Notes under the pieces: generated by a model
The model's input: only the letters and a program-made list of their open reading frames with translations
What the model was told of the DNA's origin: nothing
The model's database searches: none
Assembly (NCBI RefSeq): GCF_009695655.1
Contig: NZ_VUNM01000019.1
Coordinates: 1 to 48,039, forward strand
DNA: 48,039 nt
Reading direction: 5' to 3'
Origin: Sharpea porci
GTDB taxonomy: Bacteria > Bacillota_I > Bacilli_A > Erysipelotrichales > Coprobacillaceae
Shown here: one piece after another, positions 1-48,039 of the stretch
Layout of the letters: each line of letters opens with the position of its first letter
Position numbering within the stretch: the stretch's first letter is position 1
Program-made: the position numbers and the translations under genes

Positions 1-274
1 TATATGATGTCTGCTTCATTGGTTCTAGAAGCTTTGACTGCGATAGGGAGATAAGGACAATGTCCTTATCTCTTTTTTCTTCCTCCGTCATCTTCTTGGC
101 AATCTTTTTTCCCCAGGCTATGACTTCATCCTCACTGTTATTATGTTGAGGAAGGAGTTCTTCCATAGTTCCGAGTTTCCTTACTATCTTTGAAGTTGAT
201 TTGCCGTTCTTTCTAAATGATTTCTGGATGTAAAGTGATGTAGAGTTCTTAGATTTTGAAAAGGTCAGTTTCAT
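1..274 (-). CDS. Transposase, N-terminal part (runs off window)
   Basis: Reads leftward from an ATG at 274, preceded by an AGGAGG site with 8-base spacing; the ATG six bases upstream is too close to that site. About 91 residues are visible. The start, with LYIQKSFRKNGKSTSKIVRK followed by a short LGTMEEL segment, is typical of IS1634-type (IS4 superfamily) DDE transposases, whose N-terminus reads through a small basic domain before the catalytic core. The catalytic residues lie outside the window. The protein is nearly identical to the partial one at the other end, with a few substitutions such as SEDEV versus SEEEV, so the copies have begun to diverge. Confidence 0.75.
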   Translation of the reverse strand, partial: MKLTFSKSKNSTSLYIQKSFRKNGKSTSKIVRKLGTMEELLPQHNNSEDEVIAWGKKIAKKMTEEEKRDKDIVLISLSQSKLLEPMKQTSY

Positions 275-430
275 AGGCATCACCTCCTACAACTATTATA
301 TCATATATTCCTGCGTATTACTACATATAATTTCGCAAATTTGACAATAAAAAAACTCAAAAGCATTGATATAATCAACGTTTTGAGCGATTTGGTTAGT
401 GAAAAAATAGAGACAACTGTCAAACTCCCG
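1..430 (-). mobile_element. Partial insertion sequence, left copy (IS1634/IS4-like)
   Basis: Bases 53-430 are the reverse complement of bases 47662-48039, aligned without gaps and with only scattered mismatches. The shared outer end reads CGGGAGTTTGACAGTTGTCT, which probably marks the IS terminus at about 430. Inside it lie a promoter-like stretch, a strong ribosome site and the transposase N-terminus. The element continues beyond the window, so its other end and any target duplication cannot be seen. The family name is inferred from the transposase N-terminus. Confidence 0.8.
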
Positions 431-508
431 TGTTGGTGAGCTCTTAGTAGCCTATGAAATATCAAGAAAATGAGTTTTCTTATATTTTTCTAAAATTTGT
501 GATATGTC

Positions 509-539
509 TTTAAAGCGCTAACATTGGTACAATGTTAGC
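509..539 (+). promoter_or_regulatory. Promoter with cre-like CcpA site and 9-bp inverted repeat
   Basis: TTTAAAGCGCTAACAT at 509-524 matches the CcpA cre consensus WTGNAANCGNWWNCAW at all but one defined position. It overlaps the right half of a plausible -35 (505-510) and lies just ahead of a good -10, TACAAT at 528-533. A perfect 9-bp inverted repeat (517-525 and 531-539) spans the -10. A transcript starting near 540 would carry only the ribosome site before the ABC ATPase gene. Catabolite repression is inferred from position. Confidence 0.5.
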
Positions 540-559
540 AGCAAAGGAGAATGATAACT

Positions 560-1669
560 ATGGCAAATTTATCATTAGAACATATTTATAAAACATATCC
601 TAATGGCTATGAAGCTATTAAGGATTTCAATTTAAAGATTGATGACAAGGAATTCATTATTTTCGTAGGACCTTCAGGTTGTGGTAAATCAACAGTCTTA
701 AGAATGATTGCAGGTCTAGAAGATATTACAGGTGGTTCATTAAAGATTGATGGTGTTGAAATGAACGACGTTGAACCTAAGGATCGTGATATCGCCATGG
801 TCTTCCAGAACTACGCCTTATATCCACATATGACTGTTTATGAAAATATGGCTTTCGCTTTAAAGATTGCCAAGGTTGATCCTAAAGTCATTGATGAAAA
901 GGTAATGAAAGCTGCAAAGATGCTTGATATCGAGAAATATCTTGATCGTAAACCAAAAGCCTTATCAGGTGGCCAGCGCCAGCGTGTCGCAATGGGACGT
1001 GCAATGGTCCGTAATCCTAAGGTCTTCCTAATGGATGAACCTCTTTCTAACTTGGATGCCAAGTTAAGAGTACAGATGCGTTTAGTCATCTCTAAATTAC
1101 ATCAGAAATTAGGTACAACATTCATCTATGTCACACATGACCAGACTGAAGCCATGACATTAGGTACAAGAATCGTTGTCTTAAAAGATGGTATTGTACA
1201 GCAGATTGATACACCTCAGAACCTTTATAATAAACCTGCTAACTTATTCGTAGCCGGCTTCATTGGTTCACCACAGATGAACTTCTTAAATGCCAAGGTT
1301 GTCTTAGGCACAAAAGGTATTGAATTACAGTTAGAAAATGGTGTTCAGTTCAAAGTTGACGAAGCAAGAGAAAAAGCACTTATGAATGGTCAGTATATTG
1401 GCAAGACTGTGATTCTTGGTATTCGTCCTGAAAATATCTCAGATAAGCCTTCTTTCGTAGAAGCACATCCACAAACAACATTTACAACACATATTGATGT
1501 TTATGAAACATTAGGTGCTGAAGTTTATCTCTACTTCAACATCAATGATACAAAAGTGACAGCACGTGTTGATCCACATACTGCCTCTAGACAGGGTGAT
1601 ACAGTTAAGTTTGCCTTAGATCTTTCTAACTATCACCTCTTTGATAAAGATACTGAATTGGCTATCTAG
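560..1669 (+). CDS. Multi-sugar ABC transporter ATPase, MsmX/UgpC type
   Basis: Energises carbohydrate import by hydrolysing ATP at the inner face of sugar ABC permeases. The 369-residue length fits the MsmX/MsmK/UgpC family. Walker A is GPSGCGKST (about 37-45), the signature is LSGGQRQRVAMGRAM, Walker B is VFLMDEPLSNLD, and the H-loop lies in YVTHDQTEA. The last ~130 residues form the TOBE/MOP-like regulatory domain. The start at 560 is chosen because the AAAGGAGA site (543-550) sits about 10 bases upstream; an in-frame ATG at 551 abuts that site. No permease or binding-protein gene is nearby, as expected for a shared ATPase serving several importers. It is followed by a strong terminator and preceded by a cre-like site. 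Confidence 0.93.
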   Translation: MANLSLEHIYKTYPNGYEAIKDFNLKIDDKEFIIFVGPSGCGKSTVLRMIAGLEDITGGSLKIDGVEMNDVEPKDRDIAMVFQNYALYPHMTVYENMAFALKIAKVDPKVIDEKVMKAAKMLDIEKYLDRKPKALSGGQRQRVAMGRAMVRNPKVFLMDEPLSNLDAKLRVQMRLVISKLHQKLGTTFIYVTHDQTEAMTLGTRIVVLKDGIVQQIDTPQNLYNKPANLFVAGFIGSPQMNFLNAKVVLGTKGIELQLENGVQFKVDEAREKALMNGQYIGKTVILGIRPENISDKPSFVEAHPQTTFTTHIDVYETLGAEVYLYFNINDTKVTARVDPHTASRQGDTVKFALDLSNYHLFDKDTELAI

Positions 1670-1711
1670 TCAATTGGTATATATAATAAATTTTCCTTCA
1701 TCTTCCTAACT

Positions 1712-1745
1712 AAACGAAAAGATCCCCTGCGGATCTTTTTCGTTT
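1712..1745 (+). terminator. Rho-independent terminator of the ABC ATPase gene
   Basis: A long stem pairs AAACGAAAAGATCC with GGATCTTTTTCGTTT around a short loop, 43 bases after the stop codon. The 3' arm is T-rich. Confidence 0.85.
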
Positions 1746-1851
1746 ACAACAAAACAAAGTATTAAAGACAAAATACATTGCTTTCTATTTGCGTAAACGA
1801 GGAAAAAACGATTCAACAATGTATCAAAAAAGAACAGCTTGCACTGTTCTT

Positions 1852-2172
1852 CTATTCATGCCATTCAGTTTCGCCTGCAAACCGCCATTTTGCTTCTTCA
1901 GGTACCTCGAATGGAAGTCTTCCAGTCCTATCAATGTAGTCCTTCTCCTCCTGTGAGATAAGGCGACCGGCAGTCAATCCATCTTCTTCGAACTCTAGAA
2001 GACATCCTCCTCTTGCGCCTATAATTACCTCAAGATTTATGTAATCCACGTAGGCATTCAGAACTTCCTCAGCTTTCTCATCACTGATAGCATCTCGTTC
2101 TTCGTCACTGAGACCTTCGTACCATTCGATGATTTCTAGCGATCTGATGATATTAGATAATGGGTTCTTCAT
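1852..2172 (-). CDS. Small acidic protein of unknown function
   Basis: A 106-residue, strongly acidic protein (many Glu/Asp) with no signal peptide or membrane segment. I do not recognise the family. The N-terminal ~50 residues look helical, with a segment EWYEGLSDEERDAISDEKA, and the C-terminus is rich in Trp and Glu. A clear AAGGAG site precedes the ATG at 2172. Its promoter is module P1 (2196-2228), one of four matched modules here, so it is probably co-regulated with the 75-residue gene upstream. Its position next to an IS and a possible transposase relic suggests an accessory origin. Coding is supported by the ribosome site and promoter, not by recognised homology. Confidence 0.65.
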   Translation of the reverse strand: MKNPLSNIIRSLEIIEWYEGLSDEERDAISDEKAEEVLNAYVDYINLEVIIGARGGCLLEFEEDGLTAGRLISQEEKDYIDRTGRLPFEVPEEAKWRFAGETEWHE

Positions 2173-2195
2173 ACATCCTTCTCCTTTTCATTTTC

Positions 2196-2228
2196 ATTAT
2201 CATTCTTGTTTTTATACTGAGGAACCGT
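2196..2228 (-). promoter_or_regulatory. Promoter module P1 (ACGGTTCC type)
   Basis: On the minus strand, TGACGGTTCCTCA is followed by exactly 17 bases after TTCCTC and then a GATAAT -10 (2196-2201). It lies upstream of the 106-residue gene. The -35 region shares ACGGTTCC with three further modules. Confidence 0.55.
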
Positions 2229-2332
2229 CAGGTCCTCATTTTGTCTTGTAGCATTAGATTAACTCATTCATTGTTTTGATCGCTTTTTATAGAGTGAAGT
2301 AATAGATGAGAATTAAAAGGTCTTTCATTCCA

Positions 2333-2560
2333 CTAGCATATGTTTGGCGTATCGCTATCTTGTTCTTGATGACGTTCCATATCCTCAATCATTCTTACCA
2401 ACATATGATTATCTGTATCAATAAGTCCGATATGCTCGTTGAGAATATGTTGTAGTTCAGGGCTTATACCTGATCTTTTAAGAAGTCTCATATTAGCTAA
2501 AACTCCTTCAAGATCTTGGTAAACGATCTTAATGCGTCTGATGATTTCCTTTTCTTCCAT
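2333..2560 (-). CDS. Small helical protein of unknown function
   Basis: A 75-residue protein starting MEEKEIIRRIKIVYQDLEGV. The ATG at 2560 is chosen because AAGAGGAAA lies 8 bases upstream; the open frame continues further 5' without such a site and would run back through the promoter. Heptad-like hydrophobic spacing through EGVLANMRLLKRSG and HMLVRMIEDMERHQE suggests a helical, perhaps dimeric, protein. There is no recognised domain. Promoter module P2 lies about 65 bases upstream. It is probably part of the same accessory unit as the 106-residue gene. Confidence 0.6.
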   Translation of the reverse strand: MEEKEIIRRIKIVYQDLEGVLANMRLLKRSGISPELQHILNEHIGLIDTDNHMLVRMIEDMERHQEQDSDTPNIC

Positions 2561-2623
2561 GATAATTTTTCCTCTTTTCTTAGTTTTTATTAAGCAAGGA
2601 TGCATACCTATGCTTATATCCAT

Positions 2624-2656
2624 AGTATAAATTAGGGGGCAAAACGCCGGAACCGT
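2624..2656 (-). promoter_or_regulatory. Promoter module P2 (ACGGTTCC type)
   Basis: The minus strand carries GCTTCTCACGGTTCCGG, then 17 bases after TTCCGG, then a TATACT -10 (2624-2629). It serves the 75-residue gene starting at 2560. The 17-base block GCTTCTCACGGTTCCGG is identical in module P4. Confidence 0.6.
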
Positions 2657-2744
2657 GAGAAGCACGTTTTCGTGAGACCGTATTTTTAATAAGAAATAAT
2701 AAATGAGCTAAGGTCAAATATTGAATGTATGAATATTTTTATAT

Positions 2745-2780
2745 TCAATTGGTGAATTCAAACAAACAGCTGCTTATCAT
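2745..2780 (-). CDS. Possible 11-residue peptide gene
   Basis: The frame MISSCLFEFTN has a very strong ribosome site (AGGAGGAG, 6 bases before the ATG at 2780) and sits directly downstream of promoter module P3. It could be a real micropeptide, a leader peptide, or the truncated remains of a longer gene that once matched the neighbouring genes. Apart from its position, nothing in the peptide itself supports a function. Confidence 0.3.
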   Translation of the reverse strand: MISSCLFEFTN

Positions 2781-2811
2781 GCCTTACTCCTCCTATCAAT
2801 ATGCAGATATC

Positions 2812-2844
2812 ATTTTATATTATGTCCAAATATTGAGGAACCGT
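2812..2844 (-). promoter_or_regulatory. Promoter module P3 (ACGGTTCC type)
   Basis: The minus strand carries TGACGGTTCCTCA, a 17-base spacer after TTCCTC, then TAAAAT (2812-2817). The 13-base -35 block is identical to P1. A strong ribosome site and an 11-codon frame follow. Confidence 0.5.
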
Positions 2845-2907
2845 CACAGCCTCGTTTTGCTTTGGCACACTATTAGCCTGGTAAAAATAAGTCCTCACCA
2901 CTCCTCT

Positions 2908-2940
2908 AGTATATACGGCAGTTTTGAACACCGGAACCGT
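2908..2940 (-). promoter_or_regulatory. Promoter module P4 (ACGGTTCC type)
   Basis: The minus strand carries GCTTCTCACGGTTCCGG, a 17-base spacer after TTCCGG, then TATACT (2908-2913). It is nearly a duplicate of P2. Only a weak GTG-initiated frame of 29 codons lies between it and P3, so no gene is called. Confidence 0.55.
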
Positions 2941-3005
2941 GAGAAGCTGTGTTTGTTTTTACTTTCAGAAATATGTTATTTACTATCTCTTGTCTTATAA
3001 AAAAA

Positions 3006-3036
3006 GTTCGTAGAATATTCATCTACGAACTATTTT
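3006..3036 (+). terminator. Perfect stem-loop, terminator-like in both directions
   Basis: GTTCGTAGA (3006-3014) pairs perfectly with TCTACGAAC (3022-3030) around a 7-base loop. It is flanked by A-runs on the left and TATTTTT on the right, so it could stop transcription on either strand. It separates the small-gene array from the region to its right. Confidence 0.55.
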
Positions 3037-3039
3037 TCT

Positions 3040-3178
3040 TCAGATAGTTATTGTTACAGTCAATTGCAATTTCGTACTTTTTGTTGAATAATAGCCAAGA
3101 GCAGGAACTTGTTCATTAAGTGAATGCCTTCTTGAAACATACGTGCTCTTATTTCCAATATATAGAAACTTTAAAAAA
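3040..3178 (-). pseudogene. Possible transposase C-terminal remnant
   Basis: A minus-strand frame ending at TGA 3040-3042 reads STYVSRRHSLNEQVPALGYY, continuing to ...TVTITI. The pattern H-S-L-N-x-x-x-P-x-x-x-Y resembles the end of rve-type integrase cores (IS3/IS481-like). There is no start codon, ribosome site or upstream domain; the frame fades into the malQ terminator. Read as a relic, not a functional gene. The homology is pattern-based only. Confidence 0.25.
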
Positions 3179-3205
3179 AGTGAGTTTGCATAGGCAGACT
3201 CACTT
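3171..3205 (-). terminator. Terminator of the glgP-malQ operon
   Basis: A minus-strand stem pairs AGTGAGTCTGC with GCAAACTCACT around a 4-base loop, followed by a run of seven T. It begins directly after the malQ stop codon. Confidence 0.9.
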
Positions 3206-3210
3206 TTTTA

Positions 3211-4659
3211 TTAAGCTCGATGATATGTTTTAAGAAGATGTTTAATATGTCTTATACGACGTTCAAATGGGGCTAGCGTACTCATTTTCCAGCACCAGTT
3301 AGGGGCACCAATAGTACTTGGGGTATTAATTCTACCCTCATTGCCTAATGCTAAGAAATCTTCCATCATGATAATGGCAAGAATGGCATCTGAGCCAAGC
3401 ATCCATTTGATCTGACGATCAGCCATTGTCTTACCATGAATCTGTAAATGATTCATCACAGCTTTTGCATGCTTCTTTTCACCAACCGTTAAGTCGCTAT
3501 ACCAGCCATTAACGGGGGCATTGTCATGTGTGCCTGTATAGGCAATACAGAACTCAGGAAGTTTGTAGTCAACCTTGGCCATATCATCACCAAATGAGAA
3601 CTGGGCAATACGCATACCCAACATATGATAATGGTCTTTAAGTTCGAGAACTTCTGGTCTTAAGTCACCTAAGTCTTCAGCAACAAGATTGAGATCAGGC
3701 ATTTTGTCATAGACATAATCGAAGAAATCGTAGGCTGGGCCTAAAATCCATTCGCCATTTCTCGCTGTTGTTTCTCCTGCTGGTACTTTCCAGTATGTAT
3801 CGAAGGCACGGAAGTGATCGATACGAATAATATCAAATAAATCCTTATTCCAAGATAAACGTTTCATCCAGAATGAATAATCATGTTCTTTAAGATAATC
3901 CCAATCATATAATGGGTTACCCCATAACTGACCATCTTCTGAGAAATAATCTGGGGGAACACCTGCTACTGATGTTGGATGTCCTGTTTGATCAAGTAAG
4001 AAGCATTCTTTGTTGTCATAAACATCAGCTGAATCTAAGCCAACATAGATAGGCATATCACCCATAATAATAATGCCTTTACTATTCGCATAGTCTTTTA
4101 GCTTAAGCCATTGTTTAGCGAAATAATATTGGACAAAGAATTGATATTGGTATTCTTCTTCATCATATTCTAATGTTGTCCATTCAAGCCATCCTTTATT
4201 ATCATTAGCTTTCTTACGGGCAATGAATTTAGCATAGCCATCTAGCCAGAAAGCCTTATCGACAAATTCCTGATAGTCTTGATCAGGGATGAATTTCTTG
4301 AAGGCTTGATGGAGTAAATCACGCTTGTAGGCACGAACAGCGCTATAGTTAATGAATTCACTGTCTTTTTCAAAGGCAGGTGCTTCTTCAAGCAAGCCTT
4401 CTTCAACAAGTAAATCCAAGTTAATATAAACTTCATCACCAGCAAATGAGGAAGATGGCTGGTAAGGAGATTCCCCATAGCCAGCTGGATTTAAAGGCAA
4501 AATCTGCCAAATTTTAAACTGTGCGCGTGCGACTAAATCCACAAAGTCATAAGCGCTCTTTCCTAAATCACCAATGCCATGGTTGGCAGGAAGCGAGAAA
4601 ACTGGCATAAGAATGCCAGCTTGTCGCACATTTGAATTAAAGTTTCCAGATGTCTTCAT
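3211..4659 (-). CDS. malQ: 4-alpha-glucanotransferase (amylomaltase, GH77)
   Basis: Transfers alpha-1,4-glucan segments between maltodextrins, releasing glucose and making longer chains for phosphorylase; cytoplasmic. The 482 residues fit GH77 disproportionating enzymes. Visible motifs are [20 protein letters not shown] near the N-terminus, [15 protein letters not shown], the nucleophile region [13 protein letters not shown] (Asp), the acid/base region VAEDLGDL (Glu) and YTGTHDN with the transition-state-stabilising Asp. The gene overlaps the end of glgP by 23 bases and has no strong ribosome site of its own, which suggests translational coupling. It is followed by a strong terminator. The identification is firm. 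Confidence 0.95.
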
Positions 4660-6901
4660 TGTACTGTGCTATTGTACGGTCGCTTGAGAAGAAGCCTGCT
4701 TCAGCAATATTGACAAGCATCTTTCTCGCCCATACTTCTCTTTCTTTATAATCTTTGATTGCTTGTTCTTTTGTCTTAATATAGTCTCTGACATCAAGCA
4801 ATGTCATAAACCAGTCTTTTGTCGTTAATTCATGGTGTAATCTTTCTAAGCTTGTTGGATCACCAGCTTGACGCATTTCTTCCCCAACTAAGAAATCAAC
4901 AACTTCCTGTAACTGCTTGTCATTCGCAAGAATATCAGCAGGATGATAATCCGCATTTTCATAATGCTTAATAACAGTATCACTATCAGCACCAAAGATA
5001 TAGATATTGTCATCACCTACTAATTCATGAATTTCAACATTGGCCCCATCATCAGTACCTAATGTCACTGCACCATTAAGCATCAGCTTCATATTACCCG
5101 TACCACTTGCTTCCTTGGATGCTAGAGAAATCTGTTCTGATAAGTCAGCGGCTGGAATAAGCTTTTCAGCATATGTGACATTGTAGTTTTCTACCATAAC
5201 AACCTTTAAGTATGGAGATACTTCAGGGTCGTTATTAATGATGTTGGAAAGTGTTAGGATGGCATGAATGATATCCTTGGCAATCACATAGGCAGGAGCT
5301 GCCTTGGCACCAAAGATGCATGTAATAGGATGAGCTGGGAGTTTGCCAGCTTTAATCTGTAAGTACTGGTAGATGATATAAAGGACATTCATCTGCTGAC
5401 GCTTATATTCATGTAATCTCTTGATTTGGACATCAAAGATTGCATCCGTATCAAGCTTAATGCCTTCTTTATTGTAGACATATTGAGCAAGTTGTTCTTT
5501 CTTAAGCTCTTTGATTTCAAGTAATTTCTTAAGAACATCCTTGTCCTCAGTATATTTTAATAAGCCTTTTAATTCTTCAGCGTTAGCCTTATAGCCTTCA
5601 CCAATTAATGAATCAATAAAGTCTGTCAATTCCTCATTACAATCCATTAACCATCTTCTAAATGTAATACCATTTGTCTTATTGTTGAACTTAGATGGAT
5701 AGAGTTCATAGAAATCATGTAATTCTGTTTCTTCAAGAATCTTTGTATGAATAGCAGCAACACCATTAATAGAATAACCAAAATGAATATCCATATGGGC
5801 CATGTGTACAAGTTTCTCATTATCAATAATAGCAACCTTTGGATTATCACTACGGATAGCTGCAACAGCATCCAAGGCTTCAATGATTGGTACTAATTGT
5901 GGCACAACTTCTTCAAGATAGCTTAAAGGCCATTTCTCAAGTGCTTCAGCTAAGATAGTATGGTTTGTATAGGCACATGTAAGCTGTACTGTATGAATGG
6001 CTTCTTTCATAGTGAGGCCTTCTTTCATCAGCAAGCGAATAAGTTCAGGAATGACCATTGATGGATGTGTGTCATTGATCTGAATAGCGACATATTTATG
6101 CATTTCACGTAAGTCTTTATGACGTCTCTTGAGATCTTCAAGAATCATCTGGGCACCATTAGATACCATGAAGTACTGCTGATAGATTCTCAGCTTTCTA
6201 CCGGCATCATCACTATCGTCTGGATATAAGAATAATGTCAGGTTCTTGAGAATATTATCTTTATCAAACTGAATACCATCATGAACAATACTTTCATCCA
6301 CACTACCAATATCAAATAAATGAAGCTTATTCTTCTTTCCATGATAACCTACAACATCAATATCATAGAGTGTTGATTTAATCGCAAAATCCTTAAATTC
6401 AACTAAATAACTCTTTCTTGTCTTATTTAACCAGCTATGATCATCAATCCAGTAATCAGGTGTTTCAAACTGTTTTTCATTTTCAAACTTCTGTTTAAAT
6501 AAACCTAAATGATAATTTAAACCAACACCATCACCTGGTAAGTTCAATGTTGCAATAGAATCTAAGAAACAAGCAGCAAGTCTTCCTAAACCACCATTAC
6601 CTAGTGAAGGTTCAGCTTCAATTTCCTCAATTTCAGCTAAATCAAAACCATTCTGTGCTAAAATATCTCTTACTTCTTTACGAATACCTAAGTTAATAAG
6701 ATTATTACTCATTAACTTACCAATAAGGAATTCAGCAGAGAAATAATAGAGTTTACGTTCTCCACTAATTTCTTCCTTATCTTCCAACATATCTTTAACG
6801 ACCGCTAAGAGAACAGTATAAACCTGTTCTTTAGTAAGGTCTCCAAGTCTTTTTTCATAGAGTTTTAATGACGTATCTTGTAGTTGTTTTTCTAATTGCA
6901 T
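4637..6901 (-). CDS. glgP: Glycogen/maltodextrin phosphorylase (GT35)
   Basis: Releases glucose 1-phosphate from the non-reducing ends of alpha-1,4-glucans using phosphate and pyridoxal phosphate. The protein has 754 residues, slightly short of the ~800 usual for bacterial enzymes. The N-terminal glycine-rich block [19 protein letters not shown] and the PLP-lysine block [15 protein letters not shown] are intact, followed by [11 protein letters not shown]. It starts at an ATG with an AGGAGGAG site and a consensus promoter (6929-6957). It forms an operon with malQ: the pair degrades stored or imported glucan to glucose 1-phosphate and glucose. Whether the substrate is glycogen or maltodextrin cannot be told from sequence. 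Confidence 0.95.
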
Positions 6902-6928
6902 GACAACTCCTCCTTCTACTCACTATAA

Positions 6929-6957
6929 ACTATAGTCATCCCCACCATCAAGTGCAA
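6929..6957 (-). promoter_or_regulatory. Promoter of glgP-malQ
   Basis: The minus strand has TTGCAC (6952-6957), 17 bases, then TATAGT (6929-6934), close to the sigma-A consensus. It lies about 28 bases upstream of the glgP start codon. No cre site is evident. Confidence 0.7.
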
Positions 6958-7003
6958 GACCACCTCAAAAACTTGATATTTTTATTAAAAAAACAATAGA
7001 TTA

Positions 7004-7759
7004 TCACAGCCTAAATATCTTATTGGCATTCTCACTTGTTGCCTTTGCGACAACTTCTTCATCAAGTCCTCTTAACTCAGCAATTGTTTTTGCGATATAG
7101 ATACAGTTAGCAGGTTCATTCGTTGTCCCACGAAGTGGTACAGGTGCCATATAAGGGTCATCTGTTTCTATCAACAAGGCATCCAATGGGACATTCGTTG
7201 CTACACGTTTTGGCATCTTGGCATTCTTGAATGTCACTGGACCAGCAAGAGAAATATAATAACCAAGCTTAATAAAGCGCAATGCCATTTGATCCGACCC
7301 ACTATAACAATGCATAATCCCTTTTAAATGCGCTTTTTCAAGGACATTATAGGTATCTTCGTAGGCATCACGGCAATGTATAGTAATAGGAAGGTTCAAA
7401 TCTTGAGCAATCTTGATTTGTTTTAGAAAGACATCCATCTGTTTCTCTTTAGGCACATCATCATAATAGTAATCCAGGCCTATTTCTCCTAAAGCCACAA
7501 CCTTGTCATCCTGTGCCATCTTGGCAATTAAGGCAAGATCTTCATCAGTTGTATTGAGGCAATCGTTGGGAGAAATACCCACCGTGGCATAGATGAAGTT
7601 ATATTCATGGGCAATCTGTACCGCACGCTGACTGCTTTCGACATCATAACCAACAACAGTCATATGATTAACTCCCTTTTCTAAGGCATTTTGGATATAG
7701 TGATCACGCTCTTCAAAAAGCTCTTCGCTATTTAAATGTGTATGTGTATTGAAATACAT
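7004..7759 (-). CDS. tatD: TatD family metal-dependent DNase/hydrolase
   Basis: A 251-residue TIM-barrel amidohydrolase-fold enzyme, likely acting on DNA or nucleotide phosphodiesters. The metal ligands of the family are visible: FNTHTHLN at the N-terminus, GEIGLDYYYD in the middle, ITIHCRDAYED, MHCYSGS and LIETDDPYMAP near the end. The ribosome site AGGAGG precedes the ATG well. In Bacillus this gene (yabD) sits next to rnmV and rsmA; here it lies on the other side of prs in the same block. It is probably transcribed with the small membrane protein gene upstream, only 11 bases away. Confidence 0.92.
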   Translation of the reverse strand: MYFNTHTHLNSEELFEERDHYIQNALEKGVNHMTVVGYDVESSQRAVQIAHEYNFIYATVGISPNDCLNTTDEDLALIAKMAQDDKVVALGEIGLDYYYDDVPKEKQMDVFLKQIKIAQDLNLPITIHCRDAYEDTYNVLEKAHLKGIMHCYSGSDQMALRFIKLGYYISLAGPVTFKNAKMPKRVATNVPLDALLIETDDPYMAPVPLRGTTNEPANCIYIAKTIAELRGLDEEVVAKATSENANKIFRL

Positions 7760-7770
7760 GTACGTTCCTC

Positions 7771-8148
7771 CTATCGAAATGATTCTATCATATTCACAAT
7801 ACCAACCCCAGCCACAAGCTCAACAATGATATAGGCATCACCTAATATACGCATATATTCATTAACATAGGGAATATTGGTTAAATATGAGGCATATAAT
7901 GGAAATAAACCAATCACAATATGAATAATATTCACAACACGATAGAGTATTCTTTTATGAATAGCCATATTATATGTCAGATAAAGAACGACCCCCATCA
8001 ACATAAAGATCATAATACGAGCCTGCTCTGAGGTAAGAGGAATATGTGTAGTGATATAGGTCGTAATTGTAGAAATATAACGTGAATAAAGCGTATAGAT
8101 GACTGATGGTATCAGTACATAGAGTACAGCTCTTAGTTTTTCATTCAT
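7771..8148 (-). CDS. Small integral membrane protein, unknown
   Basis: A 125-residue protein with about four hydrophobic helices (roughly 5-24, 44-62, 69-90 and 104-120) joined by short loops. I do not recognise the family. It starts at an ATG preceded by AAAGGA. It lies between prs and tatD; the terminator after prs suggests that it and tatD are transcribed partly independently. No catalytic or ligand-binding motif is evident. Confidence 0.75.
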   Translation of the reverse strand: MNEKLRAVLYVLIPSVIYTLYSRYISTITTYITTHIPLTSEQARIMIFMLMGVVLYLTYNMAIHKRILYRVVNIIHIVIGLFPLYASYLTNIPYVNEYMRILGDAYIIVELVAGVGIVNMIESFR

Positions 8149-8166
8149 AGCAATCCTTTCTGCCCA

Positions 8167-8192
8167 TCAAAAAAAGGCATATATAATGCCTT
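8167..8192 (-). terminator. Terminator after prs
   Basis: The minus strand has AAGGCAT, a 5-base loop, ATGCCTT, and then a T-run, immediately after the prs stop codon. Confidence 0.8.
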
Positions 8193-8197
8193 CTATT

Positions 8198-9154
8198 TTA
8201 ATCCATACCATATTGTTTGACAACATCGGATACAGGTAAATCTTTTTCAATATTGTCAATTGTATGTGCTAATAATTCAGCAACAGATACAATGCTGAAC
8301 TTGTCCATCTGTTTTTCTTTTGGAAGTGGAATAGTGTCTGTAATAACTACTTCCTTAGCGTCACAGTCCTTAAGTCTTTCAACAGCAGGTCCTGAAAGTA
8401 CACCATGCGTACATGCGATATAGACATCCTTAGCACCCTTCTGTTTCAACATATTCACACCAGCAGTAATTGTACCAGCTGTATCAATCATGTCATCAAT
8501 TAAGATACAGTTACGACCTTCAACATCACCAATGATACCCATTACTTCAGCAACATTTGGTTTAGGTCTACGTTTATCGATAATCGCAATTGGACAATCG
8601 AAGTATTCTGACATTTGTCTAGCACGTGTAGCTCCACCATGGTCTGGTGAAACAATCGCAATATCCTCAATACCCTTATCTTTGAAATACTTACAAATAA
8701 GTGGTAAAGCCTGCATTTCATCAACAGGAATATCAAAGAAGCCCTGAATCTGTTTAGCATGTAAGTCTACAGTGACAACACGATCAACACCAGCTGTTGT
8801 CAATAAGTCAGCAACTAACTTAGAAGTAATTGGCTGTCTTGGCTTAGCTTTACGATCCTGTCTTGCATAACCGAAATATGGAATAACTGCTGTAATCGCA
8901 TGAGCAGATGCACGTTTTAATGCATCACATAATACTAAGATTTCCATTAAATTCTCAGTAACTGGATTACATGTAGACTGAATAATAAAGACATCTTTAC
9001 CACGTACTGATTCACCGATTTCTACAAGAATTTCACCATCCGCAAAGTGATGAACCTTTGAAGGTGCCACATCAACACCCAAAATATCAGCAATATCTTT
9101 CGCAAGTTTCTGACTTGCACTTAATGAGAATAAAGCAATTTTATCGTTCTTCAT
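8198..9154 (-). CDS. prs: Ribose-phosphate pyrophosphokinase (PRPP synthetase)
   Basis: Makes 5-phosphoribosyl-1-diphosphate from ribose 5-phosphate and ATP for nucleotide, NAD, His and Trp synthesis. The 318 residues match class I enzymes. Visible motifs include VIPYFGYARQDRK, the metal-binding VDLHAKQIQGFF, and the PRPP-binding loop CILIDDMIDTAGT. The ribosome site AAGGGGA precedes the ATG. The gene follows glmU by 27 bases, the conserved glmU-prs pairing of Firmicutes, and is closed by its own terminator. Confidence 0.97.
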   Translation of the reverse strand: MKNDKIALFSLSASQKLAKDIADILGVDVAPSKVHHFADGEILVEIGESVRGKDVFIIQSTCNPVTENLMEILVLCDALKRASAHAITAVIPYFGYARQDRKAKPRQPITSKLVADLLTTAGVDRVVTVDLHAKQIQGFFDIPVDEMQALPLICKYFKDKGIEDIAIVSPDHGGATRARQMSEYFDCPIAIIDKRRPKPNVAEVMGIIGDVEGRNCILIDDMIDTAGTITAGVNMLKQKGAKDVYIACTHGVLSGPAVERLKDCDAKEVVITDTIPLPKEKQMDKFSIVSVAELLAHTIDNIEKDLPVSDVVKQYGMD

Positions 9155-9181
9155 TTTATGTCCCCTTAGAATCTTATTCTA

Positions 9182-10138
9182 TTAAATTGTCTTATCTTTT
9201 AAACTTTGAAACTTTACTTCACTATGATCACTTACCTGTACATGATCAAGCTCTACAAATGGCCCAATATGACAGTGTTCACCAATCACACTTGCACCTT
9301 TAATAATTGTCCCTGGTTCAATAACAGTATTCGTACCAATTGTAACATCAGTACCAATATATGTCTGATCAGGATCAATAATCGTTACCCCATTCAATAA
9401 CCATTCATGGTTAATTCTTCTTGCTAATGTCTTTGTCGCTGCAACAAGCGCTACACGATCATTAATACCACCAACTTCATCAAAATCATCAATCTCATAA
9501 GAAGAAATAGGTAAACCTTCCTGATTCATAATTCCAATAACATCTGTTAAATAGTATTCATTTTGTGCATTATTGTTTTTTACTTGGCTGAGGGCGTTAA
9601 ATAAGGCCTGGTTATCAAAACAATATTCACCTGTGTTCATCTCTGTAATGTCTTTTTGATCTTCGGCTAGATCTTTGAATTCAACAATACCCTTAACTTG
9701 ACCATCCACATTAATAATACGTCCATAAGCAACTGATGTATCACAATGTGCTGTCATCACTGTTGCTTTGGAATTTTTTGCCTTAAAAGTCTCAATAAGA
9801 CCTTTTAAAGTAGACTTCTGTACAAGTGGTGCATCGCCATTTAAGACCAATGTCATTCCTTCTTTGTCACCAAGAACGTCCTTAGCACAAAGAACAGCAT
9901 GACCTGTACCGAGCTGCTCACGCTGGTAAACCGTCTTCACATCTTCAGGCAATAATCCTTTTACCTGCTCTGCTTCATGACCAACAACAACCACAATCTC
10001 ATCAACACCTAAATCCTTTAAGGCATCAACAACATGATTAATCATTGGTTTATAAAGCACTTCATGAACAACTTTAGGTTTATCAGACTTCATACGAGTA
10101 CCTTTACCCGCTGCTAATACAACCGCATAGATTTTCAT
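9182..10138 (-). CDS. glmU: Half-length GlmU: GlcNAc-1-P uridyltransferase lacking the acetyltransferase end
   Basis: The N-terminal nucleotidyltransferase domain is intact: LAAGKGTRMKS, QREQLGTGHAV, NGDAPL, AYGRI, MNTGEYCF and NEYYLTDV, which should make UDP-GlcNAc from UTP and GlcNAc-1-phosphate. Full GlmU has about 455 residues; this protein stops at 318, after only a few turns of the left-handed beta-helix (from about residue 255). The catalytic His and CoA-binding turns of the GlcN-1-P acetyltransferase are therefore missing. The gap to prs is 27 bases, so no remnant follows. The gene sits in the usual glmU-prs order with a good ribosome site, so it is likely functional. Either acetylation is done elsewhere or a different enzyme supplies GlcNAc-1-P. 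Confidence 0.9.
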   Translation of the reverse strand: MKIYAVVLAAGKGTRMKSDKPKVVHEVLYKPMINHVVDALKDLGVDEIVVVVGHEAEQVKGLLPEDVKTVYQREQLGTGHAVLCAKDVLGDKEGMTLVLNGDAPLVQKSTLKGLIETFKAKNSKATVMTAHCDTSVAYGRIINVDGQVKGIVEFKDLAEDQKDITEMNTGEYCFDNQALFNALSQVKNNNAQNEYYLTDVIGIMNQEGLPISSYEIDDFDEVGGINDRVALVAATKTLARRINHEWLLNGVTIIDPDQTYIGTDVTIGTNTVIEPGTIIKGASVIGEHCHIGPFVELDHVQVSDHSEVKFQSLKDKTI

Positions 10139-10263
10139 TCCATTTATATCTCCTTACGCGTACATTCTAGCAAAATTCCCATCAAAAAAAAAGCCCGTAT
10201 TTAACAATGAATTCAGCAAATATTTACGATATCTTTTAAATCCATATATTTATAATTTCAAAC

Positions 10264-10310
10264 ATACAAAAAAGCTCCCTTCTATCATTTCTTAAAGAAG
10301 AAAGCTTTTC
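10264..10310. terminator. Stem-loop between glmU and the MITE-like element
   Basis: AAAAAGCTCCCTTCT can pair imperfectly with a downstream AGAAGAAAGCTTTT around an A/T-rich loop. It resembles an intrinsic terminator but the stem has mismatches. The rest of 10144-10310 shows nothing gene-like. Confidence 0.35.
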
Positions 10311-10573
10311 CCATGATTTACATAGTGGTGCCAACAATCATAGTGTGTACACTTTTAAATAAATCCTATAGCCTCTTTGTAAGCAAGTAAAATGGAGTGT
10401 CGAAAATATTATTACTTACAAAAACTCTCTAATTCAAACAGCCGTATAAAAGAGATTTTGATGAACTATTTGTATGTTTATTGGTTCTATTTGAACTTAA
10501 GATTGTCACTTAAGGGAGGCAAGTATAATAGTAAAGCATAGGAATCTTATTAGCACCACTATGCAAATCATGG
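10311..10573. mobile_element. MITE-like element with 24-bp terminal inverted repeats
   Basis: Bases 10311-10334 and 10550-10573 form inverted repeats matching at 22 of 24 positions (outer end CCATGATTT, inner end GTGGTGC). The 263 bases they enclose carry no convincing reading frame or ribosome site. This fits a small non-autonomous transposable element or an IS with its transposase deleted. No clear target duplication is seen. Its right end lies just outside the 3' end of the MFS transporter gene. Confidence 0.6.
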
Positions 10574-10582
10574 CTATATATA

Positions 10583-11776
10583 TTAGTCCTGATATGCGTA
10601 GTCTTTATTTAATATGGCTTTCTTATTGGCAATTGCTTTATAAGCATATTCTAAGAAACCAATATTCATTAACGCAAAGAATAATAAATAGAGTGGCATA
10701 ATACCAATACCAATATATTGTTGGAGGTTACCAAAGATCATTGGCATGAATGTACTGCCCACATAGGCTGAAGCCATTTGTAGACCAATGACTGCTGCAC
10801 TATGCTTCTTGCCAAAATTCTCTGGAGCCATATGCTGGATGGCAGGATAGATTGGTCCCATACCTGTTCCAATGACTACAAAGCCAATCGCTGCCACAAT
10901 ATAATGTTCAATAGGCAACGTCACTAAGCCAATACCCATCACTTCAACAACGATACCAATACGAATCAATAACTTATCCCCTAATTTATTAGAAACGAAA
11001 CCCGAAATCAGTCTACCCAACATTAAACCAACAAAGATTAATGAGCCAAAAGAGGCAATAAGCTTAGGACTTAGTCCTTGCTTCACACCGGCAAAATAGC
11101 TTGATGTCCACAAGAAACATGTTGCTTCACCTGAACAATAGGCAAAGAAGGCAATTAATGTAGGAATAACACCAGGTATTTTCATTGCTTCTCTGATTCC
11201 TGTGCTTTCGGTGATTTCCTCTGGTGCAGCATTTGTATTCTTATTCCAGAGTGGCAAGCTGAGGATGCAGACAAGAAGAATACCAACCTGAATATAAGCT
11301 GTCCAACGATAGCCTTCATTCCATCCTGCAAGCTTTAAAGCCAAGCCCATGATCATTGGACTTATCATCGCCCCAACGCCATAGAAACAATGCAAGAAAT
11401 TCATAATGGAACCTGAATAGTTATTAGCGACATAGTGATTAATAGAGGCATCAATAGCCCCAGCACCTAAACCATAAGGTATCGCAAAGATCAATAACAT
11501 CCAGTATTGTGTAGAAATAGAGAAACCCATTAATCCAAGAATAGTGAGTAGGATTGATATAATGACAATCCACTTTGTTTGAAACTTCTTGATGATCTTA
11601 GGACTCAACAGTGCTGAGATAATTGTCATGAATGAGATGGTCATTGAGACATATCCCGCATAGGAAGATGGTACACCAAATGCATGATGCATCGCTGGCC
11701 ATCCTGAACCTAAAAGTGAATCTGGTAAACCTAGACTGATAAAAACGATATATATGACGGCAATTAATATTCCCAT
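10583..11776 (-). CDS. MFS transporter, probable sugar permease
   Basis: A 397-residue major facilitator protein with about 12 hydrophobic segments. The N-terminus (VIYIVFISLGLPDSLLGSGW) and the conserved IPYGLGAGAIDASINHYVA segment resemble sugar-type MFS proteins of the FucP/YfkF-like group. The ATG has an AAGGAG site. It is divergent from an AraC-type regulator gene across 115 bases carrying a duplicated motif, so the regulator probably controls it, most likely in response to a sugar or small organic ligand. The substrate cannot be assigned from sequence. Confidence 0.85.
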   Translation of the reverse strand: MGILIAVIYIVFISLGLPDSLLGSGWPAMHHAFGVPSSYAGYVSMTISFMTIISALLSPKIIKKFQTKWIVIISILLTILGLMGFSISTQYWMLLIFAIPYGLGAGAIDASINHYVANNYSGSIMNFLHCFYGVGAMISPMIMGLALKLAGWNEGYRWTAYIQVGILLVCILSLPLWNKNTNAAPEEITESTGIREAMKIPGVIPTLIAFFAYCSGEATCFLWTSSYFAGVKQGLSPKLIASFGSLIFVGLMLGRLISGFVSNKLGDKLLIRIGIVVEVMGIGLVTLPIEHYIVAAIGFVVIGTGMGPIYPAIQHMAPENFGKKHSAAVIGLQMASAYVGSTFMPMIFGNLQQYIGIGIMPLYLLFFALMNIGFLEYAYKAIANKKAILNKDYAYQD

Positions 11777-11805
11777 ACTATACTCCTTTTTATATAACGC
11801 TAAGA

Positions 11806-11883
11806 TTATATCGTGAAATATTGCGTAAGTAATAGGAATATTTAGCCTAATATCATCATATTTATGGTATTATATCGTCAAAT
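11806..11883. promoter_or_regulatory. Candidate AraC-type operator pair in the divergent promoter
   Basis: TTATATCGTGAAAT (11806-11819) and TTATATCGTCAAAT (11870-11883) are direct repeats matching at 13 of 14 positions, 64 bases apart. One lies beside the MFS gene start, the other immediately upstream of the regulator's ribosome site. This arrangement suits an AraC protein binding two half-sites in a loop, but that is inferred. Confidence 0.5.
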
Positions 11884-11891
11884 GATAGGAG

Positions 11892-12806
11892 ATGATGAGT
11901 GTGGCTATAACACTTTCAACAGAAAATATTGATGATAATGGTAAAGAATTATTACACTATGGGACAAAAGAATTCCCTATTGCTTTTTTTGATGATGATC
12001 TGACTAAGGTCAAAGTGCCTTGGCATTGGCATGAGGAATTTGAGATTTGTATCTTATTGGAGGGGAAAGTGGATTTTAGGGTTGCCAATCAATCTATGAA
12101 ATTGAAGGCACAGGAAGGTTATTTTATCAATAGCGGTATTCTGCATTCTGAAAAGCTGCTTTCTCCTTCAGGCCACCAACACTGCCTTATATTTAGTCCC
12201 ACACTTATCTCTCCTGCACATGATTTAATCTGGCAAACCTATATTGAGCCCTTGTTCAACAACCCACAAATACCTTTTATTCACTTACAGCCAAGTGTAC
12301 CATGGCAAAAAGATATTCTTGATATAGTTAAAAAGGCTTGGGAGATTGGTGCTTATGATCAAAAAGACTTTCCTTATCATGTCAGAGAAAGTCTAAGTAA
12401 GATATTTGTAGAATTTGTGAATCATCGGGATATGTTGGATCATGCATATCACTATACAATCAAGAACTATCAGGATGAACTACGTGTTAAGACAACACTA
12501 CGCTTTATTGAAACGCATTATACTGAGAAAATCACCATTGCACATATCGCAAAAAGCGCAGACATCAGCATTTCTACCTGTCTACGCCTTTATAAGTCCA
12601 TTCTTCATACCACACCTATTCACTACCTCATTCAATATCGACTTCAAAAGTCACTTGAATTATTGAAAGGCACAAAGATGTCTATTTCAGAAATAGCCTA
12701 TGCATGTGGTTTCAATGATCCTAGTTATTATAATAAGTGGTTCAAGAAAGAATACGGGATAACTCCAAGTACCTACATTCTAAATCTTCATCAAAATAAT
12801 GAATGA
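11892..12806 (+). CDS. AraC family transcriptional regulator with cupin sensor domain
   Basis: The N-terminal ~150 residues form a cupin-like ligand domain (VPWHWHEEFEICILLEGKVDF, then EGYFINSGILH), as in RhaS/MelR-type sugar regulators. The C-terminal ~100 residues carry the double helix-turn-helix: ITIAHIAKSADISISTCLRL and ISEIAYACGFNDPSYYNKWF. The start is uncertain: AGGAG (11887-11891) touches the ATGs at 11892 and 11895, while an in-frame GTG at 11901 has ideal 9-base spacing. It is divergent from the MFS gene, which is its likely target. The ligand is unknown. Confidence 0.88.
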   Translation: MMSVAITLSTENIDDNGKELLHYGTKEFPIAFFDDDLTKVKVPWHWHEEFEICILLEGKVDFRVANQSMKLKAQEGYFINSGILHSEKLLSPSGHQHCLIFSPTLISPAHDLIWQTYIEPLFNNPQIPFIHLQPSVPWQKDILDIVKKAWEIGAYDQKDFPYHVRESLSKIFVEFVNHRDMLDHAYHYTIKNYQDELRVKTTLRFIETHYTEKITIAHIAKSADISISTCLRLYKSILHTTPIHYLIQYRLQKSLELLKGTKMSISEIAYACGFNDPSYYNKWFKKEYGITPSTYILNLHQNNE

Positions 12807-12817
12807 TTTCCATGTTT

Positions 12818-13672
12818 CTAATCTTGATGGCTTAAGAGCTTTGTCGTACGGACAAAGTAATAGGATTCCTTAAAGTGCTTATAACCTCTATGGAGTATCT
12901 CTTCGTCATTTGTCATCCCAAAAACACAGCTTCCACTACCACTCATCAATGCCCCATCAAATCCCAGTTCCAACATTTCTTTCTTAATATTTTCAATCTC
13001 TGGGACAAAGTTAATTGAAGGTTCTTCAAGAGTATTACCTAATGTCTCAACAACCCCTTGATAGTCTTCATGAATCAACGCTGTTTTCATCTTGTTGATA
13101 TCTGGATGGAGGGCTGTGGTCATATCTAAGGCATTAAAGGAACGTTTTGTCGATACACCGCGACTTGGTTTGACAAGTAGGAAGTTGGTGTTGAAAGAGG
13201 AATGAATAAATTCGAACTGCTCCCCTTTTCCTTTGACAACAGCTAAACGGTTGTAGATACAAAATGGTATATCCGAACCAATATCCTTTGTGAGTTCAAC
13301 CATATCTTCATAGCTCATATGAAGTTTGAAGAGACGATTCATCGCCTTAATAACAGCAGCTCCATCAGCACTGCCACCTGCTAGTCCCGCTTGTGAAGGA
13401 ATATGTTTCATACAATGCATCTTTATACCCTTTGTAATGTGGTATTGGTCAATAACAGCCTGGGCAACCTTATACATGATATTGCGTTCATCAGTAGGAA
13501 TGCGTGCTGAATTGGTTGTAAGAATGATTCCTGGCTTGTCTGTGACTTCAATGGTGATGAGGTCATGTAATGTGATTGGGGCCATAATCATCTTGAGTTC
13601 ATGATAGCCATCATCACGTTCACTTACAACATCAAGTGCTAAGTTGATTTTTGCGAATGCCCTTATTTTCAT
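12818..13672 (-). CDS. ispE: 4-diphosphocytidyl-2-C-methyl-D-erythritol kinase
   Basis: A GHMP-family kinase phosphorylating CDP-ME in the MEP isoprenoid pathway. The 284 residues are the normal length. The N-terminus AFAKINLALDVVSERDDGYH and the ATP-binding glycine loop PSQAGLAGGSADGAAV are intact, as is the C-terminal MSGSGSCVFG. It overlaps the rsmA stop codon (ATGA), so translation is probably coupled. The rsmA-ispE order matches Bacillus, where a few sporulation-related genes lie between; none are present here. Confidence 0.96.
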   Translation of the reverse strand: MKIRAFAKINLALDVVSERDDGYHELKMIMAPITLHDLITIEVTDKPGIILTTNSARIPTDERNIMYKVAQAVIDQYHITKGIKMHCMKHIPSQAGLAGGSADGAAVIKAMNRLFKLHMSYEDMVELTKDIGSDIPFCIYNRLAVVKGKGEQFEFIHSSFNTNFLLVKPSRGVSTKRSFNALDMTTALHPDINKMKTALIHEDYQGVVETLGNTLEEPSINFVPEIENIKKEMLELGFDGALMSGSGSCVFGMTNDEEILHRGYKHFKESYYFVRTTKLLSHQD

Positions 13673-14484
13673 AGTCTCTTCCTTCTTTCTTCTGCTAGCT
13701 TCATGAAATCATCAATATTGAGTTCTTGTGCACGTTTTGTTGGGGGGATATGACACGTTTCAAGGATGTGCGCTGTTTCATTATGAAAGAGTGCTTTCAT
13801 ATTATTATTCATTGTCTTACGTTTTTGTTTAAAAGCAGCGTCCAATACTTCAATAAGTACAGGATCCATATTTCTCTCTTTATTGATACGTATAACCGCA
13901 CTATCAACATGGGGTGCTGGAATAAAAACAGACTTACCTACAGTCATACAATATTTGATATCACCTACATAATCTATCATATTGGATATTGGACTCTTTT
14001 CTTCTCCCGTTAGTTTTAAAGCGACTTCTTTTTGAATTAAGGCAATCATGCGATTGATTCTTGTCGGTGTTGTGAGAACTTTTTTGACGATATCGGTTGT
14101 AATATAATATGGCAAGTTTGTTACAACACATACATCGTCTTCTTCAATTGTAGAAACAACAGCTTCGAGATCGACTTTCATAAAATCTTGTAGAATGACT
14201 TTGACATTATCACATTCTAACTCATGATCTAAGACATTCTTCATTCGTTCATCAATTTCAAAGGCAATGACATGTTTAGCCTGATGGGCAAGCTCTTCCG
14301 TTAACGCACCAATGCCTGGTCCTATTTCTATGACACATGTTTCTTTTGTGATATCGGCTTGCTTCGCTATTTTGTGGATGATATTGGCATCTACAAGAAA
14401 GTTCTGTCCATATTTCTTAAGAGCATTGAGGTTATATTGATCCAGGATCGCCTGGGTATTTTTTCTTATCGCTATATTCTTCAT
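13669..14484 (-). CDS. rsmA: 16S rRNA dimethyladenosine transferase
   Basis: Dimethylates the two adjacent adenines in the 3'-terminal hairpin of 16S rRNA, using SAM (KsgA). The 271 residues are typical. Motifs: KKYGQNFLVDANIIHKIA, the SAM-binding VIEIGPGIGALTEELA, and the catalytic NLPYYITTDIV. The ATG at 14484 has no ribosome site; a consensus promoter ends 6 bases upstream, so the mRNA may be leaderless. It is coupled to ispE downstream. Confidence 0.96.
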   Translation of the reverse strand: MKNIAIRKNTQAILDQYNLNALKKYGQNFLVDANIIHKIAKQADITKETCVIEIGPGIGALTEELAHQAKHVIAFEIDERMKNVLDHELECDNVKVILQDFMKVDLEAVVSTIEEDDVCVVTNLPYYITTDIVKKVLTTPTRINRMIALIQKEVALKLTGEEKSPISNMIDYVGDIKYCMTVGKSVFIPAPHVDSAVIRINKERNMDPVLIEVLDAAFKQKRKTMNNNMKALFHNETAHILETCHIPPTKRAQELNIDDFMKLAEERRKRL

Positions 14485-14490
14485 GAGTCT

Positions 14491-14519
14491 ATTGTACTAA
14501 AAAACAACAAAAGTGTAAA
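14491..14519 (-). promoter_or_regulatory. Promoter of rsmA-ispE, apparently leaderless
   Basis: The minus strand has TTTACA (14514-14519), a 17-base spacer and TACAAT (14491-14496). Only six bases separate the -10 from the rsmA ATG, so the predicted start of transcription is the start codon itself. Confidence 0.6.
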
Positions 14520-14541
14520 AGAAAAGACGGAGAACCGTCTT
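14517..14541 (-). terminator. Terminator of the CDF transporter gene
   Basis: The minus strand has AAGACGG, a 4-base loop, CCGTCTT and then TTTCTTTT. It begins at the stop codon of the transporter gene and partly overlaps the rsmA promoter. Confidence 0.8.
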
Positions 14542-15646
14542 AATCACTGACATCGCTATCGAGCTTCATGACTATTGTATAGCCAGGGTAAGCATCTTCG
14601 ATATCTTTATAAATATGTTTGTAGAGATGATCGCGATCGATCGAGAAATCAAAGATAACATCAAGCTGAATACGTTTTTCTTCCTTGTTGACATAGAAAC
14701 CGTGGACCTGAAGAACACCCTTATGAGCCATGACAAGATGGGTGATATCAGTACGCATTTTCGCTATCTCGTTATCCTTTGTATTCAAAGCATAAACACC
14801 AATACCTGTAAGAATAACCCCTGTTTCATCATAGACTTTGGCAGCAACTTTTCTTGATAATTCATCAAGTTCATCCACCTGCATACTATCCACAACTTCA
14901 ATATGGACAGAGCCAATATAATGATTAGGTCCATAGCTATTGAGAACAAGATCATAACTTCCATAAATATCATCAAAACTATTGATGACTTTTTTGACTT
15001 TCTTAGACAAATCACTCGCAACACGTTCACCAAGAATATCACTTAATGAATCACGTAACATCTCAATAGCACTTTTGATGATAATAAGAGAAATTACTGC
15101 GCCAAGATAAGCTTCTAGGGAAATATGGAAGACTAAATAAATGACTGCCGCAACAAGTGTTGAAGCTGAAATAATTGAATCCAGTGTTGCATCTTCTCCA
15201 CTATTGATTAGTGAAGCCGAATTCATTTTCACACCAACACCTTTAACATATTTTCCTAAAATAATCTTTGTCACAACACCAACAATAATAATCACCAATG
15301 TCAATGTCGAATAATCAGGCTTGCTTGGAGAAATAATTGCCTTAATAGATTCTCTTAAAGAAGCAATACCAGCATAGAGAACAATGAAAGAAATAAGTGT
15401 TGCACTTAAATATTCCACACGACCATATCCTAATGGATGCTTCTTGTCCGGACTTTTACCTGCTAACTTCGTCCCAACAATAGTAATAATAGAACTCATC
15501 GCATCACTTAAGTTATTAATAGCATCTAATACAACAGCAATAGAATTCGCTAATAAACCAACAACAGCCTTAAAGATTGCCAATAAGACATTTGTGGCAA
15601 TACCAATAATACTTGTTTTAATAATAACAGCATTTCTATTTTCCAT
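14540..15646 (-). CDS. Cation diffusion facilitator family transporter
   Basis: A 368-residue CDF protein exporting divalent metal (Zn, Mn, Fe or Co) in exchange for protons. About six membrane segments occupy the first ~210 residues. The conserved VLDAINNLSDAMSSII, with Asp metal ligands, and KSPDKKHPLGYGRVEYLSA match the family. The hydrophilic C-terminal domain carries HIEVVDSMQVDELDELSRKV. The metal cannot be assigned. It is divergent from the NiaR-like repressor gene, so shared control of the intergenic region is possible but unusual for this repressor family. Confidence 0.9.
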   Translation of the reverse strand: MENRNAVIIKTSIIGIATNVLLAIFKAVVGLLANSIAVVLDAINNLSDAMSSIITIVGTKLAGKSPDKKHPLGYGRVEYLSATLISFIVLYAGIASLRESIKAIISPSKPDYSTLTLVIIIVGVVTKIILGKYVKGVGVKMNSASLINSGEDATLDSIISASTLVAAVIYLVFHISLEAYLGAVISLIIIKSAIEMLRDSLSDILGERVASDLSKKVKKVINSFDDIYGSYDLVLNSYGPNHYIGSVHIEVVDSMQVDELDELSRKVAAKVYDETGVILTGIGVYALNTKDNEIAKMRTDITHLVMAHKGVLQVHGFYVNKEEKRIQLDVIFDFSIDRDHLYKHIYKDIEDAYPGYTIVMKLDSDVSD

Positions 15647-15732
15647 GAAAGAACCTTCTTCCCCTTAGATTGTGCACAACCATTATAAAGCAAAATATTC
15701 ATAAGTCAACACCTAACTCCATGTCAATACAG

Positions 15733-15761
15733 TTGCATATACAACACTAAACTCCTATAAT
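15733..15761 (+). promoter_or_regulatory. Promoter of the NiaR-like gene with candidate operator
   Basis: TTGCAT (15733-15738), 17 bases, then TATAAT (15756-15761). GTTG-N6-CAAC, a small inverted repeat, overlaps the -35 and could be a repressor site. The -10 ends 5 bases before the first ATG, so the transcript may be leaderless. Confidence 0.6.
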
Positions 15762-15766
15762 GAACT

Positions 15767-16276
15767 ATGGTGATGAACATGGAAAGAAAAGAACAAGTAT
15801 TAAATGATATATCCGAAGCAACAAAACCAATTTCCGCAAAATCATTAGCGACAAAATATGGTGTAAGCAGACAGATTATTGTCGGTGATGTTGCCTTACT
15901 AAGAGCTGCTGGCTACAATATAATGGCTACACCAAGGGGCTATATTCTTGATGATGAAGGTGGTTTAAGAAAGAAGATCGCTGTTAAACATAATCGTGAT
16001 GCGATTGAAGAAGAATTGAATATTATTGTCGATCAGGGTGGTCGGATTGAAGATGTGATAGTCGAACATCCAGTCTATGGTGAGATTAAAGGCAATCTTC
16101 ATATTAGCAGTCGTTATGATGTGAAGAAGTTTATGGAGAAGCTCAATAATTCTCATGCCGCACCACTTTCAGAACTCACTGACGGTATTCATCTTCATAC
16201 TATTGTCTATGAAGATCAGGATATGATTGAACGTATTGAAAGAGAGTTAAAACGTGCTGGTTATTTATATCGCTAA
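15767..16276 (+). CDS. niaR: NiaR-type transcriptional repressor (HTH plus 3H domain)
   Basis: A 169-residue protein with an N-terminal winged HTH (ISAKSLATKYGVSRQIIVGD) and a C-terminal 3H domain with conserved His residues (NLHISSRYDV, DGIHLHTIVYED). The family senses nicotinate and represses niacin uptake or NAD synthesis genes. No such target is adjacent; the divergent neighbour is a CDF transporter. The start is ambiguous: ATG 15767 sits where transcription should begin, while ATG 15779 has a weak GGTGA ahead of it. It ends in a strong terminator. Calling it NiaR rather than another 3H-domain regulator is the less certain part. Confidence 0.85.
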   Translation: MVMNMERKEQVLNDISEATKPISAKSLATKYGVSRQIIVGDVALLRAAGYNIMATPRGYILDDEGGLRKKIAVKHNRDAIEEELNIIVDQGGRIEDVIVEHPVYGEIKGNLHISSRYDVKKFMEKLNNSHAAPLSELTDGIHLHTIVYEDQDMIERIERELKRAGYLYR

Positions 16277-16285
16277 CAAAGTAAA

Positions 16286-16327
16286 AACACCAATTATGGC
16301 TTAGGCCATAAACTGGTGTTTTTTTTC
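16286..16327 (+). terminator. Terminator of the NiaR-like gene
   Basis: AACACCA with TATGGC pairs with GCCATA and TGGTGTT in a long stem, followed by eight or more T. Ten bases separate it from the stop codon. Confidence 0.92.
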
Positions 16328-16469
16328 TTCTTATCGTTGTTATAGCGCTTATTGGCTATGAAGTTATTGGATTTAGAACAGGATGGGAAAATATTAATAA
16401 CCCCTCTCTCAATGATTTCTGTTTGATCATCTCATTGATAGATGAAATGACAGATATAGTAAGTACTGT

Positions 16470-16658
16470 TTACATATGAGAAGACTTCAATCTTGTCTTT
16501 TTAGGTAAATAATAGATACCATTATCATATTTAATCAATAAGCCTTTTTTACATCATGTAGTGGTAAGACCAGATATTGATTTATCTCCATGATAGGTAT
16601 CTGGGAAGAATATAGGTTCTCCCTCTTTATATTTTTCAGTTAATTCTTCGTACAACAT
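16470..16658 (-). pseudogene. Broken AbiEi-type antitoxin / DUF6088 fragment
   Basis: The minus-strand frame from ATG 16658 reads MLYEELTEKYKEGEPIFFPD, then meets an in-frame TGA after 34 codons. It continues in the same frame as CKKGLLIKYDNGIYYLPKKT and ends at TAA 16470-16472. This is the winged-helix N-terminus of AbiEi-like antitoxins, interrupted by one nonsense codon and missing its C-terminal domain. No AbiEii nucleotidyltransferase toxin is present. An 8-bp inverted repeat upstream (16666-16700) looks like its former operator. The remaining bases from 16328 to 16469 show nothing convincing. Confidence 0.65.
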
Positions 16659-16665
16659 ATTTCTG

Positions 16666-16700
16666 CCTTAACATTTTTTCTGATTTCTATTTTGTTAAGG
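16666..16700. promoter_or_regulatory. Inverted repeat upstream of the AbiEi relic
   Basis: CCTTAACA (16666-16673) and TGTTAAGG (16693-16700) are perfect inverted repeats just upstream of the relic's start codon. AbiEi antitoxins are known to autoregulate through inverted repeats at this position. Confidence 0.45.
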
Positions 16701-16801
16701 TCGTTTTATTGGACTTTCATTCAAGTGTTAATGTAGACAAAAAATAATTTCATAGCTTTAGAAATACATCAATATGGATTTTGAACAAGTGATTAGGCAT
16801 T

Positions 16802-17335
16802 TCATTTGTTTATGTAGGACTTAAGTTTCTCCTCAATATCACTCTTTGTGACACCAATCATGTTGAGGCGTTTAAAGAGCGCTTTATTATTACCATGACC
16901 TAAGCGATAGGTATGGTAGAGGTAGTCCCTTTTCTCATGATCACCAATAATATCCAAGCTGAGGAATTCTTGCCAGCTTAGTGTATCTTCACGGTCGCTA
17001 AATTGCACGGTATTCTCTAAAGCTTCAATAATAGCTTCATGTCTTGCTTCCGCAATACCAAGTTTCTTCTTTCCAATCGCGTCTTTCTTTTTCACAAAGG
17101 CATGCTTGGCATTTGGAACTCTTGCGATAATCTTGTTGCGTATTTGTTGACCAGGGTAATCTGGATCGGTCAAAATAATGACTCCTCTTGTTTTTGCGGC
17201 TGTTTCGATTTGTTGGAGGATATCTTCGTTGATACCACTCCCACTTGTTTCAATTGTATCGACATCAAATAATTGTTGTAATGTTGCTGTGTCTGTTTTT
17301 CCTTCCACAACAATCACTTCTTGTATTCTTTTCAT
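16802..17335 (-). CDS. rnmV: Ribonuclease M5 (5S rRNA maturase)
   Basis: A TOPRIM-domain endonuclease that processes 5S rRNA precursors. The TOPRIM motifs VVEGKTDTATLQQLF (catalytic Glu) and GVIILTDPDYPGQQIRNKI (DxD) are intact, with the usual basic C-terminal region. The start at 17335 gives 177 residues, the family norm, with a weak GGTGAT upstream; an ATG 36 bases further upstream has no ribosome site. In Bacillus rnmV directly precedes rsmA; here the CDF, NiaR and AbiEi-relic cassette separates them. Confidence 0.93.
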   Translation of the reverse strand: MKRIQEVIVVEGKTDTATLQQLFDVDTIETSGSGINEDILQQIETAAKTRGVIILTDPDYPGQQIRNKIIARVPNAKHAFVKKKDAIGKKKLGIAEARHEAIIEALENTVQFSDREDTLSWQEFLSLDIIGDHEKRDYLYHTYRLGHGNNKALFKRLNMIGVTKSDIEEKLKSYINK

Positions 17336-17480
17336 ATCATCACCAATCTCATCATACTCACCATTTTTCATTCTATCAAGCTTATTTCAACGCTTTGATA
17401 TTAAGTCAACGATAGATTTCATCTTTAAGAGAGTCTTTGATTATAATTGTCAAATATTGGTCATATATATCTTGTAATCG

Positions 17481-17509
17481 TTTTCAATAAAGCAAAAGTG
17501 TGTTAGAAT
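17481..17509 (+). promoter_or_regulatory. Promoter of the GGDEF gene
   Basis: TTTTCA (17481-17486), 17 bases, then TAGAAT (17504-17509). A short GTGT...ACAC inverted repeat surrounds the -10. TAGGAG precedes the start codon at 17534. Confidence 0.5.
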
Positions 17510-17533
17510 GAACACATACTTAGGAGAAATGAA

Positions 17534-19720
17534 ATGAGAAAGATACGTATAGGGCTATTTGTAGAAAATATTGATTCTTATAACTCGGAAATGATTCGTG
17601 GTGCCCAGGCTGCATGTGATGAATTAGATGAAGAATTGATTATTTTCTATGGAAGTGGCTTGAATAAGAAAACACAACTTGATAATCCTTCCACCCATAA
17701 TACATTTTCTTATGAATTTGCGAATAAAATAGGTATCGACCTATTGCTTTTGAGTACTAATAATGTTGCAAGAGATATGAATAATGAGGAATTCTTAGCA
17801 CGTTTTCATATGCCCATTGTTTCTTTAAACTATGTCTCAGATCATGTCAGTTCAATTGTCTTTGACAATATAAGTGGTGCAAAGGCTGCCGTAAACTTCT
17901 TAATCACCAAGGAACATCGCAGACATATAGGTGTCATTGCTGGTCCTAAGACAAGAACAGGCACAAGAGAAAGACTTTCTGCCTATCGTGATATTCTTGA
18001 TTTTCATCATATTGCTTACGATCCTTCTCTTATTGTCTATGCCCAGGATTATACGGCTTATCATAATACGCTTGTTGGACAGTTTATTGATATGCATCCT
18101 GAAATTGATGCGCTTTTCTGTGTTACTGATAAACTTGCGGTATGTGCCTATGCTGAACTCAAGAAACGTGGGTATCGTGTTGGTCGTGATATATCTGTTG
18201 TTGGTTTTGATGACGACCCTTATAGTGCAAGCATGGTTCCACCTCTTTCTAGTGTTCATGCCGATAGTGCAATGCTCGCCTATCGTGCAGTCATTGAAGG
18301 GCAGTCACTTTTAGAAGGTGGTATTCCATTTAGGCATGTGCTACCAACTGAATTTATTGCCCGTGATTCTGTCAACAGTGCTTCACAGGAAGAAGATGAT
18401 CTCTATAATTTTGTGAATTTTGCGATTAATGAGAAACTTTCGATTCATGATTTATCTTGGGGCATGACTAATTTTCTTTTCAACAATAAAATCATGTTCC
18501 ATACCAATATCAAAGATGAAACTGTAAAGTTATTTGAAGATATTATTTCCGCTTCTTTCTTCTGTGATTCGATTGAAGAATTTAAAGCTAAAGTATTTCC
18601 ATCTATTATTAATGTTATTACGGAAGATAATATTCAATTTATTGATCTTGATAAACTCTTTAATTGTTTAAAAGTCCTCTTTGATATATCTATATCAAAG
18701 CATCTCATTGAACATCATCGCTTAGACTATTTCACACAATATCTCTATAGCGAACTAGGGATTGTCTATTCTAATATCACATCTCGTATTCTTACAAAAT
18801 CAACTGAGCACCAGATCAACGTCAATATCACCAATCGTCTTTCCTTGTCAATAACCGATTCAAGTGATCCTGAACGTATGCTTGGGGAAACATTGCGTAT
18901 TCTTAATATCAAGAATGCTGCTCTCTATGTCTTTAAGTACCCTTATCACTTTGATATTACTGAGCCGATTACTCTTCCTGAATCTTTAATTCTTAAATTG
19001 AAGATTAAAGATGGTTTAATGATTAGAACACATAATGAACTTATCAACGAACAAGACTTAATTCGTCATGTTTCTTCAACACATAATTATACCTTGAGTG
19101 CAATTGCATCCGGTAGTGAGCAATATGGTATATTAATTACTGATATTGATGGTCATGATTTATCCATGCTGGAATATATTACTGGACAGTTTGGAACAAC
19201 ATTCTATATACAGTCCTTGATGAATAAATTACAGTCTCAGTCTGTCACTGATGAATTAACCCATATCTATAATCGTCGTGGTCTTCTTGATGCATTAGCA
19301 AAAGGGGCAAAAAATATTGCTCCTGGACAAGTTGGTTATATTGTCTTTGTGGACCTGGATGGCTTAAAGTCCATCAATGATACCTTTGGGCATGATGCTG
19401 GTGATAAAGCAATCATTCTAGGTACTGAAATCATCAAAGCTTCCTTCCCACAGCAGATTGTTGGTCGCTGGGGTGGTGATGAGTTTGTTATATTTATTAA
19501 TGGTCTCAATCATGATTATATTCATACACTAGAAGAAAAGATTAATGAGAATACAAAGATTCTTTCTGCTCGTCATAATTATCCATTTACACTATCACTC
19601 TCATTTGGGATGTCTGCTATACATCCTGGTGACACACCAGAACAAATCACCCGTATTATTGAAGATGCAGATAATCGTATGTATTGTTTTAAAAAGAAAA
19701 GAAAGCAGGCAAAGCAATAA
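17534..19720 (+). CDS. Cytoplasmic LacI-type ligand-binding domain fused to GGDEF diguanylate cyclase
   Basis: A 728-residue protein with no signal peptide or membrane segment. Residues ~3-280 form a periplasmic-binding-protein-like domain as in LacI regulators (GFDDDPYSASMVPPLSSVHA, VLPTEFIARDS) but without the DNA-binding helix-turn-helix. Residues ~280-560 are not recognised; part may be GAF-like. Residues ~568-728 form a GGDEF domain with DELTHIYNRRGLLDAL, FVDLDGLKSINDTFGHDAGD and the active GRWGGDEFV (647-651). The inhibitory RxxD site upstream of GGDEF is absent (FPQQ instead). It probably makes cyclic di-GMP in response to a cytoplasmic sugar-like ligand. The ligand and target are unknown. 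It is convergent with the activase gene. Confidence 0.88.
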   Translation: MRKIRIGLFVENIDSYNSEMIRGAQAACDELDEELIIFYGSGLNKKTQLDNPSTHNTFSYEFANKIGIDLLLLSTNNVARDMNNEEFLARFHMPIVSLNYVSDHVSSIVFDNISGAKAAVNFLITKEHRRHIGVIAGPKTRTGTRERLSAYRDILDFHHIAYDPSLIVYAQDYTAYHNTLVGQFIDMHPEIDALFCVTDKLAVCAYAELKKRGYRVGRDISVVGFDDDPYSASMVPPLSSVHADSAMLAYRAVIEGQSLLEGGIPFRHVLPTEFIARDSVNSASQEEDDLYNFVNFAINEKLSIHDLSWGMTNFLFNNKIMFHTNIKDETVKLFEDIISASFFCDSIEEFKAKVFPSIINVITEDNIQFIDLDKLFNCLKVLFDISISKHLIEHHRLDYFTQYLYSELGIVYSNITSRILTKSTEHQINVNITNRLSLSITDSSDPERMLGETLRILNIKNAALYVFKYPYHFDITEPITLPESLILKLKIKDGLMIRTHNELINEQDLIRHVSSTHNYTLSAIASGSEQYGILITDIDGHDLSMLEYITGQFGTTFYIQSLMNKLQSQSVTDELTHIYNRRGLLDALAKGAKNIAPGQVGYIVFVDLDGLKSINDTFGHDAGDKAIILGTEIIKASFPQQIVGRWGGDEFVIFINGLNHDYIHTLEEKINENTKILSARHNYPFTLSLSFGMSAIHPGDTPEQITRIIEDADNRMYCFKKKRKQAKQ

Positions 19721-19738
19721 GCTTTGTCTGCTTTTTAT
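19703..19738. terminator. Bidirectional terminator between the GGDEF and activase genes
   Basis: AAGCAGGCAAAGC pairs with GCTTTGTCTGCTT around a 5-base loop. There is a T-run on the right for the plus strand and A-runs on the left for the minus strand. Confidence 0.85.
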
Positions 19739-22700
19739 TAACCGCCAAAGACTTCAGCGATACGTTCATCGAGATTCTTTGTAGGTGTATCAATATGTGG
19801 TTTTTCACCAATATTTTTGAAAGCCGTAGAAAGCATGAGCTTAATACGATTAAGCTGGTTTGTTTCAGAAGCACCTGGGTCATAGTCAATAGCGACAATA
19901 TTAGACTGTGGATACTTCTTGCGTAATGCCTTAATAACACCCTTACCGGTAACATGGTTTGGCAGACAGGCAAATGGCTGCATACAAACAATGTTTGGCG
20001 CACCATCATCAATCAGGTCAATCATTTCTGCTGTTAGGAACCAGCCTTCACCAGTCTGGTTACCAAGTGAAACAACTTCACTTGCCTTAGCAGCCATTTC
20101 AGTAATTGGATGAGGTGGTGTAAAGCGTTTTGAGGCCTTTAAAGCCGCAATCATGTCTTTTCTTAAGTAATCGACAAACTTGATAGCAATATTGCCAATC
20201 TCCTTACCCTTCCAAGTTCCATCATAATGTGTTTCTTTAAAGTTCGCATTATAGAATGAATACTGGAAGAAGTCGATTAAGTCTGGCATTACAGCTTCTG
20301 CACCTTCTGCTTCAATTGTTTTCACGATTTCATTGTTGGCAGTTGGATGGAACTTAACAAGAATTTCCCCAACTAAACCAACTCTTGGCTTTTTAATATC
20401 AAGTAGTGGTAATTCATCGAATTCTTTAACGATTTCATACACATTCTTTTTAAATTCTTTAAGTGAACCATTCTTAACATTTTCCTGGCACTTTTCTACC
20501 CATGATTCATAAAGTTCATTAGCTGATCCTTTAACGGCTTCATAAGGACGTACGCGGTAAAGCACACGCATGAATAAGTCACCATACATTGCCCCAATGA
20601 CAACTTTCTTCGCCAGCTTATAAGTAATCTTGAAACCTGGATTGCTTTCTAAGCCAACTAAGTTAGCTGAGATCACTGGAACTTGTTCAAGATGGGCATC
20701 TTTGAGTGCCTTACGGATAAAGGCAATATAGTTTGTGGCACGACATCCACCACCTGTTTGAGAGATGATGAGAGCTGTCTTATTGACATCATATTTGCCA
20801 CTCTTTAATGCTTCCATCATCTGTCCAGCAACAAGGATGGATGGATAACATGCATCATTATTGACATATTTCAAGCCTGCTTCAACAGCACCTTTATCAA
20901 CAGAAGGCAATACAACAAAATTATAACCTTCTTCACGCATGGCTGTTTCGACAAACTGGAAGTGAATAGGTGACATTTGTGGACATAGAATCGTCCAGCC
21001 ATCTTTCTTCATTTCTTTCGTGAAGGATGGTTTTGATGGTTCATAATGTTCACTTAAGTCAGGTGTAAAGCTTGATTTCTTAATTGTTGCTTTAAGCGAA
21101 CGAATACGAATTCTAATTGGACCTAAGTTAGAAACTTCATCAATCTTAATTAAAGTATAAATCTTATTTCTAGCCTGTAATAATTCCGCTACCTGGTCAC
21201 TTGTAACCGCATCAAGACCACAGCCAAATGAAGTAAGCTGAATAAGATCAAGATCTTTCTGGGTGCTGACAAACTGAGCTGCACGATAAAGTCTTGAATG
21301 ATATGTCCATTGGTCTACTACACGTAGATTTGTCTCCTCGTTATTCATATTTGCGACAGAATCTTCCGTTAATACAACAAAGCCTTCACCAGTAATTAAA
21401 TCTGCAATACCATGGTTGATTTCTGGATCAACATGATAAGGACGTCCCGCTAAGACAATACCATGCTTATGATTCTTGTGCATATATTCAAGAGCTAAAC
21501 GACCTTGTTCACGAATATCTTCTCTTGAACGTGCCAATTCTTCATAAGCCTTATCAATGGCATAATGGAGTTCTTTATCAGTAATATGGAATTCAGCTAA
21601 AGACTCTTTGAGGACTTTAAAGAGTGTTTTTGGATTGTTAAGGGAAATAAATGGATTCTTGTAGTTAATATGCTTTTCTTCCAGGTGATCCACATTGTTT
21701 CTAATAACTTCTGGATATGATCCAACAACTGGACAGTTATAATGATTACCAGCATCACTAAATTCCTGTCTTTCATAAACAACTGAAGGATAGAAGATAA
21801 AGTTAATGCCACGTTCAATTAAGTTCTCAATATGACCATGAACAAGCTTTGCTGGATAGCAAACAGATTCAGAAGGAATTGATTCAATACCCTTTTCATA
21901 AATCTTCTTACTAGAACGTGCTGATAGCACAACACGGAATTTTAAGTCTGTAAAGAAAGTATACCAGAATGGATAGTTTTCATACATGTTGAGGACACGT
22001 GGGATACCAACATTGCCTCTTGTGGCTTCTTTTGGAAGTAATGAGCGATAACCAAAGATACGTTTATATTTATAGTTAAAGAGGTTTGGTAGCTGTTTAC
22101 TTGTAAGTGGGAGGTTAGCCCCTCTTTCACAACGGTTACCAGAAATGAATTCTCGGCCATCATTGAATGATGTAATTGTCAACATACAGTTATTTGTACA
22201 TTTGCCGCAGTTTCTCATTTCATTGTTGTACTCTAGCAGTTCAATTTCAGCCTTTGAAAGAAGTGTTGTTCCAGCGCCATCGTCATTCTCACAAGCAATA
22301 CGAGCCATACCATAAGCTCCCATTAAGCCAGCGATATCTGGACGTGTTACTTCGATACCTGTTTCCTTTTCAAATGCGCGTAAAACAGCTTCATTATAGA
22401 AAGTACCGCCCTGTACAACAACATGTGTACCAATATCTTCCTTGCTTCTTAGCTTAATAACCTTATAGAGGGCATTCTTGATGACTGAGTAAGAAAGACC
22501 TGCTGAGATATCTTCAACACTTGCGCCTTCTTTTTGGGCCTGTTTAACTTTTGAGTTCATGAAGACTGTACATCTTGAACCAAGGTCAATAGGATGTTGT
22601 GATTTAAGGGCTAATTCTGCGAATTCTTCAATCTTGTAACCAAGTGATTTCGCAAATGTCTCTAAGAATGAACCACATCCTGCTGAACATGCTTCATTGA

Positions 22701-24021
22701 GGGAGATATTCTGAATGACATTATCACGAATAGTAATGGCCTTCATATCCTGACCACCAATATCAAGAATAAAGTCCACATCAGGTTCATAAGCCTTAGC
22801 AGCTGTATAATGGGCAATAGTTTCCACTTCCCCATAGTCTACTTTAAGAGCAGCCTTGATTAAAGCTTCACCATAACCTGTAACCCCAGCTTTGGCAATA
22901 TATGCCCCTTCAGGTAATAAGTCATAAACATGACGCATGAGGCGCATGATGAGCTGTAATGGATTCCCTTCATTTGAATTATAATATGTATAGAGAATAG
23001 CACCATCAGGATCTGTAAGAATCATCTTAGATGTTGTTGAACCAACATCAATACCTAAATATACCTTACCCTTATATTTCTTAATATCATGCTTTGTCGT
23101 AATATGAGAAAGATGTCTTTCTCTAAAAGCACGAAGTTCTTCTTCATTATTGAAGAGGGGCTCTAAGACATTTGTGAGTTCACTTGTCTGGTTTTCTAGT
23201 GATTCTAAATGCTTGATCATATTGCTGAAACTGATTGCTTCTTTCGCATTTTCTTTGGCATAAAGACATGCCCCCATAGCAACGAAGAGCTGTGAGTTAT
23301 CAGGGAAGATAACTTGATCATCTGTTAAACCAATTGTTTCAATAAAGCGTTGTCTAAGTTCTGACAAGAAGTAAAGTGGTCCCCCTAGGAATGCGACATT
23401 ACCTTTAATAGGGTGTCCACTTGCCAGTCCTGAGATTGTCTGATTGACAACAGCCTGGAAAATAGAGACCGCAATATCTTCTTTTGAAACACCATCATTA
23501 ATAAGAGGCTGTACATCTGTCTTCGCAAAGACACCACAGCGTGAGGCGATTGGATAAATCGTCTTGTAGTTTTTCGCAAGTTCATTTAAGCCCTTGGCAT
23601 CTGTCTGTAATAATGTAGCCATCTGGTCAATAAATGCACCTGTACCACCAGCACAGCTACCATTCATTCTTTGTTCGAGCTGGCCATCAAAGTAAGTAAT
23701 CTTGGCATCTTCTCCACCTAATTCAATCGCAACATCCGTTCTTGGAATATAGGTTTCAATTGTCTTCGTACAGGCAATAACTTCCTGTATAAATTCTATC
23801 CCCATACTATTAGCGAGAGAGAGCCCACCTGAGCCTGTCATCGCTACATGTACATCAAGATCACCTACTTGATCTTTCACTTCTATTACTAAATCATGAA
23901 TTGTCTTTCTCACGTCAGAAAAATGTCTGACATAGTTGGAATATAGGCAATTATCATTTTCGTCTGTCAGATATAATTTGACTGTTGTTGAACCAACATC
24001 TATACCTAAATAATATTTCAA
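19738..24021 (-). CDS. Giant 2-hydroxyacyl-CoA dehydratase activase-like protein (two ATPase domains, DUF2229)
   Basis: A 1427-residue protein of a family widespread in anaerobic Firmicutes. Two BadF/BcrA-type ATPase domains lie in tandem (LGIDVGSTTVKLYLTD at the N-terminus and LGIDVGSTTSKMILTD near 320), each with its own cysteine glycine loop (NGSCAGGTGAFIDQMA; NEACSAGCGSFLETFAKSLG). A Cys cluster CGKCTNNCM near 600 and a DUF2229-type region (GIPRVLNMYENYPFWYTFFT) follow, then a dehydratase-subunit-like C-terminus with conserved Cys. Relatives use ATP to push electrons into an Fe-S dehydratase. No dehydratase genes are adjacent, so the substrate is unknown. All ATPase motifs look intact. 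Confidence 0.9.
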   Translation of the reverse strand: MKYYLGIDVGSTTVKLYLTDENDNCLYSNYVRHFSDVRKTIHDLVIEVKDQVGDLDVHVAMTGSGGLSLANSMGIEFIQEVIACTKTIETYIPRTDVAIELGGEDAKITYFDGQLEQRMNGSCAGGTGAFIDQMATLLQTDAKGLNELAKNYKTIYPIASRCGVFAKTDVQPLINDGVSKEDIAVSIFQAVVNQTISGLASGHPIKGNVAFLGGPLYFLSELRQRFIETIGLTDDQVIFPDNSQLFVAMGACLYAKENAKEAISFSNMIKHLESLENQTSELTNVLEPLFNNEEELRAFRERHLSHITTKHDIKKYKGKVYLGIDVGSTTSKMILTDPDGAILYTYYNSNEGNPLQLIMRLMRHVYDLLPEGAYIAKAGVTGYGEALIKAALKVDYGEVETIAHYTAAKAYEPDVDFILDIGGQDMKAITIRDNVIQNISLNEACSAGCGSFLETFAKSLGYKIEEFAELALKSQHPIDLGSRCTVFMNSKVKQAQKEGASVEDISAGLSYSVIKNALYKVIKLRSKEDIGTHVVVQGGTFYNEAVLRAFEKETGIEVTRPDIAGLMGAYGMARIACENDDGAGTTLLSKAEIELLEYNNEMRNCGKCTNNCMLTITSFNDGREFISGNRCERGANLPLTSKQLPNLFNYKYKRIFGYRSLLPKEATRGNVGIPRVLNMYENYPFWYTFFTDLKFRVVLSARSSKKIYEKGIESIPSESVCYPAKLVHGHIENLIERGINFIFYPSVVYERQEFSDAGNHYNCPVVGSYPEVIRNNVDHLEEKHINYKNPFISLNNPKTLFKVLKESLAEFHITDKELHYAIDKAYEELARSREDIREQGRLALEYMHKNHKHGIVLAGRPYHVDPEINHGIADLITGEGFVVLTEDSVANMNNEETNLRVVDQWTYHSRLYRAAQFVSTQKDLDLIQLTSFGCGLDAVTSDQVAELLQARNKIYTLIKIDEVSNLGPIRIRIRSLKATIKKSSFTPDLSEHYEPSKPSFTKEMKKDGWTILCPQMSPIHFQFVETAMREEGYNFVVLPSVDKGAVEAGLKYVNNDACYPSILVAGQMMEALKSGKYDVNKTALIISQTGGGCRATNYIAFIRKALKDAHLEQVPVISANLVGLESNPGFKITYKLAKKVVIGAMYGDLFMRVLYRVRPYEAVKGSANELYESWVEKCQENVKNGSLKEFKKNVYEIVKEFDELPLLDIKKPRVGLVGEILVKFHPTANNEIVKTIEAEGAEAVMPDLIDFFQYSFYNANFKETHYDGTWKGKEIGNIAIKFVDYLRKDMIAALKASKRFTPPHPITEMAAKASEVVSLGNQTGEGWFLTAEMIDLIDDGAPNIVCMQPFACLPNHVTGKGVIKALRKKYPQSNIVAIDYDPGASETNQLNRIKLMLSTAFKNIGEKPHIDTPTKNLDERIAEVFGG

Positions 24022-24091
24022 AGTCTGACCTCCTTATTCCTGTATCACTTCAAATATTAGCTTTTCACAATATTTTCTTCAAATCATATGC

Positions 24092-24277
24092 TTATGAATT
24101 CATGATATTTCTCATTGTTTCATAAAGTAATTTTGCTTTTTGATCAGAAAAAGAACGGCCATTATTCTTCCATCCACGATAAGTAGAATAATTCACACCA
24201 GCCTTTTCACAAATCACACGCATATTAAAAAAAACACATTTACGACTTACAATATCCTTATAATTCATTTTATCCAC
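24092..24277 (-). CDS. Small helix-turn-helix protein, phage-repressor-like
   Basis: A 61-residue protein whose ...RVICEKAGVNYSTYRGWKNN segment has the look of a Cro/XRE-type helix-turn-helix. A GTG start at 24277 is preferred because AAGGAG lies 10 bases upstream; the in-frame ATG nine bases later is 19 away. It is not part of any visible phage. It may regulate itself or nearby genes, or be a relic of an integrated element. The family is not firmly recognised. Confidence 0.6.
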   Translation of the reverse strand: MDKMNYKDIVSRKCVFFNMRVICEKAGVNYSTYRGWKNNGRSFSDQKAKLLYETMRNIMNS

Positions 24278-24462
24278 AGCTTGATAACTCCTTCACATTT
24301 ACTACATTCTTGCGTTATGGCATATGTATATTAAACGATAAAATGTGTAAAGTCAACTACTATTTTACTACATAGATGTTGAAAAGATGTTGTTTGTCCA
24401 ACATGATATGGATTTACAAGATTGTTTTCCTACGCTACAATGAGGGCATTGAGGTGAGATGT

Positions 24463-24951
24463 ATGTATTGTAGTACTTGTGGAACGAAATTGATTATGAA
24501 GCGTGATGGGATTGATGGCTTTGTGCCTTTCTGTATGCATTGTCATACCTTCAAATATCCAACATTTAACGATGCTATTTCGTCCGTTATCTTTTCGCCT
24601 GATAAAAAAGAAATTCTCTTGATTCAGCAGTATGGTCGTAAAGATAATGTCTTAGTAGCTGGTTATGTGACGAAAGGTGAAAACCTCGAAACAACACTTA
24701 AAAGAGAGATTGAAGAAGAAGTTCATTTAGAAATAGAACGCTTCATGTACAACGATAATCAGTATTATGAACGTACAAACACATTAATCACAAACTTCAT
24801 GGCTGTTGCCAAAGATAAGAATTTTAAGCTTACTGGAGAAGTTGATCAGGCCCAGTGGTTTAGTGTTGAAGATGCACTAAAATATATTAAGCCTAATAGC
24901 CTAGCTCAGCACTATCTCAAAGAAGCTATTTGTAAGATCGATCGATTATAG
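24463..24951 (+). CDS. NUDIX hydrolase with N-terminal zinc ribbon
   Basis: A 162-residue protein starting with a zinc-ribbon-like CSTCG...CMHCH motif, followed by a NUDIX domain. The Nudix box reads GYVTKGENLETTLKREIEEE, close to the GX5EX7REUXEEXGU consensus but lacking the exact final residues. NudC-like enzymes pair a zinc ribbon with a NUDIX fold, but the NADH-pyrophosphatase signature SQPWPFP is absent. The start at 24463 has GAGGTG 6 bases upstream; an upstream in-frame ATG (24376) has no site. It is followed by a terminator. The nucleotide substrate is unknown. Confidence 0.85.
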   Translation: MYCSTCGTKLIMKRDGIDGFVPFCMHCHTFKYPTFNDAISSVIFSPDKKEILLIQQYGRKDNVLVAGYVTKGENLETTLKREIEEEVHLEIERFMYNDNQYYERTNTLITNFMAVAKDKNFKLTGEVDQAQWFSVEDALKYIKPNSLAQHYLKEAICKIDRL

Positions 24952-24967
24952 TATCGGTCTATTTTTA
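24935..24967 (+). terminator. Terminator of the NUDIX gene
   Basis: AGATCGAT pairs with ATCGGTCT (one G-U pair), followed by ATTTTTATG. It overlaps the end of the gene. Confidence 0.7.
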
Positions 24968-24983
24968 TGTAAAAAGATGAAGA

Positions 24984-25649
24984 TTATTCATCTTCATCCT
25001 TAAAGAGTGCATGGCCAATTCTTACCATCGTGCTACCTTCTTCAATAGCAACCTTGTAATCATGACTCATACCCATTGATAATTCTGTTAAATGAGCTTG
25101 TGGATATGTTTTCGCAAGTTCTTCTAAGAGTAATCTTGTTTCTTTGAAATAAGGACGGCATGCTTCTACATCAATATTTGGAGCCATCATCATCAGTCCT
25201 CTTACCTCAATATGAGGCTTTGTGAGGGCATAGGCCATAACTTCCTGCATTTCTTCTTTCTTAAAGCCATGTTTGCTTTCTTCATTCGCAATATTGACTT
25301 GAAGAAGAACGGCCATGACAAGATTATGTTTTGCAGCCTGTTTTTCTATTTCATCAATCAGTTTTCTATTTGCGACAGAATGAATCATATCCACCTGATC
25401 AATAATATATTTTACTTTATTTGTCTGTAAAGTGCCAATGAAATGCCAATGGGCTTTCCCTTTATAGACTTCTTTCTTCTTCAAGAAATCTTGTACACGA
25501 TTTTCTCCAAAGATTGTTACACCATTAGCTTCTAACTTTGCCATTTCATCAGCCGTTGTGTACTTTGTAGCGGCAACTAAGGTTGCTGGTTTTACAGCTT
25601 CAACAATACGTCTTGTTGCTGCTTCATCACATTTAAGATTGTAGTTCAT
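24984..25649 (-). CDS. YggS/PROSC family PLP homeostasis protein
   Basis: A 221-residue PLP-binding, alanine-racemase-fold protein that buffers vitamin B6 and has no known catalytic turnover. VAATKYTTADEMAKL holds the PLP lysine; GENRVQDFLKK, HFIGTLQTNKVKY and LSMGMSHDYKVAIEEGSTMVRIG are family hallmarks. It lies 26 bases downstream of the pyridoxal kinase-like gene, so supply and buffering of PLP are encoded together. A TATAAT box just upstream could give it its own promoter. Confidence 0.95.
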   Translation of the reverse strand: MNYNLKCDEAATRRIVEAVKPATLVAATKYTTADEMAKLEANGVTIFGENRVQDFLKKKEVYKGKAHWHFIGTLQTNKVKYIIDQVDMIHSVANRKLIDEIEKQAAKHNLVMAVLLQVNIANEESKHGFKKEEMQEVMAYALTKPHIEVRGLMMMAPNIDVEACRPYFKETRLLLEELAKTYPQAHLTELSMGMSHDYKVAIEEGSTMVRIGHALFKDEDE

Positions 25650-25675
25650 ATTTTATCACCCAATCCATTATAGCA

Positions 25676-26515
25676 CTACTGTGCATCTTTTAAAGCTTTG
25701 ACTAAATCTGGAATTGTTGCTTCAAAGTCCACGCCATACCAAGGCTTCTTTGGATTCTCAAGTGTCTTCTTGATTGTCAGTGCCGTATAGTCAGCAGCTA
25801 CTGCCAATGCATCACGAATGCTTAAGCCATTCATATAAGCCCCAACAGCGACTGAAGAGAAGATATCGCCTGTACCATGATACTTCGCTCCGACAATATC
25901 ATTCTGATAGCTAAAGTATTCCTTTTTAACTGTATCATAACCCATAATACCTGTCTTACCTTCAGATAATGATACCCCCGTTAAGACAACAATCTTAGAA
26001 CCAAGCTTTGCGAGTTTATCTAAAAGATCTTTGATATAAGCTTCATCATATTCTTCTTTATATTCTGTATCCGTCATAAAGCATGCTTCAGTAATATTAG
26101 GCACAATAATATCAGCTAAACCACATAATTTCGCATTAGCTTTGACATAATCCATATCAAAGTTAGGATATAGCTTACCATTATCTGCCATAACTGGATC
26201 AATAAAGATAATATTGTCTTTTGTCTTAAACATGTTGAAGATTTTTTCCATATGATGGATTTCTTCAACACTTCCTAAATAACCTGTATAAATAGCATCA
26301 AACTGTACATCCTGACTCTTCCAATGCTGGGTAATTGGATCAAGCTGGTCACTTAAGTCTTTATATGTAAAGTCTTTGAACATTGTATGTGTTGATAATA
26401 CAGCAGTTGGTAGAATAACAGCTTCATTGCCTGTAGCCGATATAAGTGGTAATGCGACTGTTAAAGAACACTTACCTAAACATGAAATATCCTGAATCGT
26501 TAATACTCTTTTCAC
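25676..26515 (-). CDS. Pyridoxal/pyridoxamine kinase-like protein (PdxY/PdxK type)
   Basis: A ribokinase-superfamily vitamin kinase, probably phosphorylating pyridoxal or pyridoxamine. IQDISCLGKCSLTVALPL resembles PdxY/PdxK starts; DPVMADNGKLY, PNITEACFMT and the catalytic/anion-hole YHGTGDIFSSVAVGA are visible. The GTG at 26515 is preferred: AAGGGAGA lies about 9 bases upstream, whereas the GTG at 26524 abuts that site. It has about 279 residues, the normal length. It is followed immediately by the YggS gene. A good TATAAT (26542-26547) lies upstream. Confidence 0.88.
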   Translation of the reverse strand: MKRVLTIQDISCLGKCSLTVALPLISATGNEAVILPTAVLSTHTMFKDFTYKDLSDQLDPITQHWKSQDVQFDAIYTGYLGSVEEIHHMEKIFNMFKTKDNIIFIDPVMADNGKLYPNFDMDYVKANAKLCGLADIIVPNITEACFMTDTEYKEEYDEAYIKDLLDKLAKLGSKIVVLTGVSLSEGKTGIMGYDTVKKEYFSYQNDIVGAKYHGTGDIFSSVAVGAYMNGLSIRDALAVAADYTALTIKKTLENPKKPWYGVDFEATIPDLVKALKDAQ

Positions 26516-26675
26516 TTTTTTCACTCTCCCTTTTGCCCACCATTATAACCTATTAAAATACTAATGAATATGGAAATTATTATAAAAGTTTGTTTATATT
26601 CTTAATAGGGAAAATCTATTGACAAATGAAACCCCCTATAATTTAGTGTCTTCCATCAACAATAGCCACTAAATC

Positions 26676-26966
26676 CTAATCATTTCTCAATTCTTGATTT
26701 GACGCAAACTCAGCAGTAATTATGTCAAATGAATGTTGAAGATTAAGCCAATATTCCGCACTTGTTCCAAGCAGGCACGATAACTTTGATGCCATATCAA
26801 TAGATAAGCTTTGTTCACCACTTATAAGAAGGCTAAGATCTTCATTTGTGATTCCAAGTCTTTTCGTAAAGTCTTCTTGGGTTAATTCGCTTTCTTCTAA
26901 TAATTCCTCAAGATAATATCCAGAATGAAAAGCCATTTTGTCATTATATGTAATAGTGTTACTCAT
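26676..26966 (-). CDS. Orphan HigA-type antitoxin (XRE family)
   Basis: A 96-residue protein with an HTH of the HigA/VapI kind: LEESELTQEDFTKRLGITNE and LSGEQSLSIDMASKLSCLLG-like spacing, then the typical SAEYWLNLQHSFD. The start at 26966 has GGAGG 8 bases upstream. HigB toxins normally lie directly upstream on the same strand; here the upstream ~150 bases hold only a promoter (TTGACG 27094-27099, 17 bases, TAATAT 27071-27076) and no toxin frame. It may neutralise a toxin elsewhere, act as a repressor, or be the remains of a pair. Confidence 0.88.
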   Translation of the reverse strand: MSNTITYNDKMAFHSGYYLEELLEESELTQEDFTKRLGITNEDLSLLISGEQSLSIDMASKLSCLLGTSAEYWLNLQHSFDIITAEFASNQELRND

Positions 26967-27130
26967 CTTGTTAGCCTCCATAATTTTGTTTTGCCTATTA
27001 TATGTATTCATTTAAAGGTTAGATAATATTATTTATTGTTCTTTTCATAAATCAGCTTTCTAGTACTTTTATATTATTATAGGCTGTTAAGTGCGTCAAT
27101 TTTTATTGCATTATTGGCAATATTCTTGCC

Positions 27131-27158
27131 TTGACATTAAGATTACATATGTTATGCT
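27131..27158 (+). promoter_or_regulatory. Promoter of the MATE transporter gene
   Basis: TTGACA (27131-27136), 16 bases, then TATGCT (27153-27158). A transcript from about 27165 would have a roughly 100-base leader. Confidence 0.65.
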
Positions 27159-27180
27159 TTTAATGTCATCGGAGGGTGAA

Positions 27181-27252
27181 TTGTTTTAAGAAACAATAGC
27201 TGGATAAGATGGTAGACAGAAATGTCTGCTTTCTTGTCCAGCTTTTATTTTT
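27181..27252 (+). promoter_or_regulatory. Leader with terminator hairpin ahead of the MATE gene (attenuator)
   Basis: A small hairpin (TTGTTT/AAACAA, 27181-27196) is followed by a long one whose outer arms are AGCTGGA (27198-27204) and TCCAGCT (27237-27243), then TTTATTTTT, all before the AAGGAGGAGG ribosome site. This is the layout of a transcription attenuator. No convincing leader peptide and no known riboswitch class is recognised. Confidence 0.55.
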
Positions 27253-27267
27253 AAGGAGGAGGATATT

Positions 27268-28641
27268 ATGACGAAACAAACATCATTTACCCAAGGTAAA
27301 ATCTTACAACCTCTTATTTTCTTTGCGTTTCCTGTTTTATTAGCGTTGTTCTTACAAGCGATGTATGGAGCTGTAGACTTATTGATCGTAGGGAAGTTTG
27401 CCTCATCAGTCGATGTTTCAGCCGTTTCAACAGGTTCACAGATCATGGTCACATTGACGAATTTAGTCAGCAGTTTTGCCATGGGCTTAACGATTCTTCT
27501 TGGCCAACAGATTGGTCGTGGTGAGAAAGAAGCTGGTGATAAGAGTGTTGGTACGGGTATTATATTCTTTATCATTATTGCGGTCATTATGTCCATTGCC
27601 ATGCTTTTCTTAACTCCACAGTTAAGTAGCTTAATGAATGCCCCTCAGGAAGCATTCGATAAGACGGTTGCCTATTTGAGGATTTGTGGAGGCGGTATGG
27701 TTGTGATTGTGGCTTATAATCTTATTGGCTGTATATTTAGAGGGCTTGGTGATTCTAAGACACCATTAATCACTGTTGCGATTGCTTGTGTGTTTAATAT
27801 TGTTGGTGATTTGATTTTATGTGCCATCTTTGAAATGGGAACAGAAGGGGCTGCTATAGCGACTGTTTTTGCTCAGGTTATCAGTGTTCTTATTTCACTT
27901 CACTTGATTCGTCGAAAAGAACTCCCTTTTACTTTGCATCGTAAGCATCTCAAAATAGATCAGCAAATCTTATCAAAAATCATTAGTTTTGGTGCACCTA
28001 TAGCCTTACAAGATCTTCTTGTCAGCATATCTTTTCTCATCATCTTAGCCATTGTCAATGCTATGGGTGTAACAGCATCCGCTGGTGTTGGTGTTGCAGA
28101 AAAGGTATGTGCCTTTATCATGTTGATTTCTTCGGCCTTCATGCAATCAATGTCTGCTTTTGTTGCACAGAATTATGGTGCAGGCTTAATGATAAGAGCA
28201 CGCAAGGCTCTTCATTATGGCGTTGTTGTTTCTTTTAGTATTGGCATTGGCATGTTTGTTTTAACTTATTTCCACGGCAATATGCTTGCAAGTATTTTCT
28301 CATCAGATCATAAAGTTATTTTTGCAGCTACCGACTATCTTAAAGCCTATGCGATTGATTGTCTCTTTACATCAATCTTCTTCTGTTATACAGGATTCTA
28401 TAATGGTATCGGGAAGACGAAGTTCGTTATGATACAAGGAATACTAGGTGCTTTCTTAGTTAGAGTCCCTGTCTCTTATTTCATGAGTATTCAGCCCCAT
28501 CCTAGTCTTTTCCACATTGGTTTAGCTACACCTTTTTCATCCATTCTTGAACTTAGCCTTTGTCTAGGGTATATGATTTATTTGAAGAAAAGCGGTATGT
28601 TGGAAGATGTAAAAAGTAGAAGCTATAAGCATAAAGTATAG
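27268..28641 (+). CDS. MATE family multidrug/metabolite exporter
   Basis: A 457-residue, 12-helix MATE/DinF-type exporter, normally driven by Na+ or H+. Family features are the N-terminal ILQPLIFFAFPVLLALFLQA, VDLLIVGKFASS, LGDSKTPLITVAIACVFNIV and the C-terminal-half ISFGAPIALQDLLVSISFLI. It has a very strong ribosome site. Control by the terminator leader upstream suggests induction by its substrate, perhaps a translation-inhibiting drug, but that is inference. Substrate unknown. Confidence 0.93.
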   Translation: MTKQTSFTQGKILQPLIFFAFPVLLALFLQAMYGAVDLLIVGKFASSVDVSAVSTGSQIMVTLTNLVSSFAMGLTILLGQQIGRGEKEAGDKSVGTGIIFFIIIAVIMSIAMLFLTPQLSSLMNAPQEAFDKTVAYLRICGGGMVVIVAYNLIGCIFRGLGDSKTPLITVAIACVFNIVGDLILCAIFEMGTEGAAIATVFAQVISVLISLHLIRRKELPFTLHRKHLKIDQQILSKIISFGAPIALQDLLVSISFLIILAIVNAMGVTASAGVGVAEKVCAFIMLISSAFMQSMSAFVAQNYGAGLMIRARKALHYGVVVSFSIGIGMFVLTYFHGNMLASIFSSDHKVIFAATDYLKAYAIDCLFTSIFFCYTGFYNGIGKTKFVMIQGILGAFLVRVPVSYFMSIQPHPSLFHIGLATPFSSILELSLCLGYMIYLKKSGMLEDVKSRSYKHKV

Positions 28642-28692
28642 ATTGATAAACAATATAAAAAAGCATCAGGTAACTATATTAATATGGTTGGC

Positions 28693-28731
28693 TTTTATAA
28701 ATGTAACATATTTTATGTTACATTTATAAAA
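28693..28731. repeat. Perfect 18-bp inverted repeat
   Basis: TTTTATAAATGTAACATA (28693-28710) and its exact reverse complement (28714-28731) flank a 3-base loop. It is A/T-only in most positions. It may act as a weak terminator of the MATE gene or as a protein-binding palindrome. Confidence 0.7.
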
Positions 28732-28755
28732 CAAAGCATTTGTGCCTTTATTTCA

Positions 28756-28791
28756 ACAAAAAACATCCATCTACAGAAATTGTAGATGGAT
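28756..28791 (-). terminator. Terminator of lemA
   Basis: ATCCATCTACA pairs perfectly with TGTAGATGGAT around a 5-base loop; a T-rich tract follows on the minus strand. It lies just past the lemA stop. Confidence 0.85.
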
Positions 28792-28797
28792 ATTTCT

Positions 28798-29346
28798 TTA
28801 GAACTGTACTTTTGGTACTTCTTTGTCTGCTTCGTCAACTTCAAAGAATGGCATAGGTTTAAAGCCACCCATATTCGCAATGATATTACTTGGGAACATT
28901 TCGCACTTATTCTTAAATGTATTCACAGCATCATTATAGAACTGACGGGCATACTGGATTTTATTTTCAGTATCACGTAAGTCATTTTGTAATGAAGTAA
29001 AGTTCTGGTTAGCCTTTAAGTCAGGATAAGCTTCAGCCACCGCAAAGAGTCTTCCTAGTGCTCTTGTGAGTTCTCCACTAGATGCCATTTGTGCTTCTGG
29101 TGTTGAGGCATTTGTGAAAGCATTACGGGCAGCCATGACCTTCTCAAGTGTTTCACTTTCATGCTTAGCATAGCCTTTGACTGTTTCTACTAAGTTAGGA
29201 ATAAGATCAGCTCTACGCTTTAACACAACCGATACCTGACTCCAGGCATTCTCACATTTATTTCTTAATTTGACCAAGCTATTATATGTTGTAATAGCCC
29301 ATATAACGATTAAAGCGATAATAACGCCGGCAATAATAAAGCCCAT
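28798..29346 (-). CDS. lemA: LemA family membrane-anchored protein
   Basis: A 182-residue LemA protein: one N-terminal membrane helix (FIIAGVIIALIVIWAITTY), then the family core NKCENAWSQVSVVLKRRADL, IPNLVETVKGYAKHE and FYNDAVNTFKNKCEMFPSNI. The fold is a long four-helix bundle; the function is unclear in all bacteria. It has a strong ribosome site. It is often paired with a YgcG/TPM-domain or HtpX protein; neither is adjacent here. Confidence 0.95.
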   Translation of the reverse strand: MGFIIAGVIIALIVIWAITTYNSLVKLRNKCENAWSQVSVVLKRRADLIPNLVETVKGYAKHESETLEKVMAARNAFTNASTPEAQMASSGELTRALGRLFAVAEAYPDLKANQNFTSLQNDLRDTENKIQYARQFYNDAVNTFKNKCEMFPSNIIANMGGFKPMPFFEVDEADKEVPKVQF

Positions 29347-29412
29347 AAATAGACCTCCTTTGATTTGGTAATCCTATTATACATGAATATATCCTAAAAA
29401 CATAGTCAACGT

Positions 29413-29447
29413 CAAAAAGAGAGAAACAATATCATTACTTCTCTCTT
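29413..29447 (-). terminator. Terminator at the end of the sortase remnant
   Basis: AAGAGAG pairs with CTCTCTT, followed on the minus strand by TTTTGAC. The stem begins in the last codon of the fragment. Confidence 0.6.
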
Positions 29448-29850
29448 ATGTATTAACTTGGTGACAACGTAATGTAAAACGGCTTGTCCTAGAATATGTG
29501 CATGTAAATAGACTTAAATCATAGCCACTATCCGTCATTTCATTAACTTGTGTAGGTTGTAGTACTTCTGTTTTTTCTACAAGATAGTTAATTTTAGCAC
29601 CGGATGCATTGATAAAACATAAGCTATCGCCCTTCTTTAAAGTTTTCAAATAGGAAAAATGACGACGATAATTATGTCCGGTAATGACCCAGTTATGATC
29701 TAACTGAGTGCCTGCGTAAGTACATGGTGTTAAGCGTAATTGTTTAAATTGCCAGTTTTTCGCTACAGGCAATATGAGCTTTAATTCTAGTACAACAAGA
29801 TAACCAAGATATTCAACACCATCAATTAGAGACCTAAAAAAACTGTTATT
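29446..29850 (-). pseudogene. Sortase, N-terminally truncated remnant
   Basis: The open frame starts just after an in-frame TGA (29851-29853) and reads SLIDGVEYLGYLVVLELKLI through TGHNYRRHFSYL (catalytic His), LSLFTCTYSRTS (catalytic Cys) and RFTLRC (catalytic Arg). It aligns with the sortase catalytic domain from about its first strand onward. The membrane anchor and signal region are missing, and no start codon with a ribosome site is present (the best candidate is a TTG at 29772). It is therefore likely a relic, although all three catalytic residues survive. Its 5' end abuts the immunity-like gene, which may have replaced the missing part. Confidence 0.75.
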
Positions 29851-29856
29851 TCAATA

Positions 29857-30177
29857 TTAATCAACAATATCTTTAGTAATGTAATCTTCAATCACGAAAT
29901 CATTATTATTTATTTCTTCTAATTTTTGAATTATTTTCTTTATTATCTCAACCATCTCTTTGTGTGCTGCTTTATATTCATCCTCATTAAAAGTACATGC
30001 ATTATCATTTTCATCAAATGAATAAAAAGAATCATATAGTTTTCTTGCTTGTTCATTTAATCGTTGAAGTTCTTCATTATTATCGATTAATGGATATTTT
30101 CTTCTTATATATCCATCTTCGTCATATATCCATATAGGCCCATGAAGATATTCGTTCATTAATTTTATCGTATACAT
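29857..30177 (-). CDS. Probable immunity protein of a polymorphic toxin
   Basis: A 106-residue, acidic, cytoplasmic protein (MYTIKLMNEYLHGPIWIYDE...) with a helical C-terminal half. The family is not firmly recognised, but size, acidity and position fit an immunity protein. Its ATG overlaps the stop of the upstream toxin-tail frame (TAATG), the coupling expected of toxin/immunity pairs. A good AAAGGAT site precedes it. It may now protect against toxins from neighbours, since the upstream toxin is only a fragment. Confidence 0.65.
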   Translation of the reverse strand: MYTIKLMNEYLHGPIWIYDEDGYIRRKYPLIDNNEELQRLNEQARKLYDSFYSFDENDNACTFNEDEYKAAHKEMVEIIKKIIQKLEEINNNDFVIEDYITKDIVD

Positions 30178-30323
30178 TATAAATCATCCTTTCTTATTGG
30201 GTACGCAGTGACAATAAAGCCGTTAGAACCAATCCCTGTCATTATATAATAGTTGCCCTTATACTCATAGCATCTTTCATACCCCCACTTTCCCTTGATT
30301 ATGTCTACAAGTAATAAGTGCAT
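30177..30323 (-). pseudogene. C-terminal fragment of a polymorphic toxin
   Basis: A 48-codon frame from ATG 30323 reads IKGKWGYERCYEYKGNYYIM then ...SNGFIVTAYPIRKDDL. The ending GFIVTAYP is typical of BECR-fold nuclease toxin domains at the C-termini of secreted polymorphic toxins. The large N-terminal delivery region is missing. AAAGGGA lies about 10 bases before the ATG, so a short product is possible, but it would lack most of a toxin fold. The stop overlaps the immunity gene start. Confidence 0.5.
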
Positions 30324-30346
30324 ACTTATATTTTCCCTTTCATGAA

Positions 30347-30380
30347 AAAATAAAAAGACAACAGCGATTAACTGTTGTCT
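30347..30380 (-). terminator. Terminator of carAB
   Basis: AGACAACAG pairs with CTGTTGTCT around a 7-base loop, followed on the minus strand by TTTTTATTTTTT. It lies 8 bases past the carB stop. Confidence 0.9.
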
Positions 30381-30387
30381 GGATGAA

Positions 30388-33300
30388 TTATAATTTTGCG
30401 ATATCTACTAGTGATGTAGAACCATTATGCTTTTTCTCAAGTGAATTGATTAAAGCCTGGGCTGTATCAAGAGATGTATAGATTGGAATACCTGCTTCAA
30501 CCGCAAATCTTCTGATCACAAAGCCATCTTTAAGATTACTATTACGGGTTGGGATATCGATGACAAGATCGACTGTATCCGTCAACATGAGATCAAAGAT
30601 TGTATTTGTTTTCTCGGTAATACGGTTAACGAAATGACATGGTACATCATGTGCTTTTAAGAATTCATATGTACCCTTAGTCGCATAAAGATCATAACCA
30701 AACATATAATACTGTTTCGCAATTGGTAGGAATTCTTCTTTGCTGGAATCCTTAACTGTACAGATAATATTCTTTTTCTTTGGAAGATCGATACCTGTAC
30801 CAATGAATGCTTTATACATTGCTTCATCAGGATCCTTAGAAATACCAAGGACTTCACCTGTTGATTTCATTTCAGGACCTAAGCTGATTTCTGCGCCTGT
30901 AATCTTTTCGAATGAGAAGACTGGCATCTTTACGGCAACCGTATCTTTTTCAGGTACTAAGCCATAGGAATAACCTTGTTCAGGAATTGAATGTCCCATG
31001 ATAGCTTTTGTTGCGACTTTGACAATTGGGATACCTGTAACCTTAGAGATATATGGGATAGTACGTGAAGATCTTGGGTTAACTTCAATGACATAAACTT
31101 CATCTTCATAGACAATGAACTGAATATTGATTAAGCCTACGACATGTAAAGCTTTCGCAAGTCTTTCAGTATATTCACAAATAGTATGCTGGACTTCTTT
31201 CTTAAGCTTCTGTGGTGGGTAGACAGAAATAGAGTCACCTGAGTGTACACCTGCTCTTTCAACATGTTCCATGATACCTGGAATCAGTACGCCTGTACCA
31301 TCACAGATGGCATCGACTTCACATTCTTTACCACTTAAGTATTTATCAATCAGGATTGGATGTTCCTGGAACTGTTCATTAATATGACCAATGAATTTCT
31401 TGACATCACCATCATTTAAAGCAATTTCCATCCCTGCCCCACCAAGTACATAACTTGGACGAACTAAGACTGGATAGCCAATCTTATTGGCAGCAGCAAT
31501 AGCTTCATCAACAGTGAAGACTGTATCACCTCTAGGTCGATCGATATGACACTTTTCAAGTATTTCATCGAAACGTTCTCTGTCTTCAGCAGCATCAACA
31601 TCATCAGCTGAAGTACCAAGAATCTTGACACCCATATTCATTAAGTCCTGAGTAAGCTTAATCGCAGTCTGACCACCAAACTGGACAATGGCACCATCAG
31701 GTTTCTCTAAATCAACAATTTCTCTCACATCTTCTGCTGTTAATGGTTCAAAATATAAGCGATCCGCAATATCAAAGTCTGTTGAAACAGTTTCTGGATT
31801 ATTGTTGACGATGATTGTTTCATAGCCTGCTTCCTTTAATGCCCATACGCAATGTACGCTACAGAAGTCAAATTCAATACCCTGACCAATTCTAATTGGA
31901 CCTGAGCCAAGGACCATAACTTTCTTTTTGTTTTCATCTGGCGCAATTTCATGTTCACCACCAAATACAGAATAGAAATATGGTGTTTCTGCTGCGAATT
32001 CAGCTGCACATGTATCAACTGTCTTAAAGGCAGCAGTGATATTGTTTTCTAGTCTTAACTGTCTAATACGTTCAGACTTCATGCCTGAGAGTTCAGAAAT
32101 AACACGGTCTGGGAATTCTCTTTCTTTGGCTTCTTTGAGAAGTTCGATTGTGAGTGGTTCACTTCTTAGTCTTTCTTCAATTTGTACTAAATGTCTGATC
32201 TTATCGATGAACCATACATCAATCATTGTAATTTCATGGATTTCCTGTACAGAAATACCTTTTCTCAGTGATTCCGCAATCACGAATAATCTCTGATCAT
32301 CAACATCTTTCAGCTTTCTTCTTAAATAGATCGTATCTTTGTCTTTTAAATTATCAAGATTGAGATAGAAGACATTCTGTTCAAGTGAACGTAAAGCCTT
32401 CATGAGTGCTCCTTCAAAGTTATTGCAGATAGCCATAACTTCACCCGTAGCTTTCATCTGTGTACCGAGTTTTCTTGAAGCATCATAGAATTTATCAAAT
32501 GGCCATTTAGGAATCTTACATACAATATAGTCAAGAGCTGGTTCGAATGAAGCATATGTCTTACCAGTAACGGCATTCTTGATTTCATCCAATGTATATC
32601 CTAAGGCAATCTTAGCTGCAAGTTTCGCAATAGGATAACCTGTTGCTTTTGAAGCAAGGGCTGAAGAACGGGATACACGTGGGTTAACTTCAATAACGCA
32701 ATATTCGAAGCTATATGGATTTAAGGCATACTGGACATTACAGCCACCTTCAATACCTAACGCTGTAATAATATTAAGGGCTGAGCTTCTAAGCATCTGA
32801 TATTCACGATCACCAAGTGTCTGAGAAGGCGCCACAACAACAGAGTCACCAGTATGAACACCAACTGGGTCAATATTTTCCATATTACATACAGTAATAC
32901 AGTTACCCGCATGGTCACGCATAACTTCATATTCAATTTCTTTCCAACCGGCAATAGACTTTTCAATAAGCACCTGGCTTACTCTTGAAAGTCTTAAACC
33001 ATTTGAACAGATATCATGGAGTTCTTTTTCATTATGGGCAATACCTCCACCTGTTCCACCAAGTGTATAAGCAGGTCTTACAACAACTGGATAACCAATT
33101 TCACGAGCATATTCTAATGCATCTTCTACATAGTTTACTGTCTTTGATGGAGCAATTGGTTCCTGAATACGTTCCATTAATTCTTTGAATAATTCACGGT
33201 CTTCTGCTTCTTTAATAGTGGCACAGTTAGTCCCAATTGTCTTGACATTATGTGCTTCTAAGAAACCTTCATCATCTAATGCCATCGCAATATTTAAAGC

Positions 33301-33582
33301 ATTCTGTCCACCCAATGTTGGAAGAATAGAATCTGGTTTTTCAACTTCAATTAAGTGTTTTACTGTTGGTACAGTTAAGGGTTCAATATATACATGATCA
33401 GCAATATCTTTATCTGTCATGATTGTTGCAGGGTTTGAGTTAATAAGAACAACTTCTATTCCCTCTTCTTTTAATGCACGACATGCCTGTGTGCCGGCAT
33501 AGTCGAATTCAGCTGCCTGACCAATGATGATTGGTCCTGAACCGATAACGAGTACTTTATGGATATCTTTTCTTTTAGGCAT
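30388..33582 (-). CDS. carB: Carbamoyl-phosphate synthase, large subunit
   Basis: Makes carbamoyl phosphate from bicarbonate, ATP and ammonia delivered by CarA, for pyrimidine and arginine synthesis. The 1064 residues are full length, with the two homologous ATP-grasp halves: VLVIGSGPIIIGQAAEFDYA at the N-terminus and VMVLGSGPIRIGQGIEFDFC at about residue 550. The C-terminal allosteric domain (MLTDTVDLVIDIPTRNSN) is present. The stop of carA overlaps its start by 8 bases. Strong ribosome site. Confidence 0.98.
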   Translation of the reverse strand: MPKRKDIHKVLVIGSGPIIIGQAAEFDYAGTQACRALKEEGIEVVLINSNPATIMTDKDIADHVYIEPLTVPTVKHLIEVEKPDSILPTLGGQNALNIAMALDDEGFLEAHNVKTIGTNCATIKEAEDRELFKELMERIQEPIAPSKTVNYVEDALEYAREIGYPVVVRPAYTLGGTGGGIAHNEKELHDICSNGLRLSRVSQVLIEKSIAGWKEIEYEVMRDHAGNCITVCNMENIDPVGVHTGDSVVVAPSQTLGDREYQMLRSSALNIITALGIEGGCNVQYALNPYSFEYCVIEVNPRVSRSSALASKATGYPIAKLAAKIALGYTLDEIKNAVTGKTYASFEPALDYIVCKIPKWPFDKFYDASRKLGTQMKATGEVMAICNNFEGALMKALRSLEQNVFYLNLDNLKDKDTIYLRRKLKDVDDQRLFVIAESLRKGISVQEIHEITMIDVWFIDKIRHLVQIEERLRSEPLTIELLKEAKEREFPDRVISELSGMKSERIRQLRLENNITAAFKTVDTCAAEFAAETPYFYSVFGGEHEIAPDENKKKVMVLGSGPIRIGQGIEFDFCSVHCVWALKEAGYETIIVNNNPETVSTDFDIADRLYFEPLTAEDVREIVDLEKPDGAIVQFGGQTAIKLTQDLMNMGVKILGTSADDVDAAEDRERFDEILEKCHIDRPRGDTVFTVDEAIAAANKIGYPVLVRPSYVLGGAGMEIALNDGDVKKFIGHINEQFQEHPILIDKYLSGKECEVDAICDGTGVLIPGIMEHVERAGVHSGDSISVYPPQKLKKEVQHTICEYTERLAKALHVVGLINIQFIVYEDEVYVIEVNPRSSRTIPYISKVTGIPIVKVATKAIMGHSIPEQGYSYGLVPEKDTVAVKMPVFSFEKITGAEISLGPEMKSTGEVLGISKDPDEAMYKAFIGTGIDLPKKKNIICTVKDSSKEEFLPIAKQYYMFGYDLYATKGTYEFLKAHDVPCHFVNRITEKTNTIFDLMLTDTVDLVIDIPTRNSNLKDGFVIRRFAVEAGIPIYTSLDTAQALINSLEKKHNGSTSLVDIAKL

Positions 33583-34651
33583 TTTTATGACCTCCCATCA
33601 TTTTAATAAATTCATCAAATAAATATGCAGTATCATGAGGACCTGCTGAAGCCTCTGGATGGAACTGTACAGTACGGATATTTTCATTGATATATTCCAT
33701 ACCTTCAATAGTGCCATCATTGACATTAGTGAACCAAACCTTGGCTACTTCTGGATCAATAGAATCTTCTTTAATGACATAGTTGTGGTTTTGAGTAGAG
33801 ATATAAACTCTACCTGTATGAGCATCACGTACTGGATGGTTCGCACCATGATGACCAAACTTCAATTTCTCTGTCTTGAAGTCATGAGCAAGGGCCATAA
33901 GCTGATGACCTAGGCAAATCGCAAAGATTGGCATACCACTTGCAGCTAATTCCTTAATTTCCTTTACAATTTCAACATTTTCAGCTGGGTCACCAGGACC
34001 ATTAGAAAGCATAATACCATCATAGTTACCATTGATGATTTCACTAGCTGGTGTACTAGCTGGCACAACAGTTACTTCACATCCACGTTTCACTAACTCC
34101 TTGGCAATATTACGCTTTGCCCCAAAGTCATATAAGGCAACATGGAAATCACCTCTACCTAGCTTATAAGGTGCATCACATGTACATCTCTGTACAACAC
34201 CTTCTACCTTGAAGGCTTTAATCTTATCAAGTACTTCATCAACATTATATTTCTGTGTTGTAATCATACCGTTCATACAACCATGTTGACGAATAATCTT
34301 TGTAATAGCACGTGTATCAACACCTTGAATACCAGGAATGTTATTTTCAATCATATAATCATTCAAATTCATATTCATTCTGAAGTTCGAACCTAAACGA
34401 GATAATTCATGAACTACAAATCCCTCTACAAATGGATGTGCTGCTTCCTGGTCCTTATAACTTACACCATAGTTACCAATAAGTGGGTATGTCATTACAA
34501 CACTCTGTCCTGCATAACTAGGATCAGTCAGGATTTCTGTATATCCTGTCATTGATGTGTTGAAAACAAATTCACTAATAACTTCTTTTTCAGCACCAAA
34601 GCTCACACCTTCAAATACATGTCCATCTTCCAATATCAAATAAGCTTTCAT
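33575..34651 (-). CDS. carA: Carbamoyl-phosphate synthase, small (glutaminase) subunit
   Basis: A class I glutamine amidotransferase supplying ammonia to CarB. The 358 residues include the N-terminal domain (YLILEDGHVFEGVSFGAEKE) and the glutaminase domain with the catalytic Cys in FAICLGHQLMALAH and the catalytic His in TVQFHPEASAGPHD. The ATG at 34651 is chosen: AGGAGGG lies 6 bases upstream, while the TTG at 34654 is closer. It is controlled by an attenuator in its leader. Confidence 0.97.
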   Translation of the reverse strand: MKAYLILEDGHVFEGVSFGAEKEVISEFVFNTSMTGYTEILTDPSYAGQSVVMTYPLIGNYGVSYKDQEAAHPFVEGFVVHELSRLGSNFRMNMNLNDYMIENNIPGIQGVDTRAITKIIRQHGCMNGMITTQKYNVDEVLDKIKAFKVEGVVQRCTCDAPYKLGRGDFHVALYDFGAKRNIAKELVKRGCEVTVVPASTPASEIINGNYDGIMLSNGPGDPAENVEIVKEIKELAASGMPIFAICLGHQLMALAHDFKTEKLKFGHHGANHPVRDAHTGRVYISTQNHNYVIKEDSIDPEVAKVWFTNVNDGTIEGMEYINENIRTVQFHPEASAGPHDTAYLFDEFIKMMGGHKNA

Positions 34652-34673
34652 CAATAGCCCTCCTTTACTTTTC

Positions 34674-34883
34674 TAAAAAAAAGACATATCAGTAAATGAT
34701 ATGTCTTAATTATGAAAATAGAAAAATGAAAATAAAGACCCCTGTAGAATATTAGCCGAAATCTTAGGTTTTTCCGTGCAAAATACGTACATGTCTTAAG
34801 TTCCTTTCTTTCATTTGTCACTAGTATATGCGAAATATCATGACATTTCAAGTTATATTTCATATCATTCCTCACTCATCATA
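34674..34883 (-). promoter_or_regulatory. carAB leader with transcription attenuator
   Basis: A terminator stem, AGACATATCA pairing with TGATATGTCT (34682-34706) and followed by a run of eight T, lies between the promoter and the carA ribosome site. The ~165-base leader also contains an upstream TGATAT that could compete for the 5' arm. The layout fits pyrimidine-responsive attenuation, perhaps by PyrR, but no PyrR-binding loop is clearly recognised. Confidence 0.65.
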
Positions 34884-34906
34884 AAAGAATGCAGATTGAT
34901 ATGCAA
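34878..34906 (-). promoter_or_regulatory. Promoter of carAB
   Basis: The minus strand has TTGCAT (34901-34906), 17 bases, then TATGAT (34878-34883). Confidence 0.65.
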
Positions 34907-35244
34907 GAATCTCCCCAATTATTCTAAAAGATTTCAAGAATATAACCACCAATATTTAAAACATGTGATTTATTTATAGATTACATTCGCATTTTCATTG
35001 TCAGTTTGATAATTTTTAAGATTATAACTAATAAAATATAGACAATTGATTAGTTTTTCGGAGTATATTTCGGAACACTTGAACCTTTTACATTCTTTCA
35101 GGGCTATGACCAGTAAAATTAAGAAAAATGCTCAATTAAAGAAATATAAATCCAAAATATAATCCCAAAAGATGCTCATAACTAATTATTAAAAAAGATA
35201 GGATTATTGCAATAAAGTTGTTTGCAGATCCTATCTCTAATGAA
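34907..35244. other. Gene-free A/T-rich stretch
   Basis: No convincing frame, repeat or RNA structure is seen here. A weak A/T stem near 35191-35240 follows the mannosidase stop codon and may serve as its terminator. Confidence 0.4.
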
Positions 35245-37965
35245 TTAATCTAGTTCAACATAAATTGTGACAAACTTACAATGTGATAAAGGTTTAATTG
35301 AAAGCGTATGATCATCTGCTTCAATATGACCTTCATATTCTTCTTTTAAATTTGTATAATAAGCTTTCTTTATTCTCTTTGAGAATACGAGCTGATCACT
35401 AATATCCTGATGGAATTTGCCATTGTAAAGTCTAATAATATAGGCATTTTTATCTTCGGCTTTCTTGATTGCACTCACAACCAGGTTGTTTTCTGTAGTA
35501 AATAGTGAATATGTATTACTCTTGTCCCCTTCTACTTCCATTTGTGAGAATATTAATCTTCCATTTAAGAATTCAGCATATTCTCTTGCGATAATAGGCG
35601 TATTATATGCTTTTGCGAGATTTGCAATATTTGCATCATTGAAATCTCCATCAAATGTCATAAAACCAAATGTGAAATCTAGAGACTTCTGTAATTCAGC
35701 ATCTTTTGTTTCAATAATACGTTCACCACTAGCTCTTCCTGGACGATAAATGAGATTCTCTTTTCCCATAAATGAATATGTTCTAAAGAGTGTTAAACGA
35801 ATTGAATGGTTATCGATGACTTCATATTCACGTACACCTTGTGGTATTAATGCAATACCTCTAGTTTCATCACTTAAACTTACAAAACTCTGTGTAGGTT
35901 CAATTGAGATAGGAGGTTCTTGCCAGGCAGTTTGACTTTGTTGGAAGTTAAGTGGGACTGCATTATTAACTGTTTCTTTTGCAGTCTTTGATTTTTCAAG
36001 TGCTTCATTATAAAGTGCCATTTCTTTTGTATGAACATTTTCTCTTTGAATAACACCAAATTGTTCATCCGCAAAATTAACCTTTGAAATCAATTGGGCA
36101 TCAAATACAATACATAGACGATGAGACTTACCAACATTATCAACATGAACCTTAAAATCGATAACTGGTGAACCTTTACGTAAAGCAACTGTCATTGTAA
36201 TTGGTAATTCTAAAGAGCGTTGGCCAAGTGCACGTTCTTCTAAATCACAAGGAATTGGCATCTTATAGACTGCTTTGAGAGATGCATATATATCCGATTT
36301 ATTTGCATGACTTTCTACTAGATGATCTTTTGAATATGTAATTAAATCCTGATGTGCTGGTGAATAGTTAAACGAGTCTCCACCATCACCATTTTCTTCT
36401 AAAATAGCTTGATTTTTATAAACATGACCATTTCTCTTATCAGTAATTGTAAGGGTGCCATCATCTTCAAGATGAATTGAATAGTATTCATTTTCAATAT
36501 CATTAGTATCTTCCAATACTTTGTTTGATGAACATGTAAAGTCAAGAGTATACTGTTCATAACCCATAGCTGGGAGATTATGTGCTGATATAGCAACAGT
36601 AGCTTCTATTACCTTTTCTGGAACATAGAATTGTTTGCTTGGATTAAGCTTTATTGTTTGTGATAATACATAGTCTGTCAGATCTCTAGATTCAATTATT
36701 GTATAATCCACATTATTGCCATGAGCATCTTTTAAAGCAAATGTTGTTCCTGGAAGGTACAGTTTTGCGATAACAACATCATTTCTTTTTGTTGGTAAGG
36801 TATTAAACATTGTAATCGTCATATCAGCATTATTCTTCACACTTGTTGAGATGAGTCTTGTATGTAATTCGACAAGCGCTTCAGCAATGTCTCTAATTTG
36901 TTTATAACGCATATAAACATCTTCATTGGCTGTATCTGAAATACAAGAGCCAATAGAATCATGAGCAGCATTTTCAAAGAATAATTTCCAGATTGTTTCC
37001 ATAGGCCCATGTGGATACTCATTACCCAATGAATAAGACATTGTAAGAAGTGGTTCTAATACATTCGCGACATAATTCTGTAGCTTTGTATTAAGTGCTT
37101 TTAAATCTGAACGTGAAGAAAAAATAGATTTATGAACACGACTATGTTTACCAAGAATCAGTTCACCTTCAACTTCTTCTAGTTCAGGATGAGCCTTTTT
37201 CACATCCTTAATATAATCCTCAATACAACTTATTACGTATGCATTTTCAGGATCTGCTTCTTGTTGCTTTTTCACTAAATCAACAAGATTCTTTCTAATT
37301 GGTGCCTGATCGAAGCCATTAGGAAAATAGATATTATCTGTAGCACCAGTGCCAGCTTTCTTTAAGCACTCGTTCTGCCAGAACTTTTTCGCATCTTCTT
37401 CATCTTCTGGAATATTACCACCAATGTAATAACCATATGGAATCTGTGTCACGAATACTTCACTTCCATCATGACCACGCCATTTATAGTCTGTATGCTT
37501 AACCATATCATTAGTAACACCACGCCAGAATAATGTATCTTTAATACCAAATTGGTTATAGATTTGTGGCATATTACCTGACATGCCAAATGAATCTGGT
37601 ACATAACCAACATTCATATAAGGACCATATTTTAAACATGTCTTCATTCCATAATACATATTTCTTACTATTGACTCTGCAGAAATAAGCATCAGATCAC
37701 TTTGTGTATACCATGGCCCAATAATCAAACGATGAGCCTGGACAAGTCGTTTGATTCTATTTTCATCTTCTGGTCTCCATTTAATGTAGTCATCCAATAA
37801 TGATCCCTGTGCATCAAGCATAAAGTATTTAAATTCAGGATCATTTTCCAATGTCTCTAAAACATCCCCTAAGTCTTTCATAAGATATACTTTAGAACGA
37901 GAAGTCGTAAAATACCATTCACGATCCCAATGAAAATGTGGTACAACATGTATTTTCTTTGCCAT
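35245..37965 (-). CDS. Alpha-mannosidase, GH38 (MngB-like)
   Basis: A 906-residue cytoplasmic GH38 enzyme, probably cleaving phosphorylated alpha-mannosides brought in by the PTS beside it. The N-terminal motif HVVPHFHWDREWYFT carries the zinc ligands; the nucleophile Asp is in GYVPDSFGMSGNMPQI. The C-terminal half is the all-beta mannosidase region. The start at 37965 has AAGGAGGA 8 bases upstream; an in-frame ATG 27 bases further up has none. It is last in the PTS operon. E. coli MngB hydrolyses mannosylglycerate 6-phosphate; this substrate is plausible but a mammalian or yeast mannan fragment cannot be excluded. Confidence 0.93.
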   Translation of the reverse strand: MAKKIHVVPHFHWDREWYFTTSRSKVYLMKDLGDVLETLENDPEFKYFMLDAQGSLLDDYIKWRPEDENRIKRLVQAHRLIIGPWYTQSDLMLISAESIVRNMYYGMKTCLKYGPYMNVGYVPDSFGMSGNMPQIYNQFGIKDTLFWRGVTNDMVKHTDYKWRGHDGSEVFVTQIPYGYYIGGNIPEDEEDAKKFWQNECLKKAGTGATDNIYFPNGFDQAPIRKNLVDLVKKQQEADPENAYVISCIEDYIKDVKKAHPELEEVEGELILGKHSRVHKSIFSSRSDLKALNTKLQNYVANVLEPLLTMSYSLGNEYPHGPMETIWKLFFENAAHDSIGSCISDTANEDVYMRYKQIRDIAEALVELHTRLISTSVKNNADMTITMFNTLPTKRNDVVIAKLYLPGTTFALKDAHGNNVDYTIIESRDLTDYVLSQTIKLNPSKQFYVPEKVIEATVAISAHNLPAMGYEQYTLDFTCSSNKVLEDTNDIENEYYSIHLEDDGTLTITDKRNGHVYKNQAILEENGDGGDSFNYSPAHQDLITYSKDHLVESHANKSDIYASLKAVYKMPIPCDLEERALGQRSLELPITMTVALRKGSPVIDFKVHVDNVGKSHRLCIVFDAQLISKVNFADEQFGVIQRENVHTKEMALYNEALEKSKTAKETVNNAVPLNFQQSQTAWQEPPISIEPTQSFVSLSDETRGIALIPQGVREYEVIDNHSIRLTLFRTYSFMGKENLIYRPGRASGERIIETKDAELQKSLDFTFGFMTFDGDFNDANIANLAKAYNTPIIAREYAEFLNGRLIFSQMEVEGDKSNTYSLFTTENNLVVSAIKKAEDKNAYIIRLYNGKFHQDISDQLVFSKRIKKAYYTNLKEEYEGHIEADDHTLSIKPLSHCKFVTIYVELD

Positions 37966-38018
37966 AAAATGTTCCTCCTTAGTGAAAAGCAAGAAGGTTA
38001 ATCCTTCTTGCTTTTGTT

Positions 38019-39119
38019 TTATTCAAATGAGATATCAATATCGTCTTCAGTCATCGTTTCATCTTCAGCTTCAGGGTCAACACTAAAGTCAGCAACCATA
38101 GGAGCTACTAAAGCGATAAAGAGTGCACCTACAAGCATACCTACTAAGTAAGCCCAGCCATTACCAATTGTAATAAAGCCATAAATACCACCAACTGGAG
38201 GGATTGAAGCTTTAGCACCAAGTAAGCATGTTACTGCAGCACCAAGTGCACCACCAATCATATTTACAGGAACAAGACGAGAAGCTTTGACTAATGTGAA
38301 TGGGATAGCACCTTCAGTAATACCAACAAATCCCATTACCCAGTTACCTTTACCAGCATCCTTGAATGATTCTGAATAACGTGAGCTTCTAATAACTGTT
38401 GAAATAGCATAAGCTAATGGTGGAATACAAATTGCACAGTTGATATAAACATTTGGTTGATAGATCTTTTCAGTTAATAAAACGTTACCTGCCATCCAAG
38501 CTGCTTTATTGATAGGACCACCCATATCAGAAGCAATCATAGCACCTAACACAATAGCTAAGACAAGCTGGTTCGTTCCAGACTTACTCATTGTACGAAT
38601 CCAAGAAATTAATGCAGTATTAAGCATTGATAATGGTGTATTAAGAATAACCCCCATTACTAATGCAATAACAATAGTAGCAAAGAATGGTAAAATAACT
38701 AATGGCATCATTGATTTAAATGAATCAGGTAAATTAAAGTGCTTTTTGCACCATCTTACTGTATAACCAGCTAAGAAACCGGCAATAACAGCTCCCAAGA
38801 AACCTTCCTGATAATTAGAAGCAATAGCACCACCAATTAAACCAGCACCAATTGCAGGCTTTTCAGCAATTGAATACGCAATGAATCCAGCTAATACTGT
38901 ATTAACTAAGCCAATACCTGTCCAACCAACTTGTTGAATCTGATATAATACATGGTAAAATCCTGTAGACTTAGCATATGGATCTAAGCTTGATACACCA
39001 GTACATAAAGCAATAATTAATGGAATAGCAACAACTAAAGAAGCACCAATAATAAGTGGTAACATGTAGCCAATACCTGTCATCAAATGACCTTTGGCTT
39101 CACTAAAAAACTTTTTCAT
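38019..39119 (-). CDS. PTS system fructose-family EIIC component
   Basis: A 366-residue, multi-helix membrane transporter subunit of the fructose/mannitol-type PTS (KGHLMTGIGYMLPLIIGASL, IASDMGGPINKAAWMAG, GITEGAIPFTLV). EIIC carries the sugar through the membrane while EIIB phosphorylates it. The C-terminal ~20 residues form an unusual, very acidic tail. It has its own ribosome site and is separated from EIIB by 101 bases holding a hairpin. Together with EIIB and EIIA it forms a complete, unfused transporter. Confidence 0.93.
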   Translation of the reverse strand: MKKFFSEAKGHLMTGIGYMLPLIIGASLVVAIPLIIALCTGVSSLDPYAKSTGFYHVLYQIQQVGWTGIGLVNTVLAGFIAYSIAEKPAIGAGLIGGAIASNYQEGFLGAVIAGFLAGYTVRWCKKHFNLPDSFKSMMPLVILPFFATIVIALVMGVILNTPLSMLNTALISWIRTMSKSGTNQLVLAIVLGAMIASDMGGPINKAAWMAGNVLLTEKIYQPNVYINCAICIPPLAYAISTVIRSSRYSESFKDAGKGNWVMGFVGITEGAIPFTLVKASRLVPVNMIGGALGAAVTCLLGAKASIPPVGGIYGFITIGNGWAYLVGMLVGALFIALVAPMVADFSVDPEAEDETMTEDDIDISFE

Positions 39120-39189
39120 AAATTTCCTCTCCTCAATATAATATTTTTACTATATAATGAGAGTGCGTACTCACTATACAGTATGTAGT

Positions 39190-39216
39190 CATAGGGCTGG
39201 GCCATAGTCCTATGAT
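39190..39216. repeat. Intercistronic hairpin between EIIB and EIIC genes
   Basis: CATAGG pairs with CCTATG around a 13-base interior that can pair further (CATAGTCC with a left GGGCTG-like arm imperfectly). On the plus strand it is followed by a T-run; on the minus (transcribed) strand it has none, so it is more likely a stabiliser or processing site than a terminator. Confidence 0.4.
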
Positions 39217-39220
39217 TTTT

Positions 39221-39541
39221 TTATTGTTTTTTTGCTTCGACAGCCTTAGCACATTTCTTTAAAACAGCTTCAGGTGCCTTAATGCAAGTTGTAATATTGA
39301 CACGAATCACAGGTTTTCCTTTAAAACGATCCATGCCTTCGATATGCTGATCTGAAGCAATCAATACAAAGTCAGCAGCCTGCGCTTCTTCATTTGTAAT
39401 TTTATTGACCTGTCCCATGGAACCCTGCTGTTCCATTTTGACATCAAAGCCAATCTTTTTGCCAGCTTTTTCCAATGCCTTAGCAGCCATTGGAGTGTGT
39501 GCTAAGCCAGCTGGACATGCTGATACACCAACAACTTTCAT
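39221..39541 (-). CDS. PTS system fructose-family EIIB component
   Basis: A 106-residue stand-alone EIIB of the fructose family. The phospho-cysteine lies in VGVSACPAGLAHTPMAA (Cys 9), and the domain ends with APEAVLKKCAKAVEAKK. It takes phosphate from EIIA and passes it to sugar bound by EIIC. It starts 1 base after the EIIA stop with AAGGAGG upstream. Confidence 0.95.
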   Translation of the reverse strand: MKVVGVSACPAGLAHTPMAAKALEKAGKKIGFDVKMEQQGSMGQVNKITNEEAQAADFVLIASDQHIEGMDRFKGKPVIRVNITTCIKAPEAVLKKCAKAVEAKKQ

Positions 39542-39542
39542 A

Positions 39543-40004
39543 TTAATTTTCCTCCTTCATAATTTTTAATATAAAACGTGTTAATTCGTTTTTATCATTT
39601 GATGAGATAACTGTATTTTTGAAATCATCCTCTAATAAAGCTGTCGCAAGTGAAGAAATCATCTTCAAATGGACATCGCCTGCACTCTTTTCAGGTACAA
39701 GTAATGCGAAAATATATTTAACAGGTTGATCATCTAGGGTCTGCCACTCAATACTGTTTTTATTACGTAAATACATAACTGTAACTTTCTTTACATTATT
39801 AGTTCTTGCATGGGGAATTGCGAATCCATCTTGCAAGCCTGTTGAGAATTCTTTTTCTCTTTCAAGAAAGTCATGATAGAGGGCATCGGCATCATCAGTG
39901 ATATCGAGTTCTTGAGCTTTCGTACTAATAAACTTAAGAATGCCGTCTTTATCTTTTTCATCAACATTTAGAAAGACTGTATTTTCATTTAATAAATCAT
40001 TCAT
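39543..40004 (-). CDS. PTS system fructose-family EIIA component
   Basis: A 153-residue EIIA_2 (mannitol/fructose type) domain, the first gene of the operon. The active His is in TGLQDGFAIPHARTNNVKKV. It receives phosphate from HPr. The ATG at 40004 is preferred because GGGAGG sits about 10 bases upstream; the GTG at 40016 overlaps that site. It can also signal to the PRD regulator encoded divergently. Confidence 0.95.
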   Translation of the reverse strand: MNDLLNENTVFLNVDEKDKDGILKFISTKAQELDITDDADALYHDFLEREKEFSTGLQDGFAIPHARTNNVKKVTVMYLRNKNSIEWQTLDDQPVKYIFALLVPEKSAGDVHLKMISSLATALLEDDFKNTVISSNDKNELTRFILKIMKEEN

Positions 40005-40034
40005 GCTTTTTGCCACCTCCCTTTGACACCATTA

Positions 40035-40063
40035 AGTATAAGCGTTCGTAAAATCTTTCTCAA
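40035..40063 (-). promoter_or_regulatory. Promoter of the PTS-mannosidase operon
   Basis: The minus strand has TTGAGA (40058-40063), 17 bases, then TATACT (40035-40040). The operator repeats begin 10 bases upstream of the -35, the position expected for an activator. Confidence 0.65.
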
Positions 40064-40072
40064 TTTATGCAA

Positions 40073-40138
40073 TTTCCACTTGTTTCGGAAATAGAAAGCC
40101 CTTACATGTAAGCCTTTTCCACTTCAAAATGGAAATAG
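40073..40138. promoter_or_regulatory. Paired operator repeats in the divergent PTS/regulator promoter
   Basis: TTTCCACTTGTTTCGGAAAT at 40073-40092 and TTTCCACTTCAAAATGGAAA at 40116-40135 are similar, each with inverted TTTCC...GGAAA ends. Between them is a perfect 12-bp palindrome, CTTACATGTAAG (40101-40112). These are likely binding sites for the PRD regulator. Confidence 0.6.
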
Positions 40139-40207
40139 CTTTGATTGTTTATTTTGCTGATTGCGTTAATATTAATAATAAGGATGATTATAGAAAGGAG
40201 GATATTC

Positions 40208-42127
40208 ATGTTTAACTATAAGCGGCTTGAAGATATTTTTAATTATATTCGTAGTAATGAGTATACAAGCATTGCTAAACTCACTAGTCTCTTTAAAGTA
40301 TCCGATCGGACTATTCGCAGTGACATTAATAACCTAAATGATGTTTTACAGGGCGCAAGTATTCAATTAAAGAGAAGAACAGGCTATTACTTACAAATAG
40401 ATAATGAACAAGAATTCAATGCATTCCTAAATACTATTTCAAAAAGAGAATCTGACACAAAAGATCTAGATTCAAGCCAGGATAGAATGCGTTATATCCT
40501 CACTACCTTACTCTATTCGCACGATTACATACCAACTGAAGATTTGTCTGATGCAGTATTTGTTTCTAAGAATACTTTTTCAAATTATATAAAAGCTATC
40601 AAGAAACTACTCACCCAATACAACTTAGAATATATTGTTAAACCTGGTGTTGGTGTAAAAGTTATCGGAAATGAATCGGATAAGAGAGAATGTATTATCA
40701 ATGAAATCCATCCCTTAAGTGAATACTCAACAATATCAATGCTCACAAAAGAAGAGAAGGTCTACTTTAATGATGTTGAGGTTAATGCAATAATTCCCAT
40801 CCTTATATCCGTCTTTAAAAAGCATCATGTAGAGACTGATGATTATAGACTAAAAAACCTTACTATCTATTTCGCATTAATGATTTCAAGAATACTCAAT
40901 GATGATTATATAAGCGCAATAAATTCAACACAAATTCCAAAAGATATTAAAGAAATTGTTGATGAAATATGTGATAAGATTAGTGACTATTATGATATAA
41001 CAATTACCCATGGAGAAAAGCTTTATATTTCCATACATTTAATTACGAATGTGAAATATAATGATAATTCAGTTGATGACTATGCCATCAATCAACTTAT
41101 AGATACTTTTCTTGATGGTATTTATAAGGGTTATAACTTTGATTTAAGAAATGATCAAATTCTTAGAAATGATCTTTATAACCATCTTCGTACATCCATG
41201 TCCATGATGGAACTTCATCTTGAAAACAAGAATCCATTACTCAACACAATAAAAGCGAATTATCCATTACCATTCGAAATAGCGAAAACAATACTTAAAC
41301 AGTCATCTAGTTCATTATCTTTTCCTGAAGATGATATTGGCTATATCGCATTACATATTGGAGCAGCAATAGAGCGCTGTTTTTCAGGATCAATTAAAAA
41401 GAAATCTATTTACTTAGTATGTGGGTCTGGCCAAGCAACATCACGTATGCTTGAAGCTCGTCTACAAAATGTATTCGGAAGAAAGCTATCAATCGTAAAG
41501 AAGCTATCTCTCATTGACTATCTCAATCTTACTGAGGATGATTTTAAAGAAATTGATTGTGTTATTTCAACAGTCCCTCTTGAACAAACATATGTTCCTA
41601 CGATAACTGTAGACTTTTCATTAAACCAGCAGGATATCGAAACAGTATCTCGTCTTATTACTTCAATTGATCAGAATAAGTCAGATAAAATTAAAAAATT
41701 CTTTGATTCATCTCTCTTTATTCACAAAAAGAAAGCCACATCAAAGAAAGCTTTATTAGATGAACTCAATAGCATGCTACTTAAAGAAGGTATAGTTGAT
41801 GAGCATTATATTGATTCAGTCTATAAGAGAGAAGAGCTCTCAAACACCAACATGAATGAAGTATTTGCATTACCTCATCCATTAGATGTTATTGCGAAGA
41901 AAACAAAAGTTGCAGTCGCAATACTGGATGAACCTCTTCTTTGGCACAATGAAGAAACAGTACGCATCATATTCCTACTTGCAATAAAAAGAGGAGATAG
42001 CCTTAATATGGAACATCTTTATGATGTATTCATTGAACTTGTCAACAATCCTAAGTTCCAACAAGAAATCATGCATTCAAACACATACACTTCATTCATC
42101 GCTTCACTTATACAACACGTCCAGTAA
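40208..42127 (+). CDS. PRD-domain transcriptional activator of the PTS operon (MtlR/ManR type)
   Basis: A 639-residue multidomain regulator. Residues ~1-60 hold an HTH (NEYTSIAKLTSLFKVSDRTI), a second Mga-like HTH follows, two PRD domains with conserved His occupy ~165-385, an EIIB-like domain (YLVCGSGQATSRMLEARL) lies near 400-490, and an EIIA_2-like domain (NTNMNEVFALPHPLD) ends it. PTS components phosphorylate such proteins to set activity by substrate and by HPr. The start at 40208 follows AAAGGAGG; the frame extends upstream without a site. It is divergent from the operon it most likely controls. Confidence 0.92.
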   Translation: MFNYKRLEDIFNYIRSNEYTSIAKLTSLFKVSDRTIRSDINNLNDVLQGASIQLKRRTGYYLQIDNEQEFNAFLNTISKRESDTKDLDSSQDRMRYILTTLLYSHDYIPTEDLSDAVFVSKNTFSNYIKAIKKLLTQYNLEYIVKPGVGVKVIGNESDKRECIINEIHPLSEYSTISMLTKEEKVYFNDVEVNAIIPILISVFKKHHVETDDYRLKNLTIYFALMISRILNDDYISAINSTQIPKDIKEIVDEICDKISDYYDITITHGEKLYISIHLITNVKYNDNSVDDYAINQLIDTFLDGIYKGYNFDLRNDQILRNDLYNHLRTSMSMMELHLENKNPLLNTIKANYPLPFEIAKTILKQSSSSLSFPEDDIGYIALHIGAAIERCFSGSIKKKSIYLVCGSGQATSRMLEARLQNVFGRKLSIVKKLSLIDYLNLTEDDFKEIDCVISTVPLEQTYVPTITVDFSLNQQDIETVSRLITSIDQNKSDKIKKFFDSSLFIHKKKATSKKALLDELNSMLLKEGIVDEHYIDSVYKREELSNTNMNEVFALPHPLDVIAKKTKVAVAILDEPLLWHNEETVRIIFLLAIKRGDSLNMEHLYDVFIELVNNPKFQQEIMHSNTYTSFIASLIQHVQ

Positions 42128-42154
42128 GAACAACACATAAATTTAATTCCTCAT

Positions 42155-42265
42155 TTCTTAAACACTTATAACATTCAAAAGTACCCTAAAGTCCTTTATT
42201 TACAAGGAATTATGGGTACTTTTTCTTTTCTTAAATTGTGGTAATTCTTTTAACTTAGTGAATCT
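42155..42265. repeat. Direct repeat copy 1 flanking the fic remnant
   Basis: This ~111-base segment is repeated at 42930-43043. Shared blocks include TTCTTAAACACTT, TCCTTTATTTA.AAGGAA, and a 23-base identical core beginning CTTTTCTTAAATTGTGGTAA. Copy 1 contains the terminator of the PRD regulator gene. Confidence 0.7.
42178..42224 (+). terminator. Terminator of the PRD regulator gene
   Basis: AAAGTACCC pairs with GGGTACTTT; inside it GTCCTT pairs with AAGGA, and a T-rich tract follows. Confidence 0.8.
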
Positions 42266-42275
42266 CAAACTTTAT

Positions 42276-42888
42276 TTAACATCCCAATATCCATACCTTT
42301 TTTCCGCCAATACGTTCAATTTTCTCATACTTTTGTAATTCTTTCATTTTTCGTTGAAGCGTACGGTAAGGAATATTGAGCTTTTTTAATAATGCTTTTT
42401 GCGTGATGCTAGGTTCCTTTTTTAGTAATGCAAGTATTTCTCTTTCCAAAACGCCATCCAATGCGCCATTATCTTGGTGTATTGGCGCATTAGAATCTCC
42501 CACATTTCCAACAACACGCGTCTCTTTTAGCGTATCTAGAATAATCTCTAACATGAGTTCTACAAAAGTACTACTATCAACTTCCATATCCGATTTACCA
42601 AGAGCATCGTAGTATACTTGTTGTCTGGTACGAATCAGTTCTTCAATTGGTAGCCAATAAAACAATGCATTCCATTTTCCAAGAAGCATACTGTGCCACA
42701 TTCTTCCCATGCGCCCGTTTCCATCAGCAAATGGGTGAATGAATTGTTTGTATTCTATTGGCTTTTCTTAGGTGTGGGTTCATATTACCGTGGGATAAAA
42801 CATTAATCCGACCAATCTGTTCACTGATATCTGCAAGCAGATTTATGATTTTATCTGTAATATGGAATGGTGGCTTATATTCACTCAT
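42276..42888 (-). pseudogene. Fic family protein gene with internal deletion
   Basis: The start (MSEYKPPFHITDKIINLLAD, then NPHLRKANRIQTIHS) is the conserved N-terminus of a large Fic protein. It then jumps, out of frame, to FIHPFADGNGRMGRMWHS, the catalytic Fic motif, and continues to a normal winged-helix C-terminus. About 130-140 residues of the Fic core are missing. The junction lies in a short ATTCATTCA-like sequence that would occur at both original sites, consistent with microhomology deletion. Frame is lost at the junction, so AMPylation activity is not expected. It lies between two direct repeats. Confidence 0.82.
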
Positions 42889-42929
42889 ACTTCTCATTTC
42901 CCCTTCTGCATCTTTTATACTGCTACATT

Positions 42930-43043
42930 TTCTTAAACACTTCACTTGTTTAAAAGTGTTCGTTACTCCTTTATTTATAAGGAAATAATAGTACTTTCTC
43001 TTTTCTTAAATTGTGGTAATTTTTTTAAGACTCTAGTAAATCT
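42930..43043. repeat. Direct repeat copy 2 flanking the fic remnant
   Basis: Matches 42155-42265 in the same orientation, with the stem region diverged so that it no longer forms a good terminator. The two copies enclose the fic remnant as a ~775-base unit. Confidence 0.7.
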
Positions 43044-43049
43044 AATATG

Positions 43050-43085
43050 AATAAAGGCAAAATGTATATGTCTATTTTGCCTTTT
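43050..43085 (-). terminator. Terminator of the SAM hydroxide adenosyltransferase gene
   Basis: AAAGGCAAAAT pairs with ATTTTGCCTTT around a 10-base loop; the downstream T-tract is short. Confidence 0.65.
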
Positions 43086-43113
43086 GTTTATTGATGTTGT
43101 AAAGATAGAATTG

Positions 43114-43956
43114 TTAGTCATCTTTGTCTTTAGTAATGATGACTTCATATTCTTTACCCATATCTATAAGTGGGTATTTGTCTAGCAGTGAGCCTTGGTT
43201 GACATCAAGCGACATAAAGCCTGATGAACCAGGATAGAGTATTGGCTTGCCTATTGGGACAAAGCCAAATGCTTTATTATATTCAACAATATCATGATAG
43301 ACAACATGCTTTTCTCTTGTAATGACTATTTGTACATGATCCCCAAAATTAAAATCACAGTTATCAAAATCTCTATTCTTAATATTGAATTCTATACCAC
43401 CAAAATGCTTATTTTCCATCATGACAAAGCCTTGTACTTTGTTTTTTTCTAGTTTTGGCTGAATATTATATTCTTCACATTCAATAATCTCACTTATATC
43501 ATATTCATGACCTATTTCTTCAAACTTCTTTTGTCCACTTGCCAACAATGCTGCAACATAAGCAAACTTATCCCTGCCATCAAAGACAGAACCTGCTCCT
43601 CTTAAATCAAAAGAGTCATCAATTTCTCTGACACTGCCGACATGTTTCTTCATATGCGTAAGTGTTCCATTATCAGGAGTAATGATAATTTGACCTCCAT
43701 GCATTTTCGCAATAGCTGCTTTTCTTGGTGTTCCAACACCAGGATCAACAACTGATACAGCAATTGTATTGGCTGGCCAATATGGTAATACTTGTCTTAA
43801 AAAATAACTTGCGATAAATGTATTAAACTTTGGTATATCATGACAGATATCAATAATTTCTAATTCTGGATCAACAGTTTTAATAACACCTTTCATTGAT
43901 GCAACAGCACCCCATGTGAGTGAAAAGTCTGATTGTAATAATATGGCTGGTTTCAA
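43114..43956 (-). CDS. SAM hydroxide adenosyltransferase (DUF62 / SAM hydrolase)
   Basis: A 280-residue enzyme of the DUF62 family, which splits S-adenosylmethionine to adenosine and methionine using water-derived hydroxide. LLQSDFSLTWGAVASMKGVI, DICHDIPKFNTFIASYFL, VSVVDPGVGTPRKA, ITPDNGTLTH and FDGRDKFAYVAA are the family blocks (Asp/Arg/His triad region). A TTG start at 43956 is preferred: AGAGGTG lies 6-7 bases upstream; the in-frame ATG further up has none. Its role here is unclear. It stands alone with its own terminator. Confidence 0.9.
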   Translation of the reverse strand: MKPAILLQSDFSLTWGAVASMKGVIKTVDPELEIIDICHDIPKFNTFIASYFLRQVLPYWPANTIAVSVVDPGVGTPRKAAIAKMHGGQIIITPDNGTLTHMKKHVGSVREIDDSFDLRGAGSVFDGRDKFAYVAALLASGQKKFEEIGHEYDISEIIECEEYNIQPKLEKNKVQGFVMMENKHFGGIEFNIKNRDFDNCDFNFGDHVQIVITREKHVVYHDIVEYNKAFGFVPIGKPILYPGSSGFMSLDVNQGSLLDKYPLIDMGKEYEVIITKDKDD

Positions 43957-44019
43957 GAAAATCACCTCTAGTACTATTGTAAGTCTTTCTATTTTAGAAG
44001 AAAAGAAAAACAAGCATTC

Positions 44020-44056
44020 ATAAAAAAGCATTGAACGTATTAACGAACAATGCTTT
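44020..44056 (-). terminator. Terminator of the 555-residue membrane protein gene
   Basis: AAAGCATTG pairs with CAATGCTTT, followed on the minus strand by TTTTTTA. Confidence 0.85.
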
Positions 44057-44061
44057 GTATG

Positions 44062-45729
44062 TTAATTCTTTTTGATTGATTTAATGATCTGAATATCATC
44101 ACTCTTGAGATATTCTATCTCATACTTATCACCAGTATGCATGAAAGCTAAAATGTCTTCATTGGTATTTGTGGCTTCAATCTTGTAGCGTAAGCCTTTG
44201 TCATCCACAATATAGGCTTTTGTCTTGCCATCTATTGTCATAAAGTTCACTGAATTAACAACGATTGTTGCTTTGGAGAGTTTACCTTTAACACTTTCAC
44301 CAGATTCTCCAGCAAGATTCGCAATATACTGCTTTTTCAACAAGTCAAGATTGTTGTAGCTATCAGCTGAAACAACAGTGACGCTTTGATAGTCCTTTGC
44401 ATCAACCATCGCATACATCTTCACTAAGCCACCTGAGTCTTTGAGTGAAAGTAAGTAGACTGGATGTCCTGCGACATTGACGAGAAGTGGGAATGTGGCA
44501 TCATAGCCATAGTTCTTGACTTCACCTTCTGCTGAAGCCATTGCGGCTTGTTCATCTGCCCCTGAGCAGGCAAATTTTAATGTCCGATGCGTTCTTAAGT
44601 TTGTCAGTACAAATCCTAAATTAGATGTGTCTTTGTTGGCGGAAGTAATACCTGAATAGATCCAGATATCACCATCTTTTTCTAGATAGTTATAGCCATC
44701 ACTTGTCACTGTTACATTCTTTTGACCAATAATAGAATTAAGGAAACCATTCTTTAATGAACCATTATCATCAACTTCATTCATAATAAGACTTTCTGGA
44801 TAAATACGATCAACCCATTTAGGAAAATGACCAACATCATATTTCTTACTATCACCAGTAATTGGATCAAAGAGTACCATACCATTTACATATTGCTTTG
44901 AATTAACACCATAATATCCATATGTTGTACATATATAATAAGGATGACCCTTCTCATCTATTTCAAATGATGGTGTTCCAAAGATCTTTGTTGGATATTT
45001 GAGTTGAAGACGGCGTTGTAAGTTTTCTCCAAAATAGGCAGATGGTACATATTTCATACCATCCAGACCGAGATCTTTGAGTTTGACGAGCTGGGTTTTC
45101 CCATTCGTGCTATTGACAATGATGTAGGCAGGAATGCCTTCTGATCGATTAGTGAAATATTTGAAGAAACCGGCATATTCTAATGGTGTAACACGGTAGA
45201 CGGAATTCTTGTAGGAGATTTGTGTATATTCATCAGAGACTTCGAACTGGCTGACAAGTTCAGGCATATCACCCATAACTTTGTCACCAAGCTTTTCTGT
45301 CGATTTACGATCAAGAATCGGTGTCTTTGTGAAGTCAACATCATGAATAGTCTTATTACTGAATTCTACTTGTTCAACATTGATACGTTTTGAATAGAGT
45401 TTGGCATGGAATATCTTAGATGAAAAGAGAAAGCCAAGTGCTCCACCTACAATAAGCAGGAATACAAGTGAAACGAGTACTTTTTGTATTTTTGAAATGA
45501 TGACTGAATTCGCAAGTGTACGAATATAGAGGGTATAGAGAAAGAGAAGTACAAGCAATGAAACAATAAACCAAAGACCTGTAAAAGACTGGATATTGAG
45601 TGTTGGATGTACAAAGAAGTAATAAAGTAGGATGACGACCAAGAGTATAATGCCAACAATAATCTTATGGCTCTTCTTGATATGTTTTGGGAAAGGTATG
45701 TTGCTGAGATAATCAAATATACGATTCAT
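44062..45729 (-). CDS. Large membrane protein of unknown function with extracytoplasmic domain
   Basis: A 555-residue protein. Three hydrophobic segments lie near residues 24-43, 52-72 and 85-105. The remaining ~450 residues are soluble and probably extracytoplasmic. They contain repeated beta-rich blocks (GHPYYICTTYGYYGVNSKQY, GDIWIYSGITSANKDTSNLG) and a C-terminal ~80-residue OB-like or beta-barrel segment. I do not recognise the family; related proteins occur in gut Firmicutes as uncharacterised. There is no partner gene close by on the same strand other than the SAM hydrolase gene downstream, beyond a terminator. Confidence 0.8.
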   Translation of the reverse strand: MNRIFDYLSNIPFPKHIKKSHKIIVGIILLVVILLYYFFVHPTLNIQSFTGLWFIVSLLVLLFLYTLYIRTLANSVIISKIQKVLVSLVFLLIVGGALGFLFSSKIFHAKLYSKRINVEQVEFSNKTIHDVDFTKTPILDRKSTEKLGDKVMGDMPELVSQFEVSDEYTQISYKNSVYRVTPLEYAGFFKYFTNRSEGIPAYIIVNSTNGKTQLVKLKDLGLDGMKYVPSAYFGENLQRRLQLKYPTKIFGTPSFEIDEKGHPYYICTTYGYYGVNSKQYVNGMVLFDPITGDSKKYDVGHFPKWVDRIYPESLIMNEVDDNGSLKNGFLNSIIGQKNVTVTSDGYNYLEKDGDIWIYSGITSANKDTSNLGFVLTNLRTHRTLKFACSGADEQAAMASAEGEVKNYGYDATFPLLVNVAGHPVYLLSLKDSGGLVKMYAMVDAKDYQSVTVVSADSYNNLDLLKKQYIANLAGESGESVKGKLSKATIVVNSVNFMTIDGKTKAYIVDDKGLRYKIEATNTNEDILAFMHTGDKYEIEYLKSDDIQIIKSIKKN

Positions 45730-45820
45730 AATATATCCTCCTGACTACAGTATACATTGAACATCAAAGAAAAGCTATGTTCTTATGCATTTAGGAATGG
45801 TTTATGTAAAATATTTTAGA

Positions 45821-45851
45821 CTAAAAGAAAAGCTATGTCCGAAGACATAGC
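45821..45851 (-). terminator. Terminator of ilvA
   Basis: GCTATGTC pairs with GACATAGC around a 4-base loop, followed by TTTTCTTTTAG on the minus strand, directly after the stop. Confidence 0.9.
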
Positions 45852-47054
45852 CTAGTTAATTCTTGTAATTTTATAACCGTCTTTCATGAAGGCATCAATG
45901 ATCTGTGCAATATGCTTTTCACCATTCGTTTCACAAGTCACACGTAATTCCACTTCACCAAAGTCTTCAAAGTTTCTAAACTGGTTGTGGTCAACCGCAA
46001 TAACATTCGCATTACATGAAGCAAGCACTTGGGCAACATAAACAAGTTGTCCTGGTTTATCTGGGAGCTGTACTGAGAATGAGAAGATACGTCCTCTTTC
46101 AATTAAGCCCTTGTTGATCATTGAAGAGATACTTCTTACATCAATATTACCACCTGATACAAGACAAACAACTTTCTTATTCTTAAGATTGAGCTTCTTT
46201 AATGCAGCAAGAGGAAGAATACCTGAGTTTTCTGCTACCAGTTTATGTTTTTCCACCATTACCAAGAATGCTTTCATTAATTCATAATCTGATACAGTAA
46301 TAATACCATCAACATATTCCTTAATATATTCAAATGGTAACTTACCAATTGTCTTTACAGCTGTACCATCCGCAATAGTATTAGCTTCTTTTAAAGAAAC
46401 AACTCTATCTTCATTAATAGCTGCCAAAGCACTTGCTGCACCTTCTGGTTCAACACCAATAATCTTAATACGAGGATTGATAGATTTGGCTGCAGCTGCA
46501 ACACCGGAAATCAATCCTCCACCACCTACTGGTACAAGAATTACATCAGTGTCAGGTAATTCCTCTAGGATTTCTAAGGCAATTGTGCCCTGTCCTTCAA
46601 TAACATCTTCATCATCAAATGGATGAACCAATGTATAGCCATTCTTTTTCACTAGTTCCATACATTTATTGTAGGCATCATCATAGACTTCGCCATGTAA
46701 GACAACTTCTGCGCCAAGTTTTTCTGTGTTTTCAACCTTAATAAGTGGCGTATGAGCTGGCATACAGATGACTGCCTTGGCACCTAATTCTCTAGCTGCA
46801 TAGGCAACACCCTGGGCATGGTTACCTGCTGAAGCAGCAATAAGTCCCTTTGCTTTTTCTTCTTCGGATAACTTTCTAATCTTGTTGTATGCTCCACGTA
46901 TCTTAAAAGCGCCAGTCTTCTGTAAGTTTTCTGGCTTAATATACACTTGATTACGACATTCTGTTGAGAATGGTTCACTATAAATGAGCGGAGTAGGTGT
47001 GATGACTTCATCAACACGTTCTTTCGCTGCTTTAAAATCTTCTAACTTAAGCAT
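45852..47054 (-). CDS. ilvA: Threonine ammonia-lyase (threonine deaminase)
   Basis: Converts threonine to 2-oxobutyrate and ammonia with pyridoxal phosphate. The 400 residues comprise the catalytic domain, with the PLP lysine in TGAFKIRGAYNKI and the glycine loop VPVGGGGLISGV, and a C-terminal single ACT-like domain (FSFSVQLPDKPGQLVYVAQV). The single ACT domain fits the shorter TdcB/IlvA form of Firmicutes, and no other ilv genes are adjacent. So it may serve threonine catabolism or isoleucine synthesis; the sequence cannot decide. Confidence 0.94.
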   Translation of the reverse strand: MLKLEDFKAAKERVDEVITPTPLIYSEPFSTECRNQVYIKPENLQKTGAFKIRGAYNKIRKLSEEEKAKGLIAASAGNHAQGVAYAARELGAKAVICMPAHTPLIKVENTEKLGAEVVLHGEVYDDAYNKCMELVKKNGYTLVHPFDDEDVIEGQGTIALEILEELPDTDVILVPVGGGGLISGVAAAAKSINPRIKIIGVEPEGAASALAAINEDRVVSLKEANTIADGTAVKTIGKLPFEYIKEYVDGIITVSDYELMKAFLVMVEKHKLVAENSGILPLAALKKLNLKNKKVVCLVSGGNIDVRSISSMINKGLIERGRIFSFSVQLPDKPGQLVYVAQVLASCNANVIAVDHNQFRNFEDFGEVELRVTCETNGEKHIAQIIDAFMKDGYKITRIN

Positions 47055-47175
47055 TCACAAATCCTCCATAATTATGCCTCATATTATAGCACTATCATCC
47101 CAATATTTATATTACTTTTGTAGGAAATCCACAAAGTACAATACAATTCTTTTCACTAAACCAAACTTTTTACAT

Positions 47176-47207
47176 AATAAAAAAGAGCTTCATCTCTCTT
47201 GAAGCCC
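47176..47207 (-). terminator. Terminator of the DUF4250 gene
   Basis: GGGCTTCA and TGAAGCTC form a stem around AGAGAGA, followed by TTTTTT on the minus strand. Confidence 0.8.
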
Positions 47208-47222
47208 TTCTTTAAGTTTATA

Positions 47223-47405
47223 TTACTTAAACTGGTTAAGTTCTGGATCATATGTGTAATCGATTGATAGTGCTTTTAAGATTAACTCATCATCTTTTAC
47301 ATCATAGTCATCACAAAGTGCATCTAATGAATCGTATTCGTCTCTTAATTTAGTGTTTAAGAAAGAAACAAGTACATGTGCATCTGTTGGCAACTTCTTC
47401 TCCAT
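47223..47405 (-). CDS. DUF4250 domain-containing small protein
   Basis: A 60-residue protein, MEKKLPTDAHVLVSFLNTKL, continuing through DEYDSLDALCDDYDV to a YDPELNQFK ending. This is the DUF4250 pattern, in which a short helical protein ends in a conserved LNQF. The function is unknown. The start at 47405 follows GGAGGCATATTT; the frame extends upstream without a site. It is closed by a terminator. Confidence 0.88.
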   Translation of the reverse strand: MEKKLPTDAHVLVSFLNTKLRDEYDSLDALCDDYDVKDDELILKALSIDYTYDPELNQFK

Positions 47406-47661
47406 AAATATGCCTCCTATAACAATCCAACAATGATTCTCATGAGCAAACATAATATATCAACTTTGTCCCAATTAATCAATACTTTTTTCATTATTGA
47501 TATTTCACAGCTTAAAGACGAAGTGATATATTACCATTCCCCTTCCGTTAATATAATATGTCATCAATACATCTTTGTAAAGTACTTGTTTACACAACAA
47601 TAATAAAATAAATATAATTCTATTATTTTTTATATGATGGGGAACTTCTCTCAGTTAACCT

Positions 47662-48039
47662 CGGGAGTTTGACAGTTGTCTCTATTTTTTCACTAACCAA
47701 ATCGCTCAAAACGTTGATTATATCAATGCTTTTGAGTTTTTTTATTGTCAAATTTGCGAAATTATATGTAGTAATACGTAGGAATATATGATATAATAGC
47801 TGCAGGAGGTGATGCCTATGAAACTGACTTTTTCAAAATCTAAGAACTCTACATCACTTTACATCCAGAAATCATTTAGAAAGAACGGCAAATCAACTTC
47901 AAAGATAGTAAGGAAACTAGGAACTATGGAAGAGCTTCTTCCTCAGCACAATAACAGCGAGGAGGAAGTCATAGCCTGGGGAAAAAAGATTGCCAAGAAG
48001 ATGACGGAGGAAGAAAAAAGAGATAAGGACATTGTCCTT
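47662..48039 (+). mobile_element. Partial insertion sequence, right copy
   Basis: This segment is the inverted partner of bases 53-430. It begins with the terminal sequence CGGGAGTTTGACAGTTGTCT and runs off the window inside the transposase gene. The 47454-47661 interval before it holds nothing gene-like. Confidence 0.8.
47818..48039 (+). CDS. Transposase, N-terminal part (runs off window)
   Basis: 74 residues from ATG 47818, with AGGAGG (47804-47809) at 8-base spacing; an ATG at 47812 is too close. The sequence is almost identical to the transposase start at the left end. It contains FSKSKNSTSLYIQKSFRKNG and ends in a Lys/Glu-rich helix. The catalytic core is outside the window. Confidence 0.75.
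   Translation, partial: MKLTFSKSKNSTSLYIQKSFRKNGKSTSKIVRKLGTMEELLPQHNNSEEEVIAWGKKIAKKMTEEEKRDKDIVL

Follow-up and report, generated by a model that had tools for sequence, protein, structure and literature searches.

A candidate genus-restricted promoter family, with a putative activator site in the -35 position, common to two accessory islands of Sharpea porci

Four sites on the minus strand of Sharpea porci DNA, designated P1 to P4, combine a conserved block in the -35 position with a -10-like box and raise the question of which factor, if any, reads them as promoters. We addressed this question by computational analysis of the window (the whole stretch of 48,039 nucleotides), of the rest of the genome (G000), and of other genomes and viral contigs.

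The octamer ACGGTTCC occurs four times in the window, always on the minus strand (positions 2228, 2656, 2844, and 2940; Table 1), against 0.18 expected copies, and none of 100 shuffles reached four. The octamer and the -10 box are separated by 19 nucleotides, or 17 counted from TTCCNN taken as the -35 hexamer, exactly so in all four sites, and each -10 hexamer matches TATAAT at five of six positions. Any other offset gave a far poorer -10 match, and 20,000 random placements within the same DNA yielded none equally good. The sites alternate between two subtypes, P1 and P3 being 80% identical over 35 nucleotides and P2 and P4 95% identical over 21 nucleotides. A sequence-only reading of this locus had reported the four copies as the only ones in the window, the exact spacer, and the alternating subtypes, all of which were reproduced. 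Its proposal that a two-promoter unit had been duplicated was too strong: a repeat search among the four sites found no duplicated DNA between them. The P4-P3 and P3-P2 intervals (96 and 188 bp, respectively) are close to one and two of the 95-bp units described below.

Table 1. Features of the four sites and of the surrounding island (window positions)
Feature	Position	Strand	Context or basis
Accessory island, ~1.4 kb, from the malQ terminator to the terminator before the msmX-type ABC gene	1740..3173	.	Comparison with sibling G001
Terminator-like hairpin AGAACAGTGC/AAGCTGTTCT plus T run, directly 3' of P0001	1825..1850	-	Read from sequence
P0001 gene, 106-aa acidic protein behind P1	1852..2172	-	Ribosome site AAAAGGAGAAGG
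P1 -10 box GATAAT	2196..2201	-	
P1 conserved block ACGGTTCC in -35 position	2221..2228	-	CCTGACGGTTCCTCA
P0002 gene, 75-aa helical-hairpin protein behind P2	2333..2560	-	Structure model
P2 -10 box TATACT	2624..2629	-	
P2 conserved block ACGGTTCC	2649..2656	-	CTTCTCACGGTTCCGG
11-codon frame MISSCLFEFTN behind P3	2745..2780	-	Strong ribosome site GATAGGAGGAG
P3 -10 box TAAAAT	2812..2817	-	
P3 conserved block ACGGTTCC	2837..2844	-	TGTGACGGTTCCTCA
P4 -10 box TATACT	2908..2913	-	
P4 conserved block ACGGTTCC	2933..2940	-	CTTCTCACGGTTCCGG, as at P2
Bidirectional terminator-like hairpin between P4 and malQ	3005..3031	.	

The four sites are flanked by malQ and by an msmX-type ABC ATPase gene, each with its own terminator. 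In the one sibling genome compared (G001), the same neighbors enclose ~375 bp of unrelated intergenic DNA, and we therefore consider the intervening stretch of the window to be an accessory island. The claim that each site leads into a small frame held for P1 and P2, the only sites followed by credible small genes. A short leader separates P1 from P0001, which has a good ribosome site; the sibling has, on contig C9, a stretch resembling the terminator-like hairpin of this gene. The predicted structure of the P0002 product, a hairpin of two helices, is of good confidence (mean pLDDT, 87.8). P3 is followed only by the 11-codon frame, which may encode a leader peptide or be what is left of a gene, and no obvious gene lies between P4 and P3. 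Protein family searches gave no match above the cut-off for P0001 or P0002. Homologs of P0001 were found in neither order genomes, phages, nor plasmids, and those of P0002 were not convincing in viral contigs, phages, or plasmids. BLAST searches of the island against phages, plasmids, and order genomes returned only short, low-complexity, or chance matches, and an Rfam scan of the window returned no family. Residues 2 to 35 of P0001 match the end of a Petralouisia muris protein at 59% (L129:5001-5096; WYEGLSDEE motif); that protein is otherwise different, the two having a short N-terminal module in common, and no ACGGTTCC lies near its gene. On the minus strand of window positions 1 to 290, a truncated frame at the contig end resembles the start of a transposase, with no Pfam match at 0.001.

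The sequence-only reading had proposed a genome-wide search for its motif. Genome-wide, ACGGTTCC occurs nine times, and none of the five copies beyond the window has a -10 box at the required spacing. Allowing two mismatches revealed a second place, on contig C8 (G000:C8:38709-38743; ATGGTTCCTCA...TATAAT), with a counterpart in the sibling (G001:C5:75693-75725); further matches with one mismatch, on C12 of G000 and on C26 and C43 of G001, fall in apparent coding stretches and were taken as chance. The shorter block CTTCTCACGGTT, at the same 21-nucleotide distance from TATAAT or TATGAT, is found twice in G001 and seven times in G000, mostly in a 95-bp tandem array on C8 whose near-identical copies amount to one or two observations that are independent. 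The pattern TSAYGGTT-N21-TAWNMT gave 12 matches in G000, ten of them within the two islands, versus 1 in the reversed control; other members of the family had no such excess of matches concentrated at a single locus. The motif is wider than the octamer first described, its invariant part being CTTCTCACGGTT or TSAYGGTT and not ACGGTTCC.

Two further analyses bear on the strength of this motif. A weight matrix trained on seven sites, P1 to P4 among them, scored these four at 40 to 43 and the next site of the window at 3.5; the C8 and C5 copies, which were outside the training set, scored 40.9 to 44.7. Among six distinct site types, -10 identity amounted to 31 of 36 positions at one offset, and none of 20,000 random sets exceeded 25. 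At the sequence level, a two-block motif with a fixed spacing over unrelated spacers and confined to two accessory islands is a promoter signature. Some of its copies sit directly upstream of genes with ribosome sites.

The motif appears to be restricted to the genus. A stricter pattern matched in 3 of 395 class genomes, seven times in G000 and once in each of two others, the single matches probably being due to chance. In an order-wide scan of 316 genomes with the ACGGTTCC form, matches outside the genus were at the control level, and scans of viral contigs gave about 100 chance matches per 14-base pattern and no array. Thus, no convincing copies were found elsewhere in about 395 class genomes, 316 order genomes, and the viral contigs. 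One viral contig (L223:8200-8500) carries 18 copies of ACGGTTCC at 12-bp spacing, a tandem repeat unrelated to the promoters described here.

A second locus of the same architecture lies on C8. Neither a purely local duplicated pair nor a small-gene array beside insertion sequence debris as the full account, as first described, was supported. On the minus strand of C8, the promoter array is followed by a ClpP-like gene (PF00574), a VirD4/TraG coupling protein gene, and type I restriction-modification genes. The array lies downstream of the 38709-38743 site and consists of 95-bp tandem repeats (92% matches; L378:5121-5548) spaced by 93 to 96 bp, each unit holding CTTCTCACGGTTAAGC...TATGAT at the 21-nucleotide distance, i.e., the promoter-like CTTCTCACGGTT motif. 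An Rfam scan of the array returned no family. The window island is absent from the sibling; the motif of the second locus is present there on C5, with one 95-bp unit instead of the six of G000. The last promoter unit of the sibling lies ~60 bp upstream of the ATG of an intact ClpP-like gene, which in G000 is interrupted by an IS200/IS605-like insertion comprising TnpA (PF01797) and a downstream TnpB-like frame (L378:2664-4497). No close relative of the element ClpP was found outside the genus among 311 genomes. The C8 coupling protein has relatives in the CD1115 family of Gram-positive conjugative plasmids. We saw neither a relaxase nor any other transfer gene adjoining the VirD4 gene. In the sibling, the VirD4 gene is a 93-aa piece directly followed by a PDC-S50 candidate defense gene with a Schlafen AlbA_2 domain (L014:3446-4885). 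The longer VirD4 gene and type I restriction system of G000 versus the VirD4 piece and PDC-S50/AlbA_2 gene of G001 represent an exchange of cargo at one site.

Tandem direct repeats in accessory DNA could also be binding or recombination sites of the iteron, transfer origin, or cassette-like type, the -10 match being a by-product. Both islands are accessory, and the 93- to 96-bp spacing on C8 and the intervals between P4, P3, and P2 would suit such sites. This explanation is nonetheless improbable: the distance to the -10 box is constant although the sequence in between is unrelated, several sites are closely followed by a ribosome site and a gene, inverted repeats flanking the block do not for the most part exceed chance, and no recombinase adjoins the sites. 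We give hardly any credence to a conserved coding fragment (e.g., LLTVPxF peptides), with the -10 box merely representing in-frame codons. A single open frame, lacking a start codon, can be drawn from P4 through P3 with both motifs in codon phase, but the frame is broken by the 95-bp units, the P1 and P2 frames differ, most readings contain stops, and no protein match was found.

We compared the sites with known promoter classes. Sigma-70 promoters have a TTGACA-like hexamer 16 to 18 nucleotides before the -10 box. At spacers of 15 to 19 nucleotides, no site has more than three of the six TTGACA positions, and the reading as ordinary sigma-70 promoters with their own -35 was rejected; none has a TGn extended -10 either. 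ECF sigma factors recognize a GGAAC -35 together with a conserved -10 of the CGTC/CGT type; P1 to P4 carry GGAACC on the opposite strand with no conserved -10 partner, and an ECF regulon was rejected. In LytTR direct-repeat promoters, a second 9-bp half-site is located about 21 bp away. Although ACGGTTAAG, found in the C8 array, is similar to the half-site of AgrA (ACAGTTAAG), the sites have no clear second half-site (at best 3 to 6 of 9 positions identical at 18 to 24 bp on either side), and this class was also rejected. The sites do resemble class II activator promoters, such as those of the PhoB type, in that a conserved site replaces the -35 at a fixed spacing from an ordinary -10; they differ in that the block is single and asymmetric, neither a direct nor an inverted repeat.

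The claim of an invariant, nonstandard -35 read by a dedicated factor thus stands in part: the exact spacing, the lack of a TTGACA-like -35, and a second locus heading an operon agree with it, but the invariant part is not the octamer. That factor could be a dedicated sigma factor belonging to a mobile element and reading ACGGTT as its -35, as the invariant block lies at a fixed 21 nucleotides from the -10 and no sigma-70 -35 is present. We consider this unlikely: the -10 boxes are of the ordinary TATAAT type, which a divergent sigma factor would not need, no sigma factor gene was recognized in the islands, and the ECF-like GGAAC of the opposite strand lacks its partner. Such canonical -10 boxes favor an activator over an alternative sigma factor, as far as promoter sequences allow.

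On balance, P1 to P4 probably belong to a genus-restricted promoter family common to two accessory islands, in which the site of a dedicated activator would replace the -35 element. The conserved block (consensus CTTCTCACGGTT, extended in the window to ACGGTTCC) would take the place of the normal -35, spanning roughly -45 to -32, and always lies 21 nucleotides before a standard -10 box. The site type is found at just one other place in the genome, before a phage defense and conjugation cluster, which suggests that one regulator may control both islands. This regulator, for which no gene was recognized in either island, would bind the CTTCTCACGGTT block and would most likely be an activator contacting RNA polymerase with the primary sigma factor. 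An activator is likelier than a repressor because the promoter lacks a -35, and the primary sigma factor is likelier than a special one because the -10 is ordinary. The small accessory genes of the two islands would then be switched on together, and both islands would derive from, or be controlled by, the same conjugative-type element. On the other side, neither P3 nor P4 leads into a credible protein gene, and much the same footprint would be expected if a repressor overlapped the promoter or if the block had a structural role in DNA binding.

The nearest described arrangement appears to be the establishment regulon of p576 (EGeRS2 and Regp576; pLS20 family, clade II), and the mode of action may be alike. 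In p576, a short conserved element bordering the -35 precedes each of several small, varied operons; the promoters are strong and of the sigma-A type, with dual TTATCCC motifs (the dual heptamer TTATCCCnnTTATCCC, abutting the -35 on its upstream side), and one of them drives a ribbon-helix-helix repressor gene; the regulon is carried by a conjugative element, and its genes act against host defense (PMC8708921). By analogy, the block could be a repressor operator and the sites establishment-type promoters of a conjugative element, off in resident cells and briefly on after transfer. The similar layout on accessory DNA, with the conserved sequence touching the -35, and the conjugation-related VirD4-type gene of the second island fit this proposal. 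However, the block is of another sequence and lies within the -35 rather than upstream of it, the -35 is poor, and the aligned sites show CTTCTCACGGTT only, with no dual TTATCCC-type repeat. The window island yielded no repressor gene, P0001 and P0002 (no family match; helical hairpin for the latter) do not provide a ribbon-helix-helix protein, and no transfer genes were seen adjoining the VirD4 gene. The sites are on chromosomal islands, and the window genes have no ArdC-type homology and no homologs of known function. Repression of this kind is rather unlikely, and for all their resemblance to Gram-positive establishment regulons (p576 and pLS20), the sites show none of the sequence features that define those regulons.

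Frpo/ssi single-strand promoters of leading regions are likewise repeated before small genes on conjugative DNA, a stable hairpin presenting the -35 and -10 in its stem (PMC11541004). Stems of differing sequence around the block at our sites were suggestive by eye, but a single-stranded DNA or RNA hairpin was rejected (P values of 0.01 to 0.41, above 0.1 for five of seven sites). Most sites thus lack a significant enclosing hairpin, and they also differ by a far shorter conserved sequence and the lack of a TTGACA -35.

If the promoter family is real, the motif offers a handle for finding the regulon from sequence alone, connects two orphan small proteins with an operon for defense and conjugation, and points to a dedicated regulator; the 95-bp array would exemplify a natural change in promoter copy number before a restriction system. 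A more specific proposal, which we advance tentatively and hold to be rather doubtful, is that of a cross-island regulon in this Bacillota genus, with one CTTCTCACGGTT regulator jointly controlling the ClpP-like/coupling protein defense operon and the tiny-gene array, whose genes may act in defense or counter-defense, and with promoter copy number tuned by 95-bp tandem duplication.

As a separate observation, an AbiEii toxin gene (PF08843) with an upstream AbiEi-like frame is located near the C8 island (L378:8767-9971), with a RelB-family antitoxin gene at L411:497-784.
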